Shown here: in pieces, positions 1 through 58,403 of the stretch
Numbering within the stretch: the stretch's first letter is position 1
How the letters are laid out: each line of letters starts with the position of its first letter
NCBI GenBank assembly: GCA_020438215.1
Contig: JAGQUX010000016.1
Coordinates: 1 to 58,403 of the forward strand
Source: Armatimonadota bacterium
GTDB lineage: Bacteria > Armatimonadota > Fimbriimonadia > Fimbriimonadales > Fimbriimonadaceae
Direction of reading: 5' to 3'
Length of the DNA stretch: 58,403 nucleotides
Notes under the pieces: generated by a model
Database searches by the model: none
Told to the model about the DNA's origin: nothing
What the model saw: only the letters and a program-made list of their open reading frames with translations
Made by a program: the position numbers and the translations under genes

Positions 1-454
<454 letters not shown>

Positions 455-537
455 AAGAGTAAGCACAGTTCTCTGCAAGTCAGAGTAACTCATACTCAGG
501 TCGATTCGGCCTCACAACTGAGCTTTATAAGGTAAAA

Positions 538-577
538 AGCCTTCTCATCCTTGCGATGGGGAGGCTCTTTTCTTTTT
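538..577 (+). terminator. Rho-independent terminator of the 16S transcript
   Basis: AGCCTTCTCATC (538-549) pairs with GATGGGGAGGCT (555-566), with G-U pairs and a 5-nt loop, and is followed by the T-rich run 567-577. It lies 84 nt after the 16S 3' end. Small stems in between (for example CTCTG/CAGAG at about 474-486) may be processing structures. The terminator argues that 16S is transcribed alone. Confidence 0.85.
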
Positions 578-654
578 AACTTTAGGCATTTTTGAACCTG
601 AGACCTAGAGAGTTCAATATTTTCAGTAATAATTGAAATTATAGAGTGTGCAAG

Positions 655-1455
655 ATGCAATCACTCCCTTCACTCAAGAGTCTTGGCGCAGATTTACTGG
701 AAACAACGCCCTACCAAAGGTGGCAACCAGTGCCAATGCCATACCTTTATGCTCTTCTTTTCATGGTAGCTTGGCACCACGTGCAGTATTGGCTCTGCGT
801 CATCGCTCTGGTGATGGTCTTTTCCGCATGCTCGACATCAACGCATGATGTCGTGCACCGTTCTCTGGGATTGACCGCGAGGCAAACCGAGTGGCTTCTG
901 TGTCTCTTGGGTTTGCCAGTGCTGGAATCCGGGCACGCCTATCGCCTGACCCATTTGAATCACCACAAACGCTTTCCTCACGATGATGACCTTGAGGGCG
1001 AAGCCGCCCACATGCCGATTTGGAAAGTGATCTTAGTTGGGCCGCTCTTTCTTCCTAAGCTTTGGCTGTACGGCTGGCAGGCGGCGAAGGATCGCCCTGA
1101 CCAAAGGCGTTGGCTGATTCTGGAAGCACTCTTCCCGATTGTGGGCGTCGTATGTGGCTGGCTACTCTTACCCGTCACATCAGGGTTGCTCGCCTTTTCG
1201 GTCACGGTCTTGCTGAGTAGCTTTTTCTATCCGTTGTTCGCAGTACATCTTCCGCATCGGCACTTTGAAGAACCCCGAGTGAAGCAAGCCTGGACCTGTC
1301 GCGGGCGGTGGATTCCCCGCATCTTCCTCCCCCTGGCTTATCACTTGGAGCACCACTTGTATCCCCTTGTGCCAAGCCACAACTTGCCGAAGCTCGCCGA
1401 GCGACTGGAACCGACCTTACTCGCTGCAGGAGTCGAACCGATTCACGTCCCATGA
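655..1455 (+). CDS. Membrane fatty-acid desaturase / carotene hydroxylase-type di-iron enzyme
   Basis: An integral membrane protein of the fatty-acid desaturase superfamily, which uses a di-iron centre and O2 to desaturate or hydroxylate lipids or carotenoids. Three histidine clusters are visible: H64-x3-H68, H100-xx-HH (103-104) and H230-xx-HH (233-234), plus an HLPHRH cluster near 198-203. Hydrophobic segments lie around 30-60, 78-95, 120-140, 155-195. At 266 aa it is short for acyl-lipid desaturases and closer to carotenoid-hydroxylase-like members, but the substrate cannot be decided. ATG 655 is preferred; an in-frame GTG lies at 646. Neither has a good Shine-Dalgarno sequence. The stop TGA overlaps an ATG at 1452 in the next gene's frame. 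Confidence 0.8.
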   Translation: MQSLPSLKSLGADLLETTPYQRWQPVPMPYLYALLFMVAWHHVQYWLCVIALVMVFSACSTSTHDVVHRSLGLTARQTEWLLCLLGLPVLESGHAYRLTHLNHHKRFPHDDDLEGEAAHMPIWKVILVGPLFLPKLWLYGWQAAKDRPDQRRWLILEALFPIVGVVCGWLLLPVTSGLLAFSVTVLLSSFFYPLFAVHLPHRHFEEPRVKQAWTCRGRWIPRIFLPLAYHLEHHLYPLVPSHNLPKLAERLEPTLLAAGVEPIHVP

Positions 1456-1511
1456 ACACTCTGCCCAGACTCAGGCACAGCGGACTGGTACAACCAGAAG
1501 GACAACTTCGA

Positions 1512-2552
1512 ATGCCAGACTTCCGCGTTGACGACATCCGCATCCAACAGACTCGGCCTCTCATCCAGCCAGCGATCTTGACCGAAGAAATCCCCCGCAG
1601 TGAAAAGGCAGGGAGATTTGTTTATGAATCGCGTAAAGAAATTGGCCGAATCATCCGTGGTGAAGATGACCGAATTCTGGTTGTGGTAGGGCCTTGCTCG
1701 GTGCACGATCCGGCTGCTTGCTTGGAATTCGCGGAAAAACTCAAAGAGCTCCACGATCGTTATGAGAAGCGACTTTTGATTGTGATGCGCGCTTACTTTG
1801 AGAAGCCACGAACCATCGCCGGTTGGAAAGGGCTGATCAATGACCCTGATCTGGATGGCACGCACCGAATCAATAAAGGGCTGCGTTTGGCACGGACATT
1901 CCTCCGTGATCTTGCCGAGCTGGGAATCCCTGCCGCAACCGAGTTTCTCGACACGACCGTCCCTCAGCACATCGCCGATCTGGTGAGCTGGGGGGCAATT
2001 GGAGCGCGGACGGTAGAAAGCCAAACCCACCGAGAGCTAGCAAGCGGCCTTTCTATGCCAGTTGGGTTCAAGAATGCCACCGACGGACGCATCCAGCCCG
2101 CAGTCGATGCTGTGCTTGCCGCTCAGAGGGCGCACTGGTTCCCATCCACGACTAAGGATGGTGTTGCCGCCCTCTCTCAGACTTCAGGCAACGAGGATTG
2201 CCACATCATTCTGCGCGGCGGGCAGTCTGGCCCGAACTATGAGCCGAAATATGTTCTCCAAGCGACATCACTTCTCAAGGATGTTGGTCTTCGACCCAGT
2301 GTGATGGTGGATTGCAGCCACGGCAATAGCGGCAAAGATCATAACCGCCAGCCTGAGGTGCTGCAAAACTTGGTCGAGCAGATTAAGTCGGGTGAAGGGC
2401 GAATCTTTGGGGTGATGCTAGAAAGTCATCTCTGTGAAGGGCGCATGGATTACGATCCTGCTCAGGAACTGCGGAAGGGGATGAGCATCACCGATGCTTG
2501 CCTGAGCTTTGAACAAACCGAGCCGCTCCTCGAAAAACTCGCGCTGGCATAG
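1512..2552 (+). CDS. aroF: 3-deoxy-7-phosphoheptulonate (DAHP) synthase, type I
   Basis: Condenses phosphoenolpyruvate and erythrose-4-phosphate in the first step of the shikimate pathway (cytoplasm). The protein is collinear with the E. coli AroF/G/H family. Landmarks include VVGPCSVHDP near residue 60, RAYFEKPRT, GWKGLINDPDLDG, SWGAIGARTVESQ, SGNEDCHIILRGG and GVMLESHLCEG. From ATG 1512 it has 346 aa, the normal family length. AGAAGGA at 1496-1502 gives a good ribosome-binding site for this ATG. An in-frame ATG at 1452, overlapping the previous stop as ATGA, would add 20 unconserved residues and is less likely. The paralogue name (F, G or H) cannot be assigned from sequence. Confidence 0.95.
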   Translation: MPDFRVDDIRIQQTRPLIQPAILTEEIPRSEKAGRFVYESRKEIGRIIRGEDDRILVVVGPCSVHDPAACLEFAEKLKELHDRYEKRLLIVMRAYFEKPRTIAGWKGLINDPDLDGTHRINKGLRLARTFLRDLAELGIPAATEFLDTTVPQHIADLVSWGAIGARTVESQTHRELASGLSMPVGFKNATDGRIQPAVDAVLAAQRAHWFPSTTKDGVAALSQTSGNEDCHIILRGGQSGPNYEPKYVLQATSLLKDVGLRPSVMVDCSHGNSGKDHNRQPEVLQNLVEQIKSGEGRIFGVMLESHLCEGRMDYDPAQELRKGMSITDACLSFEQTEPLLEKLALA

Positions 2553-2575
2553 GACGGATTCGCTAAACTCAGCTT

Positions 2576-3184
2576 ATGAAAGTTGAGTTGAAACCGGATT
2601 TTGAAGTCAGCGATGCCTCCTGCAAAGAGAGCACAGGCAAAACTCTTCAAGAATGGTATGCCTGGATTGAATCTGAGCATCCTGGGAAAGGCAGGCGTGA
2701 TGTTGTCAATGCGATCTACAACGCGACTGGACGCGGCTCTAATGTTTGGTGGCCCACAACCATATGGGTGGAATACGAAGCCAGCAAAGGCATCGTCAAA
2801 AAGGATGGACTTGGCGAAGGGTATAGCCCTTGCTGTACAAAGCTGATTGCCGCCCCCGTGGATGAGGTCTACAAGGCATTCACAACAGATATGGGTTGGT
2901 GCGGAATCCCTGGCACTGCGGAAGAGGGCAAGACCGTGACCGATGATGGTGGCAATGAATTGACCTGGCTTCGCCTTCGCCCCGGCAAGGATGTTCGCTT
3001 TGATTGGAAGACCAAGGGAATCGACAATATAGTGCGAGTGGATGTGACGATGGTCGATAACAAAAAGGGCAAAACTCAGCTCAACGTAATGCCGAGCCGG
3101 GTTCAGACCCGCGACGAGGCGGATGGTTTGCGGAACGCTTGGGGTGAGGCAAACGACACGCTTAAAGCGAAGCTAGAGGGCTAG
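2576..3184 (+). CDS. DUF4287 / SRPBCC-like protein
   Basis: A 202-residue cytoplasmic protein. Residues about 10-80 resemble the DUF4287 domain (TLQEWYAWIE... GRGSNVWWPTTIWVEYE...KG). Residues about 85-200 resemble an AHSA1/SRPBCC ligand-binding fold (KLIAAPVDEVYKAFTT at its start and an amphipathic C-terminal helix). The ligand is unknown. It starts 23 nt after the DAHP synthase stop and could share its transcript, although no functional link is evident. A clear terminator follows at 3205-3237. Confidence 0.75.
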   Translation: MKVELKPDFEVSDASCKESTGKTLQEWYAWIESEHPGKGRRDVVNAIYNATGRGSNVWWPTTIWVEYEASKGIVKKDGLGEGYSPCCTKLIAAPVDEVYKAFTTDMGWCGIPGTAEEGKTVTDDGGNELTWLRLRPGKDVRFDWKTKGIDNIVRVDVTMVDNKKGKTQLNVMPSRVQTRDEADGLRNAWGEANDTLKAKLEG

Positions 3185-3204
3185 AATCTTTCGCTCGCTA
3201 CTAT

Positions 3205-3237
3205 GCGGAGTTCCACTATGGGACTCCGCTTTTCATT
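3205..3237 (+). terminator. Rho-independent terminator
   Basis: GCGGAGTTCC (3205-3214) pairs with GGGACTCCGC (3220-3229, one G-U pair), followed by TTTTCATTTT. It closes the unit ending with the DUF4287 protein. Confidence 0.85.
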
Positions 3238-3263
3238 TTGCAACCCAGTCCTTGCTTGGGCGT

Positions 3264-3292
3264 ATATCAAAGTGATATCATATCAATATCAC
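3264..3292 (+). promoter_or_regulatory. Candidate operator: iterated ATATCA motifs upstream of the SPFH-RHH pair
   Basis: Three ATATCA elements lie in 3264-3291. They include the inverted repeat GTGATAT (3272-3278) / ATATCAC (3286-3292) with a 7-nt spacer, ending 10 bp before the SPFH start codon. A ribbon-helix-helix protein is encoded just downstream, and such proteins usually bind short repeated or inverted half-sites at their own promoters. The operator role is inferred from position and symmetry. Confidence 0.5.
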
Positions 3293-3302
3293 AGGTGTTG
3301 CG

Positions 3303-4163
3303 ATGAAAGAAAGAAATATTCGCCCTCAATCGGGGGCATTGATGCTGGTGGTGACGTTCCTGGTATTCGTCGGGATGATCGCCTCGTTCGTCATGGCGGA
3401 GAAATCTGGCAACGATATGTTGATCTGGGTTGGGCTTGCATTGGTGCTGGTCTTCACTCTGATCGTGCCGGGATTCTTCGTGGTGGAACCAAACGGGTCG
3501 AAGGTGCTTCTCCTCTTCGGGAAGTACGTTGGCACGGTGAAAGAAGACGGCTTTTTCTGGACAAACCCGTTCCAGACAAAACGTAATCTCTCCCGCCGGG
3601 TGCGAACCCTGAACGGAGAAAAGCTGAAAGTCAACGACGCCGCCGGTAACCCCATCGAAATTGCGATTATCGTGGTTTGGCGGGTGGTGGACACTTACTC
3701 GGCGAGCTTCGAAGTGGAGAACTACGAAAACTATGTTTTCCTGCAAAGCGAGTCGTCACTGCGGCACTCCGCCGGTTCGTATCCCTACGATGATGAAGAT
3801 CACGCGATCAGCCTGCGCCAAAACGCCGACGAAGTCAGCGAAAACATTCGCTCAGAGCTTCAAAACAAGCTGCAAGTCGCAGGGATCGAGGTGATCGAAG
3901 CCAAGATTGCCCACCTTGCTTACGCGCAAGAAATCGCCGGGGCCATGCTCCGCCGACAACAAGCGGCAGCAGTCATCTCTGCTCGGCAGAAGATTGTCGA
4001 AGGTGCGGTTGGCATGGTCGAAATGGCGTTGACTCGCATGGAAGCGGATGGAGTGATTGATCTGGATGAAGAGCGCAAAGCAGCAATGGTGAGCAACCTG
4101 ATGGTTGTCCTTTGCTCTGAACACGCCGCTCAGCCAATCGTGAACTCTGGTTCGGTCTATTGA
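3303..4163 (+). CDS. SPFH (band 7 / stomatin-like) membrane protein
   Basis: A 286-aa protein with two N-terminal hydrophobic segments (about 12-30 and 38-56), then an SPFH/PHB domain ([48 protein letters not shown]). It ends in a helical part ([34 protein letters not shown]) typical of flotillin-like scaffolds. SPFH proteins form ring- or cage-like assemblies on membranes and often modulate proteases or secretion; the partner here is unknown. The start has AGGTG five bases upstream. The next gene is an Arc-type ribbon-helix-helix protein, a pairing I recall from many phyla. Confidence 0.9.
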
Positions 4164-4178
4164 TAACGGGCAGGAGCT

Positions 4179-4382
4179 TTGGCGCAAAAGAAAAAGTTCC
4201 TGCTGCGGCTCTCGCCGCAGCTATACGATGACCTGCAACGCCTCGCCGACGATGAGTTTCGGAGCGTGAACGCTCAGATCGAACTGATGCTTCACGAGGC
4301 GGTGCGGCACCGGGTCGGGGGGAAGAAACGGCAATCTCCTCCCGAGCCGAATGATGATGCGGACGATTCTTCCGTGACCTAG
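4179..4382 (+). CDS. Arc-type ribbon-helix-helix protein paired with SPFH
   Basis: A 67-aa protein. The N-terminal part (KKKFLLRLSPQLYDDL, then LADDEFRSVNAQIELMLHEAV) is a classic Arc/MetJ ribbon-helix-helix: a beta strand followed by two helices with the NAQIE signature. The C-terminus is polar and probably disordered. It likely acts as a dimeric DNA-binding regulator. It starts at TTG 4179, 15 nt after the SPFH stop, with AGGAG only 2 nt away, which is unusually close. A plausible target is the ATATCA repeat array at 3264-3292, giving an autoregulated operon. That link is inference. Confidence 0.85.
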   Translation: MAQKKKFLLRLSPQLYDDLQRLADDEFRSVNAQIELMLHEAVRHRVGGKKRQSPPEPNDDADDSSVT

Positions 4383-4393
4383 CTTCACGGGAG
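4369..4393 (+). terminator. Hairpin over the RHH stop codon, possible attenuator
   Basis: CTTCCGTGA (4369-4377) pairs with TCACGGGAG (4385-4393), with the RHH stop codon in the loop. Only a weak T stretch follows. The right arm contains the purine-rich GGGAGG that would be the ribosome-binding site of the next gene, so the hairpin could also limit its translation. Confidence 0.35.
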
Positions 4394-4407
4394 GTCGTTT
4401 CCGCATA

Positions 4408-4896
4408 ATGGGGTTAGCGATGGCAAAACTGTCCTACCTCACCGTTCCTGACCTGCTGAACATCAATCTGCGGGCAACCAAGACCTCCAAAGACTTCCAC
4501 TTTGCGCGGTTGGAAGAGGCGGTTTTTTATCAGTATGGACACGGATCAAGTAGCGATGCTGTCAAGCAAGCGGGCAACTTCATTACCGGTTTTGTGAAGA
4601 TGATGCCGTTCACCGAAGGGAATGAGGCGACCGCATTTGTTGGGATGCTGGCTTTTCTGACAATGAATGGTCACGATCTTCATATCAGCGATGATGAAGC
4701 GGCGGATTGGGTTCGCTCGGTTTGGGCCGATCCCGAGAATGTTGGCCCGAAGATGGAGGTCAAGCTGAACTCGCACGAAGTGCATCACCATCATGGAGTG
4801 CCGGACACACGCGGAATAATCACCGAGATTTTTGAAAAGTATCCGAAGACCATTTCGGAGTTAGTTTCCACGGGTCATAAGGCAGTCCTCGCCTAG
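4408..4896 (+). CDS. Degenerate Doc/Fic-fold protein
   Basis: A 162-aa protein resembling the Doc (death-on-curing) branch of the Fic fold. The N-terminus reads VPDLLNINLRAT; the helix LEEAVFYQYG and the core MPFTEGNEATAFVGMLAFLTMNGHDLHISDDEAADWV align by eye with the Doc core HPFxxGNKRTA...FLxxNG. The catalytic motif is broken: His is Met, and the K-R pair is E-A. Kinase or AMP-transferase activity is therefore unlikely. The family call rests on fold pattern and motif spacing. The start may instead be ATG 4420 (MAKLSYL). A His-rich patch (HEVHHHHG) lies near residue 131. No Phd antitoxin is adjacent. Confidence 0.6.
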   Translation: MGLAMAKLSYLTVPDLLNINLRATKTSKDFHFARLEEAVFYQYGHGSSSDAVKQAGNFITGFVKMMPFTEGNEATAFVGMLAFLTMNGHDLHISDDEAADWVRSVWADPENVGPKMEVKLNSHEVHHHHGVPDTRGIITEIFEKYPKTISELVSTGHKAVLA

Positions 4897-4905
4897 AGAG
4901 CCACT

Positions 4906-5979
4906 TTGAAAATTCTTACCGTCGTCGGCGCTAGGCCGCAGTTCATCAAGGCTGCGGTTGTGAGCTTGGCGATTGCTGATGCCCCTGGTTTGACCGAGCA
5001 TCTCCTTCATACCGGGCAACACTACGACGAACGGATGTCCGACATCTTCTTTAGTGAGATGGGGATTCCTGAGCCAACTTACCGCTTGAATGTAGGCGGC
5101 TCATCGCACGGGGCAATGACGGGGCAGATGCTTGCTGAGATTGAGCAGGTGCTTCAGAAGGAATCTTACGATTGCCTGCTGGTGTATGGGGATACCAACT
5201 CAACTCTAGCCGGAGCACTGGCAGCGGTAAAACTCCATGTTCCGGTGGCTCATGTAGAAGCGGGACTCCGCAGTTTCAACAAAGCCATGCCGGAGGAGAT
5301 TAACCGCATCCTCACGGATCATGTGAGCACGACGCTTTTCTGCCCCACGGATATTGCGGTTGAGAACCTCTCGAATGAGGGGCTGACCGGCGACCATATC
5401 CATCAAGTGGGGGATGTGATGTACGATGCCGCGATTCGCTTCGGAGCGCACCCCAGCGTGGCTCGAGCGGCGATCTTGAATGATGTGGGAGTCTCGCCGG
5501 GCGAGTACATGCTGGCGACCATCCACCGGGCAGAGAACACTGATGATCCTACGCGACTTGAGAATATCCTGAACGCTTTGAACTGGGCGGCAGAACGTGT
5601 GGCGGTTGTGTTGCCGCTCCATCCGCGAACGGTTTCTAAGCTACCAAGCGATTTTCAGCCTCATATCAACCTGAAGATCATTGAGCCGGTGGGTTATCTC
5701 GATATGCTGGCGCTGGAGCGGAATGCCAAGGCAATCGCAACCGATTCTGGCGGTGTGCAAAAAGAGGCTTATTTCCAGCGAGTTTCCTGCGTGACCTTCC
5801 GCGATCAAACCGAGTGGGTGGAGCTTGTCGAGACAGGCTGGAATCGCTTGGCAAGTCCTTCGGTTTCCGAACAACTTGTGGCTGGTATTGAGTCTGCGCT
5901 GAACGAAAAGGGCTGCGACGTGCCCCTTTACGGTGGCGGCGACGCGGCCCAGAAGATTGCTCGAATTCTTGCGAATTAG
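4906..5979 (+). CDS. Non-hydrolysing UDP-GlcNAc 2-epimerase family (WecB/WbpI-like)
   Basis: Interconverts C2 epimers of UDP-HexNAc-type sugars in the cytoplasm. 357 aa, with the family landmarks VVGARPQFIKAA at the N-terminus, HTGQHYDERMS, YGDTNSTLAGAL, HVEAGLRS, MPEEINRILTDH, ATIHRAENTD, ATDSGGVQKEAY and FRDQTEWVE. Starts at TTG 4906. The convergent neighbours encode WbpE-, WbpD- and WbpB-like enzymes, so the natural substrate is probably UDP-diacetamido-glucuronate (WbpI role) rather than plain UDP-GlcNAc. WecB and WbpI cannot be separated by eye. Its TAG overlaps the stop codon of the convergent aminotransferase gene. Confidence 0.9.
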   Translation: MKILTVVGARPQFIKAAVVSLAIADAPGLTEHLLHTGQHYDERMSDIFFSEMGIPEPTYRLNVGGSSHGAMTGQMLAEIEQVLQKESYDCLLVYGDTNSTLAGALAAVKLHVPVAHVEAGLRSFNKAMPEEINRILTDHVSTTLFCPTDIAVENLSNEGLTGDHIHQVGDVMYDAAIRFGAHPSVARAAILNDVGVSPGEYMLATIHRAENTDDPTRLENILNALNWAAERVAVVLPLHPRTVSKLPSDFQPHINLKIIEPVGYLDMLALERNAKAIATDSGGVQKEAYFQRVSCVTFRDQTEWVELVETGWNRLASPSVSEQLVAGIESALNEKGCDVPLYGGGDAAQKIARILAN

Positions 5980-7085
5980 AGTGCTTGTTTGATCAGTTCA
6001 ACAACACGGGCTTGGACATCTTCGGTGATGCTCGGCCAGATCGGGAGCGAGAGGGCTTCGGTGGTGCACAGATCGCTGATCGGGCAGTTCGCTGCCGGGA
6101 GATCCTTGTAAACCGGGAGTTTATCAACTGGAACCGGATAGTACACAAAGCTACCGACATTGCTTTCACCCAGATGAGCTTGCACTTTGTCGCGCCGCCC
6201 ACCATCAATTCGGATGGTGTATTGGTGATAAACGTGCTTGGTGTAACCCGCTTCGACCGGGGTGAGAACGCCTTCGATGCCAGCAAGCATTTCGTTGTAA
6301 CGAGCGGCGGCGCGTCGTCGACCCTCGTTCCACTCGTCAATCTTGCGGAGTTTGATGCGGAGAACAGCGGCTTGGATTGTATCGAGTCGTGAATTCACAC
6401 CCACAGTTTCGTTGTGATACTTCTTTCGTGCCCCGTGGACGCGAAGCATACGAACCGTATCAGCTAGTTCGTCATCGTTGGTAACAAAGAGGCCACCGTC
6501 GCCGAATCCGCCGAGGTTTTTGCTTGGGAAGAAAGAGTACGCACCGGCATCTGCGATAGCACCAGCTTTCTTGCCTTTGTATTCGCTGCCCCAAGCTTGA
6601 GCAGTGTCTTCTAGGATGGTCAGGCCGTACTTGCGGGCAACTTCGATGAGCGGATCCATGTCCACGGCATGACCGTAAAGGTGAACCGGGATGATCATCC
6701 GAGTCTTGGGGGTGATCGCCTTTTCGATTTGTGCGACATCTAGGTTGAATGTGCGCGGATCGATGTCAACGAAAACCGGTGTTGCGCCAACATGGCTGAT
6801 GCATTCGCCAGTCGCGAAGAAAGTGAACGGTGTGGTGATGACTTCATCACCCGCTTGTAGCCCGAGGGCGCGCACGCCAAGAACTAGGGCGTCGGTGCCG
6901 GAATTCACGCCGATTGCGTGCTTGACACCGAGATATTCTGCCGTTTCCTTCTCGAATTCCTTGACATCCGGCCCCATGATAAATTGGCCAGAGTCGATGA
7001 TATTTTCGATTGCGGCCATGATTTCGCCGCGGATCTCTTTGATTTCAGGTTGGAGGTCAAGAAGGGGGATTTTTTCAATAATCAT
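5976..7085 (-). CDS. DegT/DnrJ/EryC1/StrS aminotransferase, WbpE/WlbC-like
   Basis: A PLP enzyme of sugar-nucleotide biosynthesis, 369 aa (WbpE is about 360). Landmarks are GPDVKEFEKETAEYLG, GVNSGTDALVLGVRALG, ITTPFTFFATGE, VHLYGHAVDMD, ILEDTAQAWGSEYKG, and the lysine segment FPSKNLGGFGDGG. It would transfer an amino group from glutamate to the 3-keto sugar made by the Gfo/Idh enzyme encoded upstream on the same strand, giving UDP-2-acetamido-3-amino-glucuronate. Order on the strand is dehydrogenase, acetyltransferase, aminotransferase, with a 32-nt gap before it. The exact substrate is inferred from this neighbourhood. Confidence 0.9.
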   Translation of the reverse strand: MIIEKIPLLDLQPEIKEIRGEIMAAIENIIDSGQFIMGPDVKEFEKETAEYLGVKHAIGVNSGTDALVLGVRALGLQAGDEVITTPFTFFATGECISHVGATPVFVDIDPRTFNLDVAQIEKAITPKTRMIIPVHLYGHAVDMDPLIEVARKYGLTILEDTAQAWGSEYKGKKAGAIADAGAYSFFPSKNLGGFGDGGLFVTNDDELADTVRMLRVHGARKKYHNETVGVNSRLDTIQAAVLRIKLRKIDEWNEGRRRAAARYNEMLAGIEGVLTPVEAGYTKHVYHQYTIRIDGGRRDKVQAHLGESNVGSFVYYPVPVDKLPVYKDLPAANCPISDLCTTEALSLPIWPSITEDVQARVVELIKQAL

Positions 7086-7117
7086 GAGGCGATCCTGTAC
7101 GGTGTTTTGAGTTTAGT

Positions 7118-7699
7118 TCACTTAATCCGTTCTACACATTCCGGCCCAGTCTTTCGGTAGACGTGGCCTTGGGAGTCGGTGAATTCGTCCGATTCGGCGA
7201 AGTCCATGACATCTCCAAACGCGCTCATCCAGCCGATAATTTTCGCGGGCACACCCGCCACCATCGCGTAAGCAGGAACATCTTTGGTTACGACGGCACC
7301 AGCAGCAACAAAGGCACATTCGTTCAGGGTGGTTCCGCAGACAATAGTTGCGTTAGCACCGATGCTTGCTCCTCGTTTGACGAGTGTTTGGATGTAATCG
7401 TTCGAAGTGTTGCGTGGAAACTCGCAACGCGGTGTTTTGACGTTGGTGAAGACCATGCTTGGGCCGCAGAAAACAAAGTCTTCGAGGATCACGCCTTCGT
7501 AGAGCGAGACATTGTTCTGTACCTTGCAAAAGTTGCCGATGGTGACGTTATTGCTCACCAGCACGTTCTGCCCGAAGACGCAGCTTTCTCCGATCACGGC
7601 TTTGGGCATCACATGGCTGTAATGCCAAATTTTGGTGCCTTTTCCGATCTGGGCTCCTTCATCGATGTAGGCGGATTCGTGGGCAAAAAAGTCGCTCAT
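7118..7699 (-). CDS. Left-handed beta-helix N-acetyltransferase, WbpD/WlbB-like
   Basis: 193 aa from ATG 7699; the frame is open further upstream but the family starts at MSDFFAHESAYID. Hexapeptide repeats run through most of the chain (AYIDEGAQIGKGTKIWHYSHV, AVIGESCVFGQNVLV, VTIGNFCKVQNNVSLYEG). SIGANATIVCGTTLNECAFVAAGAVVTKDV marks the last coils. Such enzymes acetylate the 3-amino group of UDP-GlcNAc3NA using acetyl-CoA; WbpD has 191 residues. The ATG overlaps the end of the upstream dehydrogenase gene by 4 nt, indicating translational coupling. Confidence 0.9.
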   Translation of the reverse strand: MSDFFAHESAYIDEGAQIGKGTKIWHYSHVMPKAVIGESCVFGQNVLVSNNVTIGNFCKVQNNVSLYEGVILEDFVFCGPSMVFTNVKTPRCEFPRNTSNDYIQTLVKRGASIGANATIVCGTTLNECAFVAAGAVVTKDVPAYAMVAGVPAKIIGWMSAFGDVMDFAESDEFTDSQGHVYRKTGPECVERIK

Positions 7700-8628
7700 T
7701 TCAAGCTCCGTGAAGCATCTTCGAGAATACCGATGACGGTGCGAGCACTGGCACCATCCGAGCGCGGAGTTTTCCCGTTTGTGGCGCAATCAATGAAGTG
7801 CTCAAGCGAAAGGGTGAGGGGCTTTGCTGCTCCTTCGAAGACGACTTCTTCGCCATCATTGACGTTTTGAAGGCTCGCGTTAATCGACTTCTTATGCAGC
7901 GTCACAGTTTGATTCAGCTCGTCGTACCAAAGCATCCCTTTGCTCCCAATTACAATCGTTCGGCGGTCTAAAACCGGCCAGAGCCAGCTATTGTGGATAT
8001 GAGCCTTGACTCCGTTTTCGAAGGTGATGTGAAGGTGGGTGTCGTCTTCGATGCCAGCATTGAGGAATGCATCGCCGACAGCGGTGACATCTTGGGGTTG
8101 ATCTTGAACCAGGTCAAGCACAACGGCAACATCGTGGACGCCTAGGCTCCAGAGCACGTTTTCAACATCACGCGCTCGTCCAAGGTTGGCGCGAGTCACG
8201 TGGATGCTGCGGAGATCACCAATCAAGCCTTCGCGGATAGATTTGCCCAGGAACTCAATTGCGGGTTGATACAGCAAGAGGTGGTTTGTCATCAGCGTGA
8301 CGCCGGCTTGGTCAGCGGCTTTGACTAGCTCTTCTGCATCAGCGGCGCTGAGGGTGATCGGCTTTTCGATGAAAGCGTGTTTGCCGAGGGCGATAGCTTC
8401 GAGGCCGACTCCTAAGTGAGTTGGCGCAGGGGTTGCGATCGTTACTGCTTGGAAGGAGTCCGGTACTAGGCTCCTGATTGTTTTTGCGACAGGGACGTCG
8501 TATTTTTCTTGAAGGGTGGTGTGCTGGGATTCATCTAGTTCTACGATGCCGGCGAGGTTGCCCGTTTCGTGGAGGGTGTTGAGGATGTTGGTGCCCCATT
8601 TTCCTGCTCCAATCGCAACGACTTTCAT
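7696..8628 (-). CDS. Gfo/Idh/MocA-family NAD-dependent dehydrogenase, WbpB/WlbA-like
   Basis: 310 aa from ATG 8628 (MKVVAIGAGKWGTN); an in-frame ATG at 8640 adds four residues. The Rossmann motif GAGKWG, ATPAPTH and the EKP motif (HAFIEKPITL) are typical of the family, as is the Lys-Pro then D-x3-H pattern (LGVHDVAVVLDL). WlbA/WbpB oxidises C3 of UDP-GlcNAcA to the 3-keto sugar, supplying the aminotransferase. The following two genes are the acetyltransferase and aminotransferase, as in known clusters. The UDP-GlcNAc 6-dehydrogenase (WbpA) that would make the substrate is not in this window. Confidence 0.88.
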   Translation of the reverse strand: MKVVAIGAGKWGTNILNTLHETGNLAGIVELDESQHTTLQEKYDVPVAKTIRSLVPDSFQAVTIATPAPTHLGVGLEAIALGKHAFIEKPITLSAADAEELVKAADQAGVTLMTNHLLLYQPAIEFLGKSIREGLIGDLRSIHVTRANLGRARDVENVLWSLGVHDVAVVLDLVQDQPQDVTAVGDAFLNAGIEDDTHLHITFENGVKAHIHNSWLWPVLDRRTIVIGSKGMLWYDELNQTVTLHKKSINASLQNVNDGEEVVFEGAAKPLTLSLEHFIDCATNGKTPRSDGASARTVIGILEDASRSLK

Positions 8629-8700
8629 GCTTGGGAGCATAACCCGGCGGGTGCTGACACCCCAGGCAAACTTCCCGGGACTGACTGGCTAACGGGTGAC

Positions 8701-8727
8701 TGTGTGGCACTGGTGAAACCAGTGTGT
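8701..8727 (+). repeat. Palindromic intergenic repeat, copy 1
   Basis: The TGTGTGGCACTGG core continues into a hairpin CACTGGT/ACCAGTG with a GAA loop. A second copy in opposite orientation lies at 8783-8809. The stem bases that differ between the copies are compensatory (T-A versus C-G), so hairpin folding is kept. It resembles REP-type repeats scattered in large bacterial genomes. Confidence 0.7.
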
Positions 8728-8782
8728 CGTGTCTCTTATCACGGCGGAGAGCTCTCTCGATCTATTTTTTGGGGGGGGAGGT

Positions 8783-8809
8783 CAACACTGGCTTTGCCAG
8801 TGCCACACA
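8783..8809 (-). repeat. Palindromic intergenic repeat, copy 2 (inverted)
   Basis: Read on the minus strand this is TGTGTGGCACTGGC then GCCAGTG with an AAA loop, nearly identical to 8701-8727. The pair can also fold on each other. An odd homopolymer run (T6 then G8) lies between them near 8765-8778. The pair sits between the AsnB-like and WbpB-like genes. Confidence 0.7.
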
Positions 8810-8814
8810 ATGAG

Positions 8815-10656
8815 TTAGCTCCGCCGCGAGAGCCAGATCAAGCTGAGAAGCTCCGGAAGAGAGCGTACTGAATTCACTAGTCGCTCATCCGAAAAGGCAA
8901 TCGCAGGATCAAAGCCCGCGCCGGTGTACTCGCGAACAGAATCTATATCTTCACAAAGCCAACCACGAAGCTTATCGCCTAGCCCTGCCCGGATCATTGT
9001 GCCCTGATCAACATTGAAGCCCATCTTGTAGCGGGCGATGCGAATCTCGTCGGGGATTAGCCCTTTCACCATGTCGCGGATGGCCCACTTCCCGAATCCG
9101 TTATGAATCTTCAATCGCTCAGGAAGGGCAAGGCCAAGCTCAATGATCCGATAATCGAGGAAGGGGAGCCGCGTTTCTATCGAGTGGGCCATTGAGTTCC
9201 TGTCTTCGTATCGGAGGAGTGTCGGAAGACTGAAATCGGTGACATCAAGCATTTGGCGACGCCAAGCGGGTTGTCCGGCTCGGAAAGCAATCTGTGGAGG
9301 TGTCCAGTCATCAGGGAAGCGGATTGCGGATTCATCGCTTGATTCTTGGCCCTGGAAGCGTTTCCGGTGCCGCCAATAGTTACCCATGCTGGCTCGCTCC
9401 GCCCAGAACACAGGAATGAGATTCGCACCGAGGCTTGCGGCTTCTGCGAATCGCTTTTGCGCGATCATCTCTTTGAGGGCGAACAAGAAGTACTTGCGAT
9501 AGCCCATGAATCCTTCGTCGCCGCCTTGCCCGCCAAGCAGAACCTTGAAACCTTCTTCGGCCACCTGCTGGGCAACCAGATTCTGAGCCACTTGGGCAAA
9601 GCTCACAAAAGGAGCATCCTGCGCTTCGAGAGTTTTGCCAAAACCGTCAATCAGAGTTAGCATATCCGGCTTGATGAAGGTGATGTCGATTCCGGCGCGG
9701 TCGGCGAGGATCTTGGCCATCGGGCCTTCGGTTTTTGCGTCATTAGGATCGCCGAAGCTGAATCCCTTGACTTCAGGATGATCCTTGGCAACCCAGCTTG
9801 CGACAGTGCCAGAATCCAGCCCGCCACTCAGAGCGACGGCAACCGGAACATCGGCACGCATCCGGATTTCGCAGCTAGACGCAAAGGTTTCCGCGAGCCG
9901 CTCCGCAATGGCTTGGTCGCTGAGAGTGCTGATTTCTTCACGGAGTGCGGTGGCGCGTGCATGTAGGTCGTACCAGCGACTCTGACTGATCTTGAGCCGA
10001 CCATTGTCAATCTCAATCAGAACTTGGTGCCCGCCGGGGAGGTTGGTCAGCCCTTCGTAGGGAGAGTCCTCGGAGCTATCATCAAAATTCCAGGAAGTAA
10101 CGCCTTTGTAGACGTACTTCAGATTCGGCTTGAGGCCGTATTGCTCGGCAATGACTCGCCCGCTTGACGCCCAAGCTAGTTCGCACCCATTGGCGCGATA
10201 GAAAAGCGGCTTGACCCCAAAACGATCTCGCACGAGCCAGACCGTGTTGTCACGGAGATCGCAGAGAGCAAACGCGAACATTCCGTTGACACGGGAAAGG
10301 CAGTCATGGCCCCACTCTTTGTAGGCTTGGATCAATACCTCTACATCGGATTGGGTGCGGAAAGTGTGCCCGAGAGCCTCCAGCTCCGCGCGGACTTCGA
10401 TGTAGTTATAGAACTCCCCGTTCAGGACAATCGAAATCTGCCCGGATTCGTCGTATTGCGGTTGATTAGCGGCGGCGGAAAGGTCAATGATGCTCAGGCG
10501 GTTGTGTCCAAAAACAACTTCGCCTTTTTGGGTTTCCAGCGGAACAATGGCCTGAAAATCTGGCCCACGATGGATTTGCGATTCAACAATCGCACGAACC
10601 AGCTTTTCACCCTTTCCATCTCGATTCGCCGATATGTATCCGGCGATGCCACACAT
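8815..10656 (-). CDS. asnB: AsnB-type glutamine-dependent amidotransferase (asparagine synthase family)
   Basis: 613 aa. The N-terminal class II glutaminase domain begins MCGIAGYIS with the catalytic Cys2 and includes HRGPD and NGEFYNY. The C-terminal ATP-pyrophosphatase domain carries the SGGLDSG P-loop and the LGGQGGDEGFMGYRKY segment. It releases ammonia from glutamine and amidates an adenylated carboxylate. It lies upstream of and co-oriented with WbpB/D/E-like genes. AsnB paralogues in O-antigen loci amidate uronic acids, so it may convert a polymer uronate to a uronamide rather than make asparagine. Family call is firm; substrate is inference. Confidence 0.9.
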   Translation of the reverse strand: MCGIAGYISANRDGKGEKLVRAIVESQIHRGPDFQAIVPLETQKGEVVFGHNRLSIIDLSAAANQPQYDESGQISIVLNGEFYNYIEVRAELEALGHTFRTQSDVEVLIQAYKEWGHDCLSRVNGMFAFALCDLRDNTVWLVRDRFGVKPLFYRANGCELAWASSGRVIAEQYGLKPNLKYVYKGVTSWNFDDSSEDSPYEGLTNLPGGHQVLIEIDNGRLKISQSRWYDLHARATALREEISTLSDQAIAERLAETFASSCEIRMRADVPVAVALSGGLDSGTVASWVAKDHPEVKGFSFGDPNDAKTEGPMAKILADRAGIDITFIKPDMLTLIDGFGKTLEAQDAPFVSFAQVAQNLVAQQVAEEGFKVLLGGQGGDEGFMGYRKYFLFALKEMIAQKRFAEAASLGANLIPVFWAERASMGNYWRHRKRFQGQESSDESAIRFPDDWTPPQIAFRAGQPAWRRQMLDVTDFSLPTLLRYEDRNSMAHSIETRLPFLDYRIIELGLALPERLKIHNGFGKWAIRDMVKGLIPDEIRIARYKMGFNVDQGTMIRAGLGDKLRGWLCEDIDSVREYTGAGFDPAIAFSDERLVNSVRSLPELLSLIWLSRRS

Positions 10657-10708
10657 GACTTGAATCTACCCCCGTGAGAATTGCTGTAGCGGGTAACTTG
10701 GAATTGCT

Positions 10709-11926
10709 GTGCCAAGCGCGAACTCTGCCTCTGAAAATACAACGAGCGTCGGTACCACCTTGACCGAGGGGGCATGGCCAGTGTTTTCCCCGGAAGAAGT
10801 GGCGGCGGTCACTCGCGTTTTGGAATCTGGGAAAGTCAATTACTGGACGGGGACAGAGGGGCGAGAATTCGAGCGAGAATGGGCTGAGTTTGTCGGGATG
10901 AAGCACGCCATTGTGATGACGAACGGCACCCTCACATTGGAAGCGGCACTGCGATCCCTTGGCATTGGGCCAGGGGATGAGGTCATTGTTTCCCCACGAA
11001 GTTTTATTGCCAGTGCTTCCACCGTGGTGCAGGTGGGCGCAACCCCGATCTTTGCCGATGTGGAATGCGAGGGCGGGAATCTCTCCGCAGAGACGATCTC
11101 TGCCGTGATCACCCCCAAAACAAAGGCGGTGATTGTTGTTCATCTGGGTGGTTGGCCCGCGAACATGACGGAAATCTCTGCGCTCTGCAAACCGCGCGGA
11201 ATCAAGATTATTGAGGATTGCGCCCAGGCTCATGGCGGGAAATGGAATGGTCAACCGCTCGGGCAGTTTTCTGATATTGCTAGCTGGTCCTTCTGCCAAG
11301 ACAAAATCATGACCACCGGCGGCGAAGGTGGCATGGTTGCCACAAATGACGAGGAACTTTGGCGAGCCATGTGGGCGATCAAAGATCACGGGAAGTCGTA
11401 CAAAGCGGTTTACGAGACAGAACATGCGCCGGGCTTCCGTTGGCTCCACGAATCCATCGGGTCGAATTGGCGGATGACCGAGATTCAGTCAGCGATTGGG
11501 CGCGTTCAGCTACGGCTCTTGCCGGAATGGGTGGAAACTCGCCGAGCGAACATGCACAAGATCAATGTGGGGGTTCGTGGACTCTCTGCATTGCGAGTGC
11601 CGGAACCGCCCGCAGATGCTCATCACGCGGGATACAAGCACTACGTTTATCTCCGCCCCGAAGCATTGAAAGACGGTTGGAATCAACAGCGAATTGTCGA
11701 TGCTATTAGTGAGCAAGGCGTGAAAGCTTTCAGTGGTTCTTGTAGCGAGATCTACCTTGAGAAAGCGTTTACTGACCTCGGAATTGGCCCAAGCGCGCCT
11801 TTGCCCGTTGCCAAAGAACTCGGCGAGACATCGCTTATGTTTTTGATTCATCCCACGCTGAGTAGCGAATACATTGATCGGACAATTGCGGCGATCAATG
11901 CGGTGATGAAAGAAGCGACTCGATGA
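10709..11926 (+). CDS. DegT/DnrJ/EryC1/StrS-family aminotransferase (second)
   Basis: 405 aa, PLP-dependent, fold type I. Landmarks are WPVFSPEEVAAVTRVLESGKVNYWTG, VMTNGTLTLEAALRSLGIGPGDEVI, IEDCAQAHGGKWNG and the lysine segment CQDKIMTTGGEGG, followed by IGSNWRMTEIQSAIG. It should aminate a keto-sugar nucleotide, or may be a paralogue with another small substrate. Starts at GTG 10709 with no clear ribosome-binding site, divergent from asnB across 52 bp. Its stop overlaps the next start as ATGA. It is clearly different from the 5976-7085 enzyme. Confidence 0.85.
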   Translation: MPSANSASENTTSVGTTLTEGAWPVFSPEEVAAVTRVLESGKVNYWTGTEGREFEREWAEFVGMKHAIVMTNGTLTLEAALRSLGIGPGDEVIVSPRSFIASASTVVQVGATPIFADVECEGGNLSAETISAVITPKTKAVIVVHLGGWPANMTEISALCKPRGIKIIEDCAQAHGGKWNGQPLGQFSDIASWSFCQDKIMTTGGEGGMVATNDEELWRAMWAIKDHGKSYKAVYETEHAPGFRWLHESIGSNWRMTEIQSAIGRVQLRLLPEWVETRRANMHKINVGVRGLSALRVPEPPADAHHAGYKHYVYLRPEALKDGWNQQRIVDAISEQGVKAFSGSCSEIYLEKAFTDLGIGPSAPLPVAKELGETSLMFLIHPTLSSEYIDRTIAAINAVMKEATR

Positions 11927-12756
11927 GCAAGGGGAATATACTGGGCAACATGCGTTGGTTGGCATTAGTTGCTTTCAGTTCGGTATCCGTTTTTGCTTTT
12001 GGGCAAGCTGATGTCAGCGGGCCGGATCAGTATCCTCAGTTTCGTGGTTATGGCGGTCTGCCCGGCAATGGAATGCCGATTCTCCCCAGTGGTTTGAAAG
12101 GGCGCGGGGGTGCAACTTCGATCTCGACTCCCGTAGGTTACAGCATGCAAACTTGGAACTTCCATATCGGCGGTTCAGTGATGTCAACCAACAGCGGAAT
12201 TCCTCCGTTCAATGGTCGCAGCGGTGGCGGCGAGTTCTTCAACGGCAACGGCACGATCTGGATGGCAGGCGCGCTCAAATGTGACTGGTGGGGAACATTC
12301 ACGGTCACGAATGTCATCGTGAGCGGCTCTGGTGACAACACCACCAACTACCACCTCCAGTTTCCAAAGGAAGGGGATACCCTTGCATTCGCGGCGGGTT
12401 TGCAGGATGTCACCGGCGAGATCGGCTCAGCGGGGGATACTTTCCCGGTGGAAGATGAGCGAACGTCGCGCTCGTTCTACTTCGTTGCGACTGAGCAGTT
12501 TTGGGGCGGCAAAGGCTATGTTTCCGCCGGCTGGGGAACCCGCCGATTCCAGAAAGGGTTTGTCAATGCTTCCTATTGGGTGAAGGATGATGTTGTCGTT
12601 TTTGCCGAACACGATGGGTTCAACTTCAACGGTGGCGTGGGGTATTCACTCGGGCGGTTTGGTCGTGGGATCGGGAATCACGACATGGTTGGGCATATGA
12701 GCCTTGGCTTGATCCGCGGCAAATATCCGTTCTGGACTGTTGGCGTCGGGATGTAA
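11923..12756 (+). CDS. Exported hypothetical protein, beta-rich, possibly outer membrane
   Basis: 277 aa; not recognised. A signal peptide is likely (MRWLALVAFSSVSVFAFGQ, so real initiation may be at internal ATG 11950). The rest is Gly- and aromatic-rich with alternating strands, and its end (GVGYSLGRF...MSLGLIRGKYPFWTVGVGM) looks like closing strands of a beta-barrel. It is translationally coupled (ATGA) to the aminotransferase and is followed by a strong hairpin. It may be a surface or porin-like partner of the polysaccharide genes, but nothing proves this. Confidence 0.7.
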   Translation: MSKGNILGNMRWLALVAFSSVSVFAFGQADVSGPDQYPQFRGYGGLPGNGMPILPSGLKGRGGATSISTPVGYSMQTWNFHIGGSVMSTNSGIPPFNGRSGGGEFFNGNGTIWMAGALKCDWWGTFTVTNVIVSGSGDNTTNYHLQFPKEGDTLAFAAGLQDVTGEIGSAGDTFPVEDERTSRSFYFVATEQFWGGKGYVSAGWGTRRFQKGFVNASYWVKDDVVVFAEHDGFNFNGGVGYSLGRFGRGIGNHDMVGHMSLGLIRGKYPFWTVGVGM

Positions 12757-12763
12757 AGCATAA

Positions 12764-12800
12764 TCGGGATCACATGAAGTGATCCCGAATTGATTTCTCA
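12764..12800 (+). terminator. Terminator between convergent genes
   Basis: TCGGGATCAC (12764-12773) pairs perfectly with GTGATCCCGA (12779-12788), loop ATGAA, followed by a T-rich stretch. It ends the plus-strand unit finishing at 12756 and lies just past the end of the minus-strand PEP-CTERM gene. Confidence 0.75.
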
Positions 12801-13445
12801 GTTTTTCTTTCGTCGTTTGAGAGCCAAAGCGCTCAAAGCAAGAATTCCGAGTGTTGTAGGCTCGGGAACAGGGCCGTATTGAACGTCATCAATGCCCCAG
12901 CTACTGTCTCCGCCAACATCAAATTCCACTTTGGTAATCCATTCTCCCGTCACGTCAGCACGGAGTCCCCAGAATTCGAAATCTTGGTTCGCTCCTGATG
13001 TTGAATCTAAGCTAAACGTGCTGGTTGCTCCCGATTGGGTTGTTACGCGGACTGTACCAGCAGTGTGGTCAATGTCAACCCCGCCAACGTATTGAACTGG
13101 CGTTGCAAAGCTCAGTTCGAGCCAAGGAGATTCGTTGTGCCAAAGACCACGTTGACCGTTGGGGCTTGCGCCGCCAAACTGATTCGGCCCGCGCACTTCT
13201 AAAGCTCCGGTGCCAGTGTTATTGAATGTGAGGCCCCCTGTGATAGTGACCCCGTTCATATTGGTGCCGATACCATAGGATTCGAAATCCTCGAGATTCG
13301 ATGGGCCAGCAATTCCTAGATCGGTGTAGAACTGGGATTGGACTGTTCCGTTGTCTCCATGAGATGCGGCGTTGTAAAAAACGACGGCTTGACTTGGTGC
13401 AACAGCCGCAATCGCGACAGCGAAAACAAGTATTGATTTATTCAT
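12798..13445 (-). CDS. PEP-CTERM sorting-domain exported protein
   Basis: 215 aa from ATG 13445, which has AGAGGA upstream. The N-terminal signal peptide (MNKSILVFAVAIAAVAPSQA) is followed by a beta-rich extracellular domain. The C-terminus is VPEPTTLGILALSALAL then KRRKKN: the Pro-Glu-Pro motif, a membrane helix and a basic tail recognised by exosortase/EpsH. No exosortase gene is in the window. Such proteins are often linked to exopolysaccharide loci, consistent with its place between two polysaccharide gene blocks. Confidence 0.9.
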   Translation of the reverse strand: MNKSILVFAVAIAAVAPSQAVVFYNAASHGDNGTVQSQFYTDLGIAGPSNLEDFESYGIGTNMNGVTITGGLTFNNTGTGALEVRGPNQFGGASPNGQRGLWHNESPWLELSFATPVQYVGGVDIDHTAGTVRVTTQSGATSTFSLDSTSGANQDFEFWGLRADVTGEWITKVEFDVGGDSSWGIDDVQYGPVPEPTTLGILALSALALKRRKKN

Positions 13446-13516
13446 TGAACATCCTCTCAAAAAAATAAGGATACTCGTCTTCCTTAGTCAAGCTCCCAGC
13501 AAATATACTAGTTGGA

Positions 13517-14716
13517 CTACTTTTGAGTGCTCTTCAGAACGGTTTCCAGCTTCGCGCCAAGGACTTCAAAGGTGTGATTTTCTTCCACATACCATCGCCC
13601 CTTTGCGCCCATGCGATTGCGCTCTTCTTCACTCATACAAGCGAGTGATTTGCAAGCATCGGCAAGGGCTTGCGGGTTGTCGGGTTCAATGCGAAGGCCG
13701 CATCCCGCCGCTTCAACCGGGCTGTTTGAAGAATTCACCGCGAAAATGATCGGGCGAGCCATTGCCATATAGTCGAAGAGCTTGTTCGGCGAGACCCCCC
13801 AGCGAAACACATCGCTGGCCCGGAGGAGCATCACAAAAGCGTCCGAATTTTGGAGTTCGTTATAGATTTCGCTCTTGGGCACGGGATCGCAGAATTCCAC
13901 ATTGGAAACACCTTCTGCTTTGGCTTTTTTGATCAGAGCCTGCTTATCTGGACCATCTCCAATCAGTCGAAACTGGATGGGGTCATTTTTGAGAAGCTTG
14001 GCGGCTTCGAGGATATTGTCCAGCCCATTGGCAAGACCGTGGCTCCCCGCGTAAGTGATCGTGAACTTCTCGTTTTTAGGAGGCTCGGTGGATTCAGGAA
14101 GGAAGCGGAGATCAATTCCGTTCGGAATCCAACTTGTGTTCTCTTTCTTGGCCCCTAGATTGACACAATGTTGGGGTGCATCAGGGAGGAGTGAGACGAT
14201 GTGGCCAGCAGTTCGGTAGAGCTTCTTTTCCATCCAACTGAGAACTCGAATAAATAAACTTGAGGGCGACAAATTGCCTAGATCAATCAAGGTTTGTGGC
14301 CATACATCACGCACCTCCATAACGAACGGAGCTCCGAGCCGGCGGGCTAGTTTCTGGGCTTGGTAGGGGGTGAAGAGGTGCGGGGAAGACCCGTAGATGA
14401 CATCGGGTTTTTCTCCGTTCAGGAACCCTGGCACGAGCTTGATTTGCTTGGCGTAATCCAGCATGTTGAGGGCACGGGATTTGCCGTTGCCGGAGTAAGC
14501 GCGGGTCGGAATCCAGAGGAAGCGAATCCCATCGACATCCTCAGTTGTGATCTGGCTGTTGTCGTGACGGTGCTTGGCGGTGAAGTGATCGTAGTTACTC
14601 GCGATGATCGTGACTTCGTGTCCGCGAGATTGGAGTTGCTTGGCAAGACTGTAATGCCTTGTGCCACCCGTTTGTTCGGGCGTGATGGCGTAGTGGTTGA
14701 AAATCCAAACCTTCAT
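13517..14716 (-). CDS. Glycosyltransferase family 4 (GT-B), WbuB-like
   Basis: 399 aa. The N-terminal Rossmann domain begins MKVWIFNHYAITPEQTGGTRH, with ARRLGAPFVMEVRDVWPQ typical of WbuB-like GT4 enzymes. The C-terminal domain has ITYAGSHGLANGLDNILEAA, FRLIGDGPDKQAL and the E-x7-E-like region SPNKLFDYMAMARPIIFA. It would add one sugar from a nucleotide donor to a lipid-linked glycan on the cytoplasmic face. It is the last gene of the wza-to-GT operon and overlaps the Wzy gene by 4 nt. It is the only clear glycosyltransferase in this block, so others must lie elsewhere. Confidence 0.9.
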   Translation of the reverse strand: MKVWIFNHYAITPEQTGGTRHYSLAKQLQSRGHEVTIIASNYDHFTAKHRHDNSQITTEDVDGIRFLWIPTRAYSGNGKSRALNMLDYAKQIKLVPGFLNGEKPDVIYGSSPHLFTPYQAQKLARRLGAPFVMEVRDVWPQTLIDLGNLSPSSLFIRVLSWMEKKLYRTAGHIVSLLPDAPQHCVNLGAKKENTSWIPNGIDLRFLPESTEPPKNEKFTITYAGSHGLANGLDNILEAAKLLKNDPIQFRLIGDGPDKQALIKKAKAEGVSNVEFCDPVPKSEIYNELQNSDAFVMLLRASDVFRWGVSPNKLFDYMAMARPIIFAVNSSNSPVEAAGCGLRIEPDNPQALADACKSLACMSEEERNRMGAKGRWYVEENHTFEVLGAKLETVLKSTQK

Positions 14717-15981
14717 GGGGTGGGGGAAGGCTGGATCGGCTCCAGCGGACGGGAGGCTACCGAACGAACCGTCTTCGACTCAGGACGACGGTCCCCCCTC
14801 ATAGCGATAGCAAAAAGCAAAGCGATCATCAGATTGAAACTAAAAATTTTATGAACGGCAAAGAATAGAGCGTATGAGACGAGCGAAATGATCGCTGCAC
14901 ATGCCGCGGCATCGTTCGGATCTTTCTCTCGGAGGAATCTGCGTGCGAGCACAACTGCGGCAACTCCATAAACCAACCACCCAAAGATCGATCCGATGAG
15001 CCCGGTATAGACCGCCATATAGATCACCTGATTGTGGATATAAGTCTTTTCTTCGCCGCTGAATGTGGGGGTGGGAACGCCGAGGCCAATCCCGAAGGCA
15101 AGAGCGGCCGGGCCGGATTGCTCCCATTTGTGGAGGGCGGGTAGCCACTCATCTTCCAAGCGGGCGTTGTCTCCCAGGGTGCGCTGGCGTTCCACCACGG
15201 TGAGGGCGAGATTGCGAAGGGTCGGAACGACCGCAATCGTGACCATTGCCAGAGCGGTGAGAGAGAGGATCGCAGTGATGGTTGTCTTGGTGGGTCGGGC
15301 GAGAAGATAGAGCAACCCAAAGATCACGACGGCGACAAAAATAGCCAGAAGTTGCGCCCGAGTTTGGGTGGCAAAGGCTCCGGCAACAGCGAGAAAACAT
15401 CCGAGCAACCCAACCAGTCGCTTGCGTAAAGGCGGGCGAGTGAGCATCGCAAGTCCGAAGGGAATGCAAGCCAGGAAAAGCGGCATCGTTGTGCGTGGGT
15501 CAAGGAAAGTAATCCGGCTGAGCTCAAGATCACCAACTCCAGCCGCCCCGCTGTAAGCAAAGACTCCCAGGCCAACCAGATAGATCGCGTGCATCAGCCC
15601 AATGCCGAAAAGGGTACTTGCGAGACTGCGGCTGTCATCCTGGTTGTCCAGGCTCATCCCGACCAAGACAATGGGCGCAAACAGGATTTGTGGGAGAAGG
15701 TTCCGCACAATGGTCATGATCGGGATGCCGTTGGAAATTCCAATGAGGCTCGCACCTATCCATATCGTGACATGAGCGAGTAACGCCCAAGCTACCAATC
15801 GCCCGGCACCAGAGAGCTTGACAAAATGGCGACGAACAAGCAAAAAGTGGAGGAGTATGGCAAAACTGATGAGGGCCATCAGAACTTCAGCGACGCCGAC
15901 GGAAGTCGGGGCTGGAAATGCGATGAGGACAAGGATGCCGAGAACAACCGAAAGGCCGATCTGGATGCGCTTGCCGCTCAT
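14713..15981 (-). CDS. O-antigen ligase/polymerase (Wzy/WaaL-type) membrane protein
   Basis: 422 aa with about 10-12 hydrophobic segments and a large loop around residues 265-320 holding TLGDNARLEDEWLPALHKW, then YIHNQVIYMAVYTGLIG, the characteristic HN-containing region of the Wzy_C/O-antigen ligase family. Within a wza-wzz-wzx operon the natural role is Wzy, the polymerase joining repeat units at the periplasmic face. Polymerase and ligase cannot be separated from sequence. It overlaps both neighbours by 4 nt (ATGA). Confidence 0.85.
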   Translation of the reverse strand: MSGKRIQIGLSVVLGILVLIAFPAPTSVGVAEVLMALISFAILLHFLLVRRHFVKLSGAGRLVAWALLAHVTIWIGASLIGISNGIPIMTIVRNLLPQILFAPIVLVGMSLDNQDDSRSLASTLFGIGLMHAIYLVGLGVFAYSGAAGVGDLELSRITFLDPRTTMPLFLACIPFGLAMLTRPPLRKRLVGLLGCFLAVAGAFATQTRAQLLAIFVAVVIFGLLYLLARPTKTTITAILSLTALAMVTIAVVPTLRNLALTVVERQRTLGDNARLEDEWLPALHKWEQSGPAALAFGIGLGVPTPTFSGEEKTYIHNQVIYMAVYTGLIGSIFGWLVYGVAAVVLARRFLREKDPNDAAACAAIISLVSYALFFAVHKIFSFNLMIALLFAIAMRGDRRPESKTVRSVASRPLEPIQPSPTP

Positions 15982-16964
15982 CGCTCATTCACCTTAAAAA
16001 CGATTTTGCCTAACGTTGCTCTCAATTTGTTGGAAATTGTGTATTGATCTTTCCAAATTTCACAGATTCGCTCGAATTCTGGGCAAGGAGCGATGATCGC
16101 CAGCACCGTGATGTACTGGATCACCATGTCGTGATAGAACGGGCTTTGGACGTTGTTTTTGTCTGGCTGACCGCGCAGATCGTAGAGTGTCCACCAATCC
16201 AAAGTGTAGTGGGGAAGCATTTTCTTGAGGCTTTCAATACTGAGATCGAAAAGCACTTGTGATGGCTCGTCGGGAGCAAGTTCGTTCAGCTCGAAAAGCC
16301 CGAATGCTGTAGCAAGGAAGCCGTTCATCACTGCGGATGGCGAGTGCGGATACTCCTCGAAATATGTGCAAGATTCGGGCCCAAAGGTGGCAAGATAGCC
16401 ACCATCTTCGATGGGGGTCATGAACTGGCTGACCGCTAAGCGGGCACTTCGCAGGTATTTCTCATCACCAGTCATTTTCCATGCGCGGAGCATGACACTG
16501 ACACCTCGGGATTGCGCTAACGCGGAGTACCAAGGTGCTTTGGATTCGTACCAATCGAATTCGTAAGGGAAGTTGCCGCGCTCGTCTTGGACGGAAAGGA
16601 AGTAGTTGCAACAGCTCAGGAACTGGGTTCGGAGCTCCTGCCGCTTTTGATTCAGATAGGCATCAGCTAGGCCGAGAGCGTACTGGAATGCGGCCTCAGG
16701 ATTGACCTGCGTACCAATTGGATCATCGTAATTGAGGAGTGCAACCCCATCTTCCCGCACCGATGGATAATCCAGCTTTGAACGATGGTCAAACAAGTAA
16801 GGAGGGTATGGGCCATCGAATTTGCGCCAAATTTCCAAGTGGTGCGGCGTGAAGATCGTTGCCGGTGCTCGCATGTACCAAAAGGAGGCGGTGGAGGGTT
16901 TGTCGCCCTTCCGCCCGTAGGTGTAGGTTTTGATGATGCTGAGAAGGCGGTTCAGTTTGCTCAC
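15978..16964 (-). CDS. D-glucuronyl C5-epimerase-family protein
   Basis: 328 aa. The pattern FDGPYPPYLFDHRSKLDYP, then NPEAAFQYALGLADAYL, FPYEFDWYESKAPWYSALAQSRGVSVMLRAW, and EEYPHSPSAVMNGFLATAFGLFEL with LDWWTLYDL matches the C-terminal alpha/alpha domain of heparan-type glucuronyl C5-epimerases. These invert C5 of hexuronic acid residues inside a polymer. It sits inside the polysaccharide operon between Wzx and Wzy with ATGA overlaps on both sides, so it probably acts on the same glycan. Bacterial members are known; whether it is intracellular is uncertain because no signal peptide is seen. Confidence 0.85.
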   Translation of the reverse strand: MSKLNRLLSIIKTYTYGRKGDKPSTASFWYMRAPATIFTPHHLEIWRKFDGPYPPYLFDHRSKLDYPSVREDGVALLNYDDPIGTQVNPEAAFQYALGLADAYLNQKRQELRTQFLSCCNYFLSVQDERGNFPYEFDWYESKAPWYSALAQSRGVSVMLRAWKMTGDEKYLRSARLAVSQFMTPIEDGGYLATFGPESCTYFEEYPHSPSAVMNGFLATAFGLFELNELAPDEPSQVLFDLSIESLKKMLPHYTLDWWTLYDLRGQPDKNNVQSPFYHDMVIQYITVLAIIAPCPEFERICEIWKDQYTISNKLRATLGKIVFKVNER

Positions 16965-18160
16965 GCAGGGGCCTCCTCAGGTTCAAATTCGTGCGAGTCG
17001 ATTGCCTTCCTTACTGTAAACATCTGCCAGAGGGGTTTGACTAAATACCACGCGAGAATGAGATATGCCGGAGTCATCAGATTTGCGAAGCTCAGGATGA
17101 CAAGCAGTACGGCAACCCCAATATCTTGTAGCCCATAGCTCCAAATCAGTTTGCGGTTGATGGTCGCGGCGTTGAACATAATGTAGACCAGACGCACGCC
17201 AAAACTTCCCAAGCTGAGGACTAAGATGATCAGGCTGGCGAGCGTTGCTTTGAAGCCGATAGCGACACCAATCGCGATCAATGTCGTGACACCCTGGACG
17301 GCAAAGAACGCGGTCATGTAGCGACTGATATTGGAGAAGTCGCGCTTTTCTTTCCAAGCGGCGAGCTTTTTGCCAATGAATGTATCCACGATGACAAATC
17401 GGATGGAATCGTAAATGCGGATGGCGATGGAGACTTTGGAGAGTTCGCCCTCTGCCACGGCTAGGGAGTTCATCCGTAGGGCTCCCTGGAAAATCAACGC
17501 TCCAAGTGCACTCACCGAGTGGGTGAGCATGAGCTTGCGACCATCAGTTCCCGCTTGTGGGTTGATGACCATATCTGGTTCATCCACTTTGATCATAAGA
17601 AGCAAGGGGATTTGGATGAGCGGCAAACTAAAGTAGAGAGTTGCCATTGGGATGACCAGATCGCTCGGCTTCAAGAATCCGATGATGAGAATTCCTGGGA
17701 TGAGGAACAGATTGTTGAGGACATTGATCAGGTGCGCGGCCCAGAATTTTCCTGAGCGTTGCCGTGCCGTGATGAGCAAGATCACGCTCATATTCAGCCA
17801 ACCAGAGACGGTCGCACCGATTAGGAGTAGGTGTGACTGTGGCTGCAAGGTGATTTCCATCCAGATGGCGGAAAGCGCGGCAAACCCAAGACCGATTGGG
17901 AGGATGATCTTGGCAACTTGCTTTAGCGTGACCCCGTGAAGCATGTTGATTGCCCCCAGGCGAACAGCTTCATTAAAGAGCGAGATGACATAGATCACGC
18001 TCAGATACACCTGAAGTTGGTCATTGATGTTCGTGAACCCCAGGAGCTTGACGATCAGAAACTCGCGAAAAAGCCCGAGTAAGACGCCGACTCCCGCTAC
18101 CACCAACGCCCAGAACTGACCGGACTTAAGTAAGCGGCCAATCAGGGGAGGGGAGGACAT
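16961..18160 (-). CDS. Wzx/MurJ-type polysaccharide flippase
   Basis: 399 aa, about 10-12 transmembrane helices, with a MATE/MVF-like N-terminus (SGQFWALVVAGVGVLLGLFREFLIVKLLG). It would flip the undecaprenyl-linked repeat unit to the periplasmic face for Wzy. It is short relative to MurJ (about 500 aa). Position between Wzz and the epimerase/Wzy genes supports Wzx. 12 nt separates it from the Wzz gene; it overlaps the epimerase gene by 4 nt. Confidence 0.8.
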   Translation of the reverse strand: MSSPPLIGRLLKSGQFWALVVAGVGVLLGLFREFLIVKLLGFTNINDQLQVYLSVIYVISLFNEAVRLGAINMLHGVTLKQVAKIILPIGLGFAALSAIWMEITLQPQSHLLLIGATVSGWLNMSVILLITARQRSGKFWAAHLINVLNNLFLIPGILIIGFLKPSDLVIPMATLYFSLPLIQIPLLLMIKVDEPDMVINPQAGTDGRKLMLTHSVSALGALIFQGALRMNSLAVAEGELSKVSIAIRIYDSIRFVIVDTFIGKKLAAWKEKRDFSNISRYMTAFFAVQGVTTLIAIGVAIGFKATLASLIILVLSLGSFGVRLVYIMFNAATINRKLIWSYGLQDIGVAVLLVILSFANLMTPAYLILAWYLVKPLWQMFTVRKAIDSHEFEPEEAPA

Positions 18161-18172
18161 GCGGTTGAAGGT

Positions 18173-19468
18173 TTACGATTTGGGCTTGAGCACCAACGCC
18201 GTACAGAGTCCAACAAACAGGCTAATAAAGAATCCAAGTCCTGCTGTTAGGGCGAAACGCTTGTTGACTGGCTTGTCGGCAAGTTGCGGTTCATCCAGGA
18301 TTTCCCACCGATTCGGGTCTGTGGTTTGCTCCATCAATGCTTGCTCATAGCGAAGAGTCAGGTCGAGCAAGATGCCTTCCTTGACTTTGAGTTCTCGTTT
18401 GAGCCTCTCGTACTCTGTAGCTTCTTCAGGGGCAGCCTCGACTTGAATTTCGAGCTCACGGATTTGATCGCGGACAACCTTTTCGGCAATGTCAAGATCT
18501 TTCAGATCAGAAACTAGTCCTTGTTCAATTGCGGATGAGTATCGGCCCGCTTCCTTCCGTATTTGTTCGCGAGTAGAGTTCACCTTAGATTGCAAGTCTT
18601 TCACGATTGGATTCTCGTCGGTGTATTGCGCTTTTGCAGCGAGTAGGGCTCGCTCTTGGCTACGCAGTTCTTCGTAAATGGATTGCAATTGCGGGATGTC
18701 GGTCGGGGTTTGCCCTTGTTCGTTTCGCAACGAACTCACGGCAGAATTCTTTGTCGATTGCGCGGTGTTGATGCGTCCCAGTTCAATCCTGAGATTCTTG
18801 AGTTGCTCTTTTTGCGTGAACAGGTTGACGCCGCCCTTTTCCTCGTCACCAAGGCCGGTGGGGACGGACTTAGATTTGCGGGCAAAGGTTTGAAATCGTA
18901 TCTCGAGATCGCGGACTTGCTCTTCGGTTTCCTCGAGCTTGACTTGGAGTCGCTCCGCATCCTGTTCCTTTGTCGGGAGACTCAATTCGCTGTTGAATTC
19001 GGACAGGGCTTCTAGTGAATAGTTGCACAAATCAAGTGCGCGGTCAGAGTTCTTATCTTTGAATTTGATGACGATGAGATTCGCTTTTCCATCCGCCAAA
19101 ACAGCGCGAGCTTTGCGAAGATCTTTCTTCTCGACGTTCGTTTTTTCGTTGAGGCGAGTGATCATCCGCTCGCTATCCAGGATTGCGGAGAACATGTTGA
19201 GCGAAGCTCCGCTGGAATCGGCACCGGATGGGAGCACGCCGAGAGATGCCGCCAGCCCGAGGGCAGCACTCCCCGATTCACCGCCCGCCGGCATGATGAT
19301 CGTGGTTTTAGCCTCATAAACGGGAGGGAGAACAGCGGTGACCCCAACCGCCAGAATCGGGCCGAGAGTGGCGAATGCGAGAAGAAGCTTTTTGTGCCCT
19401 TTCAGGCGACCAACGATGAAATCAAGATCAGGATCGTTGCTTCCGTTTTGCCGTGTTTCCTCAGTCAT
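18173..19468 (-). CDS. Wzz/GumC-type chain-length determinant (polysaccharide co-polymerase)
   Basis: 431 aa. Two membrane helices (about 29-52 and 402-425) bracket a long periplasmic coiled-coil region (residues about 165-375, rich in E, L, K heptads). The Wzz motif PPVYEAKTTIIMP follows the first helix. The C-terminal side has the expected Pro-rich boundary (LDEPQLADKPVNKR). No cytoplasmic tyrosine-kinase domain is fused, unlike Wzc. It regulates polymer length together with Wzy and Wza. Its start codon shares one nucleotide with the Wza stop codon. Confidence 0.9.
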   Translation of the reverse strand: MTEETRQNGSNDPDLDFIVGRLKGHKKLLLAFATLGPILAVGVTAVLPPVYEAKTTIIMPAGGESGSAALGLAASLGVLPSGADSSGASLNMFSAILDSERMITRLNEKTNVEKKDLRKARAVLADGKANLIVIKFKDKNSDRALDLCNYSLEALSEFNSELSLPTKEQDAERLQVKLEETEEQVRDLEIRFQTFARKSKSVPTGLGDEEKGGVNLFTQKEQLKNLRIELGRINTAQSTKNSAVSSLRNEQGQTPTDIPQLQSIYEELRSQERALLAAKAQYTDENPIVKDLQSKVNSTREQIRKEAGRYSSAIEQGLVSDLKDLDIAEKVVRDQIRELEIQVEAAPEEATEYERLKRELKVKEGILLDLTLRYEQALMEQTTDPNRWEILDEPQLADKPVNKRFALTAGLGFFISLFVGLCTALVLKPKS

Positions 19469-20856
19469 TAGCGGAAGACGCTCCCGATGAGTGCGGCGGT
19501 GGGGAGAAGTTGCAAGAATGTGTTGGCAGTGATCCCTCGTGATGGACTGAACATGACGAAGTCGCCTGGTTGAAGCGTTGGGTTTGCCTCAAGCTTTCCA
19601 TCTTTCAAGAACTCGTCTAAGTTATAGGTTTTCACTTCAAACTTACCTTCTTCGTTGGCTCTTGCGAGCATCACCCGACGAAATGTTCCTTTCTCGGTGA
19701 GCCCACCAGATTTCGAGACGAGATCGGCAAGGGTGAGTGATTCACCGTCCTTGATGAGATACTTCCCAGGTCGTGCGATTTCGCCAAGGGAGATGACGGT
19801 CTGTACATTCTCTTGAATAACGATGAAATCACCGTTCCTCACTGGAAATGGCTCGGCAGGTTCTCCTTGCTTGATGTTGCTGAGATCAACTCTAAAAACC
19901 TCTTGGTTTCGGAGAACGAGAACATCGCGCAAAGTCCCTGTCTCATCGGCACCTCCACCGTTGCCAATGACCGAGAGTAGAGGTGTTCCTTCCAGAACCG
20001 TTTGCTGCCCCGGAACGTTGACATGACCCGTGATCGTGAGCTTGGCTAAGTTCGGTTTGAAAACGGAAAGTGTATCGCCGCTTTGCACCTCAAACGCTTC
20101 AAGGGCGGGGATGTCCTCAGGTGAAAAGTCGTAGTTCTTACCGCCGCGAGTGACGCGAATTTTTGATTGGGCGCGGAACTCTGGGTCAGAGACGACAACG
20201 CCTTCAGGAGGATCAAAGAGAGCTCCGCCTCCATGAGCAATGGCTTGAGCAAGGTTGGAACCAACTGGCAGCATGTATTCACCTGGCTTCATAAAAGAGT
20301 TCAATATCCAAACTCTCACTTGATCGGCGCTAATAATCGAAACGACGTCATCGGGTTTGAGCTGAGGGTTGAAAGTAAGTTCTTTTCCACTCAGAAGTCG
20401 ATCAAGGCGGATTGAGCCTAGTTCTTCGCCATCACGAAATACTCTTGCGACGAGTTGATCGAGCTGAACATTGACTTCAGCCACATAAGCGACGGAGCGC
20501 AAATCCAGATTGTCTGTCCACTCAATTCTGGAGTTCGGGGCTTTGCTTCCAACCAAGTAAACATAGCCAGGTCGCCGCAAAACGATGGTGACAAAGACAA
20601 CCGGATCCTTGATGTACTTCTTGGCCCGATCACGAATCAGATTGGCCGCTTGCTCTACGGTTTTGCCAGAAATGACAACCCGACCATAAGGGGTTCCAGA
20701 GATGGAGCCATCTGGCAAAACGGTGAAGGTGTTCGGGTCGCCTTGTCCATAGATATCTACCCGAACGGTATCTCCGGGCTGGATCGTCACAGGATTAGTC
20801 GCGGGCTGAGCTTGGAATCCGGCGACGAGAACCATGAGCGCCAGGGCACTGGGCAT
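19468..20856 (-). CDS. Wza-type polysaccharide export protein (SLBB domains)
   Basis: Outer-membrane/periplasmic exporter. From ATG 20856 it has 462 aa with a signal peptide (MPSALALMVLVAGFQAQPA); no lipobox Cys is seen. Next comes the Poly_export domain (TIQPGDTVRVDIYGQ...ISGTPYGRVVISGKTVEQAANLIRD), then at least three SLBB-like repeats (VRVWILNSFMKPGEYMLP, LTITGHVNVPGQQTVLEG, VISLGEIARPGKYLIKDG) and a hydrophobic C-terminus. A TTG at 20910 would extend it by 18 residues. That start lies inside a palindromic site, so 20856 is preferred. It heads the minus-strand capsule operon. Confidence 0.88.
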   Translation of the reverse strand: MPSALALMVLVAGFQAQPATNPVTIQPGDTVRVDIYGQGDPNTFTVLPDGSISGTPYGRVVISGKTVEQAANLIRDRAKKYIKDPVVFVTIVLRRPGYVYLVGSKAPNSRIEWTDNLDLRSVAYVAEVNVQLDQLVARVFRDGEELGSIRLDRLLSGKELTFNPQLKPDDVVSIISADQVRVWILNSFMKPGEYMLPVGSNLAQAIAHGGGALFDPPEGVVVSDPEFRAQSKIRVTRGGKNYDFSPEDIPALEAFEVQSGDTLSVFKPNLAKLTITGHVNVPGQQTVLEGTPLLSVIGNGGGADETGTLRDVLVLRNQEVFRVDLSNIKQGEPAEPFPVRNGDFIVIQENVQTVISLGEIARPGKYLIKDGESLTLADLVSKSGGLTEKGTFRRVMLARANEEGKFEVKTYNLDEFLKDGKLEANPTLQPGDFVMFSPSRGITANTFLQLLPTAALIGSVFR

Positions 20857-20902
20857 GCCAGCAATTCTACCGCTAGGAACATTGCGGGGGAGGGCAGAGT
20901 CA

Positions 20903-20918
20903 AAGTTCAATTGAACCT
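20903..20918. promoter_or_regulatory. Palindromic site GTTCAATTGAAC between wza and the 4,6-dehydratase gene
   Basis: AAGTTCAATTGAACCT contains a perfect 12-bp palindrome (20905-20916). The same 16 bp occurs in opposite orientation at 34990-35005 between the fur and 35066 genes. Both lie between divergent genes, as expected for an operator. No regulator can be named. Confidence 0.4.
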
Positions 20919-20984
20919 GGTATTCTCACGGGGGCGATTTGAGATTGGCGCAGGGTGGTGTGTCATCTATTGGAAGAGGAAGAA

Positions 20985-22907
20985 ATGAGCGCTCAAAAAT
21001 CGAAGAATTCTGATTCGCAAGCACTGCGAAAACCTGCGGCACTTTGGAAGATTGTTATTCGCCGCATTGTCTTTGATATCCTCTTAGCGAATCTTGCTCT
21101 CGCCGTTTCTTGGGCTCTGATTTGGAATTACCCGGGCGAGAACTCTGTTTTCGAAGCCCTGCTTTATGGGCATCTGCCGATCACCATTGTTGCGGGATTA
21201 CTACTTGTTGCGCGGAGGGTTTACCGAGTTTCAGCGCGATACGTTGGCCTCGTTGACTTTGTCAACGTGTCGGTTGTTTCGCTTGGCGCAGCGGTTGTGT
21301 TAGCAATGACCCTGCGATTCTGGGATCAAGTGCCTTCGGAGAAAGGGCTGATCGCGGTCTCGGTGACGTTTCTCTTACTCTTCACTTTCTTCTGGGGATT
21401 CAGCCGATTTTTCTGGAAACTCCGCCAGTTTCCGACCATGTGGGCCGCCGTTACTGGAATGCCTCGCGGTGAACGGCGTGTCCTGATCATTGGGGCGGGC
21501 GATGCCGGGAATGTTGTGGCACAGGAGCTTCAACACGAAGGGAAACGAAAACTGGCCCTCGCAGGGTTTGTTGATGACGACCCGGCGAAGCAGGGTCAAA
21601 CCATCCATGGAGTGCCGGTTGTAGGGACAGTGGCTGATCTGCCTGCATTGGTTGGGCGGCTCAGTATCTCGGAAATCATGATTGCGGTACCGAGTGCATC
21701 TGGTGAGCAGATGCGGCACATCTTCGATACCGCAAGCCATACGGGCGTTGCGCTTCGAACTTTGCCGTCTTTCGCTGATCTGCACAGGGAGTCCGGTCGC
21801 TACCTGGGCCAGATGCGCGATTTCCAAGTGGAAGATCTCCTCCGCCGAGAACGCCGAGATTCCGAAATTGAGCTTGAAAAGGGGTACTTGGATGGCGAAA
21901 CAGTTCTGATCACGGGCGGCGGCGGCTCGATTGGATCAGAATTAGCGCGGCAAGTGGTTAAGCAGCATCCTGCTTCACTCATTCTCATTGGCAAAGGCGA
22001 AAACAGCATCTTCGAGATCGAACAAGAACTCAAGCACGCTGGGCACAACATGGTGCAAGCAGTGGTTTGTGATGTTCGCAATCGAGATTCGCTCGAAAGA
22101 GTGTTTGCGAAGTACAAACCAACGATCGTTTTTCATGCGGCGGCGCATAAACACGTTCCTCTCATGGAACTCACGCCGATTGAGGCGGTCCGGAATAACG
22201 TTTACGGCACGATGCGGGTTTGCGAGACTGCACTTCGACACGCAGTCAAGAAATTCATCCTTGTTTCTACTGATAAAGCGGTGAACCCCAAGAACGTGAT
22301 GGGTGCATCCAAGCGGGTGGCCGAGATGATTGTGACGGCAATGGCTGACCGATCAGACACCAGCTTCTCTGCGGTTCGATTTGGGAACGTTCTCGGTTCT
22401 CGCGGGAGCTTAGTTCCGATCCTGCAAAAGCAGATCAAGGTCGGAGGTCCTATCACGATCACCCACCCAGAAATGACACGGTTCTTTATGACGATTCCCG
22501 AAGCGGCTCAACTCATCGTTCAAGCAGGGGCAATGGGAAGTCATGGTGAAATTTTCATCCTGGATATGGGCGAAGCGGTGAAAATTGTCGATCTTGCGTG
22601 TGATATGATACGGATGCACGGATTAGTCCCTGGCGAGGACATCGAAATCAAATTCACTGGTATCCGGCCCGGTGAAAAGCTCCACGAGGAACTTTCTTAC
22701 GAAGCGGAAGACCTCTCCCCAAGTGAGCACGCGAAGATCAATAAAGTCACGAGCGATCGTCCAGTGGCGTGGGCGACTCTCAAAGACCGACTAGAAGCAT
22801 TAAAAGCCCTGTGTGACGAGGGCGACGTCGAGGCGACTCGCGCCTTCCTGATGGACTTGGCGTGGGCTAAGAATCTGCCACCCGTTCCGTTGGCAGAAAA
22901 GGAATAA
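20985..22907 (+). CDS. Membrane-bound UDP-GlcNAc 4,6-dehydratase, WbpM/CapD-like
   Basis: 640 aa from ATG 20985 (AGAGGA at 20975-20980). Four membrane helices occupy residues about 25-150. A nucleotide-binding Rossmann domain follows (VLIIGAGDAGNVVAQEL, near 170), then the SDR domain with ITGGGGSIGSELARQV (near 310) and the active-site region STDKAVNPKNVMGASKR. Met in place of the usual Tyr before K is characteristic of the WbpM/PglF branch. These enzymes make UDP-4-keto-6-deoxy-GlcNAc, precursor of QuiNAc/FucNAc sugars. Divergent from wza; 18 nt before the ABC transporter gene. Confidence 0.92.
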   Translation: MSAQKSKNSDSQALRKPAALWKIVIRRIVFDILLANLALAVSWALIWNYPGENSVFEALLYGHLPITIVAGLLLVARRVYRVSARYVGLVDFVNVSVVSLGAAVVLAMTLRFWDQVPSEKGLIAVSVTFLLLFTFFWGFSRFFWKLRQFPTMWAAVTGMPRGERRVLIIGAGDAGNVVAQELQHEGKRKLALAGFVDDDPAKQGQTIHGVPVVGTVADLPALVGRLSISEIMIAVPSASGEQMRHIFDTASHTGVALRTLPSFADLHRESGRYLGQMRDFQVEDLLRRERRDSEIELEKGYLDGETVLITGGGGSIGSELARQVVKQHPASLILIGKGENSIFEIEQELKHAGHNMVQAVVCDVRNRDSLERVFAKYKPTIVFHAAAHKHVPLMELTPIEAVRNNVYGTMRVCETALRHAVKKFILVSTDKAVNPKNVMGASKRVAEMIVTAMADRSDTSFSAVRFGNVLGSRGSLVPILQKQIKVGGPITITHPEMTRFFMTIPEAAQLIVQAGAMGSHGEIFILDMGEAVKIVDLACDMIRMHGLVPGEDIEIKFTGIRPGEKLHEELSYEAEDLSPSEHAKINKVTSDRPVAWATLKDRLEALKALCDEGDVEATRAFLMDLAWAKNLPPVPLAEKE

Positions 22908-22925
22908 GAACGGTAATTCATTTTT

Positions 22926-25100
22926 ATGTCTCAAATTGAGGCACAAGCGGAGCCTGACTCGGCTTCCGTTTTGGCCTGTTTAGAAGCTGACCTCACAGAG
23001 GAGGGTCGATATGGACACCGAAAGGTGGAACTCACAGAGCAAGACGTCCGCGTCTTTGATTCTGCGGGCACCGTATTGCTCACTCTCCCCCTGACTGATA
23101 TTGCAGATGCTCGCAACGAACCACTCGTGAGTGGCGGGCGACTGATTGTTGATACAAAGTCTGGCGAAGAAATTACGGTTTGTAGTTATTCGTTGCGGCA
23201 CTCGACCGAGTTCAGTGACATGGCTCGGGCGATTGAACATTTGGCGAAGGAAGGTGAGTTCCTTGGTCAACCTCCGCGAGCAAAAATCCGGTGCGAAAAG
23301 TGTAACGAGCTTTTGCCGGAAAAAGATGGTGTCTGCCCACGATGTCTGAATCGGGGACGCACGATGCTGCGCATCGGGAAGTTCCTGAAGCCGTACAAGA
23401 AGCAAGCGATCTTGTTGGCACTCGGGTCATCGTTTGCGACGCTGATAAATATGATTCCCCCGGCAATCCAAGGGCGGATCTTGGACAACTTCAACCTTGG
23501 GGATAAGAACACTCAGTTCCTGTTCACGATGGTGGGAGCATGGGCGTTCACTCTGGCGATTGCGGCGGTGATGCAGATTGTCAATGGTCGCATGAACACG
23601 TATTTGGGTTCGCATATCGCGAGCGATCTCCGTAAGGAAACCTATGCGGCGATCGAGAGATTGCACCTTGCGTACTTCGACCGTAAACCGGTCGGGGCCA
23701 TTGCCAGCCGTGTGACTCAGGATACGGATCGCGTTTGGTTCTTCCTGGTGGATGGCGTTCCCTTCTTCCTGGTTCACGGGTTGATGCTGATCGCGGTCAC
23801 GGTGATTCTCTTCAAGATCAACTGGCTCCTCGCATTAGCAATCTTGACGCCGATCCCGCTGGTTGCCCTCATCAGTATGTGGGCGTGGAAGCCGATCTCG
23901 AATCTGTTCTTCCGGGTGAGCCAGAAGATGGCGCGAGTTCATATGCATCTCAACGAAAGTTTGATGGGCATTCGTGTTGTCAAGGCGTTCGCGAAGGAAG
24001 ACGACGAGTACAACAAGTTCCAAATCCGAAGCGAAGAACTGCGCCAAGCGCATACCCGCGCGGATCGCACTTGGTACACCGCTTACGGGATGATGACTTT
24101 CTGTGTCGCGATGGGGACGGCGGTTCACTGGACGGTTGGCGGTTGGATGCTCTACACGGGCAAGCTGACATTCGGCAACTTCTATATCATCCATGCCTAT
24201 TTGGGGATGGTTTATGGACCGCTCCAATGGTTTGCTCAGGTGAACAACTGGTTCAGCCGCGCGATGGCGGGGGCCGAGCGCATCTTCGAAATCCTCGATA
24301 TGACTCCTGAGCCACAAGCGGGCTCAGGCAAGGTGATTGAAGTCAAAGGCGATGTCTCGTTTGATGGCGTGCGGTTCGGTTACGACAAATCGAACCCGGT
24401 AATCAATGGAGTGAGCTTTGATGTGAAAGCCGGTGAGATGATCGGTCTGGTTGGGCACTCGGGAGCAGGGAAATCAACCACGATCAACCTGGTCAGCCGG
24501 TTTTATGAGCCTGATCTGGGGCGCATTTTGATTGATGGCATTGACTACCGCGATCTCGATCTTCATTCGTACCGTCAGCAGATCGGGATTGTTCTCCAAG
24601 ATCCGTTCCTTTTCCACGGAACGATTGCCGAAAACATCTCTTACGGGAAACCCGGTGCAACGATGGAAGAGATCATGGTCGCTGCTAAAGCTGCCAACGC
24701 TCACAATTTCATCGTAGCTAAAGTGGATGGCTACGACACGGTGGTTGGCGAACGTGGTGCTCGTTTGAGTGGTGGCGAAAAGCAACGCATCTCGATTGCG
24801 CGCGCAATTCTTCATAACCCAAGAATCCTCATCCTTGATGAAGCGACATCAAGCGTGGATGTCGAGACAGAAAAAGAAATCCAGGAGGCAATTCAAAGGC
24901 TGGTCAGCGGGCGAACAACGTTTGCGATTGCTCACCGGCTCTCGACTTTGCGGAAGGCTGATCGCTTGATCGTGATGGAGCGCGGGAAGATTGTCGAACA
25001 GGGAACGCACGAAGAACTGATGAATCAGAAAGGTGTGTTCCACGACCTTGTTCAAACGCAAAGCGCGGTGAACGAAATCATTGGGATAGGTTCGAAGTGA
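22926..25100 (+). CDS. ABC exporter with N-terminal extension and zinc ribbon (cyanophycin-associated type)
   Basis: 724 aa, fused permease-ATPase. Residues 1-115 form an unusual soluble extension (PH-like pattern). A zinc ribbon follows with C123-x2-C126 and C137-x2-C140. Six membrane helices span about 155-440. The ATPase has VGHSGAGKST (Walker A), the LSGGEKQRIS signature and ILILDEATSSVD (Walker B). This architecture plus the next gene (DUF1854) matches the pair usually annotated as cyanophycin metabolism-associated transporter and DUF1854 protein. The substrate is not established. The stop overlaps the next start as GTGA. Confidence 0.9.
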   Translation: MSQIEAQAEPDSASVLACLEADLTEEGRYGHRKVELTEQDVRVFDSAGTVLLTLPLTDIADARNEPLVSGGRLIVDTKSGEEITVCSYSLRHSTEFSDMARAIEHLAKEGEFLGQPPRAKIRCEKCNELLPEKDGVCPRCLNRGRTMLRIGKFLKPYKKQAILLALGSSFATLINMIPPAIQGRILDNFNLGDKNTQFLFTMVGAWAFTLAIAAVMQIVNGRMNTYLGSHIASDLRKETYAAIERLHLAYFDRKPVGAIASRVTQDTDRVWFFLVDGVPFFLVHGLMLIAVTVILFKINWLLALAILTPIPLVALISMWAWKPISNLFFRVSQKMARVHMHLNESLMGIRVVKAFAKEDDEYNKFQIRSEELRQAHTRADRTWYTAYGMMTFCVAMGTAVHWTVGGWMLYTGKLTFGNFYIIHAYLGMVYGPLQWFAQVNNWFSRAMAGAERIFEILDMTPEPQAGSGKVIEVKGDVSFDGVRFGYDKSNPVINGVSFDVKAGEMIGLVGHSGAGKSTTINLVSRFYEPDLGRILIDGIDYRDLDLHSYRQQIGIVLQDPFLFHGTIAENISYGKPGATMEEIMVAAKAANAHNFIVAKVDGYDTVVGERGARLSGGEKQRISIARAILHNPRILILDEATSSVDVETEKEIQEAIQRLVSGRTTFAIAHRLSTLRKADRLIVMERGKIVEQGTHEELMNQKGVFHDLVQTQSAVNEIIGIGSK

Positions 25101-25567
25101 TAACAGATATTGAAGTGTTTTATCAGCCGGAAGGGCGTTTGCGTATGACGATGGGCGACCGGAGTTATGTCGAAGTCAAGCCGGCGTGGGCGGCACCGCT
25201 CAGTCAAACCGGGAAGTATCTGGTGCTTCTGGATGGGAAGGATCGGGAAATCATCTTGATCACCGATCCGACCAAGGAGCTGAAACCGGAAACTTGGAGC
25301 TTGCTTCAAAATGAACTTCAGCGGCGATATCTCTCGGTGAAGATCGACAAGATTCTGAATACAAAGACGATCTTCGGTTCAACCTACTGGACGGTGATGA
25401 CTGAACGGGGTGAGCGCGACTTTGTCACTCAATCGCTTCAGGAGAATGCACAATGGCTCGGGCCAGAGCATCTTCTGGTGATAGATGTTGACGGAAATCG
25501 CTTTGAGCTCCCCGATATCAATGCTTTGGATGAAGAAAGTAAGAATCATCTGTTCATGACCGTGTAA
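25097..25567 (+). CDS. DUF1854 protein, partner of the ABC exporter
   Basis: 156 aa, soluble. The segments LTMGDRSYVEVKPAWAAPLSQ-like near 15-35, then LLQNELQRRYLSVKIDKI, FGSTYWTVMTERGERDF and LLVIDVDGNRFELPDINALDEESK, match the DUF1854 family as I know it. These proteins are encoded beside ABC transporters carrying the same N-terminal extension. GTG start overlapping the transporter stop means tight coupling, so it is probably a subunit or regulator. No cyanophycin synthetase is in the window. Confidence 0.8.
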   Translation: MITDIEVFYQPEGRLRMTMGDRSYVEVKPAWAAPLSQTGKYLVLLDGKDREIILITDPTKELKPETWSLLQNELQRRYLSVKIDKILNTKTIFGSTYWTVMTERGERDFVTQSLQENAQWLGPEHLLVIDVDGNRFELPDINALDEESKNHLFMTV

Positions 25568-25577
25568 AGTTTCGGTC

Positions 25578-26762
25578 ATGGATACGCAAACCGGCTTGGA
25601 TGTACTAGCTTCGGAGGAATTCCGACTACTCAAAGGGAAAACCATAGGAGTGGTCTGCCACCAAGCCTCGGTTGCGCGTGATCTCGAACATATCTTGGAC
25701 AAGCTTCTCCCGCTCCATCAAGCGGGAGAACTTAAGATTGCTGCCGTTTTCGGGCCGCAACACGGGATCTGGGGGCACACTCAGGACAACATGATCGAGT
25801 GGGAGGGCTATGTTGATGTGCGTACTGGGCTGCGGTTCTTCTCTCTCTATGGTGAGCACCGCGAGCCAACTCCCTCAATGCTCGAAGGCATTGACACACT
25901 CGTTGTGGATGTCCAAGATGTCGGGGCACGCTACTATACTTTCATTTGGACACTGGCGAACTGCATGAAAGCTTGCGAGCTTCTGGGAATCAAAGTGCTA
26001 GTTCTAGATCGTCCGAATCCAATCACGGGAACTCAATTCGAGGGGCCAGGTGCTGATCCAGAGTTCAAGTCGTTTGTGGGTTTACATCCGCTCCCTGTTC
26101 GGCACGGTATGACGATCGGAGAGATAGCCCTCTATCTAAAAGACACACATTATCCAAAATCCAACCTGGAAATCGTGGCGATGAAGCGCTGGAACCCGAG
26201 CTTTATGTATTCGCAGACAGGTTTGAATTGGGCGATGCCCTCACCCAATATGCCGAGCGAAGAGACGGCCACCGTTTATCCCGGTCAGTGCTTGCTGGAG
26301 GGCACCAAGCTCAGTGAAGGGCGGGGAACGACCCGTCCGTTCGAGATGTTCGGTGCGCCCTATATTGATGGATGGGAATTTTGCGATGCGATGAACGGAA
26401 TGAACCTGCCGGGCGCATTCTTCCGACCGATCCAGTTTTTGCCGACATTCCAAAAGTACGGAGGCGAAGTCTGCCAAGGCGCGTACCTGCACGTGACGGA
26501 TCGGAAGGATTTTCATTCAGTGAAAACGACAGTAGCTTTGCTCCATACCATCCGCCGACTTTATGGCGAGAAATTTGAGTGGTTGTCTCCCCCGTATGAG
26601 TACGAGTACGACCTCATGCCGATTGACATTTTGTGGGGAGGCACGCAGCTGAGAGAGTGGGTGGATGCCCAGGTTCCGGTTCAGCAAATCTGGGACTTTA
26701 TTGATGAATCTGTTAAGGGTTTGTTAGCAGAAACGGGACATTTCCACATCTATCAGCGGTGA
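25578..26762 (+). CDS. namZ: DUF1343 protein, NamZ-type exo-beta-N-acetylmuramidase
   Basis: 394 aa. Family landmarks are GLDVLASEEFRLLKGKTIGVVCHQASV, FGPQHGIWG, SLYGEHREPTPSML, IDTLVVDVQDVGARYYTFIWTLANCMKAC, VLDRPNPITG, VRHGMTIGEIA, PSPNMPSEETATVYPGQCLLEGTKLSEGRGTTRPFE. DUF1343 includes NamZ, which removes MurNAc from the non-reducing ends of peptidoglycan fragments. No signal peptide is visible, suggesting a cytoplasmic recycling role or unconventional export. It starts 10 nt after DUF1854 and may be the last gene of the operon starting at 20985. Confidence 0.88.
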   Translation: MDTQTGLDVLASEEFRLLKGKTIGVVCHQASVARDLEHILDKLLPLHQAGELKIAAVFGPQHGIWGHTQDNMIEWEGYVDVRTGLRFFSLYGEHREPTPSMLEGIDTLVVDVQDVGARYYTFIWTLANCMKACELLGIKVLVLDRPNPITGTQFEGPGADPEFKSFVGLHPLPVRHGMTIGEIALYLKDTHYPKSNLEIVAMKRWNPSFMYSQTGLNWAMPSPNMPSEETATVYPGQCLLEGTKLSEGRGTTRPFEMFGAPYIDGWEFCDAMNGMNLPGAFFRPIQFLPTFQKYGGEVCQGAYLHVTDRKDFHSVKTTVALLHTIRRLYGEKFEWLSPPYEYEYDLMPIDILWGGTQLREWVDAQVPVQQIWDFIDESVKGLLAETGHFHIYQR

Positions 26763-26883
26763 TTCTGCTTCAAGTTCACACTTTCGGCCCAAAAAGTGCA
26801 GCCTTTCCCGAACCTTAGTAGGAATCCGTCTTCATAATAGAGGACGTGTGGACGAAGGGTTCCCCGCCCTTCACGGAATCATC

Positions 26884-27795
26884 ATGCAAAAAAAAGCCTT
26901 TACTCTCATTGAACTCCTGGTGGTTATTGCAATCATCGCGATTCTTGCGGCTATCCTGTTCCCGGTTTTTGCTCAAGCAAAGGTCGCGGCAAAGAAGACG
27001 GTTGGAATCAGCAATCAAAAGCAAATTGGTACTGCCATCCAGATTTATCTGGCTGACTACGACGATATGTATGCACGCCGATCCGGATGCGAGCTGAACT
27101 CTTCGCTCAACAATGTTTTGAACGATGGCACCCTGCGCTGCTCTGGTGGTACTGGGTTCGCTCACTCCATGACTTGGCAGTCTTGGCAGAAATACTACAT
27201 GCCATACATGAAGAACGTTGATATCTTCAGCCACCCAGTTCGCATCAAGGATGCAAATGACTGGAATAACAACGGTCAAATCCGAAACGCATTTGCGATC
27301 AACCTCGGTTTGACGGGTGCTGAAACCAGCGGATTCTCCAGCCGACCTTGGGCAGGCGGTACTCCAACTGCTATTGCAAACGTATCTGCTGCATGGTTGC
27401 TCGCTGAACTGCCGCACAGCTACGGCGCTCCGTTCCTTGCTGGTTCGGGCGGCGTTGGTTCCCCAGTTATCGAAACGGTTTATCCGATGGCAATCCGCGA
27501 ATACTGGCGCGCCATTTTCTTGAAGAACGCAGGCGGTTGTAACACCACCGAAGAAATCGACACCACCGCAGCTCCGCTTGAAGGTGTCATCCTCGGAATG
27601 GCAGACGGCTCAGCTAAGTTCTATCCAGTCAAGAAATTCTTGGCAGAAACCCCAACCATGGCTGAGTACTACCCAGCTGGTTCTCTTCCAGGCAACTTGA
27701 ACTCCAACTGCCGCCGCGCAACCAGTGCTTATGTTTCTGGCCCTGGCGTCCCTAACACCGATATCCGATACCCACTTTGGGGTCTTGGTCAGTAA
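26884..27795 (+). CDS. Prepilin-type N-terminal cleavage/methylation protein (pseudopilin), copy 1
   Basis: 303 aa from ATG 26884. The class III signal MQKKAFTLIELLVV carries a short positive leader, Phe at +1 and Glu at +5. The hydrophobic helix continues into PVFAQAKVAAKKT, the form typical of Armatimonadota/Planctomycetes pseudopilins. The C-terminal half ends with GMADGSAKFYPVKKFLAET, like the H-X9-DG-type tail. It should be processed by prepilin peptidase and assembled or anchored at the surface. The last base of its stop is the first base of the following lipoprotein gene's start. A paralogue follows at 28129. Confidence 0.9.
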   Translation: MQKKAFTLIELLVVIAIIAILAAILFPVFAQAKVAAKKTVGISNQKQIGTAIQIYLADYDDMYARRSGCELNSSLNNVLNDGTLRCSGGTGFAHSMTWQSWQKYYMPYMKNVDIFSHPVRIKDANDWNNNGQIRNAFAINLGLTGAETSGFSSRPWAGGTPTAIANVSAAWLLAELPHSYGAPFLAGSGGVGSPVIETVYPMAIREYWRAIFLKNAGGCNTTEEIDTTAAPLEGVILGMADGSAKFYPVKKFLAETPTMAEYYPAGSLPGNLNSNCRRATSAYVSGPGVPNTDIRYPLWGLGQ

Positions 27796-27959
27796 TGCGT
27801 AAGCTCGCTTTGCTGTTCCTCGGCATTCTCGCAGTAGGTATGGTTGCTGGCTGTAGCTCTGCCGGGAAAACTGTGACGGATAAAGATGTTGACAATTGGC
27901 AAAACGAAGGTCTCCCGGAAGGCGAGACTGCTGATCAGCAACACAACGACGGTCGCTAA
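27795..27959 (+). CDS. Small lipoprotein coupled to pseudopilin 1
   Basis: 54 aa. MRKLALLFLGILAVGMVAGC is a lipoprotein signal peptide with lipobox VAGC; the mature part is short, acidic and polar. Start and previous stop overlap as TAATG. The same arrangement occurs after the second pseudopilin. The mature sequences are not obviously similar beyond both being short, polar and charged. Function unknown. Confidence 0.8.
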   Translation: MRKLALLFLGILAVGMVAGCSSAGKTVTDKDVDNWQNEGLPEGETADQQHNDGR

Positions 27960-27974
27960 GCGCGATCAACTTAG

Positions 27975-28010
27975 AAAGCACCCCACGAATTTCGTGGGGT
28001 GCTTTTGTTT
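27975..28010 (+). terminator. Strong rho-independent terminator
   Basis: AAAGCACCCCACGAA (27975-27989) and TTCGTGGGGTGCTTT form a perfect 15-bp stem around a single central base, followed by TGTTTT. It ends the first pseudopilin-lipoprotein unit. Confidence 0.92.
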
Positions 28011-28128
28011 TAAGAGAAGGGTAACACTCAGTTAAGGACTCTTAGCATTGCCCAAACCTTAACGTTCTCCATAAAGCTGACCTCCATTCTTTCATTGCGC
28101 TCGTCGTTTGACGGGCAAGGAATTTATG

Positions 28129-29085
28129 ATGAAGAAGGCTTTCACTCTGATTGAACTTCTGGTTGTCATTGCTATCATTGCAATCCTCGCAGCAATCCTG
28201 TTCCCAGTTTTTGCACAAGCGAAGGTCGCGGCGAAAAAAACTGCGGCGATCAGTAACCAGAAGCAAATCGGTACCTCCGTTCTTATTTACATGGCGGACT
28301 ACGACGATACTTATCCACGAAATGATGACTGTCAGCCGGGCAGTGCTTTGAATCCTGAGCTGAACAACGAGCCGTTTGCTCCGACAGGGGTTGGCTGTAC
28401 AACCAGCCGCTACTTCTATCGCATGAACCACTACTCCTGGCAGAAGTGGCTGATGCCTTACATGAAGAATCTCCAAATTTTCGAGCACCCAGGTCGACAA
28501 AAGAACGCGGCTCAATGGGAAGCGAATGGAGAAATCATGGGTGGATTCGGTCTTAACGCCACCATCACAGGGATGCTTGATACCTACAATCGCGCACCGG
28601 GTAGCCGTGGTCGGTTCCGAAACAGCTGGCTCGGTGGTACGCAAACCGCGATTCCGGATGTTGCTCAAGCCATGCTCTTATTCGAATTCGGAAATCCCGA
28701 CATCAACTACGTTCCCGGTATCGCAGACAATGCGACCTCTGAGGATGAGTCTTACTTGGTCTATCCGCCAGCAATTCGAGAATTCTGGGCGCGTAACTTG
28801 ATGCAGTGGGATACCTGTACTGCATGGGATATGAACGAGATCAGCTCCGAGCCGGATACACGATCCACGATCGGTGGTGGTTTAACTCTCGGGTTCACTG
28901 ATGGCCACGCGAAGTTCTATTCTGCTGGCAAGTTTCTCAGCGAAACACCGACCTATGCAGAGTACATCGTGGGTGGTTCGGTGCCGAGTAGCCGCATGTG
29001 CGGTATCTCCAGCGGAACCTTCGCCTGGGATGCTGACGTCGATCTGACCGTTGACTACCCGATGTGGGGTCTCGGTAACAACTAA
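28129..29085 (+). CDS. Prepilin-type pseudopilin, copy 2
   Basis: 318 aa from ATG 28129 with AAGGAA at 28117-28122 (ATG 28126 also possible). MKKAFTLIELLVV and PVFAQAKVAAKKT are almost identical to copy 1, as are the central SNQKQIGTSVLIYMADYDDTYP-type region (here split across residues 40-62) and the LGFTDGHAKFYSAGKFLSET tail. The middle is divergent. It is a tandem duplicate of the 26884 gene with its own promoter region and terminator. A lipoprotein gene follows, overlapping by one nucleotide. Confidence 0.9.
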   Translation: MKKAFTLIELLVVIAIIAILAAILFPVFAQAKVAAKKTAAISNQKQIGTSVLIYMADYDDTYPRNDDCQPGSALNPELNNEPFAPTGVGCTTSRYFYRMNHYSWQKWLMPYMKNLQIFEHPGRQKNAAQWEANGEIMGGFGLNATITGMLDTYNRAPGSRGRFRNSWLGGTQTAIPDVAQAMLLFEFGNPDINYVPGIADNATSEDESYLVYPPAIREFWARNLMQWDTCTAWDMNEISSEPDTRSTIGGGLTLGFTDGHAKFYSAGKFLSETPTYAEYIVGGSVPSSRMCGISSGTFAWDADVDLTVDYPMWGLGNN

Positions 29086-29258
29086 TGAAACTCTTCGGAA
29101 TCGTTGCGGTTGTTCTCTGCTTTGCTCTTATTGGGTGCAAGCAGCCTAACTCCGACATTTCGCAAAGCGGTGCAGAAGCTAAGCAGCAACAAATGAAAGA
29201 TGCGGCGGCCAAATTGCACGCGGACGGAAAGATTCCTGAAGACGAAATGCGCAACTAA
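29085..29258 (+). CDS. Small lipoprotein coupled to pseudopilin 2
   Basis: 57 aa, starting at ATG 29085 that shares one base with the previous stop (TAATG). MKLFGIVAVVLCFALIGC is a signal peptide with lipobox LIGC; the mature part is rich in Gln, Lys and Asp and ends PEDEMRN. It mirrors the 27795 gene in size, position and coupling. A long hairpin terminator follows at 29286. Confidence 0.85.
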   Translation: MKLFGIVAVVLCFALIGCKQPNSDISQSGAEAKQQQMKDAAAKLHADGKIPEDEMRN

Positions 29259-29285
29259 CGCCGTTTTATTTATTTTGGGGTTCTG

Positions 29286-29328
29286 GGCCGGTACGGTGGC
29301 ATGATGCCGTTACCGGCCAATTTCTTTT
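29286..29328 (+). terminator. Rho-independent terminator
   Basis: GGCCGGTACGG (29286-29296) pairs, with one bulge, with CCGTTACCGGCC ending at 29318. Inner GGCAT/ATGCC pairs extend the stem, and TTTCTTTT follows. It closes the second pseudopilin unit. Confidence 0.85.
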
Positions 29329-29371
29329 GCTCCCTGGTACTTTCGCGATACAATAGGGGTGGCACCAAGTT

Positions 29372-29701
29372 ATGAAGCTGGTTATTTGCGTTGTACACGG
29401 GCGGGACAAAGCCCGCCTCTCTGATGAGCTTGTGAGTAGTGGGTTCAAATTTACTGTCGTTGGGTCATCAGGTGGCTTTCTGCGGGAAGGAAACGCCACA
29501 TTCTTGATTGGGGTGGAGGAAGAGATGGTTGATCAACTCAAGGAAGTCATCGCCAAGAACTGCAAACAGCGCGACCAGACCGTAAATGTGATGCCATTTG
29601 ATGCGAACCCCGGTGCGGGGATTTTGCCGAACCCTGTCTCTGTTCCAGTTGGCGGCGCCGTCGCTTTTGTTTTGCCTGTCGATGAGTTCTGCCGTTTCTG
29701 A
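29372..29701 (+). CDS. darA: Cyclic-di-AMP receptor, DarA/PstA family (PII-like)
   Basis: 109 aa, the normal family length. MKLVICVVHGRDKARLSDEL, then FTVVGSSGGFLREGNATFLIGVEEE, match the PII-like trimeric c-di-AMP receptor family (DarA/PstA, YaaQ). The conserved GGFLREGN loop is clear. It binds the second messenger c-di-AMP; downstream targets are unknown. The next gene is holB, overlapping by 20 nt, the same neighbourhood as yaaQ-holB in Firmicutes, which supports both calls. Confidence 0.9.
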   Translation: MKLVICVVHGRDKARLSDELVSSGFKFTVVGSSGGFLREGNATFLIGVEEEMVDQLKEVIAKNCKQRDQTVNVMPFDANPGAGILPNPVSVPVGGAVAFVLPVDEFCRF

Positions 29702-30578
29702 ACTCCCTGGCTTGAGGACAGCCAAGCGAGCCGCTCAGCGCATTCTGGAATCCGGCGATAGCGTTCGTGCGTTGATGTTCTTTGGCGCGCATGGGTGCGG
29801 GAATCAAGAATTAGCCGAAGATATGGCGCGGCATTGGCTTTCCAAAACGGAAGCTCCTTTTGATGGGGAACTCTCACGTCATGTGGATTGCCTATTGATT
29901 GAGCCAGCCGGTGCGAGCTCGATTATTACGCTTGATGCAATTCGTTTGAGCGAAGGCAGTGGGGAAAAGAGATACGACACTCCAATCATCGATTTTCTAC
30001 GGACACGCCCCTTGATGGGAGCGAAAAAAGTTGTCTTCATTCAGCACTGCGATCGGATGAATAGCCGGGCTGCCAATGCGCTTCTCAAGACTCTGGAAGA
30101 GCTTCCAGAGTACGCCCGAATCATCCTGCTGACCAGCAACCCTGGGCAGGTGCTTCCAACCATTCGGAGCCGGGTGCTGAGCATTGGTTGTGAAGCTGAA
30201 GTCAACAACGAAGGGGCAAGCGATCCCGAAATTGTTTTTGGTGAAACTTATGGGCGACGCAAGGAGATCGTTGCGGCAATGGAAGCGTATTCCTCACTCC
30301 TCCATTTGTTCGAGTCGTTACCGGTGTCAAAGCAGTTTACGGCACTCAAGAAAAGCGAGCAGATGCTCTTGATTTCCTCACAGATTGCTGAGCAACGGGC
30401 TATCAAAGAGCGAGCCGCGCGAGCAGACGTGCTGGAATGTCTCGGTAACTTTCTGATCAAGCGGTGGCCCGAGAAGCTTGGGCTCGCCGAGGAGATCGCC
30501 GAAGCGCACCGCTATATACTGGGACATGCTAACGCGAGTTTGGTGTTCGACGCGCTTTTGACCCGGCTTTTAGCATAA
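29682..30578 (+). CDS. holB: DNA polymerase III delta' subunit
   Basis: 298 aa from ATG 29682 (the frame is open further upstream inside darA, but the family begins near SELPGLRTAKRAAQRIL). Clamp-loader features are ALMFFGAHGCGNQELAEDMAR (a variant P-loop with no GKT, as usual for delta'), then IRLSEG, KKVVFIQHCDRMNSRAANALLKTLEELPEYARIILLTSNPGQVLPTIRSR (split over about residues 118-170), containing sensor 1 and the SRC-like region. It participates in loading the beta clamp. Confidence 0.85.
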   Translation: MSSAVSELPGLRTAKRAAQRILESGDSVRALMFFGAHGCGNQELAEDMARHWLSKTEAPFDGELSRHVDCLLIEPAGASSIITLDAIRLSEGSGEKRYDTPIIDFLRTRPLMGAKKVVFIQHCDRMNSRAANALLKTLEELPEYARIILLTSNPGQVLPTIRSRVLSIGCEAEVNNEGASDPEIVFGETYGRRKEIVAAMEAYSSLLHLFESLPVSKQFTALKKSEQMLLISSQIAEQRAIKERAARADVLECLGNFLIKRWPEKLGLAEEIAEAHRYILGHANASLVFDALLTRLLA

Positions 30579-30628
30579 AATATCCGAATTAGAAAAGTTT
30601 CGGAACAAATCTTGGAGGGAAGCCTGTA

Positions 30629-31240
30629 GTGAGCGTAAGGAAGGAAATGGACGGAGTCGTGTCTTGGGTTAAGAGCCTTACTCGGTCAAACGAAGATCGT
30701 CGACCGCTTTTTGAGCGGAAGATGACCGAATCGTATCAGCAGGCCTACAATATGGCGTATCGCCTCACTTCGAATCGGAGTGAAGCGGAAGATTTGCTAC
30801 AAGAAACGTACATTCGGGCCTACCGATTTTTCCATCGCTACAACGAAGACCTTCCTTTTGCGTCATGGCTCTATCGGATCATGACGAATATCCACATCGA
30901 CAATGTCCGGCGTACGTCTCGGCTCAAAACCGTGAGTATTGATCAACCGGTCGGGCCTAGCGGCTCGGCTTGGGATCTCGAAGATCAATCAGCCAGTTGC
31001 GATGAGCGTGCGTTGAATGGTCAGCTGGATGAGCCATTCCAACTTGGCCTGAAAGCGATGACTCCAGAATTCCGAACCGCGATCGTCTTGGCGGATGTCG
31101 AAGGGATGTCTTACGAAGAGATCGCAGAGATCATGCATACATCGGTTGGCACTGTGCGATCTCGCATTCACCGGGGCCGCAAGCAGCTTCGCGAGCACTT
31201 AGAACGCTCCTATCCGGAAATTGTGGAGGTGAATCGCTAA
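30629..31240 (+). CDS. ECF-type RNA polymerase sigma factor (RpoE-like)
   Basis: 203 aa from GTG 30629 with GGAGG at 30614-30618; an in-frame ATG lies at 30647. Sigma region 2 is clear (AYNMAYRLTSNRSEAEDLLQ, ETYIRAYRFFHRY, FASWLYRIMTNIHIDNVRR). Region 4 is clear too (LTPEFR-like MTPEFRTAIVLADVEGMSYEE, then IAEIMHTSVGTVRSRIHRGRKQL). It directs transcription of a stress regulon. It is followed with a one-base overlap by a zinc anti-sigma factor, then by RseB-like and HtrA proteins, pointing to an envelope-stress function like sigma-E. Confidence 0.93.
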   Translation: MSVRKEMDGVVSWVKSLTRSNEDRRPLFERKMTESYQQAYNMAYRLTSNRSEAEDLLQETYIRAYRFFHRYNEDLPFASWLYRIMTNIHIDNVRRTSRLKTVSIDQPVGPSGSAWDLEDQSASCDERALNGQLDEPFQLGLKAMTPEFRTAIVLADVEGMSYEEIAEIMHTSVGTVRSRIHRGRKQLREHLERSYPEIVEVNR

Positions 31241-31692
31241 TGAATTGCCAACGCATCCAACGGATGTTCTCTGCATATGTTGACCACGAACTGAGTGGCG
31301 CTGAGCAAATTCAAGTTCGCGACCATGTCCGCGATTGCGAAGAATGTCGATTCGAATTGGAGTCGATTGAAGCGGTCAAGAAGATTGGCTCTCAGCTACG
31401 ACCATTGGAAGCAAACGAAGATTTGCTCCAGAAGATGATGGTCAAAGCAGTCAAGAAACCGGATCGAAAGAAAGAAGTTTTGCGTTCCTTTGCAATGGCA
31501 ACGGTCGCAGTTGCTTGTGGTGCTTTGTTGGGATTATCGTTACTCTCTCGCGGGAATACAGTTCAGGTTGCTTCACCAGGTGAGCGCAATCAAGCCAGCC
31601 ATGGCGAATATGTGACTGATCGCGCGGTTTACTCAGACGATTACTTTGGTACCAACATTGCCCCAACTGTCCCTGTTTCCACTCGCCCGTAA
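31240..31692 (+). CDS. Zinc-binding transmembrane anti-sigma factor
   Basis: 150 aa. C3 and H29-x3-C33-x2-C36 form the ZAS/zf-HC2 motif (FSAYVDHELSG, then RDHVRDCEEC). A single membrane helix lies around residues 82-103, with a short extracytoplasmic tail. It would hold the sigma factor encoded immediately upstream (TAATG overlap) until envelope stress triggers its proteolysis. The short periplasmic part may be the contact for the RseB-like product of the next gene. Confidence 0.9.
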   Translation: MNCQRIQRMFSAYVDHELSGAEQIQVRDHVRDCEECRFELESIEAVKKIGSQLRPLEANEDLLQKMMVKAVKKPDRKKEVLRSFAMATVAVACGALLGLSLLSRGNTVQVASPGERNQASHGEYVTDRAVYSDDYFGTNIAPTVPVSTRP

Positions 31693-32734
31693 ATCCGTTT
31701 GGATTCGATCTGGCTTGATCTGCGTCGCCTTTTTGGTGTCTGCAGTCGCGCTTGGGCAATTTATTGATAAGTCAGATCAAGGTAAGGGTTCCAATATCAA
31801 AGTCACTGTTTCGGCGACTCAAGTGAGGAACGAGCAACCGCTGATTTGGGTTGGAGAGACCGCCAGAGATGCTTTCCGCCGTGCACAAAAGAACAAATTC
31901 GATTTTAACGGCACTCTGATTGTATCGCGCACTTTTGAAAGTGGCTATAAAGGCAGCTTCAAAGTTGAGTTCAATCGAAAAAAACAGTTAAAGGTGACGG
32001 TTCTCCAACCGCTATCTGAGCAGGGTCGGCAAACGATAGATGACTTTACGACTGTGCAATCGTACTTTCCCGCGAGCAATCAGATTGTTGTTCAGCCCTC
32101 TGCCTATGCTGCTCTTGGAAGTTCAGACTTCCGGCTAAATTTGGCGGAAAAGAACTACAGGATCAGCGGAGGAGAGAAAGTCGAGTTCAACCGCAGAACT
32201 ACGATCGAAGTGATCCTGGAGCCAAAGAGTCGGGGACTTTACAAAAGACGACTTTTGATCGATTCCACTTATCCCGTGATGATGCTTTACGAGATATTGG
32301 AAGGTAATAAGACGATCTCAACCGTTCAAGATGCAATTTTGATTGAGACTGACCGGGGGAGCAGTGAAAGGTTTAGCTTCAATACGCAAGGAGCTGAGGT
32401 CGTAAAAACATGGGGGCCGAAGGAAATGAAGGATCCCAAGGCTAGCTCAGGATTATTGGGTTTCTTGCCAAGACAGAAAAAGTCTTTGCCGTACGGCTTT
32501 GCGGTTGTCTCAGAGCAGATTGTAGGCTCAGCGGAAGCTCCTGCGTTCGCCGTACGTTTGTCTAATGGAATGGCAACGGTCACGGTGTATCAATGGGACA
32601 CGGAAGATGGCGGCCGCCGCAGTTTTGAGGGATTGAGACCATCGTCGATTGATCGCGATGGAGTTGGATACGCCGTTGTTGGAGACGAACCTGACGCGGT
32701 TTGCCTGCGCATCCTGAAAGAATTTGTCAAGTGA
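31646..32734 (+). CDS. MucB/RseB-like periplasmic sigma-regulatory protein
   Basis: About 362 aa. A hydrophobic export segment (LICVAFLVSAVALGQ) is followed by a large beta-rich domain resembling the lipoprotein-carrier/RseB N-terminal fold (FDFNGTLIVSRTFESGYKGSFKVEFN). A smaller C-terminal domain ends VTVYQWDTEDGGRRSFEG and YAVVGDEPDAVCLRILKEF. Position right after a sigma/anti-sigma pair and before HtrA matches the rseA-rseB-degP logic. The start is unclear: TTG 31646 overlaps the anti-sigma gene by 47 nt and other TTG codons exist. The family call is moderate because the sequence is divergent. Confidence 0.7.
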   Translation: MVPTLPQLSLFPLARKSVWIRSGLICVAFLVSAVALGQFIDKSDQGKGSNIKVTVSATQVRNEQPLIWVGETARDAFRRAQKNKFDFNGTLIVSRTFESGYKGSFKVEFNRKKQLKVTVLQPLSEQGRQTIDDFTTVQSYFPASNQIVVQPSAYAALGSSDFRLNLAEKNYRISGGEKVEFNRRTTIEVILEPKSRGLYKRRLLIDSTYPVMMLYEILEGNKTISTVQDAILIETDRGSSERFSFNTQGAEVVKTWGPKEMKDPKASSGLLGFLPRQKKSLPYGFAVVSEQIVGSAEAPAFAVRLSNGMATVTVYQWDTEDGGRRSFEGLRPSSIDRDGVGYAVVGDEPDAVCLRILKEFVK

Positions 32735-32851
32735 CAATTCTGGGTCCCCGGAACTCATTCCAATCTCAAATTTGTTAGAAATGACATCCCCAGAATCGAA
32801 AGATTGCAATTGGTGGCACAACCAATGCGTCTGAAAGAGAAGGAACGACAT

Positions 32852-34372
32852 ATGAGTAAATCGAGTTTTTGGAAAAACCCCATTTTGATGATCTGCCTTG
32901 GCGCAGTTGTCATGGGTGGAGGCATTTGGGCGAGCAACGGCGCGCCCCTGCCGAAATTTGGATCGCCAACCAGCAAGTACGCATCATTGAAGCCGACTGT
33001 CCGAGTGGCATCGGTGCCGGGCGCAGGTAACAGCGGCAATCTCGGCGAAATGAATGCGACCTTTTCGGACTTAGCTGAAGCGGTTGCTCCCGCCGTAGTG
33101 ACGGTTACCGAAGATCCATCGCGAGGCGGTGGTTCGGGATGGGTTTACCGTTCGGATGGCTGGATTGTTACCAATGATCACGTTGTTGGCAATGCCAAAA
33201 CAATCACCGTCATCTTCGCCGATGGCCGCGAAGTTGAAGGAAAGGTCTATCGCACCAACGATGCCCTCATTGATCTCGCTTTGGTGAAGGTCGACCGAAC
33301 CGACTTAACCGCTCTTCAACTGACGGATAGCAGCCAGGTGCGCGTTGGAGAGTACGCAATGGCGATTGGTGCTCCGTTTGGCCTCCAGAACACCGTTACG
33401 ATTGGTCACGTGAGTGCTTTGGGGCGTGGCAGCAACGTCAACGATCCAAACTACGGAATTCGAGGCTACGCCGGCATGATTCAGACCGATGCGGCGATCA
33501 ACCCGGGGAATAGCGGTGGCCCACTCGTGAATATCAATGGTGAACTGATCGGAGTGAACTCCACCATTGTTTCCAGTACGATGTCCTCGGCTGGAATCGG
33601 TTTTGCGCTTCCGGCAAACATGGTTCGTGCAGTCGCGGATGAAATCATTGCAACAGGGAAATTTGATCGTGGGCTTATCGGTGCTGCGATTGAAGACGTC
33701 AAGCCTTACATCTTGCAAGAGCAGAACCTTAAGGGTGGAGCGATAGTTACGCAAATCCCGAACAACTCCCCTTCCTATGCGGCTGGACTCCGAAAGGACG
33801 ATATCATCACCCGTTTGAATGGTGAGCAACTGCATGGCGAGTTAGAACTCCGCATTGCCCTGATGGAAAAATCTCCGAACGAAACGGTGGAACTCACTTA
33901 CGTTCGCGATGGCAAGGTGCGGGAAGCTAAGGTCAAGCTGACGACGCCGGAACCGGTAGCTCAAGCGCAACCTCAGCCGCAACTGGGCAACCCGTTCGGT
34001 GACAATGGATTCAACCCATTCGAACAAGATCGTGGCGAAGGATTTGGTCAGCAGGATCCTGCTCCTAATCAACGAGTTGTGTTGGGTGTGCAAGTTCGAG
34101 CGATCGACGACACTGTTCGGCAGCAATTCGATTTGCCGAGTGATGTCAAGGGGGCGGCAATTATGACGATCAGCCCAGGCTCATTGGCTGAATCGCTTGG
34201 GCTGAAAGTTGGAGATGTCATCGTTGAAATCAATGGTGATGAGATCACTCAACTGCAAGACGTGACTACTTCGCTTCAAAAGAGCTTGCGATCGGGCAAC
34301 GTCTCGGTTGTTGCGATGCGGAATGTGGACGGAAAAATGAACCGGTTCCAATCCCAATCACCGATTCGATAA
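32852..34372 (+). CDS. HtrA/DegP-family serine protease with two PDZ domains
   Basis: 506 aa from ATG 32852. An N-terminal signal anchor (residues about 9-25) is followed by a trypsin-like domain with catalytic H110 (TNDHVVGN), D141 (NDALIDLALVKV) and S221 (INPGNSGGPLV). PDZ1 lies around 270-350. A Gln/Pro/Phe/Gly-rich linker covers about 366-408. PDZ2 starts near 415. It degrades or refolds damaged envelope proteins. It is the last gene of the sigma-anti-sigma-RseB-like cluster and likely a target of that sigma factor. GGAACT at 32750-32755 could be part of an ECF promoter, but this is weak. Confidence 0.95.
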   Translation: MSKSSFWKNPILMICLGAVVMGGGIWASNGAPLPKFGSPTSKYASLKPTVRVASVPGAGNSGNLGEMNATFSDLAEAVAPAVVTVTEDPSRGGGSGWVYRSDGWIVTNDHVVGNAKTITVIFADGREVEGKVYRTNDALIDLALVKVDRTDLTALQLTDSSQVRVGEYAMAIGAPFGLQNTVTIGHVSALGRGSNVNDPNYGIRGYAGMIQTDAAINPGNSGGPLVNINGELIGVNSTIVSSTMSSAGIGFALPANMVRAVADEIIATGKFDRGLIGAAIEDVKPYILQEQNLKGGAIVTQIPNNSPSYAAGLRKDDIITRLNGEQLHGELELRIALMEKSPNETVELTYVRDGKVREAKVKLTTPEPVAQAQPQPQLGNPFGDNGFNPFEQDRGEGFGQQDPAPNQRVVLGVQVRAIDDTVRQQFDLPSDVKGAAIMTISPGSLAESLGLKVGDVIVEINGDEITQLQDVTTSLQKSLRSGNVSVVAMRNVDGKMNRFQSQSPIR

Positions 34373-34385
34373 ATCGCTTGATTCC

Positions 34386-34429
34386 AATAAGAATAGCTCC
34401 GGAGGTCGTTCCTCGGGGCTATTCTTATT
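34386..34429. terminator. Bidirectional terminator between htrA and fur
   Basis: AATAAGAATAGC (34386-34397) pairs perfectly with GCTATTCTTATT (34418-34429), with additional GC pairing inside. The A-rich/T-rich arms serve both strands, and the right arm includes the Fur stop codon. Confidence 0.8.
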
Positions 34430-34889
34430 GCCCGTCGCAGCTTTTGCAGACGCCTTCGACTTCAATCGTGATTCGAGATGCTTTGAACCCGAGTGACGAG
34501 AGCTGTTCGCTGAGGTCGGTCATCGCGCAGGGATCAATATCGAGTTCCATAACATTGCCGCAGGTGTCGCAGACAATCATTTCGCTGGCGGAGCCATGTT
34601 CGCCTTCAAGACGGCAAGCCAGATAGCCATCTGAACTCTGGACATAGTGAACGAGATCGAGCTCTCGGAGCACTTTGAGCGTGCGGTAGACGCTGACAAC
34701 ATCGACTTTCTTTCCGGTGAGCGTAACCGCCTCTTGGAGGGCGTAAGCGTTCAGGGGGAGGTCGCTTTGATCGAGTGTTTCCAAAATGGCGATTCGGGGC
34801 GAAGTGATTCGCATTCCGACGCCGCGCAGTTTTTCAATTGCGGCAGATACGAAAGGCGTTTTTTTGACTTTTGAACCGGAATCAGCCAT
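34425..34889 (-). CDS. fur: Fur-family metal/peroxide-responsive repressor
   Basis: 154 aa. The winged-helix domain reads VGMRITSPRIAILETLDQSDLPLNAYAL, then KKVDVVSVYRTLKVLRELDLVHYV. The dimerisation domain has HGSASEMIVCDTCGNVMELD and ends with CKSC. CDTC and CKSC provide the structural zinc site. Whether it is Fur, Zur or PerR cannot be settled by eye, so the symbol is a family label. Convergent with htrA; upstream is a 176-bp intergenic region with a palindromic site. Confidence 0.9.
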   Translation of the reverse strand: MADSGSKVKKTPFVSAAIEKLRGVGMRITSPRIAILETLDQSDLPLNAYALQEAVTLTGKKVDVVSVYRTLKVLRELDLVHYVQSSDGYLACRLEGEHGSASEMIVCDTCGNVMELDIDPCAMTDLSEQLSSLGFKASRITIEVEGVCKSCDGQ

Positions 34890-34989
34890 GTTTTTTAGAT
34901 TTTACACCCTGGATTTCCCATCATTTTTACTTTCCCCCTTGCGTTGGAAGGGATTTCTGAGTCAGACTGAGCTTACTTGAACTCAGGAT

Positions 34990-35031
34990 AGGTTCAATTG
35001 AACTTGAATTTTGATGGAGTTTTGGTACATT
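34990..35031 (+). promoter_or_regulatory. Palindrome-containing promoter of the 35066 gene
   Basis: AGGTTCAATTGAACTT (34990-35005) is the reverse complement of the site at 20903-20918. It overlaps a possible -35 box TTGAAT (35004-35009), 16 nt before a -10-like TACATT (35026-35031). Binding here could repress the 64-aa gene or the divergent fur gene. Confidence 0.45.
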
Positions 35032-35065
35032 ATCTATTCAGCCTAAAAGAGGTTCTATCGGTTCC

Positions 35066-35260
35066 ATGCAGTTTTATAATCTGAAAACCCGATCCCATGT
35101 CGACGTACCGGAGTCTGATGTCAAAAAGACGAAGATGATCCGCAAGACCAAGAACGGTGAGCAAGTTCGCTACGCATTCAAAGCTACCTACCAAGGAAGC
35201 ACCCTGTACAAGTTCGTTAACGAAGCCACCTACAAGGCAACGAACGTACCGGAAGTCTAA
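35066..35260 (+). CDS. Small basic hypothetical protein
   Basis: 64 aa, beginning MQFYNLKTRSHVDVPESDV, rich in Lys and aromatic residues, with no signal peptide or cysteines. It is predicted compact and beta-rich. It has its own promoter-like sequence and a clean terminator at 35283, and base composition like its neighbours, so I regard it as real. It could be a nucleic-acid-binding protein by composition, but I recognise no family. Confidence 0.75.
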   Translation: MQFYNLKTRSHVDVPESDVKKTKMIRKTKNGEQVRYAFKATYQGSTLYKFVNEATYKATNVPEV

Positions 35261-35282
35261 GGTTTCTATTCGATTCGTTTTA

Positions 35283-35318
35283 CTGGGGTTACCAATTGGT
35301 AGCCCCAGTCCTTATTTT
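35283..35318 (+). terminator. Rho-independent terminator
   Basis: CTGGGGTTACC (35283-35293) pairs with GGTAGCCCCAG (35298-35308, one mismatch) and is followed by TCCTTATTTT. Confidence 0.85.
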
Positions 35319-35377
35319 GCTTGCCAGGTTTTTTGCTTACAATTGAACCGAGGGCGCGAAAAAGCGTCACGTCTCAC

Positions 35378-36799
35378 ATGGCCCTGCAATCAGAAAAAGA
35401 GAAAATTGCGCACCTCTTGCGTCGCTTTGGGTTTGGTGCAAGCGAAGCGGAGATGGAGTACTACAGTCAGGGAGGGCTGAAGGGTGCCATCGATAAGCTC
35501 ATCAATTGGGAGAAAGTAGAGCGGGGCGATTTCATCGAGGCGGGTGAACTGGATGAGCGAGGCGGGATTCCCCAGCCACAACTCGCGGTTTTGCATTGGT
35601 ACGGGCGGGCTTTGACAACACAGCGCCCGCTCGAAGAAAAGCTCACGATTTTTTGGCACGACCATTTCGCTACCAGTGCACAGAAAGTGACCTCTGGTAC
35701 GGCCATGTATCAGCACATCAACACGATTAGGGACAACGCGGGGAATTCTTTTATTGATCTGTTGATGGCGGTTAGCAAAGACCCCGCTATGCTTTTCTGG
35801 CTGGATAACCAAGAAAATCTCAAAGACAGGCCGAACGAGAATTTCGCGCGAGAAGTGATGGAGCTTTTCACCCTCAGCGAAGGAAATTACAGCGAAAAGG
35901 ATGTTCTCGAGGCGGCGCGATGCTTTACCGGTTGGACAGTCGGCGTCCGCAGAGGGCAACGAGTTGTTCCGGTTCGTAATGATATCCCTCGCGGCAACTC
36001 GATTTTCTACTTTGACCGCGCGAATCACGATGGCGGTGAGAAGCAACTCCTCGGGAATAAAGGTGACTTTGATGGTGAAGACATTGTCGGCATCCTTTGT
36101 GGTCACCCGATGACTGCGAAATACATCACCAAGAAAATGTGGGAATTCTTTGTATACAAGAATCCAGAACCCGCAATTGTTGAGCGGCTCGCGGGCTCGT
36201 TCCGAAATTCTGGGCTCAATATCCGGCGTCTGGTGCGGGACATCATGGAATCTCCGGAGTTCTATTCCGAGAAGGCAGAACGCAAGCTGATCAAAAATCC
36301 AATCGATTTCTGCATGTCCACGGCGAGACAGCTTGGGATTGGTTCAATTGTTACTCAAGGGTTGAGCCAAGCAGAAGATTTCCGTGGTAAGCGTCGTGCA
36401 CTTGGCCCAGCTGGGCAGCTTGCTCAAGCAACTGACACAATGGGCATGCGATTGATGTATCCGCCGGACGTCGCGGGCTGGGATTGGCATGAGGCGTGGA
36501 TTTCCACCGCCACGATGGTTGAGCGTGTAAAGTGGGCGGATCGTGTATTCCCAGCAAACGGACAGGGAATTGCCGTCATCAACAACATGCTTGGCGGACC
36601 GGCGACCCCAGATGTGCTGGTTGATAAGATGATTTCTGTATTGGATGTCAACCTGCCCGATTCTAAGGTCAAAGTGTTGCGGGAATCGGCGGTGAAAACT
36701 GCAGGTGGAACTGGCCCGATTCGGCCCCAGCAATTGGCTCGTGTGGCGAATGGTGTTGCACGACTGATTTTCGGTAGTCCTGAATTTCAGTACGCATAA
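35378..36799 (+). CDS. DUF1800 family protein
   Basis: 473 aa from ATG 35378; the open frame extends 57 nt upstream without conserved content. It shows the DUF1800 pattern: HLLRRFGFGAS, FWHDHFATS, NPAMLFWLDN-like KDPAMLFWLDNQEN, NENFAREVMELFTLSEGNYSE, DVLEAARCFTGWT, IFGSPEFQYA at the end. DUF1800 genes often sit next to DUF1501 genes in secreted-enzyme systems; none is here. No signal peptide is obvious. Function unknown. Confidence 0.85.
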   Translation: MALQSEKEKIAHLLRRFGFGASEAEMEYYSQGGLKGAIDKLINWEKVERGDFIEAGELDERGGIPQPQLAVLHWYGRALTTQRPLEEKLTIFWHDHFATSAQKVTSGTAMYQHINTIRDNAGNSFIDLLMAVSKDPAMLFWLDNQENLKDRPNENFAREVMELFTLSEGNYSEKDVLEAARCFTGWTVGVRRGQRVVPVRNDIPRGNSIFYFDRANHDGGEKQLLGNKGDFDGEDIVGILCGHPMTAKYITKKMWEFFVYKNPEPAIVERLAGSFRNSGLNIRRLVRDIMESPEFYSEKAERKLIKNPIDFCMSTARQLGIGSIVTQGLSQAEDFRGKRRALGPAGQLAQATDTMGMRLMYPPDVAGWDWHEAWISTATMVERVKWADRVFPANGQGIAVINNMLGGPATPDVLVDKMISVLDVNLPDSKVKVLRESAVKTAGGTGPIRPQQLARVANGVARLIFGSPEFQYA

Positions 36800-36818
36800 A
36801 TGCGGAACCCAAGCTCAG

Positions 36819-36850
36819 ATTCGGGCTCATCGGTAAAATTGAGCCCGAAT
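36819..36850 (+). promoter_or_regulatory. Inverted repeat abutting the tyrS start codon
   Basis: ATTCGGGCTCA (36819-36829) and TGAGCCCGAAT (36840-36850) form a perfect 11-bp stem with a 10-nt spacer that contains a -10-like TAAAAT. The right arm ends one base before the tyrS ATG and no Shine-Dalgarno sequence is present. It could be an operator over the promoter, a translation-blocking hairpin, or a terminator of the DUF1800 gene lacking a T-tract. Confidence 0.55.
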
Positions 36851-36851
36851 T

Positions 36852-38048
36852 ATGACAATTGACGAGCAGTTGGAATTACTCCGCCGTGGCACGACGGAGA
36901 TTATCAGCGAAGAGGATCTGAAGACAAAACTCCAGTCAGGTCGCCCGCTTCGCGTCAAGCTCGGGGTGGACCCGACAGCTGCTCATGTTACGCTTGGCTG
37001 GGCGGTTGTACTTCGAAAGCTCCGCGACTTTCAGAAGCTTGGGCACACCGCTTGCCTCATTATTGGCGATTTCACCGCCATGATCGGCGACCCCAGCGGG
37101 AAAAGTAAGACCCGTAAGCAACTCACTCGCGAGGAAGTTCAGGCGAATGTCGATGCCGTCAGCGAGCAGTTCTACAAGATTCTTGATCCAGAAAAAACGG
37201 AGATTTACTTCAATAAAGACTGGCTTGGCAAAATGAATTTCGAGGATGTCATTCGGCTGTGTTCGCGGTACACCGTCGCACGCATTATGGAGCGGGATGA
37301 TTTCACCAAACGGTTCACAAATCACGAGCCGATTGCAATGCACGAAATCCTGTACCCGCTCTGCCAAGGAATGGATTCGGTGGAGATCAATGCCGATGTC
37401 GAACTCGGCGGCACAGATCAGAAATTCAACAATTTGGTTGGACGCACGCTGATGTCGCAGTACGAGCAAGAGCCGCAGATTGTGATGCTTTGTCCGCTCC
37501 TGGTTGGTACAGATGGCACGGAGAAGATGTCTCAGTCGCTGGGCAACTACGTCAGCATCATCGACGAGCCTAACGACATGTTTGGCAAGACAATGTCCAT
37601 CCCAGATAGCCTGATTGCGAACTGGTTTGAACTCTGCACTGATGTCCCGATGGACGAAGTTGGTGCAATGCTCGCTGATGGTAAGAACCCGCGCGACGCA
37701 AAGATTCGCCTTGCGAAAGAGATCGTTGCTTTGTATCACGACCAGGATGCGGCGGACGCGGCGGAGCAGTATTTCATCGACACCTTCAGCAAGCGGCAGC
37801 AGCCAGTCGACGCAGAGGAAGTGTCTATTCCTGACCAATTGGTGGAAGATGGGGAAGTCTCGCTGGCGGCTCTCATTGCCGGCCTGGATCTCGCTGAGAG
37901 CAATGGCAAAGCCAAGAACTTGATCAAACAGGGGGCGGTGGCTTTGGATGGCGAAAAGGTGTCCGATGTGGGCGCACGGTACGCAGTGAGCGACCTATTC
38001 GGCAAGGTACTTAAGGTCGGGAAGCACCAGTTCCGTAAGCTCACTTGA
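36852..38048 (+). CDS. tyrS: Tyrosyl-tRNA synthetase
   Basis: 398 aa. The class I HIGH-equivalent is HVTLGW within KLGVDPTAAHVTLGWAVVLRKL, and the KMSKS-equivalent is KMSQS (GTEKMSQSLGNYVS). A C-terminal S4 RNA-binding domain follows (KNLIKQGAVALDGEKVSDVGA). Length and the GDPSGKSKTRKQLT motif place it in the TyrRZ-like branch. It charges tRNA-Tyr in the cytoplasm. ATG 36852 fits the family N-terminus (MTIDEQLELLRRGTTEIISE). The hairpin directly before it suggests special regulation. Confidence 0.97.
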   Translation: MTIDEQLELLRRGTTEIISEEDLKTKLQSGRPLRVKLGVDPTAAHVTLGWAVVLRKLRDFQKLGHTACLIIGDFTAMIGDPSGKSKTRKQLTREEVQANVDAVSEQFYKILDPEKTEIYFNKDWLGKMNFEDVIRLCSRYTVARIMERDDFTKRFTNHEPIAMHEILYPLCQGMDSVEINADVELGGTDQKFNNLVGRTLMSQYEQEPQIVMLCPLLVGTDGTEKMSQSLGNYVSIIDEPNDMFGKTMSIPDSLIANWFELCTDVPMDEVGAMLADGKNPRDAKIRLAKEIVALYHDQDAADAAEQYFIDTFSKRQQPVDAEEVSIPDQLVEDGEVSLAALIAGLDLAESNGKAKNLIKQGAVALDGEKVSDVGARYAVSDLFGKVLKVGKHQFRKLT

Positions 38049-38115
38049 GCCCACGGAAAAACCAAGGGTCCTAGAGAATCTCAACCCTGAACCTTAGAAA
38101 TTCGTCAAATAAGTG

Positions 38116-38394
38116 ATGCAAAATTCATCATTGGCGAAACGATCCACTCCTTGGGGTGCCATTTTCTCATTTTTGGCGGCCATTTTCTATGGCGTCTCGC
38201 CAATCGACTTGCTTCCGGATTTGATTCCGATTATCGGGCTGGCAGATGATGCCGTCGCGGTGCCGCTTCTGATTGTCTACGGGATTGTTCTGTACAACCG
38301 AGGCAGAAAACCAGGGAGCGCACCCAAGCAGGTGATCGAAACCCAGCCGGTGGAACCTCATATTCCCGGTAGTTACGAAGAAGCCGCTTTCTAA
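38116..38394 (+). CDS. DUF1232 (YkvA-like) small membrane protein
   Basis: 92 aa from ATG 38116 (GTG 38113 also possible). GVSPIDLLPDLIPIIGLADD is the DUF1232 signature, a helical hairpin in the membrane, followed by another helix (AVAVPLLIVYGIVLY) and a polar tail. Function unknown in general. Its TAA overlaps the TAG of the convergent ftsY gene. Confidence 0.88.
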   Translation: MQNSSLAKRSTPWGAIFSFLAAIFYGVSPIDLLPDLIPIIGLADDAVAVPLLIVYGIVLYNRGRKPGSAPKQVIETQPVEPHIPGSYEEAAF

Positions 38395-39263
38395 TCCGCG
38401 AAGAGCTTTTCGGCGAAGAAGTCAGCATCGAAGTCGCGCAGGTCTTCGGCTTTCTCTCCGAGCCCGATGAGCTTGACGGGAATTCCAAACCGTTCATAGA
38501 TTCCAATCAGTGCCCCGCCTCTTGCTGTGCCATCGAGCTTAGTGAGAGCGAGGGCACTGACTTTTGCCGCTCCGGTGAACTCTTCGGCTTGGCGGAGGGC
38601 ATTCTGACCTGTGTTGGCATCCAGCACCAAGATCACCTCATCTGCTGGGCGTCCAAGAGCTTTCTCAACGACATTAGCGACCTTGCTGAGTTCTGCCATG
38701 AGGCTGGCTTTGGTGTGCTGACGTCCAGCTGTATCGGCAAGCACGAAGTCCGCACCACGTGCCTTGGCGGCATTGATCGCATCGAAGAGGACACTGGCAG
38801 GGTCGGAGCCAGGCTGGGCGCGCACGATCTCGGCACCAGATCGCTCTGACCAGATTTCAAGTTGCTCCACAGCGGCGGCCCGAAAGGTGTCCCCGGCAGC
38901 AAGGATGACTTTGCGCCCCTCTTTCACAAGCCGGGTCGCGAGCTTGCCGATGGTGGTGGTTTTGCCTACGCCATTCACGCCGACAAAGAGATAAACGGTC
39001 GGTGGGAAGTTGCGGAAGAGGATGTGCTTGCCTGGTTGGGAGAATCGGGTCTTGATGGATTCTTTCAGCCGTTCTTTGATGCCTTCAGGAGTGTTGACTT
39101 TTTCCTCGCGCACGGCTTGACGGAGCTCTTCTAGGATTTCTTCAACGATGCTGATGGGGGTATCGGCCTGGAGGAGCGCTTCTTCGAGTTCCTCGTACAG
39201 TTCGTCGTCTATGACCCCGCGACCGAGCATTCGGTCGACACGTTGCATCAAGCCTTTGAACAT
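38391..39263 (-). CDS. ftsY: Signal recognition particle receptor FtsY
   Basis: 290 aa covering the N (helical) and G domains. GTPase motifs are GVNGVGKTTTIGKLA (G1), DTAGRQHT (G3) and TKLDGTARGG (G4 region); LGEKAEDLRDFDADFFAEKLF is at the C-terminus. It docks the SRP-ribosome complex at the membrane. No acidic N-terminal A-domain is present, so this is a short form, common outside Proteobacteria. Confidence 0.96.
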   Translation of the reverse strand: MFKGLMQRVDRMLGRGVIDDELYEELEEALLQADTPISIVEEILEELRQAVREEKVNTPEGIKERLKESIKTRFSQPGKHILFRNFPPTVYLFVGVNGVGKTTTIGKLATRLVKEGRKVILAAGDTFRAAAVEQLEIWSERSGAEIVRAQPGSDPASVLFDAINAAKARGADFVLADTAGRQHTKASLMAELSKVANVVEKALGRPADEVILVLDANTGQNALRQAEEFTGAAKVSALALTKLDGTARGGALIGIYERFGIPVKLIGLGEKAEDLRDFDADFFAEKLFAD

Positions 39264-39292
39264 GAGCGTTTAGAGTATGGCAGTCCCCAGCT

Positions 39293-40210
39293 TTAGTTCA
39301 GGACTCGCAGCTCGTTCATCGGCTTCTGCGGTTGGATTTTGGCAAGCCGCTCAGCCATGACTTTCTCGCTGAACGCGATGGCGTTGTAGCTGGATCGTAT
39401 AAACGGGCCGCTTGCTACGAAGATGAAGCCCATTTCTTCGCCGATCTTCTCGTACTCGGCAAATGCATCGGGGTGGATGTACTCGACAACCGGGAGGTGC
39501 TTCATGGTTGGGCGGAGGTATTGCCCGATGGTGATGGCATCTACTCCGATCTCGCGCAGGTCTTCCAGAGTCTTGAGAACTTCGTCTTTTGTTTCGCCAA
39601 GGCCAAGCATGATGCCGGACTTGGTGTAGATCGCCGGATCAATCTCCTTGACCATCTCCAGAACGCGCATTGTGCGGTCGTATTTGGCCTGTGGGCGTAC
39701 GATCGTATGAAGTCGCTCTACTGTTTCGATGTTGTGATTGTAAATCTCAGGCTTAGCGGCACAGACGGTGCGGATGCACTCTTCATCGCCTTTGAAGTCG
39801 GGAGTCAGGATTTCAACAATGACGTGGGGGAGTTCTTTGTGTAGAGCCTCAATGGTTTTGGCGAATTGACCGGCCCCCTGGTCTTTCAGGTCGTCGCGGG
39901 CAACGGAGGTGACAACCACATGTTTGAGCCCCAACTCCTTGGTGGCGTGAGCCACGTTGATTGGCTCCAGGGCATCTAACTCTTCGCCCTTGCCGACCTT
40001 GATCGCGCAGAATCCGCAGGATCGGGTGCAGGTGTTCCCCAGGATCATGAATGTGGCGGTCTTTTTGCTCCAGCATTCGGGCATGTTGGGGCAACGCGCC
40101 GATTCACAGACAGTGTGGAGATTTTTGCTCCGCATCATCTGCTGGACTTCGTTGATCGTGTCCGGTCGCGGGAGGCGGATGGTAAGCCACTCAGGGAGAC
40201 GCTGCGCCAT
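39293..40210 (-). CDS. lipA: Lipoyl synthase
   Basis: 305 aa radical-SAM enzyme inserting two sulfurs into octanoyl groups on lipoyl domains. The auxiliary cluster ligands are C35, C40 and C46 (CESARCPNMPEC). The radical-SAM triad is C61, C65 and C68 (CTRSCGFC). NHNIETV, ETKDEV and a C-terminal RSSYNA serine motif complete the signature. It lies 29 nt upstream of ftsY on the same strand, probably co-transcribed. Confidence 0.97.
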   Translation of the reverse strand: MAQRLPEWLTIRLPRPDTINEVQQMMRSKNLHTVCESARCPNMPECWSKKTATFMILGNTCTRSCGFCAIKVGKGEELDALEPINVAHATKELGLKHVVVTSVARDDLKDQGAGQFAKTIEALHKELPHVIVEILTPDFKGDEECIRTVCAAKPEIYNHNIETVERLHTIVRPQAKYDRTMRVLEMVKEIDPAIYTKSGIMLGLGETKDEVLKTLEDLREIGVDAITIGQYLRPTMKHLPVVEYIHPDAFAEYEKIGEEMGFIFVASGPFIRSSYNAIAFSEKVMAERLAKIQPQKPMNELRVLN

Positions 40211-40320
40211 TAGTGTCTAGTTTATCTGAGCTTGAGTTCGGGACCCGTGAGAGGAATTGCTTGTCCTATTGAACTTTTGGGGCTGATTCCGCCCCATAAT
40301 CTGTAGTAGAGAGCAAGACG

Positions 40321-41343
40321 ATGATTTCTTTCTTTGTTGCCCAAGTCGCGCCGCACCCACTCCCGAGAGTGCACTGGGAGCCAATCAATGAGACACCGCC
40401 ACCATTGAAAATCCAGACCGTCGCCAATGCAGACAAAACTTGGAGCATCCAAGTTGGCGACAAGTTCTATAGCGTCAATTACTACCCATCAACGGACAAA
40501 TCCTGGCGAAAATCCATTGACAACAAGTTCTGGTTTATCACCGTCGAACGCGCAAATTTGATCGAAAAGATGCACAAGTGGGCGATGGGGATGATCGTTT
40601 TTTACAACGGTGAGTTGTGGGATTTCCTACCGAGTGGAGCCGAGGAGTTTCGCCAAATAGAGGCGGTTTCACAGGAGGGAGAACTTATTGAGGAAAAGGA
40701 AGTTCATCCTTACAATTCCATCTCTCAGTATGAGGTTTCATTTTGGAAGTCCAGCCACGAAAAAGCGGATAAAGTTTTCCCAGATCGTCAGTTTTACAAA
40801 TTGCTCGGCAAGGATTCAGTTTTGGGTTACCGCCGCGTGAATGACTACGAGTGGACGGTCACAAATCTGCGCGGGCAAACGGATTTAGACGATCCCGTAA
40901 GTTATTTGTCGGAGACGCATGGAGGACGAACTTACTATGCCAAACCTGATCCTGCGTCCCAATTTTCTCCTCGATTTCAGTTGTTTGAATTGCCCGCTAG
41001 TCCAAGGAGTGTCGCTACCGCAAAAATGTATGCGGAAGGGCTCTTTTCTGGGTTGATCCTCGGACCAAATCGAACGTATTTACATACACTTCCATCGTGC
41101 TTGGTTCCCTATCCTCTTTATTACGAGATCGTCATCGGTGGTATTGAATTCGATTATCTTCAGGTGATCCAACACCTTAACCTTCCGCCGGATGTTGTGC
41201 CGCACCACTTTGAAAAAGGGAAGCTCATCTTTGTTTCCCACAACGAGGCATTCCGGTATGGAAAGCCAGCAAGAGCCGGAGAACTCTCAATAGAGGGAGT
41301 GACTCCAGGATTCAAAGCAACTTCAAGCACAGTTTCTCGGTAA
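40321..41343 (+). CDS. Hypothetical protein, lineage-specific
   Basis: 340 aa; not recognised. It starts MISFFVAQVAPHPLPRVHWEP, where a very short hydrophobic N-terminus may be a signal peptide of the minimal kind seen in several neighbours (MxxLxxA...Q). The body is aromatic-rich and probably all-beta. It lies 10 nt before the beta-lactamase-fold hydrolase gene and may share its transcript. Similar N-terminal style recurs at 42593, 43828, 50679, 51843 and 56438. Confidence 0.7.
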   Translation: MISFFVAQVAPHPLPRVHWEPINETPPPLKIQTVANADKTWSIQVGDKFYSVNYYPSTDKSWRKSIDNKFWFITVERANLIEKMHKWAMGMIVFYNGELWDFLPSGAEEFRQIEAVSQEGELIEEKEVHPYNSISQYEVSFWKSSHEKADKVFPDRQFYKLLGKDSVLGYRRVNDYEWTVTNLRGQTDLDDPVSYLSETHGGRTYYAKPDPASQFSPRFQLFELPASPRSVATAKMYAEGLFSGLILGPNRTYLHTLPSCLVPYPLYYEIVIGGIEFDYLQVIQHLNLPPDVVPHHFEKGKLIFVSHNEAFRYGKPARAGELSIEGVTPGFKATSSTVSR

Positions 41344-41352
41344 ATTAGAGCA

Positions 41353-42375
41353 ATGCTCAGTTCAATCGTTGCAACCCTCGTCCTGACCCAGCAGATGACG
41401 CAATCCAGCCGCGTCACCGATGCGGTGGAAGCCTATATGAAGGAACAGCCCGCCGTGGGAATGTCGGTGGTGGTGATGGAAAAGGGGCAGAGGGTTTACA
41501 GCAAAGGGTTTGGCTGGCAAGACCGCGAAAACAAGATTGCCGCCACCCCAATGACGCGATTCCGGTTGGCGAGCATCAGTAAGTCAGTGACGGCAGTGGG
41601 GGCGATGCGCCTTGTTGAGCAAGGCAAACTGAATCTGGACGAAGACATTCGCAAGTACGTCCCTGAATGGCCGGATAAGGGCGTGAAGATCACGCTCCGC
41701 CAGTTGATGAGCCACATGTCCGGCGTGCGGCACTACCAAACGGGGAAAACAGGCGCGTTTTATACTCAAATGACAATGGCGGAAGCGGTGAAGACTTTCT
41801 CGAATGACCCACTCATCCACAAGCCCGGCGAGACATACGATTACTCCACTCACGCCTTTACAGTTGTGGCGCGGGCGATTGAAACGGCCAGCGGGCAAGA
41901 CTTCGCGACTTATATGCGCTCAGTGACCAAGCTGGCAGGCGCAGAAACCTTAGTCTGCGAAACACAAGGGAGCGCATGGCCAGCGGCGCGATCTCGGCAT
42001 TATGTGAAGGTAGGGGAAAAAGCCAATGCCTCCACTAAGACAGAGAACCTCAGTTGGAAATATGGCGGCGGCGGCTTTGAATCTACCGCGGTTGATCTTG
42101 CTCAGTTTGGTCAAGCGGTGCTGGATGGCAAGATGATGAAGCCAACAACTCGCAACGAAATGTGGAAGAAGCAAACTCCGGAAGGGCAGTCGAGCTATGG
42201 GCTGGGTTGGGGAGTCACTGCGAATCGTCGCCAGCACAGCGGCTCACAGCAGGGCGCGGCTACCTATTTGATGATCAATGAAAAGGAGAAAATCGTGGTT
42301 TGCGTGATGATCAACACCTCCGGAGTGCCGGTTGGTGGGCTCACCGACACGATCATGAAAATTTACGGCGGGTAG
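41353..42375 (+). CDS. Serine hydrolase, class C beta-lactamase / LACTB-like
   Basis: 340 aa. An N-terminal hydrophobic stretch (MLSSIVATLVLTQQ) suggests export. The SxxK catalytic motif is SISKS in FRLASISKSVTAVGAMRLVEQGKL; YDYSTHAF supplies the YxN/YS-equivalent and HSGSQQGA the third-motif region. DEDIRKYVPEWP and LRQLMSHMSGVRHY are typical of the LACTB/esterase branch. It probably acts on peptides or esters in the envelope rather than conferring drug resistance. Confidence 0.9.
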   Translation: MLSSIVATLVLTQQMTQSSRVTDAVEAYMKEQPAVGMSVVVMEKGQRVYSKGFGWQDRENKIAATPMTRFRLASISKSVTAVGAMRLVEQGKLNLDEDIRKYVPEWPDKGVKITLRQLMSHMSGVRHYQTGKTGAFYTQMTMAEAVKTFSNDPLIHKPGETYDYSTHAFTVVARAIETASGQDFATYMRSVTKLAGAETLVCETQGSAWPAARSRHYVKVGEKANASTKTENLSWKYGGGGFESTAVDLAQFGQAVLDGKMMKPTTRNEMWKKQTPEGQSSYGLGWGVTANRRQHSGSQQGAATYLMINEKEKIVVCVMINTSGVPVGGLTDTIMKIYGG

Positions 42376-42426
42376 TTCAGTCTCACCTGCCCAATGCCGG
42401 GTTGGGATACAATCAACCCACCACGA

Positions 42427-42500
42427 GCGGGCGTAGCTTAATGGTAAAGCTCCAGCCTTCCAAGCTGGCCACGTGAGTTCGATTCTCATCGCCCGCTCCA
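42427..42500 (+). tRNA. tRNA-Gly (anticodon TCC)
   Basis: GCGGGCG (42427-42433) pairs with CGCCCGC (42490-42496). The anticodon stem CCAGC/GCTGG encloses loop CTTCCAA with TCC at 42459-42461. The T-loop TTCGATT is present, and CCA is encoded at 42498-42500. Confidence 0.97.
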
Positions 42501-42592
42501 AACCCTCCTTCAAAACTGTGAGCCCGTTTTGGCGTCTTGCTCTCTAGTTCATTCTAAAATCTCAACAGGATTTGCATTGAATTAGGAACCAT

Positions 42593-43438
42593 ATGCTTAC
42601 TCAACTTTTGAGCGTCGTCACTCTGAATCCAGAAAATTCAGTGATCGCTACATTCCCAGTCGAAGGCTATGGATACAGATTTGAGTCTGATGGAGACACT
42701 ATTTCCATCATTTCGCTTTATGGCGCAAAGGTGTTTTTCAAAGATTTTGATTGTAAAAAAAGAACCTTAGAAAAACGAGAATTTGAAGGGGTTTATCGTG
42801 GCACACACGAAAATGGAAAGGCTGTCATATTAGCGAACATAGGAGGATTGAGCCCACGAGACTATGAAGACTCGGGAGTGACTTACGAATACGGCAAGGC
42901 AAAGATGCGTGTTGACGAAGGCATACTCTATTCACACACAGCCCTCGAAAACACCCCCCCTTTCTATACAGGCTTCACCTACCGAACACTGATCCCAAAT
43001 CCTGTGGACGAAGCACGGTCGCGGGGGAAGCAGTTCATCGGAGTTTTGTACAAATGGGTGGATGCTCCTAAGATCACCTATTATCGAAGCGAAAACTACA
43101 AATTGAAGCGAGTCGCGGAATACCCCATTGATGGTTTAGAAGGAAAGCGTGCAGGATTTAATGACGCTAAGTTCTGGAACGGAGAGATTCTGGATACTTA
43201 CTGGCAGTCTCAGGTGACAACCTTTCATCCGGGCGGTGACTTGATTGACTTTAGTGCAGTCAGGCAAAACATAACTGTGTACTGGTATCGGCACAACTTG
43301 AGGGACGGCTTTTTCAATCGCAGAACCTTCTCTTTGCGGAATGTAGACGGTAACGAACTGAGCCGATTCTACGTTACTGAGTCAGGTAAGTACGGGTGCT
43401 GGATACATGGAAAAAGGGCATACATCCTTGCGCATTAA
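42593..43438 (+). CDS. Hypothetical protein
   Basis: 281 aa; not recognised. ATG 42593 has AGGAA upstream. No strong signal peptide (MLTQLLSVVTLNPENS). It is rich in Tyr, Phe, Gly and charged residues, likely beta-rich. It starts 93 nt after the tRNA-Gly(TCC) CCA end. It has lower G+C than the housekeeping genes, as have the other hypotheticals here that follow tRNA sequences. Confidence 0.65.
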   Translation: MLTQLLSVVTLNPENSVIATFPVEGYGYRFESDGDTISIISLYGAKVFFKDFDCKKRTLEKREFEGVYRGTHENGKAVILANIGGLSPRDYEDSGVTYEYGKAKMRVDEGILYSHTALENTPPFYTGFTYRTLIPNPVDEARSRGKQFIGVLYKWVDAPKITYYRSENYKLKRVAEYPIDGLEGKRAGFNDAKFWNGEILDTYWQSQVTTFHPGGDLIDFSAVRQNITVYWYRHNLRDGFFNRRTFSLRNVDGNELSRFYVTESGKYGCWIHGKRAYILAH

Positions 43439-43488
43439 ACTGCTTGCCTTAACCACAAAGGTGATTTTTACCCAGATCTTCCCTCTTA

Positions 43489-43710
43489 CTACAATTCTCC
43501 GCGCCGGCTTTTGTATACAAGAAAGCCAATGATAAGCGCGATGAGGATCAGTGTGGCTCCGATAGCAATATGAACTGCCGGGCTGCCGGGAATCAATCTG
43601 AAAGGCGAGCGATAACTCGTTTGTCCACGAATTCCCTCGTCGATGCCGACGATGCCAAAAACAGCAATGATTCCGGCGATCCATGTCCATGACTGTTCCT
43701 TATCATTCAT
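43489..43710 (-). CDS. Small two-helix membrane protein
   Basis: 73 aa on the opposite strand to its neighbours. Two hydrophobic helices (WTWIAGIIAVFGIVGI and VHIAIGATLILIALIIGFLVY) flank a short polar loop, with a basic C-terminus. No family recognised and no good ribosome-binding site. It fills the only sizeable gap between 43438 and 43828 and is composed like a membrane protein, so it is probably real. Confidence 0.5.
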   Translation of the reverse strand: MNDKEQSWTWIAGIIAVFGIVGIDEGIRGQTSYRSPFRLIPGSPAVHIAIGATLILIALIIGFLVYKSRRGEL

Positions 43711-43827
43711 TGTTTGGTATCAATACTTACGTCGGCGAGTTCCTAATCGGCTCTTCTTTGGCCTTTGCGTATTAGCCGCGTACAGACTGGCCCTTTTCTA
43801 TCGTCTTCAATTAGCAGAGGGTTATTG

Positions 43828-45030
43828 ATGTTCGTAGCTGCAATTTTCCCGCTGGTGCCACCCCAGCGCATCCCCGAGTTGCCCATACCGAGCCTCAGGC
43901 GGGGTGAGTATCCCCAACAACTCATGCTCCACTTCTCGGAGCCGCGGGTGGTGACATTCAAAGGCTCATGGATTGGGCACCAAGATCGCAATTTTTTTGG
44001 TCAGTCGCGGGGCGATAAGCGTTTCGAAACCTTCGTGATTCACACCTCTGCCGATACGAAGCCAGTTGATCTGATTTGGCCGGTGATCTCCGATTCTGCT
44101 CAAAGGAAGCTAATCGATAAAGTCTGGCAAGACTTTGCGTATTCCGAGGAAGGGGACTATGTTGTCTTCGGTCGGCGCCCAAAGGGCGGTTGGATTGACG
44201 TTTTGTCGCCTGTTGGTAAGCAACGCCACGGCGTAGGCATGGATGCGTTTTGGACGACTTCGCTAGAGTCAAGGAGTGTGACTGAGTTCAGCGTTTACTC
44301 CATTTTCCGTAAGAGAAAAACGGCGAAGGTGATCAGCCAACCTGCCGAGACCATCGTGGATCATTTCCAGGTTGTGATTGACGCTGTCGATTGGAGCGAT
44401 GAGGCATCGGCTCTTTCCTTTGGGAAAACGTACTTAGGAATGCGAAGGAACCTTGAGATGTTGAAAGATCCGGTGGTTTATAAGATTGGCGAGATGTGGA
44501 GGGATGCCGCCCACAAAGAAAAGAACCCGCTTGCCAAGGCAATGATGTACTCGATGGCCTATAAATTCACCAACTACGATTCCAGATTGCTTGCCTGCGA
44601 AAGCATCATGAAGTCTGATGTGGCGGATACCATCGAGAATCGATATCAGCTGAATTACATCGCCCAGCAAGCTACAAGCAATGCTTTCACGGGTAGTGGT
44701 GATTATCGTCACTACAGACAGAACAATGATCCGGAGAAGCTCAACAGGCAGCTCAGACTGGTTTTGAACACCGACAATGAAGCCAAGCGAAGCTTCATTG
44801 GGAGGATGTTTTATGGTGGCCGGAATGAGGAAACCGATGCTCTTTTGCTGAAAGTTCTGGAGCAGGCAACACCCGATAAGCCGTCTTCAAATGTTTTGAT
44901 AATCTCCGGGTACCAGAACCAGTATCTCATGCTCGGGCCAACAGTTGCCCACGGGGGTGGCGATGCTTTGCGGCTCGATATGATACGGATATTGAAAGAG
45001 CGGATCAAGAGTTGCGACGAGGTGCGATGA
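43828..45030 (+). CDS. Hypothetical exported protein with helical C-terminal half
   Basis: 400 aa from ATG 43828, with GAGG upstream. Unrecognised. N-terminus MFVAAIFPLVPPQRIPELP may be a short signal. Residues about 20-200 look beta-rich. Residues about 200-390 look alpha-helical in a repeat-like pattern (AKAMMYSMAYKFTNYDSRLLACESIM, then RQLRLVLNTDNEAKRSFIGRM), perhaps TPR/HEAT-like. The tRNA-Gly(CCC) promoter begins 14 nt after its stop. Confidence 0.65.
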   Translation: MFVAAIFPLVPPQRIPELPIPSLRRGEYPQQLMLHFSEPRVVTFKGSWIGHQDRNFFGQSRGDKRFETFVIHTSADTKPVDLIWPVISDSAQRKLIDKVWQDFAYSEEGDYVVFGRRPKGGWIDVLSPVGKQRHGVGMDAFWTTSLESRSVTEFSVYSIFRKRKTAKVISQPAETIVDHFQVVIDAVDWSDEASALSFGKTYLGMRRNLEMLKDPVVYKIGEMWRDAAHKEKNPLAKAMMYSMAYKFTNYDSRLLACESIMKSDVADTIENRYQLNYIAQQATSNAFTGSGDYRHYRQNNDPEKLNRQLRLVLNTDNEAKRSFIGRMFYGGRNEETDALLLKVLEQATPDKPSSNVLIISGYQNQYLMLGPTVAHGGGDALRLDMIRILKERIKSCDEVR

Positions 45031-45044
45031 ACTCGCTGTGTGAG

Positions 45045-45074
45045 TTGACAGCTACAGGCAACAAGGGGTTGAAT
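45045..45074 (+). promoter_or_regulatory. Promoter of tRNA-Gly(CCC)
   Basis: TTGACA (45045-45050), 18-nt spacer, TTGAAT (45069-45074), 14 nt before the tRNA. The same -35 box and spacing recur in the 154-bp repeats at 50531-50560 and 51620-51649, there with TTAAAT as -10. Confidence 0.7.
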
Positions 45075-45088
45075 AGGTCGAGAGATAC

Positions 45089-45163
45089 GCGGGAGTAGTT
45101 CACTGGTAGAACGTCAGCTTCCCAAGCTGAATGTAGCGAGTTCGATTCTCGTCTCCCGCTCCA
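45089..45163 (+). tRNA. tRNA-Gly (anticodon CCC), intact, at the left edge of the RHS island
   Basis: GCGGGAG (45089-45095) pairs with CTCCCGC (45153-45159). The D-arm is GTTC/GAAC. The anticodon loop TTCCCAA has CCC at 45121-45123. The T-arm contains TTCGATT, and CCA is encoded at 45161-45163. A short CCAG/CTGG stem with T5 (45161-45182) may terminate it. Exact fragments of this gene occur at 45246-45274 (5' part, inverted), 50614-50659 and 51703-51748 (3' part). Confidence 0.97.
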
Positions 45164-45198
45164 GGTTCAAAAGCTGGTTTTTACGTTGTAAGTTTTTT

Positions 45199-45224
45199 GG
45201 AAAGCTACGCGTACCGTAGCTTCC
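45199..45224. repeat. Hairpin between the tRNA and its inverted 5' fragment
   Basis: AAGCTACG (45202-45209) and CGTAGCTT (45215-45222) form an 8-bp stem. The right arm and its start (TACGCGTA...GCTTCC) also match the left end of the 154-bp repeat at 51595 with a 5-nt gap, linking this spot to the repeats on the far side of the island. Confidence 0.55.
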
Positions 45225-45245
45225 AGAGCTAAGCGTAGAATGTCA

Positions 45246-45274
45246 CTGACGTTCTACCAGTGAACTACTCCCGC
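45246..45274 (-). repeat. Inverted exact copy of the 5' 29 nt of tRNA-Gly(CCC)
   Basis: Read on the minus strand, 45274 to 45246 is identical to tRNA positions 45089-45117 (acceptor 5' strand, D-arm, part of anticodon stem). Homology stops exactly at tRNA base 29: the next base is T instead of C. Upstream flank GAGAGAT is shared with the intact gene with a 2-nt shift. The complementary 46-nt 3' part occurs at 50614 and 51703. Confidence 0.9.
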
Positions 45275-45306
45275 ATCTCTCTTTGGTTTTCAAAAAAGGA
45301 AAGCCA

Positions 45307-47007
45307 ATGAGATTGATGAAGAACTTTCACGAGCGAGTCACTTTCGCCGTTGATGCTGCAGGGCAAACTGTCTCTGTGATCAACTCTCGCGGATACATCA
45401 CGACATCAACTTATGATGAAGTAGGTCGGCAAGTCGAAACCATTAACCCAGATGGTGGAACATCCACGATGTACTATGATGGCGCAGGCCGAAACATAGC
45501 TTATGAAGACCAACTCGGATATCTGAGCACCACGGTCTACGATAACGCATCACGCCCAGTCAATTCTGAATCCCCTGATGGTGCAGTAACCACGACCACC
45601 TATGATGCCGCAGGTCGAGAGGTCAGCTTCGAAGATCCGCTCGGAAACACGAGCCAAACTCACTATGATGCCGCTGGTCAAGTCGTCAGCACGATTAATG
45701 CCCTTGGTTTTGTTTCTACTTACACCTACGATGGTATTGGAAACCTCAAAACCTCTGAGAACCCGCGTGGCATGGTGACAACTAACGCCTATGATGCGCT
45801 GGGAAGAATGAAATCTACTCAGAATGCTGCGGGCTACTACACCTCATACACTTATGATGAGGTCGGAAACCAAACTGAAATCACAGATGCTAGAAATGCC
45901 GTGATTACAATGGCGTATGACCTTCGTGGTTCAATGACTTCCATTGAAAACCAGCTCGGTAACGTTACAACCTATGCGTATGACGCCATTGGTCAGACCA
46001 AAACTCGTGAGTTTGCCAGCGGTGATGTTACGACCTATTCCTATGATGCCAACGGCATGGAAACCTCCCGGCAGTACATGGATGATAGCCGTGTGACTTT
46101 CACCTACGAAAGCAATCTGATGACTGAGATGTCAGATAGCACAGGGGTGACAACCTATTCTTATGACAATATGGGCAGGTTGAGTGGAAAGACAGATCCC
46201 GGCTCGCTGGTGCAATCTTATCAATATGATGTTGCTGGGCAAAGAACAACTCTCACCGATCCAGATGGAGTTGATCGAGTCTACGGATACGATGGTAATG
46301 GTCGCCTAGTCTCCTTCGAAGACACAGATTCAGAAGACGGTTACACCAATGAATATGATCTTGCCGGACGCCTGACAACGACAACGTACACAAACAGTTC
46401 GGTTGATAAGGGTGACGAGCTCACTACTTACGATGCGGCAGGTCAGCCTCTGGTGAAAACAACCCGCGCAAGTGGAGTTATCAAGACCATTGTTACTTAC
46501 ACCTATGATGGCAATGGCAACCCAGCGACCAAAAAGACCGAAGATGGCTACGTCCAAACCTTGCAATACGACCGAGTGGATCGGCTAACAACGGTCATCA
46601 ACACCGGCCCGCAGAACTTCACGTGGTGGTACACCTTCGATGCGGTTGGAAACCGAACGAATGCTAACGAGTGGAGTGGTGGTACGCCGTACACCTACAA
46701 CCTTTCAGGCCAACCAGTAACGAGTGTGTACATTGGAGCGGGCAACAAAACATCCACCTACACCTATGATGTCAACGGAAACTTAATAGGAGTTGAAGGT
46801 TACATCCCGCCGAGCGGTGCCCCAGTTGCCGTAGATATTGAAAACACCTACGACTACGAAAACCGGCTCCTCACCAACAAGAATGTTGCGGATGGCTCGA
46901 TTGTGACGTACACTTACTCAGGTGATGGATTGAAGCGAAGTGAGACAACCAGTTCAGGAACCACGACTTTGGTTTGGGATGGCGACGAATATCTAGGAGA
47001 AGTTTGA
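45307..47007 (+). CDS. YD-repeat (RHS) protein, N-terminally short body
   Basis: 566 aa from ATG 45307 with AAGGAA at 45296-45301. The protein is almost entirely YD repeats, about 22 copies of the pattern (T/S)TYDxxGR, for example TYDEVGR, YYDGAGR, TYDAAGR, QYDVAGQ, TYDVNGN, and ends LVWDGDEYLGEV. RHS/YD proteins form a hollow beta-shell around a C-terminal toxin. This one lacks a signal peptide, PAAR or any N-terminal export domain, and stops at TGA 47005. Just there the next ORF continues the RHS core in another frame. It is either a split two-gene RHS or needs a frameshift. Confidence 0.9.
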   Translation: MRLMKNFHERVTFAVDAAGQTVSVINSRGYITTSTYDEVGRQVETINPDGGTSTMYYDGAGRNIAYEDQLGYLSTTVYDNASRPVNSESPDGAVTTTTYDAAGREVSFEDPLGNTSQTHYDAAGQVVSTINALGFVSTYTYDGIGNLKTSENPRGMVTTNAYDALGRMKSTQNAAGYYTSYTYDEVGNQTEITDARNAVITMAYDLRGSMTSIENQLGNVTTYAYDAIGQTKTREFASGDVTTYSYDANGMETSRQYMDDSRVTFTYESNLMTEMSDSTGVTTYSYDNMGRLSGKTDPGSLVQSYQYDVAGQRTTLTDPDGVDRVYGYDGNGRLVSFEDTDSEDGYTNEYDLAGRLTTTTYTNSSVDKGDELTTYDAAGQPLVKTTRASGVIKTIVTYTYDGNGNPATKKTEDGYVQTLQYDRVDRLTTVINTGPQNFTWWYTFDAVGNRTNANEWSGGTPYTYNLSGQPVTSVYIGAGNKTSTYTYDVNGNLIGVEGYIPPSGAPVAVDIENTYDYENRLLTNKNVADGSIVTYTYSGDGLKRSETTSSGTTTLVWDGDEYLGEV

Positions 47008-47390
47008 CATGGCATTGAAGAAGCGATATTACAGTCTGAATGGTCAGATCCTGGGAGAGCATGATGTGTCGTCTGGTCAAACGCTTCAATATGCGCGTGA
47101 TGCTCTCGGGAATGTCCGTAAGACGATAGATTCAGATACGGGAAACGTTGTTCACTCCTATATCTATAAGCCTTGGGGTGAGATTTGGCAAGCTTCTGGA
47201 ACAGGTGCAACAAGCCGAAGGTTCTGCTGGATTGGTTCTTGGGGTTATGCGAATACCAACCGGCACTACCAGTTCAATTCGTACTATGTGCGGGCAAGGC
47301 ATTACTCTGGTGTAATGGGGGCGTGGATTACTAGAGATCCTTTGTGGCCAACAGAAATGCCATATGGGTATGGAGAGGGAAGAGTTTACA
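46997..47390 (+). repeat. Duplicated RHS core-end segment, copy 1
   Basis: From GAGAAGTTTGACATGG at 46997 to about 47390, this is nearly identical to 48563 to about 48956 (constant offset 1566). It encodes the last 130 or so residues of the RHS core including the RARHYSGVMGAW hallmark. The repeat begins upstream of the ATG, inside the last codons of the YD body. Confidence 0.9.
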
Positions 47391-48154
47391 GTGGAATTGA
47401 TTATGACGGAACGCAATTTTTGAACACATCTGTTAAGGTCGCCTTTTTTGGCCAGTGTTGCAAGCAAATTATTATCACGACCAGTGGTGCTAGCCATGGA
47501 GTGTTTTCTATGGGATCCTCTAGTTGTGAGTGGAAAAATACTGGGAATTGCAGAAATCTTCAAAGCGAGGTGGAAAAATGCCCTTATATAACATGGGAAG
47601 GCTTCTGTGAGATGTTAGAGAAATCAAAATGTTGCAGTATAGCTAAGCAACTAGGCGCGGATCCATATAGTGTATGTACAACTGCAATAACTGAAAGAAG
47701 CAGACGCAATGTAACAAACGGTATTCAAGATTACTATGGGTCTGCTGGCGTGCCGCTCAGCAAAAAAGGAACTATTAAGACTGCGAGCGTCGGATGTATC
47801 CAAGTGCAAGTTCAAACAGCAAATTTGATACTCGATCAAATTGTCAAGTGTTCTAACAGAACCGTGCGCGGTAAATTATTACGAAGTCTTTTCCCTATAC
47901 CTGCGACAGATGAGTTGCTGTTGCAGAAACTCTCGACTGATTGCGAATGGTCTCTAAAACTGCTTGCAGCATTGAATGTTCTGGTGAAATCTGGCTGTGC
48001 ATCTAGGTTTGGTAAGGTTACTAAAACAGGTGAATCCGTAGATTACATGAAGCCAGAGTCGTTTCCGCGTATCTGGAATGTTGGTAGTGGGCCGCATAAG
48101 AAGGCAACAGAGTGTCTATATTCAATTCTAAAAAAGTACAATATTTGTGGATGA
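47009..48154 (+). CDS. RHS core end fused to a cysteine-rich unknown tip (cassette 1)
   Basis: 381 aa. Residues 1-130 are the end of an RHS core (KRYYSLNGQILGEHDV, YARDALGNVRKTIDSDTG, YVRARHYSGVMGAWITRDPLWP). Residues about 135-381 form a unique tip with about 15 cysteines, including CC pairs, and no family I recognise; it is the likely effector domain. ATG 47009 has AGGAG nine bases upstream (46995-46999) and begins one base after the previous TGA, so it can be translated by reinitiation, or joined to the YD body by a +1 shift. The tip coding region is visibly A/T-richer. Its stop overlaps the next start (ATGA). Confidence 0.85.
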   Translation: MALKKRYYSLNGQILGEHDVSSGQTLQYARDALGNVRKTIDSDTGNVVHSYIYKPWGEIWQASGTGATSRRFCWIGSWGYANTNRHYQFNSYYVRARHYSGVMGAWITRDPLWPTEMPYGYGEGRVYSGIDYDGTQFLNTSVKVAFFGQCCKQIIITTSGASHGVFSMGSSSCEWKNTGNCRNLQSEVEKCPYITWEGFCEMLEKSKCCSIAKQLGADPYSVCTTAITERSRRNVTNGIQDYYGSAGVPLSKKGTIKTASVGCIQVQVQTANLILDQIVKCSNRTVRGKLLRSLFPIPATDELLLQKLSTDCEWSLKLLAALNVLVKSGCASRFGKVTKTGESVDYMKPESFPRIWNVGSGPHKKATECLYSILKKYNICG

Positions 48155-48564
48155 GACCACTGTTTGGATTTCTCGTCGCAACGGTATTCATTCTCTATTT
48201 GAGTGATCGTTTACTAAGCCCTGAGTCCCCTGTTACAGTGTTAGTGGGAGTTTCAAACTATGAGTCCGCAGAAACTCCAGTGCTATTTGTCATAACGAAT
48301 AAAGGTACATACTGCTCGGAAATCAAGCACGCACAAGGTGACAGCGGATTAAATGATCTTCAATTTCCTGTTGAATCTGAAATATCTTTCTATCTTTCAA
48401 ACACCAAAATTATGAACTCTTTATCAGATCATAAAACGCGATTTGATACTGCATATGGTGTACTTTTTCTTTGGGAAGACGGCTTGTATCTCAGGGGGGT
48501 TCTACACTATGAGGGCCAGCAGAATCTAATTATACGCACCTATAGATTCCGGCAGTTCTTATGA
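48151..48564 (+). CDS. Candidate immunity protein for cassette 1 (membrane-anchored)
   Basis: 137 aa from ATG 48151 (ATGA overlap with the tip gene; the frame is open upstream to GTG 48112). It has one N-terminal membrane helix (PLFGFLVATVFILYLSDRLL) and a beta-rich domain expected outside the cytoplasm. No family recognised. Small size, translational coupling to an RHS tip and a unique sequence are what immunity genes look like, and the topology suggests its toxin acts in the periplasm or at the membrane. Immunity function is inference. Confidence 0.7.
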   Translation: MRPLFGFLVATVFILYLSDRLLSPESPVTVLVGVSNYESAETPVLFVITNKGTYCSEIKHAQGDSGLNDLQFPVESEISFYLSNTKIMNSLSDHKTRFDTAYGVLFLWEDGLYLRGVLHYEGQQNLIIRTYRFRQFL

Positions 48565-48956
48565 GAAGTTTGACATGGCATTGAAGAAGCGATATTACAG
48601 CTTGAACGGTCAGATCCTGGGAGAGCATGATGTGTCGTCTGGCCAGACACTTCAATATGCGCGTGATGCTCTTGGAAACGTTCGCAAGACCATCGATTCA
48701 GATACGGGAAACGTTGTTCACTCCTATATCTATAAGCCTTGGGGTGAGATTTGGCAAACCACTGGAACAGGTGCAACAAGCCGAAGGTTCTGCTGGATTG
48801 GTTCTTGGGGTTATGCGAACACCAACCGTCATTACCAGTTCAATTCGTATTATGTGCGGGCACGTCATTACTCAGGTGTGATGGGTGCGTGGATGACTCG
48901 TGATCCACTATGGCCCATGGAAATGCCATATGGATATGTTAATGGAAGGGTCTATC
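48563..48956 (+). repeat. Duplicated RHS core-end segment, copy 2
   Basis: Counterpart of 46997-47390. The left boundary lies at the stop codon of the 48151 gene. The copied block includes the 12 nt before the ATG, that is, a fragment of the YD-body end with its TGA, showing that the split arrangement existed before duplication. Confidence 0.9.
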
Positions 48957-49666
48957 TGGCTGTTGATCCAAGCGGAATGCTGGAGGCGAAGAAGATAGCT
49001 TGTGGAAACAAGACAGGCAAACTGTTCTGTCCTCAAAGGGGCAAACATTGCGGATTTGTAGTTGGCGCACCGTTAGTTGGTAATCGAAGGCCAGCCATTT
49101 CGCTTGAGGAAGCAAGAAAGTGTCTTCCCAGCAAGAAGAATTGCGTTGCAATAAACGGTAGCTTGTTCTCTGGATCAAGCGGGCCATTAGCAAAGCGCGT
49201 GTGCTTACCAGAGTGTGGTGGTACCACAGCTGGAATCGGAAACCCCAAGGGAGTTGACCAAATGGATACAAGATACATACAGTTTGTTCATTCTCAAGGC
49301 AGCGAGAGATTCGAGCAAAGACTTTATGGTAGACGAATTCTGACTGCAAATAGAGATTGTAAAGATGAGATTTGGCAAGGTCAAGTCGTTGGAAGTGCAG
49401 CTAGGCCCCGAACGTTTGCATTTATGAAAGGAGGAAATTTGTGTTTTGCTATCTTTGCGAAGCCGGGATTGACAGGTAAAGAAGTTTGCCAATGCGTAAA
49501 GCAGCATGCTGACAAAGGAAGTTACGGAGTTGCCTTAGATGGAGGGCGATCTACGCAGGCTTGGAACGTTCCCGCAAATGGAAAGCCACAAGTAATAGAC
49601 TTCCCACATCAAAATGATGGAGGTAATACAAGACTTGATAACTGGGTATTCTTATGTGATTGCTAA
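48575..49666 (+). CDS. RHS core end fused to a phosphodiester glycosidase (DUF2233/NAGPA)-like tip (cassette 2)
   Basis: 363 aa. Residues 1-130 nearly duplicate the 47009 product; DPSGM closes the core. The rest resembles the NAGPA/DUF2233 fold: CVAINGSLFSG matches the vNGgFF strand, ARPRTFAFMKGGNLCFAIFA the central strands, and GVALDGGRSTQAW the DGGgSt active-site motif. These enzymes cleave sugar-phosphodiester linkages. About a dozen cysteines are inserted. The ribosome-binding site is weaker than in cassette 1 (GAGAAG only), fitting an orphan tip expressed poorly until recombined onto the body. Confidence 0.8.
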   Translation: MALKKRYYSLNGQILGEHDVSSGQTLQYARDALGNVRKTIDSDTGNVVHSYIYKPWGEIWQTTGTGATSRRFCWIGSWGYANTNRHYQFNSYYVRARHYSGVMGAWMTRDPLWPMEMPYGYVNGRVYLAVDPSGMLEAKKIACGNKTGKLFCPQRGKHCGFVVGAPLVGNRRPAISLEEARKCLPSKKNCVAINGSLFSGSSGPLAKRVCLPECGGTTAGIGNPKGVDQMDTRYIQFVHSQGSERFEQRLYGRRILTANRDCKDEIWQGQVVGSAARPRTFAFMKGGNLCFAIFAKPGLTGKEVCQCVKQHADKGSYGVALDGGRSTQAWNVPANGKPQVIDFPHQNDGGNTRLDNWVFLCDC

Positions 49667-50432
49667 GGGAGCATTTTTTGCGGTCATTATTGTGATGTTC
49701 TTCGCCTTACTGTTAGGATGCAGCCAAGCGGTTAATAGTAATAAAGGGCTGAACCATGTTGAAAGTGCACATAGTGTCGGAACGAGGTTAGTCAATGTGG
49801 GAGGCACTGGGATTCCTGTGACCGGAGGTCATCTCAGGCATGTCTCCAAGAGTGATCGTGGCAGTTCATATTTTGTAGAGTTATGCGGATACAATTCAGG
49901 AACCTGTGTATTAAACGAGGTGAGTTCGGAAGGATTACTTCTCAGTGCGGAAGTCAAAGACAGGCCAAAAACTGATTTTTCTGATCTCAAAGCTCCATAC
50001 AAGGTGATTTGCGCTGAAGCAGAGGGGTATGAAGTTGTAGCTCAAGCAATGGTTGACAAAAGCAATCAGAGGCAAGTAGCAGTATATATTCGAAAAAAGA
50101 GTACAGATCAGAAACTAATTCTTGTAGACGAAGAAGGCGGGAGTGCTGACTCTGCTCTGAATATGAATGATGATCTAGAGAGTATCTCCATCGTATATGC
50201 AAGCGAGTCCAAGGTGCTTTTGCATATTGGATCCCCAGTTGGAAAGCTTGCCCTTTGCAATTTTGATGAGCAAAGCGTAAATCCAGTTGAGTTGGATACA
50301 ATGGTGTACTCAGCCCTCGTGATAGATTCCCGTGTGTACTTAGGGCTCTATAAGCTGGATGAAACAAACGGCGACGGGCCGATATGGGACGCATTTATTG
50401 ACGATATCCCCCTCAGTGAGATTTTGGACTAG
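49656..50432 (+). CDS. Candidate immunity lipoprotein for cassette 2
   Basis: 258 aa from GTG 49656 (ATG 49614 is an upstream in-frame option); it overlaps the end of the tip gene. The N-terminus IAKGAFFAVIIVMFFALLLGC is a lipoprotein signal with lipobox LLGC. The mature part is beta-rich with repeating strands, possibly a propeller. A lipoprotein would sit where an enzyme attacking glycan phosphodiesters acts. No family recognised; immunity role is inferred from order and overlap. Confidence 0.65.
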   Translation: MIAKGAFFAVIIVMFFALLLGCSQAVNSNKGLNHVESAHSVGTRLVNVGGTGIPVTGGHLRHVSKSDRGSSYFVELCGYNSGTCVLNEVSSEGLLLSAEVKDRPKTDFSDLKAPYKVICAEAEGYEVVAQAMVDKSNQRQVAVYIRKKSTDQKLILVDEEGGSADSALNMNDDLESISIVYASESKVLLHIGSPVGKLALCNFDEQSVNPVELDTMVYSALVIDSRVYLGLYKLDETNGDGPIWDAFIDDIPLSEILD

Positions 50433-50505
50433 ACCCAATATTGCAGATAAAGCCCTTTTGAGTAGGAGCAAAGCCATGACGATGTGGATGAGAAAAGGTT
50501 GTCAA

Positions 50506-50659
50506 TACGCATAGCTTCCGGGTGTGAGCATTGACAGCTACCCGCAACAGAAGGTTAAATGTGCCTTGAATCCCAAAGATAGATTGGAAGATGAACTGAA
50601 AGGGTCGGGGCTACTTCCCAAGCTGAATGTAGCGAGTTCGATTCTCGTCTCCCGCTCCA
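50506..50659 (+). repeat. 154-bp direct repeat, copy 1: tRNA-type promoter plus 3' 46 nt of tRNA-Gly(CCC)
   Basis: It contains TTGACA (50531-50536), an 18-nt spacer and TTAAAT (50555-50560), about 53 nt unrelated to tRNA, then 50614-50659, identical to tRNA bases 45118-45163 including CCA. It differs from copy 2 at only four positions, all in the first 45 nt. The 3' piece starts exactly where the inverted 5' piece at 45246 ends. CGGGG just before it (50605-50609) could pair with the acceptor strand TCCCG. Confidence 0.9.
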
Positions 50660-50678
50660 AGTTTGCTCAGGGTGAGCC

Positions 50679-51503
50679 ATGATTTCATTTCTGCCTTTTT
50701 ACGTTTCATATCAGCAAGTGAATTCAGTTGAAGTGGTAGTGGAATCCGAAGATCACTATTATGTGAACAGCTTAGCGAGCTCTTCTGAATCAAAGCAGAC
50801 AGAGCTAGCGAGGCACTGTGAATCAGATCAGCTTTTTGGAGCTCATAAAATCCTCAGTAATGGCGACTATGTCGGCGTTTACTACTGTTACAATACAAAA
50901 AAAATAGAATTGATCGTTTCCCGAAAGGGGAAGCAAGTTTACTCCAAATCGATGTCATCTAAAGGTTACAATAGATTTTTGCGTTCTAGTAAAAGCAATT
51001 TGGTGATAATTGATCCCAGTAAGTCCTTTACGCTCAATGTCGATGTGAAGAACAGGTATAGCCTTTCGAGTGCTGACGTATATGGGGATACATGGGCGGA
51101 TTGGAGGTTTGTTCTAGCGCGTGAAGGTGAGGATGGCTGGGAGAGGATCATGTACCCGCATACTTGGTTGTTGTTTCCTCCGTTTGACATGTTTTGCGGC
51201 TTTGATGCCTACTCGAGGTGGTGTACGAACTCTCCAAATCTCATTGATTACTGGCTAGTTGATCAGATTGAAGAAAACAGTTTGAAGATCAGAAAGTTTT
51301 CGATGTCAAAGGATCCCGATTATCCTCCTAAGTACTCTCGCAAGATGGTGTCTCTCCCGATCGCTTCCATGCAAGACTATGATTTCATTTTCGCGACAAA
51401 CGAGCTCCTTTATGTTGTGGAGACTGACACGATCAGTGGATATTCCGGGGAAGAAAGGGTGTTTAGGAAACACATGACAGGGATCGTGGGTGTGGTTCGC
51501 TAG
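50679..51503 (+). CDS. Hypothetical protein following tRNA-Gly 3' fragment 1
   Basis: 274 aa; not recognised. Starts MISFLPFYVSYQQVNSVEV, 19 nt after the tRNA fragment's CCA, with AGGGTGA upstream. It is mostly beta-strand pattern with many Tyr, Ser and Lys residues and A/T-rich codon use like the RHS tips. It may be an orphan immunity protein or cargo of a mobile segment bounded by the two 154-bp repeats. Confidence 0.65.
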   Translation: MISFLPFYVSYQQVNSVEVVVESEDHYYVNSLASSSESKQTELARHCESDQLFGAHKILSNGDYVGVYYCYNTKKIELIVSRKGKQVYSKSMSSKGYNRFLRSSKSNLVIIDPSKSFTLNVDVKNRYSLSSADVYGDTWADWRFVLAREGEDGWERIMYPHTWLLFPPFDMFCGFDAYSRWCTNSPNLIDYWLVDQIEENSLKIRKFSMSKDPDYPPKYSRKMVSLPIASMQDYDFIFATNELLYVVETDTISGYSGEERVFRKHMTGIVGVVR

Positions 51504-51594
51504 GTTAGGGATAGTAAGAGTTTAATTTGTGCAAGAACTGATGCAGGTCGCTGGCATGTCGCCTTAAGCATCGTAGAGTCAGAAATTCGCATAA

Positions 51595-51748
51595 TACGCG
51601 TAGCTTCCATGTGTGAGCATTGACAGCTACCCGCAGCAGAAGGTTAAATGTGCCTTGAATCCCAAAGATAGATTGGAAGATGAACTGAAAGGGTCGGGGC
51701 TACTTCCCAAGCTGAATGTAGCGAGTTCGATTCTCGTCTCCCGCTCCA
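51595..51748 (+). repeat. 154-bp direct repeat, copy 2
   Basis: Same layout as 50506-50659: promoter-like TTGACA (51620-51625)/TTAAAT (51644-51649) and the tRNA 3' 46 nt at 51703-51748. The last 108 nt are identical between the copies, suggesting recent duplication or gene conversion. The repeats bracket the 50679 gene. Confidence 0.9.
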
Positions 51749-51842
51749 CGTTCAAACACTGCTTCTCCATTTTCAAGTCAGCGCGTTGTAGATGCAATGC
51801 GGTGGCGTGAGATGGAAGCTGCGACAAAGTGCGGAATAAACG

Positions 51843-52763
51843 ATGGTAACTCTCATTTTTGCTCAAGCATTGGTGGCCAATCCCATACAAATGGATTGGT
51901 ATAAGTCTCAAGATGTATTGTACATAGCAAGCAGATTGGATGCCGATGGAGTTGTGGTTTGTGACAGGAAGAAGAATCTTGTTCTTGACTCAAATGCAAA
52001 AGTGGAAAAAGAATATGAGCGTCAAGAAAACGGACGCGTATTAAGGTATCTAGTCGATTCGACATTAAATGATGCTGCCATGCTGATTTTCCAGCCTATG
52101 CAATATAACATCGCATCTGAATCTAAGTCGTCGCTGTTTGCTCAAGACTATGTGTTTGGTCAAGGCCCAAACACAATATCCATTGGGTGGGGTTGTACAG
52201 TCAAGACGCTGCTGTCGAGTTACTCGAAACCTTCTTTTTCACGTTGGAACTCTGTTATCTCCCATCCAAATGGAAAGCAAATTACGTTTGTTGAGAGCGA
52301 TCCATCAGCCTCAACGATCACTGAAATGAGGTTCAATGGTAACTCTTGGGCCACCTCCCGCGGGCCGTTTGTGCCTTGGAGTGACGATGTTGCAGTTGCA
52401 AGTGTTATTCCTGGATTTAATGATGGGTGTTATCTATCTGAAAACATCATCTTATTTATGGGGGAAGTCATATTTCCAGAGGGGGTATCAAATTTACGTT
52501 CAGAACGCATGTTTCCAGATGTCAGCCTTGAGATGAGTGAGGATGCCAACCACTCAATCTATCTTTTTGCTTATGACTTGGACAGCCAACGCTTAAAAAC
52601 AGTACTCACTTTGCGAATTTCTTGGTCTGGGGAACACCGAATTACGACGTATGGAGACATAGTTAGTTCACACGATAATAAGTTTGTTTATTTTAATCAC
52701 AGGTATGGTGTCGCAAAAATCTCTACGCAAGCTATTCTTGAGAAGATGAACCCTCAGGGGTGA
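51843..52763 (+). CDS. Hypothetical protein following tRNA-Gly 3' fragment 2
   Basis: 306 aa; not recognised. MVTLIFAQALVANPIQ is a possible short signal peptide. The body has repeating strand-turn patterns (YFNHRYGVAKIST, LFAYDLDSQRLKTVLTL) suggestive of a beta-propeller sensor-like fold. It begins 94 nt after the second tRNA fragment and is A/T-rich. It is parallel in position to the 50679 gene; the two share style rather than clear sequence identity. The 147 bp after it holds nothing I recognise. Confidence 0.65.
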   Translation: MVTLIFAQALVANPIQMDWYKSQDVLYIASRLDADGVVVCDRKKNLVLDSNAKVEKEYERQENGRVLRYLVDSTLNDAAMLIFQPMQYNIASESKSSLFAQDYVFGQGPNTISIGWGCTVKTLLSSYSKPSFSRWNSVISHPNGKQITFVESDPSASTITEMRFNGNSWATSRGPFVPWSDDVAVASVIPGFNDGCYLSENIILFMGEVIFPEGVSNLRSERMFPDVSLEMSEDANHSIYLFAYDLDSQRLKTVLTLRISWSGEHRITTYGDIVSSHDNKFVYFNHRYGVAKISTQAILEKMNPQG

Positions 52764-52910
52764 AGCTTGTAGTTGGCAGAGATCGAGCAGATTAGCTCCA
52801 ATTTGTGGAATCCTTAGCAAGTGCAGATTCTATGTGCATGAGAATCTTCTTACAGAAGAGTTGGTTCGAGGTAGATGTCATGTCACAGGGACATATGAGA
52901 TAATCCAGTC

Positions 52911-55900
52911 GTGTTGCTCGCCACAATCCTCGGATCGACCCTCCAGCCCAGCATGACCGCCTACGACCTTCGGTGCCAAAGCCTGACTGATCCGGAAGCG
53001 ATCCAGATCACGACCCCTCAGCTCAGTTGGAAGTTGAAAGCAACGAGCAAGGAGGCGAAAAACCTCCGCCAAACCGCATACCGAGTGGTTGCTTCATCTA
53101 CCCTGCAAAACCTGAAAGCGAGCAAATACGATCTCTGGGATTCGGGGAAAGTCGATATTCATCGGCAACCTTTGGCATCAAGTACGCAGGTTCCCCGCTG
53201 AGTGCGTGGGCGCAAGCTTGGTGGCAGGTGCAGTCTTGGGATCAGGATGACGAAGCAACCGGATGGTCGGAGCCAGCCTATTTTGCTATCGGTCTGAATC
53301 AAGAAGATTGGCAAGCGCAGTGGATTCATGGGGCGAAGCCCATTTCAACGCCGGAGCCGATTTCGGATGCGAATTGGATTTGGACAAAGGGCGGCGACCC
53401 CAAGAATTTCCATGCTGGTACTCACACATTTTCGCGAGAATTCACCGCCATCCTGGGTGATGTCGCACGGATCACTCTGACGGCCGATAACCTCTACACG
53501 TTAATCGTCAACGGAGCTGAGATTCACAAGACCTCCGATCCCGAGGCGTGGAATCGTGTGCGGACATTTGATATCAGCTCTCACATCAAGGAAGGACGCA
53601 ATCGTATTGAGATCATCGCGACCAACGCAACCCCCGGATATGCGGGAGTAATCGCGGCGATCACGGTCGCGAATCAAACCTACATCACTGATGGCAGTTG
53701 GAGCGCGGATGGGGAAGCCGTCCAGGTTCTCGGCAAGAACGGCATGGAGCCCTGGAAGAAGGTGCTCACCTATCCGTTTGTAACGGCTCCAGCGCAGTAT
53801 TTCCGCACAAAATTTGCCCCGCAGAAGCCGATCAAGCGGGCGGTTGCTTATGTCACAGCACTGGGCAATGTTGATTTCACGATCAATGGGGAGCGGGTTT
53901 CTAATGACTTGTTTACACCCGGTTGGACGGACTATCGAATTCGCACTTACTACCGCGCATTTGATGTCACCGACAACCTCAAAAGTGGCGAGAACGAACT
54001 CGGCGCTGTGCTCGGGCAAGGGTGGTTTGCCGGATACGTTGCTTGGGGCGCTCAGCGCGAACACTGGGGGGATACTCCTATGTTCAAAGCGCAGGTGGAA
54101 GTGGAGTACGAAGACGGCTCACGAGAGACGGTGGCGACCAACGCCACATGGCAAGTGAGCGATGGGCCGATCTTGGATGAGCATTTCCTTCATGGCGAGA
54201 AATACGACGCTCGTATCAAACCGAGCAATTGGAAAGCCGCCCAGATTGGCGAGTACAAAACAAGCCTCGAAGCGTTCACTGGAAACCCGGTGCAAGAGTA
54301 CGCCGCACTTCCTCCCAAATCCGTAAAGAAAATAGGCGAGAAGAAGTATCTGATTGATTTTGGGCAGAACCTGTCCGGGTACACGCGAATCCATGTCAAT
54401 GAGCCAGCCGGAACCAAGATCACGATTCGACACGGGGAGCGACTCGATGCGGAGGGCAATCTCTATACTGCGAACCTGCGCTTAGCACAAGCGATTGATC
54501 AATACATTTGCGCCGGTGGAGACGAGACTTGGAATCCCCGATTCACATTCCACGGCTTCCAGTATGTGGAAGTCGTTGGGTTATCAAAAAAACCTACGGG
54601 GGAGACGATTCAAGCCATCGCGATCTCGAGTGCAACTCCGGAAGTCGGCGTCATGGAAACCAGTGACCAGATGCTCAATCAGCTTTTGAGCAATTGCTGG
54701 TGGACGCAAAAGATGAACTTTGTCGATGTCCCCACAGATTGCCCGCAACGGGATGAGCGTCTTGGCTGGACGGGTGATGCTCAGGCTTATGTGGAAACGG
54801 CGGCGTACTTCTCCGATGTCCAGGCTTTCTTTGATAAGTGGCTGGTGACGCTGGACGATGCTCAGCGTGAGGACGGACAGTACCCGCAAGTAGCTCCAGT
54901 CTTGAAGGGGCTAGGTGATGGAGGCCCGGCTTGGTCGGATGCGGGTGTCATCTGCCCGATGGAGATTTACGATGCCTATGGTGATAAGGAACTTCTGCGC
55001 CGGCATTATCCGAATATGAAGCGGTTCATTGAGTTCTGCCGCGCACGATCGAAAGATTCCTTGTTGCCACTGGATAACTATCACATCTTTGGTGACTGGC
55101 TGAGTATCAACGCAAACACTCCGAAGGATGTCATCACGACGGCGTACTTTGCCGGAAGCACAGAACTGCTGGCTGAAGCGGCGGAGATTCTTGGCTATGA
55201 GGATGATGCAAAGCATTACCACGATCTGCACCAGAGAATTCGTAAGGCGTTTCAGCAATCGTTTGTGTCCGCCGATGGCAAGGTCTCGGGGGATACGCAG
55301 TGCGGATATGTGCTGGCGATCGGGTTTGACTTGCTAGAGCCAGGACAAGCGGATCTTGCCGCTAAGCATTTGATCGAGAACATTGAATCGCGGAATTGGC
55401 ACTTGAGCACTGGGTTTGTCGGTACCCGCGACATCATGCATGTTCTGACCAAGATCGGACGGAGTGATGTCGCGTTCCGGCTACTCCACAACACGGACTA
55501 TCCGAGCTGGGGATTCCCGATTCAGCATGGCGCGACTTCGATTTGGGAGCGCTGGGATGGCTGGATGCCGGAAAAGGGCTTCCAAGATGTTGGGATGAAC
55601 TCGTTTGCTCACTATGCTTACGGCGCGGTGGCTGGCTGGATGTTCAAGACAATCGGCGGGATTAGCCCGCTAGAGGCAGGCTACGGCAAGATCAGCATCG
55701 CTCCGCAGATAGATCCGAATTTGGAATTCGCGAAGACGACATACGATTCTGTGCGTGGCCCGATCCGGACGCATTGGTGGCGGGATGGGGATTCCGTGCG
55801 GATGACGGTGGAGATTCCGGCGAATACCACGGCGGTGGTTGTGCTCCCCGATGGCTCGGGAACTCGGCATGAAGTGGGCTCTGGGTCGTATGAGTTTTCT

Positions 55901-55912
55901 TGGCGGGGATAA
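52911..55912 (+). pseudogene. GH78 alpha-L-rhamnosidase, interrupted by a frameshift
   Basis: Frame 1 (from GTG 52911) encodes the typical N-terminal start (SLTDPEAIQITTPQLSWKL, RQTAYRVVAS, YDLWDSGKVDIHR) and stops at about 53201. The rest continues in the -1 frame (YAGSPLSAWAQAWWQVQSWDQD...) to 55912. The change lies near 53180-53195. The downstream part has the GH78 hallmark DCPQRDERLGWTGDAQ and the (alpha/alpha)6 domain. Together about 1000 aa, normal for the family, removing terminal L-rhamnose from glycans. No slippery heptamer is seen, so a one-base deletion or assembly error is likeliest. No clear signal peptide. Confidence 0.85.
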
Positions 55913-55942
55913 ACCTCTGTCGAAAGTTGTTGATTATTAGTG

Positions 55943-56395
55943 ATGCCGAAAGAAGAGGAGATGTCTCCTGAAACACAGAAGATCATAAGGAATCAAAACA
56001 TGATTTTGATCCCACTTGGTATCATTCTGGGGCTGTGCTTGATCTCTGCGCTAATTGTGTTCATTGATCCACCCGTGGCCGAAGCAAAAGGTAAGCGGGA
56101 CATCAAGTCGGCATTCGCGAAAGTTGAAAAGTTTGTTGAATCGAAAGGTCAGGATGACATTCACATCAACGAAGTGGATACTTTTTTTGATCAGTTGGGA
56201 TTGAGGAAGTTCCAAGAGGATGATGGGCTTGCAGAGTATTCGCTCAATAAGGATGTCATCAAAAAACCTCTGAGGTTGTTAGTGAGTGTGGATTTCGACG
56301 CAAAGTCCGGGGAAGTGACAGTGATTGAAGTCGAGACAAAGGGTCTTGAGCCTCCAGGTGCTTTAGTTTGGAACAAAGAGCATCAAGATCAGTAG
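55943..56395 (+). CDS. Hypothetical single-pass membrane protein
   Basis: 150 aa from ATG 55943. A polar N-terminal 20-25 residues precede one membrane helix (MILIPLGIILGLCLISALIVF). A soluble domain follows with alternating charge (KRDIKSAFAKVEKFVESKG, NEVDTFFDQLGL). No family recognised. It begins 30 nt after the rhamnosidase. Confidence 0.65.
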   Translation: MPKEEEMSPETQKIIRNQNMILIPLGIILGLCLISALIVFIDPPVAEAKGKRDIKSAFAKVEKFVESKGQDDIHINEVDTFFDQLGLRKFQEDDGLAEYSLNKDVIKKPLRLLVSVDFDAKSGEVTVIEVETKGLEPPGALVWNKEHQDQ

Positions 56396-56437
56396 AGGGG
56401 GATAACACCATCCGGACTTTCACGTCTTAAGAATCAT

Positions 56438-57178
56438 ATGGCATCACTCACAGCGCTCATTTTAGCGACCGCAATCGCTCAGCAAGACCCGCAAGCGAAT
56501 CCTCTCGTAATGGATGATGGTTCGCTGGACTTTGCGAAAGCAGTGCTGAAATCCGCACAAGATGCTCCCGACCTTAATGTGCGATTGGCTCGCCTTAAGC
56601 CTGTTGTGACAGGCTTTTACATGTGGCGTTTGACGCAGTTCGCCGCGAAACCGTTTTCCAAGCTGGAGCGAATGCACATGAACACAAGCGTGCTGATGCT
56701 CAACTTTTACTATCCCGGTACTCAGCAGAAGTGGGATAGCTTCCAGCCTGCTATCCAAGCGGGGAAGGATGATGAGCTTCCTCAGGAGGTTGTGGATTGG
56801 GCGAACAAGACCGTTAAGATGCAGGTGTTTGATGAGTATTTCTCGCTTTCATTTGATGAGAAAAAGCGGGCCTTGAGCGACAAGTTTCCCGGTCACAAAG
56901 GGGAGTTTCAAATTGGAATTACGCTCGGTGAATTGACCGCGAATATGGTCACTCAATTTTCTCTGCAAGGGTATGAGCCTGTTCGCATAGAGATGGCGAG
57001 TAATTTGAAATACTTAGGAGAGCTTCTCAACAAAAATCCGCTGGCGTTCACGCCAGAAATTCGCACAAAACTGACGAGCCTTTCCAAACTCGCGAAAGGC
57101 GATGCTGTTCAGGTGTCCGAGTATCGCGCAATTGAGGCGGCCAACAAGGAAGTGTTGATGATGATTGCGAAAATCTGA
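56438..57178 (+). CDS. Exported hypothetical, helical
   Basis: 246 aa. MASLTALILATAIAQQDPQ is a short signal peptide. The mature part is largely alpha-helical (LKSAQDAPDLNVRLARLKPVV, TKLTSLSKLAKGDAVQVSEY). No family recognised. Same minimal signal style as other exported hypotheticals in the window. Confidence 0.7.
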   Translation: MASLTALILATAIAQQDPQANPLVMDDGSLDFAKAVLKSAQDAPDLNVRLARLKPVVTGFYMWRLTQFAAKPFSKLERMHMNTSVLMLNFYYPGTQQKWDSFQPAIQAGKDDELPQEVVDWANKTVKMQVFDEYFSLSFDEKKRALSDKFPGHKGEFQIGITLGELTANMVTQFSLQGYEPVRIEMASNLKYLGELLNKNPLAFTPEIRTKLTSLSKLAKGDAVQVSEYRAIEAANKEVLMMIAKI

Positions 57179-57186
57179 ACAAATAG

Positions 57187-57215
57187 TTGCAGTCAAAGAA
57201 TAATTCATGTAATAT
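57187..57215 (+). promoter_or_regulatory. Promoter of the cysteine-rich peptide gene
   Basis: TTGCAG (57187-57192), 17-nt spacer, TAATAT (57210-57215). Transcription would begin about 57222, three bases before ATG 57225, predicting an essentially leaderless mRNA. Confidence 0.55.
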
Positions 57216-57224
57216 AGATGTGTC

Positions 57225-57485
57225 ATGAAAGAGTTTTCGCGTTCTAAGAATTTTCGTAGACTAAGTTTGTCAGCACTCTATTCCGTGCTTGTTTGTGGGG
57301 GAGTATTCTTCGGATTCAACTTTGCTTTTGCTGGGCCTCCAATGCCACTCTGTGGTACAGAGTGCATGTCCGAACCTTCATTCGGGACATGTGATAATTG
57401 TTGCACACAGCAATGCCACATACCAAATGGCCCGGAAGATGGGGACAAGTGCGACATTTGGTGCGACTGGAAGTGGAATAGTTAG
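57225..57485 (+). CDS. Small secreted cysteine-rich protein
   Basis: 86 aa. A long basic N-region and hydrophobic core end in FAFAG, a probable signal peptidase I site. The mature part of about 50 residues has eight cysteines (CGTEC, CDNCC, QC, KC, WC), a density typical of disulfide-rich peptides. It is followed 12 nt later by the 57498 gene. No family recognised; a toxin, structural or metal-binding role is possible. Confidence 0.75.
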   Translation: MKEFSRSKNFRRLSLSALYSVLVCGGVFFGFNFAFAGPPMPLCGTECMSEPSFGTCDNCCTQQCHIPNGPEDGDKCDIWCDWKWNS

Positions 57486-57497
57486 GGAGTCCTCTTT

Positions 57498-57998
57498 TTG
57501 CCTAATAACAAGTGGTTAGTAGTTTCTGTCGCCAGTGCACTCTTCCTTTTAGCAATTGCGGGTGGTGCATGGTGGCGTAATGAAGCCACAAAGAAAGAAG
57601 CCTGGGAGCAGCGGGCTAAAGCGAAGGGACTGCCTGCCGAAGATTATCAGAAGGTTATTGAAAGAATTGATCAAGTAGCCGCATCAGGTGATTTCAATGA
57701 GAATGATATGGAGCTTGCAATCCAATTTAGTAAGAGCGACACACCGAAGTTTCGTTCTTACGCACTCACGCTCGTAAATACAGGATTGAAAAATTCTGAT
57801 CCAGAAGCTGTCGTGGAATTTGTGACCCCATTTCTCGAAGATAGCTCTGATAAAGTGCGACGAACTGCGTTTATGATTGTGGGGCATCGCGACAAAGACG
57901 GATGGCGAAAGTATGAGCCGAGGATGCGATCAGATTCTTCTGGTGAAGTGCAAAAATTGATTGGGATGTTTGAAAGTGAAGAAAGTGAGAAACAGTAG
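57498..57998 (+). CDS. Membrane-anchored HEAT-like hypothetical
   Basis: 166 aa from TTG 57498. One N-terminal membrane helix (WLVVSVASALFLLAIAGGAWW) precedes a helical domain with HEAT-repeat-like pattern (FRSYALTLVNTGLKNSDPEAV, DKVRRTAFMIVGHRDKDGW). It overlaps the start of the following prepilin gene by 14 nt. Function unknown. Confidence 0.65.
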   Translation: MPNNKWLVVSVASALFLLAIAGGAWWRNEATKKEAWEQRAKAKGLPAEDYQKVIERIDQVAASGDFNENDMELAIQFSKSDTPKFRSYALTLVNTGLKNSDPEAVVEFVTPFLEDSSDKVRRTAFMIVGHRDKDGWRKYEPRMRSDSSGEVQKLIGMFESEESEKQ

Positions 57999-58403
57999 AT
58001 TGCTGGGTGAGAAGAGGGCATTCTCTCTAATCGAGATTCTAGTTGTGCTTGCAATTATCTTGATATTGAGTGCTTTGTTGCTCCCTGTATTCAACAGGGT
58101 AAAGGTGAAGGCTAAAAGCACAGCATCCACTTCAAATCTAAAGCAAATCTATCTTGCTACTCAGATTTATGGTTCAATCTACGATGACAAAATGGTTTTT
58201 GGTGTGCCTTTAGTAGATGCGAAATATATGTCGTTGCCTGATGATTTGTACGATATTGCGAAATCAGCACCAATAGTTGAGGAGAACCTGAGGCCATATA
58301 ACATTGACCCTGAGCTGCTTCAAGCACCAGGTGATGATAATGACTTTTTGTTCTTTGGAACATCTTATGCAATCCGTAGACGAGCGACACTGTTGGCACT
58401 TCC
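57985..58403 (+). CDS. Prepilin-type pseudopilin, truncated by window end
   Basis: 139 codons visible from GTG 57985 (TTG 58000 also possible). Class III signal EKRAFSLIEILVVLAIILIL with Glu+5, then LLPVFNRVKVKAKSTAS. The following SNLKQIYLATQIY matches the first part of the other pseudopilins, but the FAQAKVAAKK tail is altered and the leader longer. It overlaps the 57498 gene, so it belongs to that operon and not to the 26-29 kb pair. Confidence 0.85.
   Translation, partial: MRNSRLLGEKRAFSLIEILVVLAIILILSALLLPVFNRVKVKAKSTASTSNLKQIYLATQIYGSIYDDKMVFGVPLVDAKYMSLPDDLYDIAKSAPIVEENLRPYNIDPELLQAPGDDNDFLFFGTSYAIRRRATLLAL

Follow-up and report, generated by a model that had tools for sequence, protein, structure and literature searches.

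Described systems relevant to the locus analysed here are displaced 3′ tDNA fragments of the Islander type, which were left by 3760 of 3919 islands, with 2083 islands having anticodon-centred sites (PMC4383910); tandem islands without an integration module, known from Dehalococcoides (PMC3146451); and toxin-immunity arrays with orphan immunity genes, described for Rhs/CDI systems (PMC3150448) and for the T6SS of Vibrio cholerae (PMC5361080). Here, a window of 58,403 nucleotides (the whole stretch of DNA analysed, from a 2.64-Mb draft genome of an Armatimonadota bacterium) was found to carry two hybrid sequences in which the 3′ half of a tRNA-Gly(CCC) gene is preceded by a foreign segment and by an upstream region resembling that of the intact gene. 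It is reasonably probable that both hybrids are remnants of a single duplicated and broken copy of tRNA-Gly(CCC), left as scars when an Rhs array was assembled beside it; the region is rich in repeats, of 160-300 bp, and the assembly is a draft in 119 contigs, of which the window is contig 27, which is a caveat throughout. The features are collected in Table 1.

Table 1. Features of the tRNA-Gly(CCC) locus and the adjoining Rhs array (positions in the window).
Feature	Position	Strand	Basis or remark
Upstream (promoter-like) region of intact tRNA-Gly(CCC)	45038..45074	+	TTGACA-18-TTGAAT
Intact tRNA-Gly(CCC), parent sequence	45089..45163	+	ARAGORN; Rfam RF00005, 66.7 bits; identical to G006 gene
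Ancestral trailer and palindrome 3′ of intact tRNA	45164..45237	+	Common to relatives G005 and G006
Inverted tRNA 5′ half and adjoining leader	45246..45282	-	95% over 37 nt; tRNA nt 1-29 at 45246-45274
Rhs core (YD repeats), N-terminally truncated	45283..47007	+	PF05593, 2e-61; RHS_core profile positions 422-762 of 1261
Free-standing Rhs tip 1	47009..48154	+	TIGR03696, 1.7e-5 (below cut-off); 91% identity to tip 2 over first 135 aa
Immunity-like ORF behind tip 1	48112..48564	+	Position only; no family match
Free-standing Rhs tip 2	48575..49666	+	TIGR03696, 8.5e-8; relatives' arrays
Immunity-like ORF behind tip 2	49614..50432	+	Position only; no family match
Hybrid copy 1	50504..50663	+	Foreign piece 50585-50613; tRNA nt 30-75 with CCA 50614-50659
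Orphan ORF, possible immunity gene	50679..51503	+	Array position; 19 nt past tRNA end of copy 1
Hybrid copy 2	51593..51752	+	Foreign piece 51674-51702; tRNA nt 30-75 at 51703-51748; then trailer-like GTTCAAA
Orphan ORF behind copy 2, predicted Rhs immunity gene	51843..52763	+	E=4.8e-11 to G018 protein; no family match

The two copies form a direct repeat of 160 nt with 97% identity, their five differences falling at 50511, 50520, 50521, 50547 and 50660 only. An earlier, sequence-only reading of this DNA had recognised the repeat, which is real, but put it at 154 bp; its identical block of 108 nt is likewise genuine but measures 112 nt (50548-50659). From 5′ to 3′, an upstream region and a leader are followed in each copy by 29 foreign bases and then by tRNA nt 30-75, CCA included. 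The tRNA 3′ half is kept in both, as had been stated, and matches at 100%; nt 1-29 are replaced by a foreign piece of exactly 29 bases, and both copies stop a few nt past the tRNA 3′ end.

The upstream regions of the copies agree with that of the intact gene at 31 of 39 aligned positions, an agreement that none of 500 shuffles equalled and that spans the surroundings of both hexamers. This homology argues for descent of the hybrids from the tRNA gene itself. The hexamers of the previously suggested tRNA-like promoter (TTGACA-18-TTAAAT) are present, but a promoter scan omits the pair, because position 2 of the second hexamer is not the A that is almost invariant there, which makes for a weak -10 element. 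No counterpart of the copies' upstream region was found ahead of the tRNA gene in G005 or G006, nor a credible match in any of 84 other family genomes; one partial DNA match, in an apparent gyrA coding sequence of G024, and a second in a coding-like stretch were both taken as chance. The copies are also traversed by a short open frame (VSIDSYPQQ...), for which 60 relatives offer no homologue.

Between the end of the TTAAAT hexamer and the tRNA part lie 53 nt, which had been regarded as foreign throughout. That description holds for the last 29 (TGGAAGATGAACTGAAAGGGTCGGGGCTA, equal in length to the missing tRNA half) but not for the first 24, which contain a stretch resembling the tRNA leader: TTGAATCCCAAAGATAGAT matches the leader of the inverted half, TTGAAAACCAAAGAGAGAT, at 16 of 19 positions and stands in register with the mature tRNA 5′ end. 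The likeness of these leaders, in that register, is consistent with a common origin in a broken tRNA gene, although taken alone it is only moderately significant (the score is attained in 9 of 500 shuffles when the register condition is not applied), which counts against this origin. The 29-nt piece has no second site in its own genome with up to 3 mismatches allowed, no source in the genomes of the family and no likeness, in either orientation, to the sequence around the tRNA. This want of a traceable source, and the equal length of the replacement, which random repair does not require, also weigh against the preferred reading.

Further support for breakage comes from the region immediately downstream of the intact gene, one of only two tRNAs called in the window by ARAGORN and Rfam (the other being Gly(TCC) at 42427). 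There, the ancestral trailer and palindrome are followed by an inverted tRNA 5′ half, and then at once by the Rhs core. The inverted half comprises nt 1-29 at 100% and terminates exactly at nt 29, the same 29|30 split at which the direct copies begin their tRNA part. The exact division of complementary pieces into 1-29 and 30-75 is the signature of a breakpoint, indicating that a duplicated tRNA gene was broken between nt 29 and 30. Moreover, the segment 45164-45237 aligns with the sequence downstream of the relatives' tRNA with a score of 40 (shuffle maximum 32; 0 of 1000 shuffles), and the trailer start GTTCAAA occurs behind copy 2, behind the intact gene here and behind the genes of G005 and G006; ancestral sequence retained at the intact gene and a trailer start retained at copy 2 both agree with duplication and breakage of that gene.

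Several other observations concern this neighbourhood. The leader and 5′ half at 45081-45117 recur inverted 128 nt downstream (37 nt), and a read-through transcript toward the Rhs gene would contain antisense to the tRNA 5′ half. The Gly(TCC) and Gly(CCC) genes are separated by 2.6 kb (42501-45088) holding two ORFs without Pfam match; in seven relatives examined they stand in tandem, 16-63 nt apart, and in G001 they too are separated, by about 6 kb.

The surrounding genes constitute an Rhs tip array with putative immunity genes; it has an Rhs core and tips that share an N-terminal part and have variable C-termini (PF05593, TIGR03696). Both tips begin with the same 300-nt segment (repeat 46994/48560). 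The putative immunity role of the small ORFs is suggested by position for all but one, that behind copy 2: the gene for its distant homologue in G018 shares 4 nt with the end of an Rhs tip gene, which is the position of an immunity gene, and this homologue also favours the origin of the hybrids in Rhs array assembly. The ORF behind copy 1 has neither a homologue in 60 relatives nor a family match. No toxin gene precedes either of the two orphans, and the proteins behind the copies are unrelated by BLASTP despite the 97% identity of the copies themselves, which favours the scar reading. Rhs tip arrays are common across the family, and several others carry duplicated non-tip pieces, a habit in keeping with rearrangement at this locus.

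Other features of the arrays were noted in passing. Core and tip are separate genes, with 1 nt between the TGA of the core and the ATG of the tip (47005-47009); a similar split junction is present in G018 (L080 11695), and division of Rhs proteins in this way may be characteristic of the family. Beside the Rhs tip array of G018 (L080 4267-6384), a 705-aa protein resembles, by eye, a large serine recombinase. The C-terminal part of tip 2 includes a stretch, VALDGGRST, that by eye recalls phosphodiester glycosidase (NAGPA-like) domains, with no Pfam match.

An intact tRNA gene followed on the same strand by direct 3′ fragments that begin in the anticodon arm (nt 30-75 at 50614 and 51703) is the published signature of genomic islands (PMC4383910), and displaced att fragments are a fairly unlikely alternative that has to be weighed. 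Two small tandem islands, 45164-50659 and 50660-51748, would have integrated at tRNA-Gly(CCC) by crossover in the anticodon arm; a 3′ tRNA fragment would remain from each, with the upstream region, leader and 29-nt piece as the common end of the islands. That the copies stop only a few nt past the tRNA 3′ end fits this scheme, and tandem islands devoid of an integration module have the Dehalococcoides precedent (PMC3146451). However, the contig encodes no integrase, and the five tyrosine integrase genes of the genome (PF00589) lie on other contigs. The sequence behind the intact tRNA should be island DNA but is the ancestral one; behind the last fragment, where chromosomal sequence would be expected, the flank of copy 2 agrees with the sequence downstream of the relatives' tRNA at GTTCAAA only. 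In addition, the pieces have no overlap sequence in common at their 29|30 junctions, the scheme leaves unexplained why the upstream region of the intact tRNA has homology in the copies, and 20 other Rhs arrays of relatives contain no stray fragment of the 48 tRNA sequences used as queries. The proposal of "att-like scars" in the sequence-only reading is supported in its second word, through the common 29|30 breakpoint; its first word is fairly unlikely, with no integrase on the contig and conserved sequence behind the intact tRNA. It is very improbable that the tRNA 3′ half is a reusable recombination site adding single immunity genes beside tRNA-Gly with a ready-made promoter and without an integrase of its own.

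Rearrangement of a broken tRNA gene could have proceeded as follows. An extra copy of tRNA-Gly(CCC) would have arisen by duplication and broken at 29|30 during the recombination that brought cassettes of Rhs tips and immunity genes in beside the intact gene. Its 5′ half would have landed inverted next to the truncated Rhs core, while the 3′ half, upstream region and leader kept direct orientation, with 29 foreign nt filling the place of the 5′ half. The resulting 160-bp piece may then have been duplicated recently, either along with an orphan immunity-type gene or through recombination on its flanks. A simple inversion of 45246-50613 was considered and rejected: it would restore one whole tRNA but misplaces the upstream region and leader of the copies. 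That such an inversion leaves some pieces unexplained counts against the rearrangement as a whole.

The hoped-for additional copies of the identical block did not materialise: besides real tRNAs, its own genome holds only the two known copies, and 84 other family genomes hold none. A block confined to this place was part of what the sequence-only reading had named as its own refutation. Beyond this genome, matches in 60 relatives are short and confined to tRNA-Gly 3′ parts; those whose loci were inspected belong to ordinary tRNA-Gly genes, many of them TCC and CCC pairs in tandem. Two records in the species collection contain the exact tRNA 3′ half, and they correspond to the intact genes of G006 and G005. 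Among 85,000 species there is no exact match to the 46-nt junction of the 29-nt piece and the tRNA 3′ half, the 21-nt junction has none in viral contigs, and no synteny was detected between the window around the tRNA and the relatives' tRNA loci.

This absence of conservation in relatives, together with the lack of a tRNA-like fold, favours a scar. Folding z-scores against shuffled sequence range from 0.01 to 0.82 for the hybrids and reach -3.22 for the intact tRNA. The fold without a D-arm that had been proposed for the transcript is possible but no better than chance: it has -10.1 kcal/mol, as opposed to -21.5 for a different minimum, and pairings of the same kind occur in 868 of 2000 shuffled 29-nt inserts (43%). 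The hybrids yield no RF00005 match and no ARAGORN call, and no Rfam family attains its gathering score, even when this stretch is searched by itself under permissive settings. The suggested small RNA is thus not supported by folding, pairing or family searches, and the sequence gives no sign of a new tRNA-like RNA made from the hybrids. tRNAs are targets of some Rhs/CDI toxins, and a functional tRNA-like decoy or regulator would suit both a neighbouring toxin system and 112 identical nt that include CCA; with chance-level pairings, no folding signal, no Rfam match and no other genome carrying the block, such an RNA is extremely improbable.

If the copies have a role at present, it is probably a modest one, as upstream sequence and 5′ leader for the two orphan immunity-type genes. 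Because retained orphan immunity genes are thought useful, the copies may act as a promoter or leader for them and were possibly co-opted in this capacity, although the weak -10 element speaks against promoter use. Selection may instead have spread a tRNA promoter with a neutralised tRNA body as a module for constitutive orphan immunity expression. The orphan ORF behind each copy, the conservation around both hexamers between the intact gene and the copies, and the expression of orphan immunity genes elsewhere (PMC3150448) suit such a module, but the -10 element lacks its A, 94 nt separate copy 2 from its gene, and two recent copies are all there is, so that their identity need not imply selection; we regard the module as improbable. 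If the copies do drive the orphan genes, the remains of a tRNA gene would have found new use as a promoter; if they drive nothing, the locus would be a local scar without wider consequence.

Among the closest known systems, tRNA pseudogenes derived from gene duplication resemble the hybrids in having the parent gene close by, an identical 3′ part and a non-functional body; the hybrids differ in that the 5′ half was swapped for an unrelated piece of equal length, and the product was then duplicated again. Islander-type fragments share the intact tRNA with downstream direct 3′ fragments from the anticodon arm; in contrast to them, this locus has no nearby integrase, keeps ancestral sequence behind the intact tRNA, and includes an inverted 5′ half and a tRNA-derived upstream region within the fragments. 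The orphan Rhs/CDI arrays (PMC3150448) and the orphan immunity arrays of the V. cholerae T6SS (PMC5361080) show the same truncated core, N-terminally alike tips and toxin-less immunity-type genes. Unlike either, the array described here has tRNA-gene fragments between its last immunity-type genes, illustrating how toxin-immunity arrays can acquire parts of an adjoining tRNA gene.
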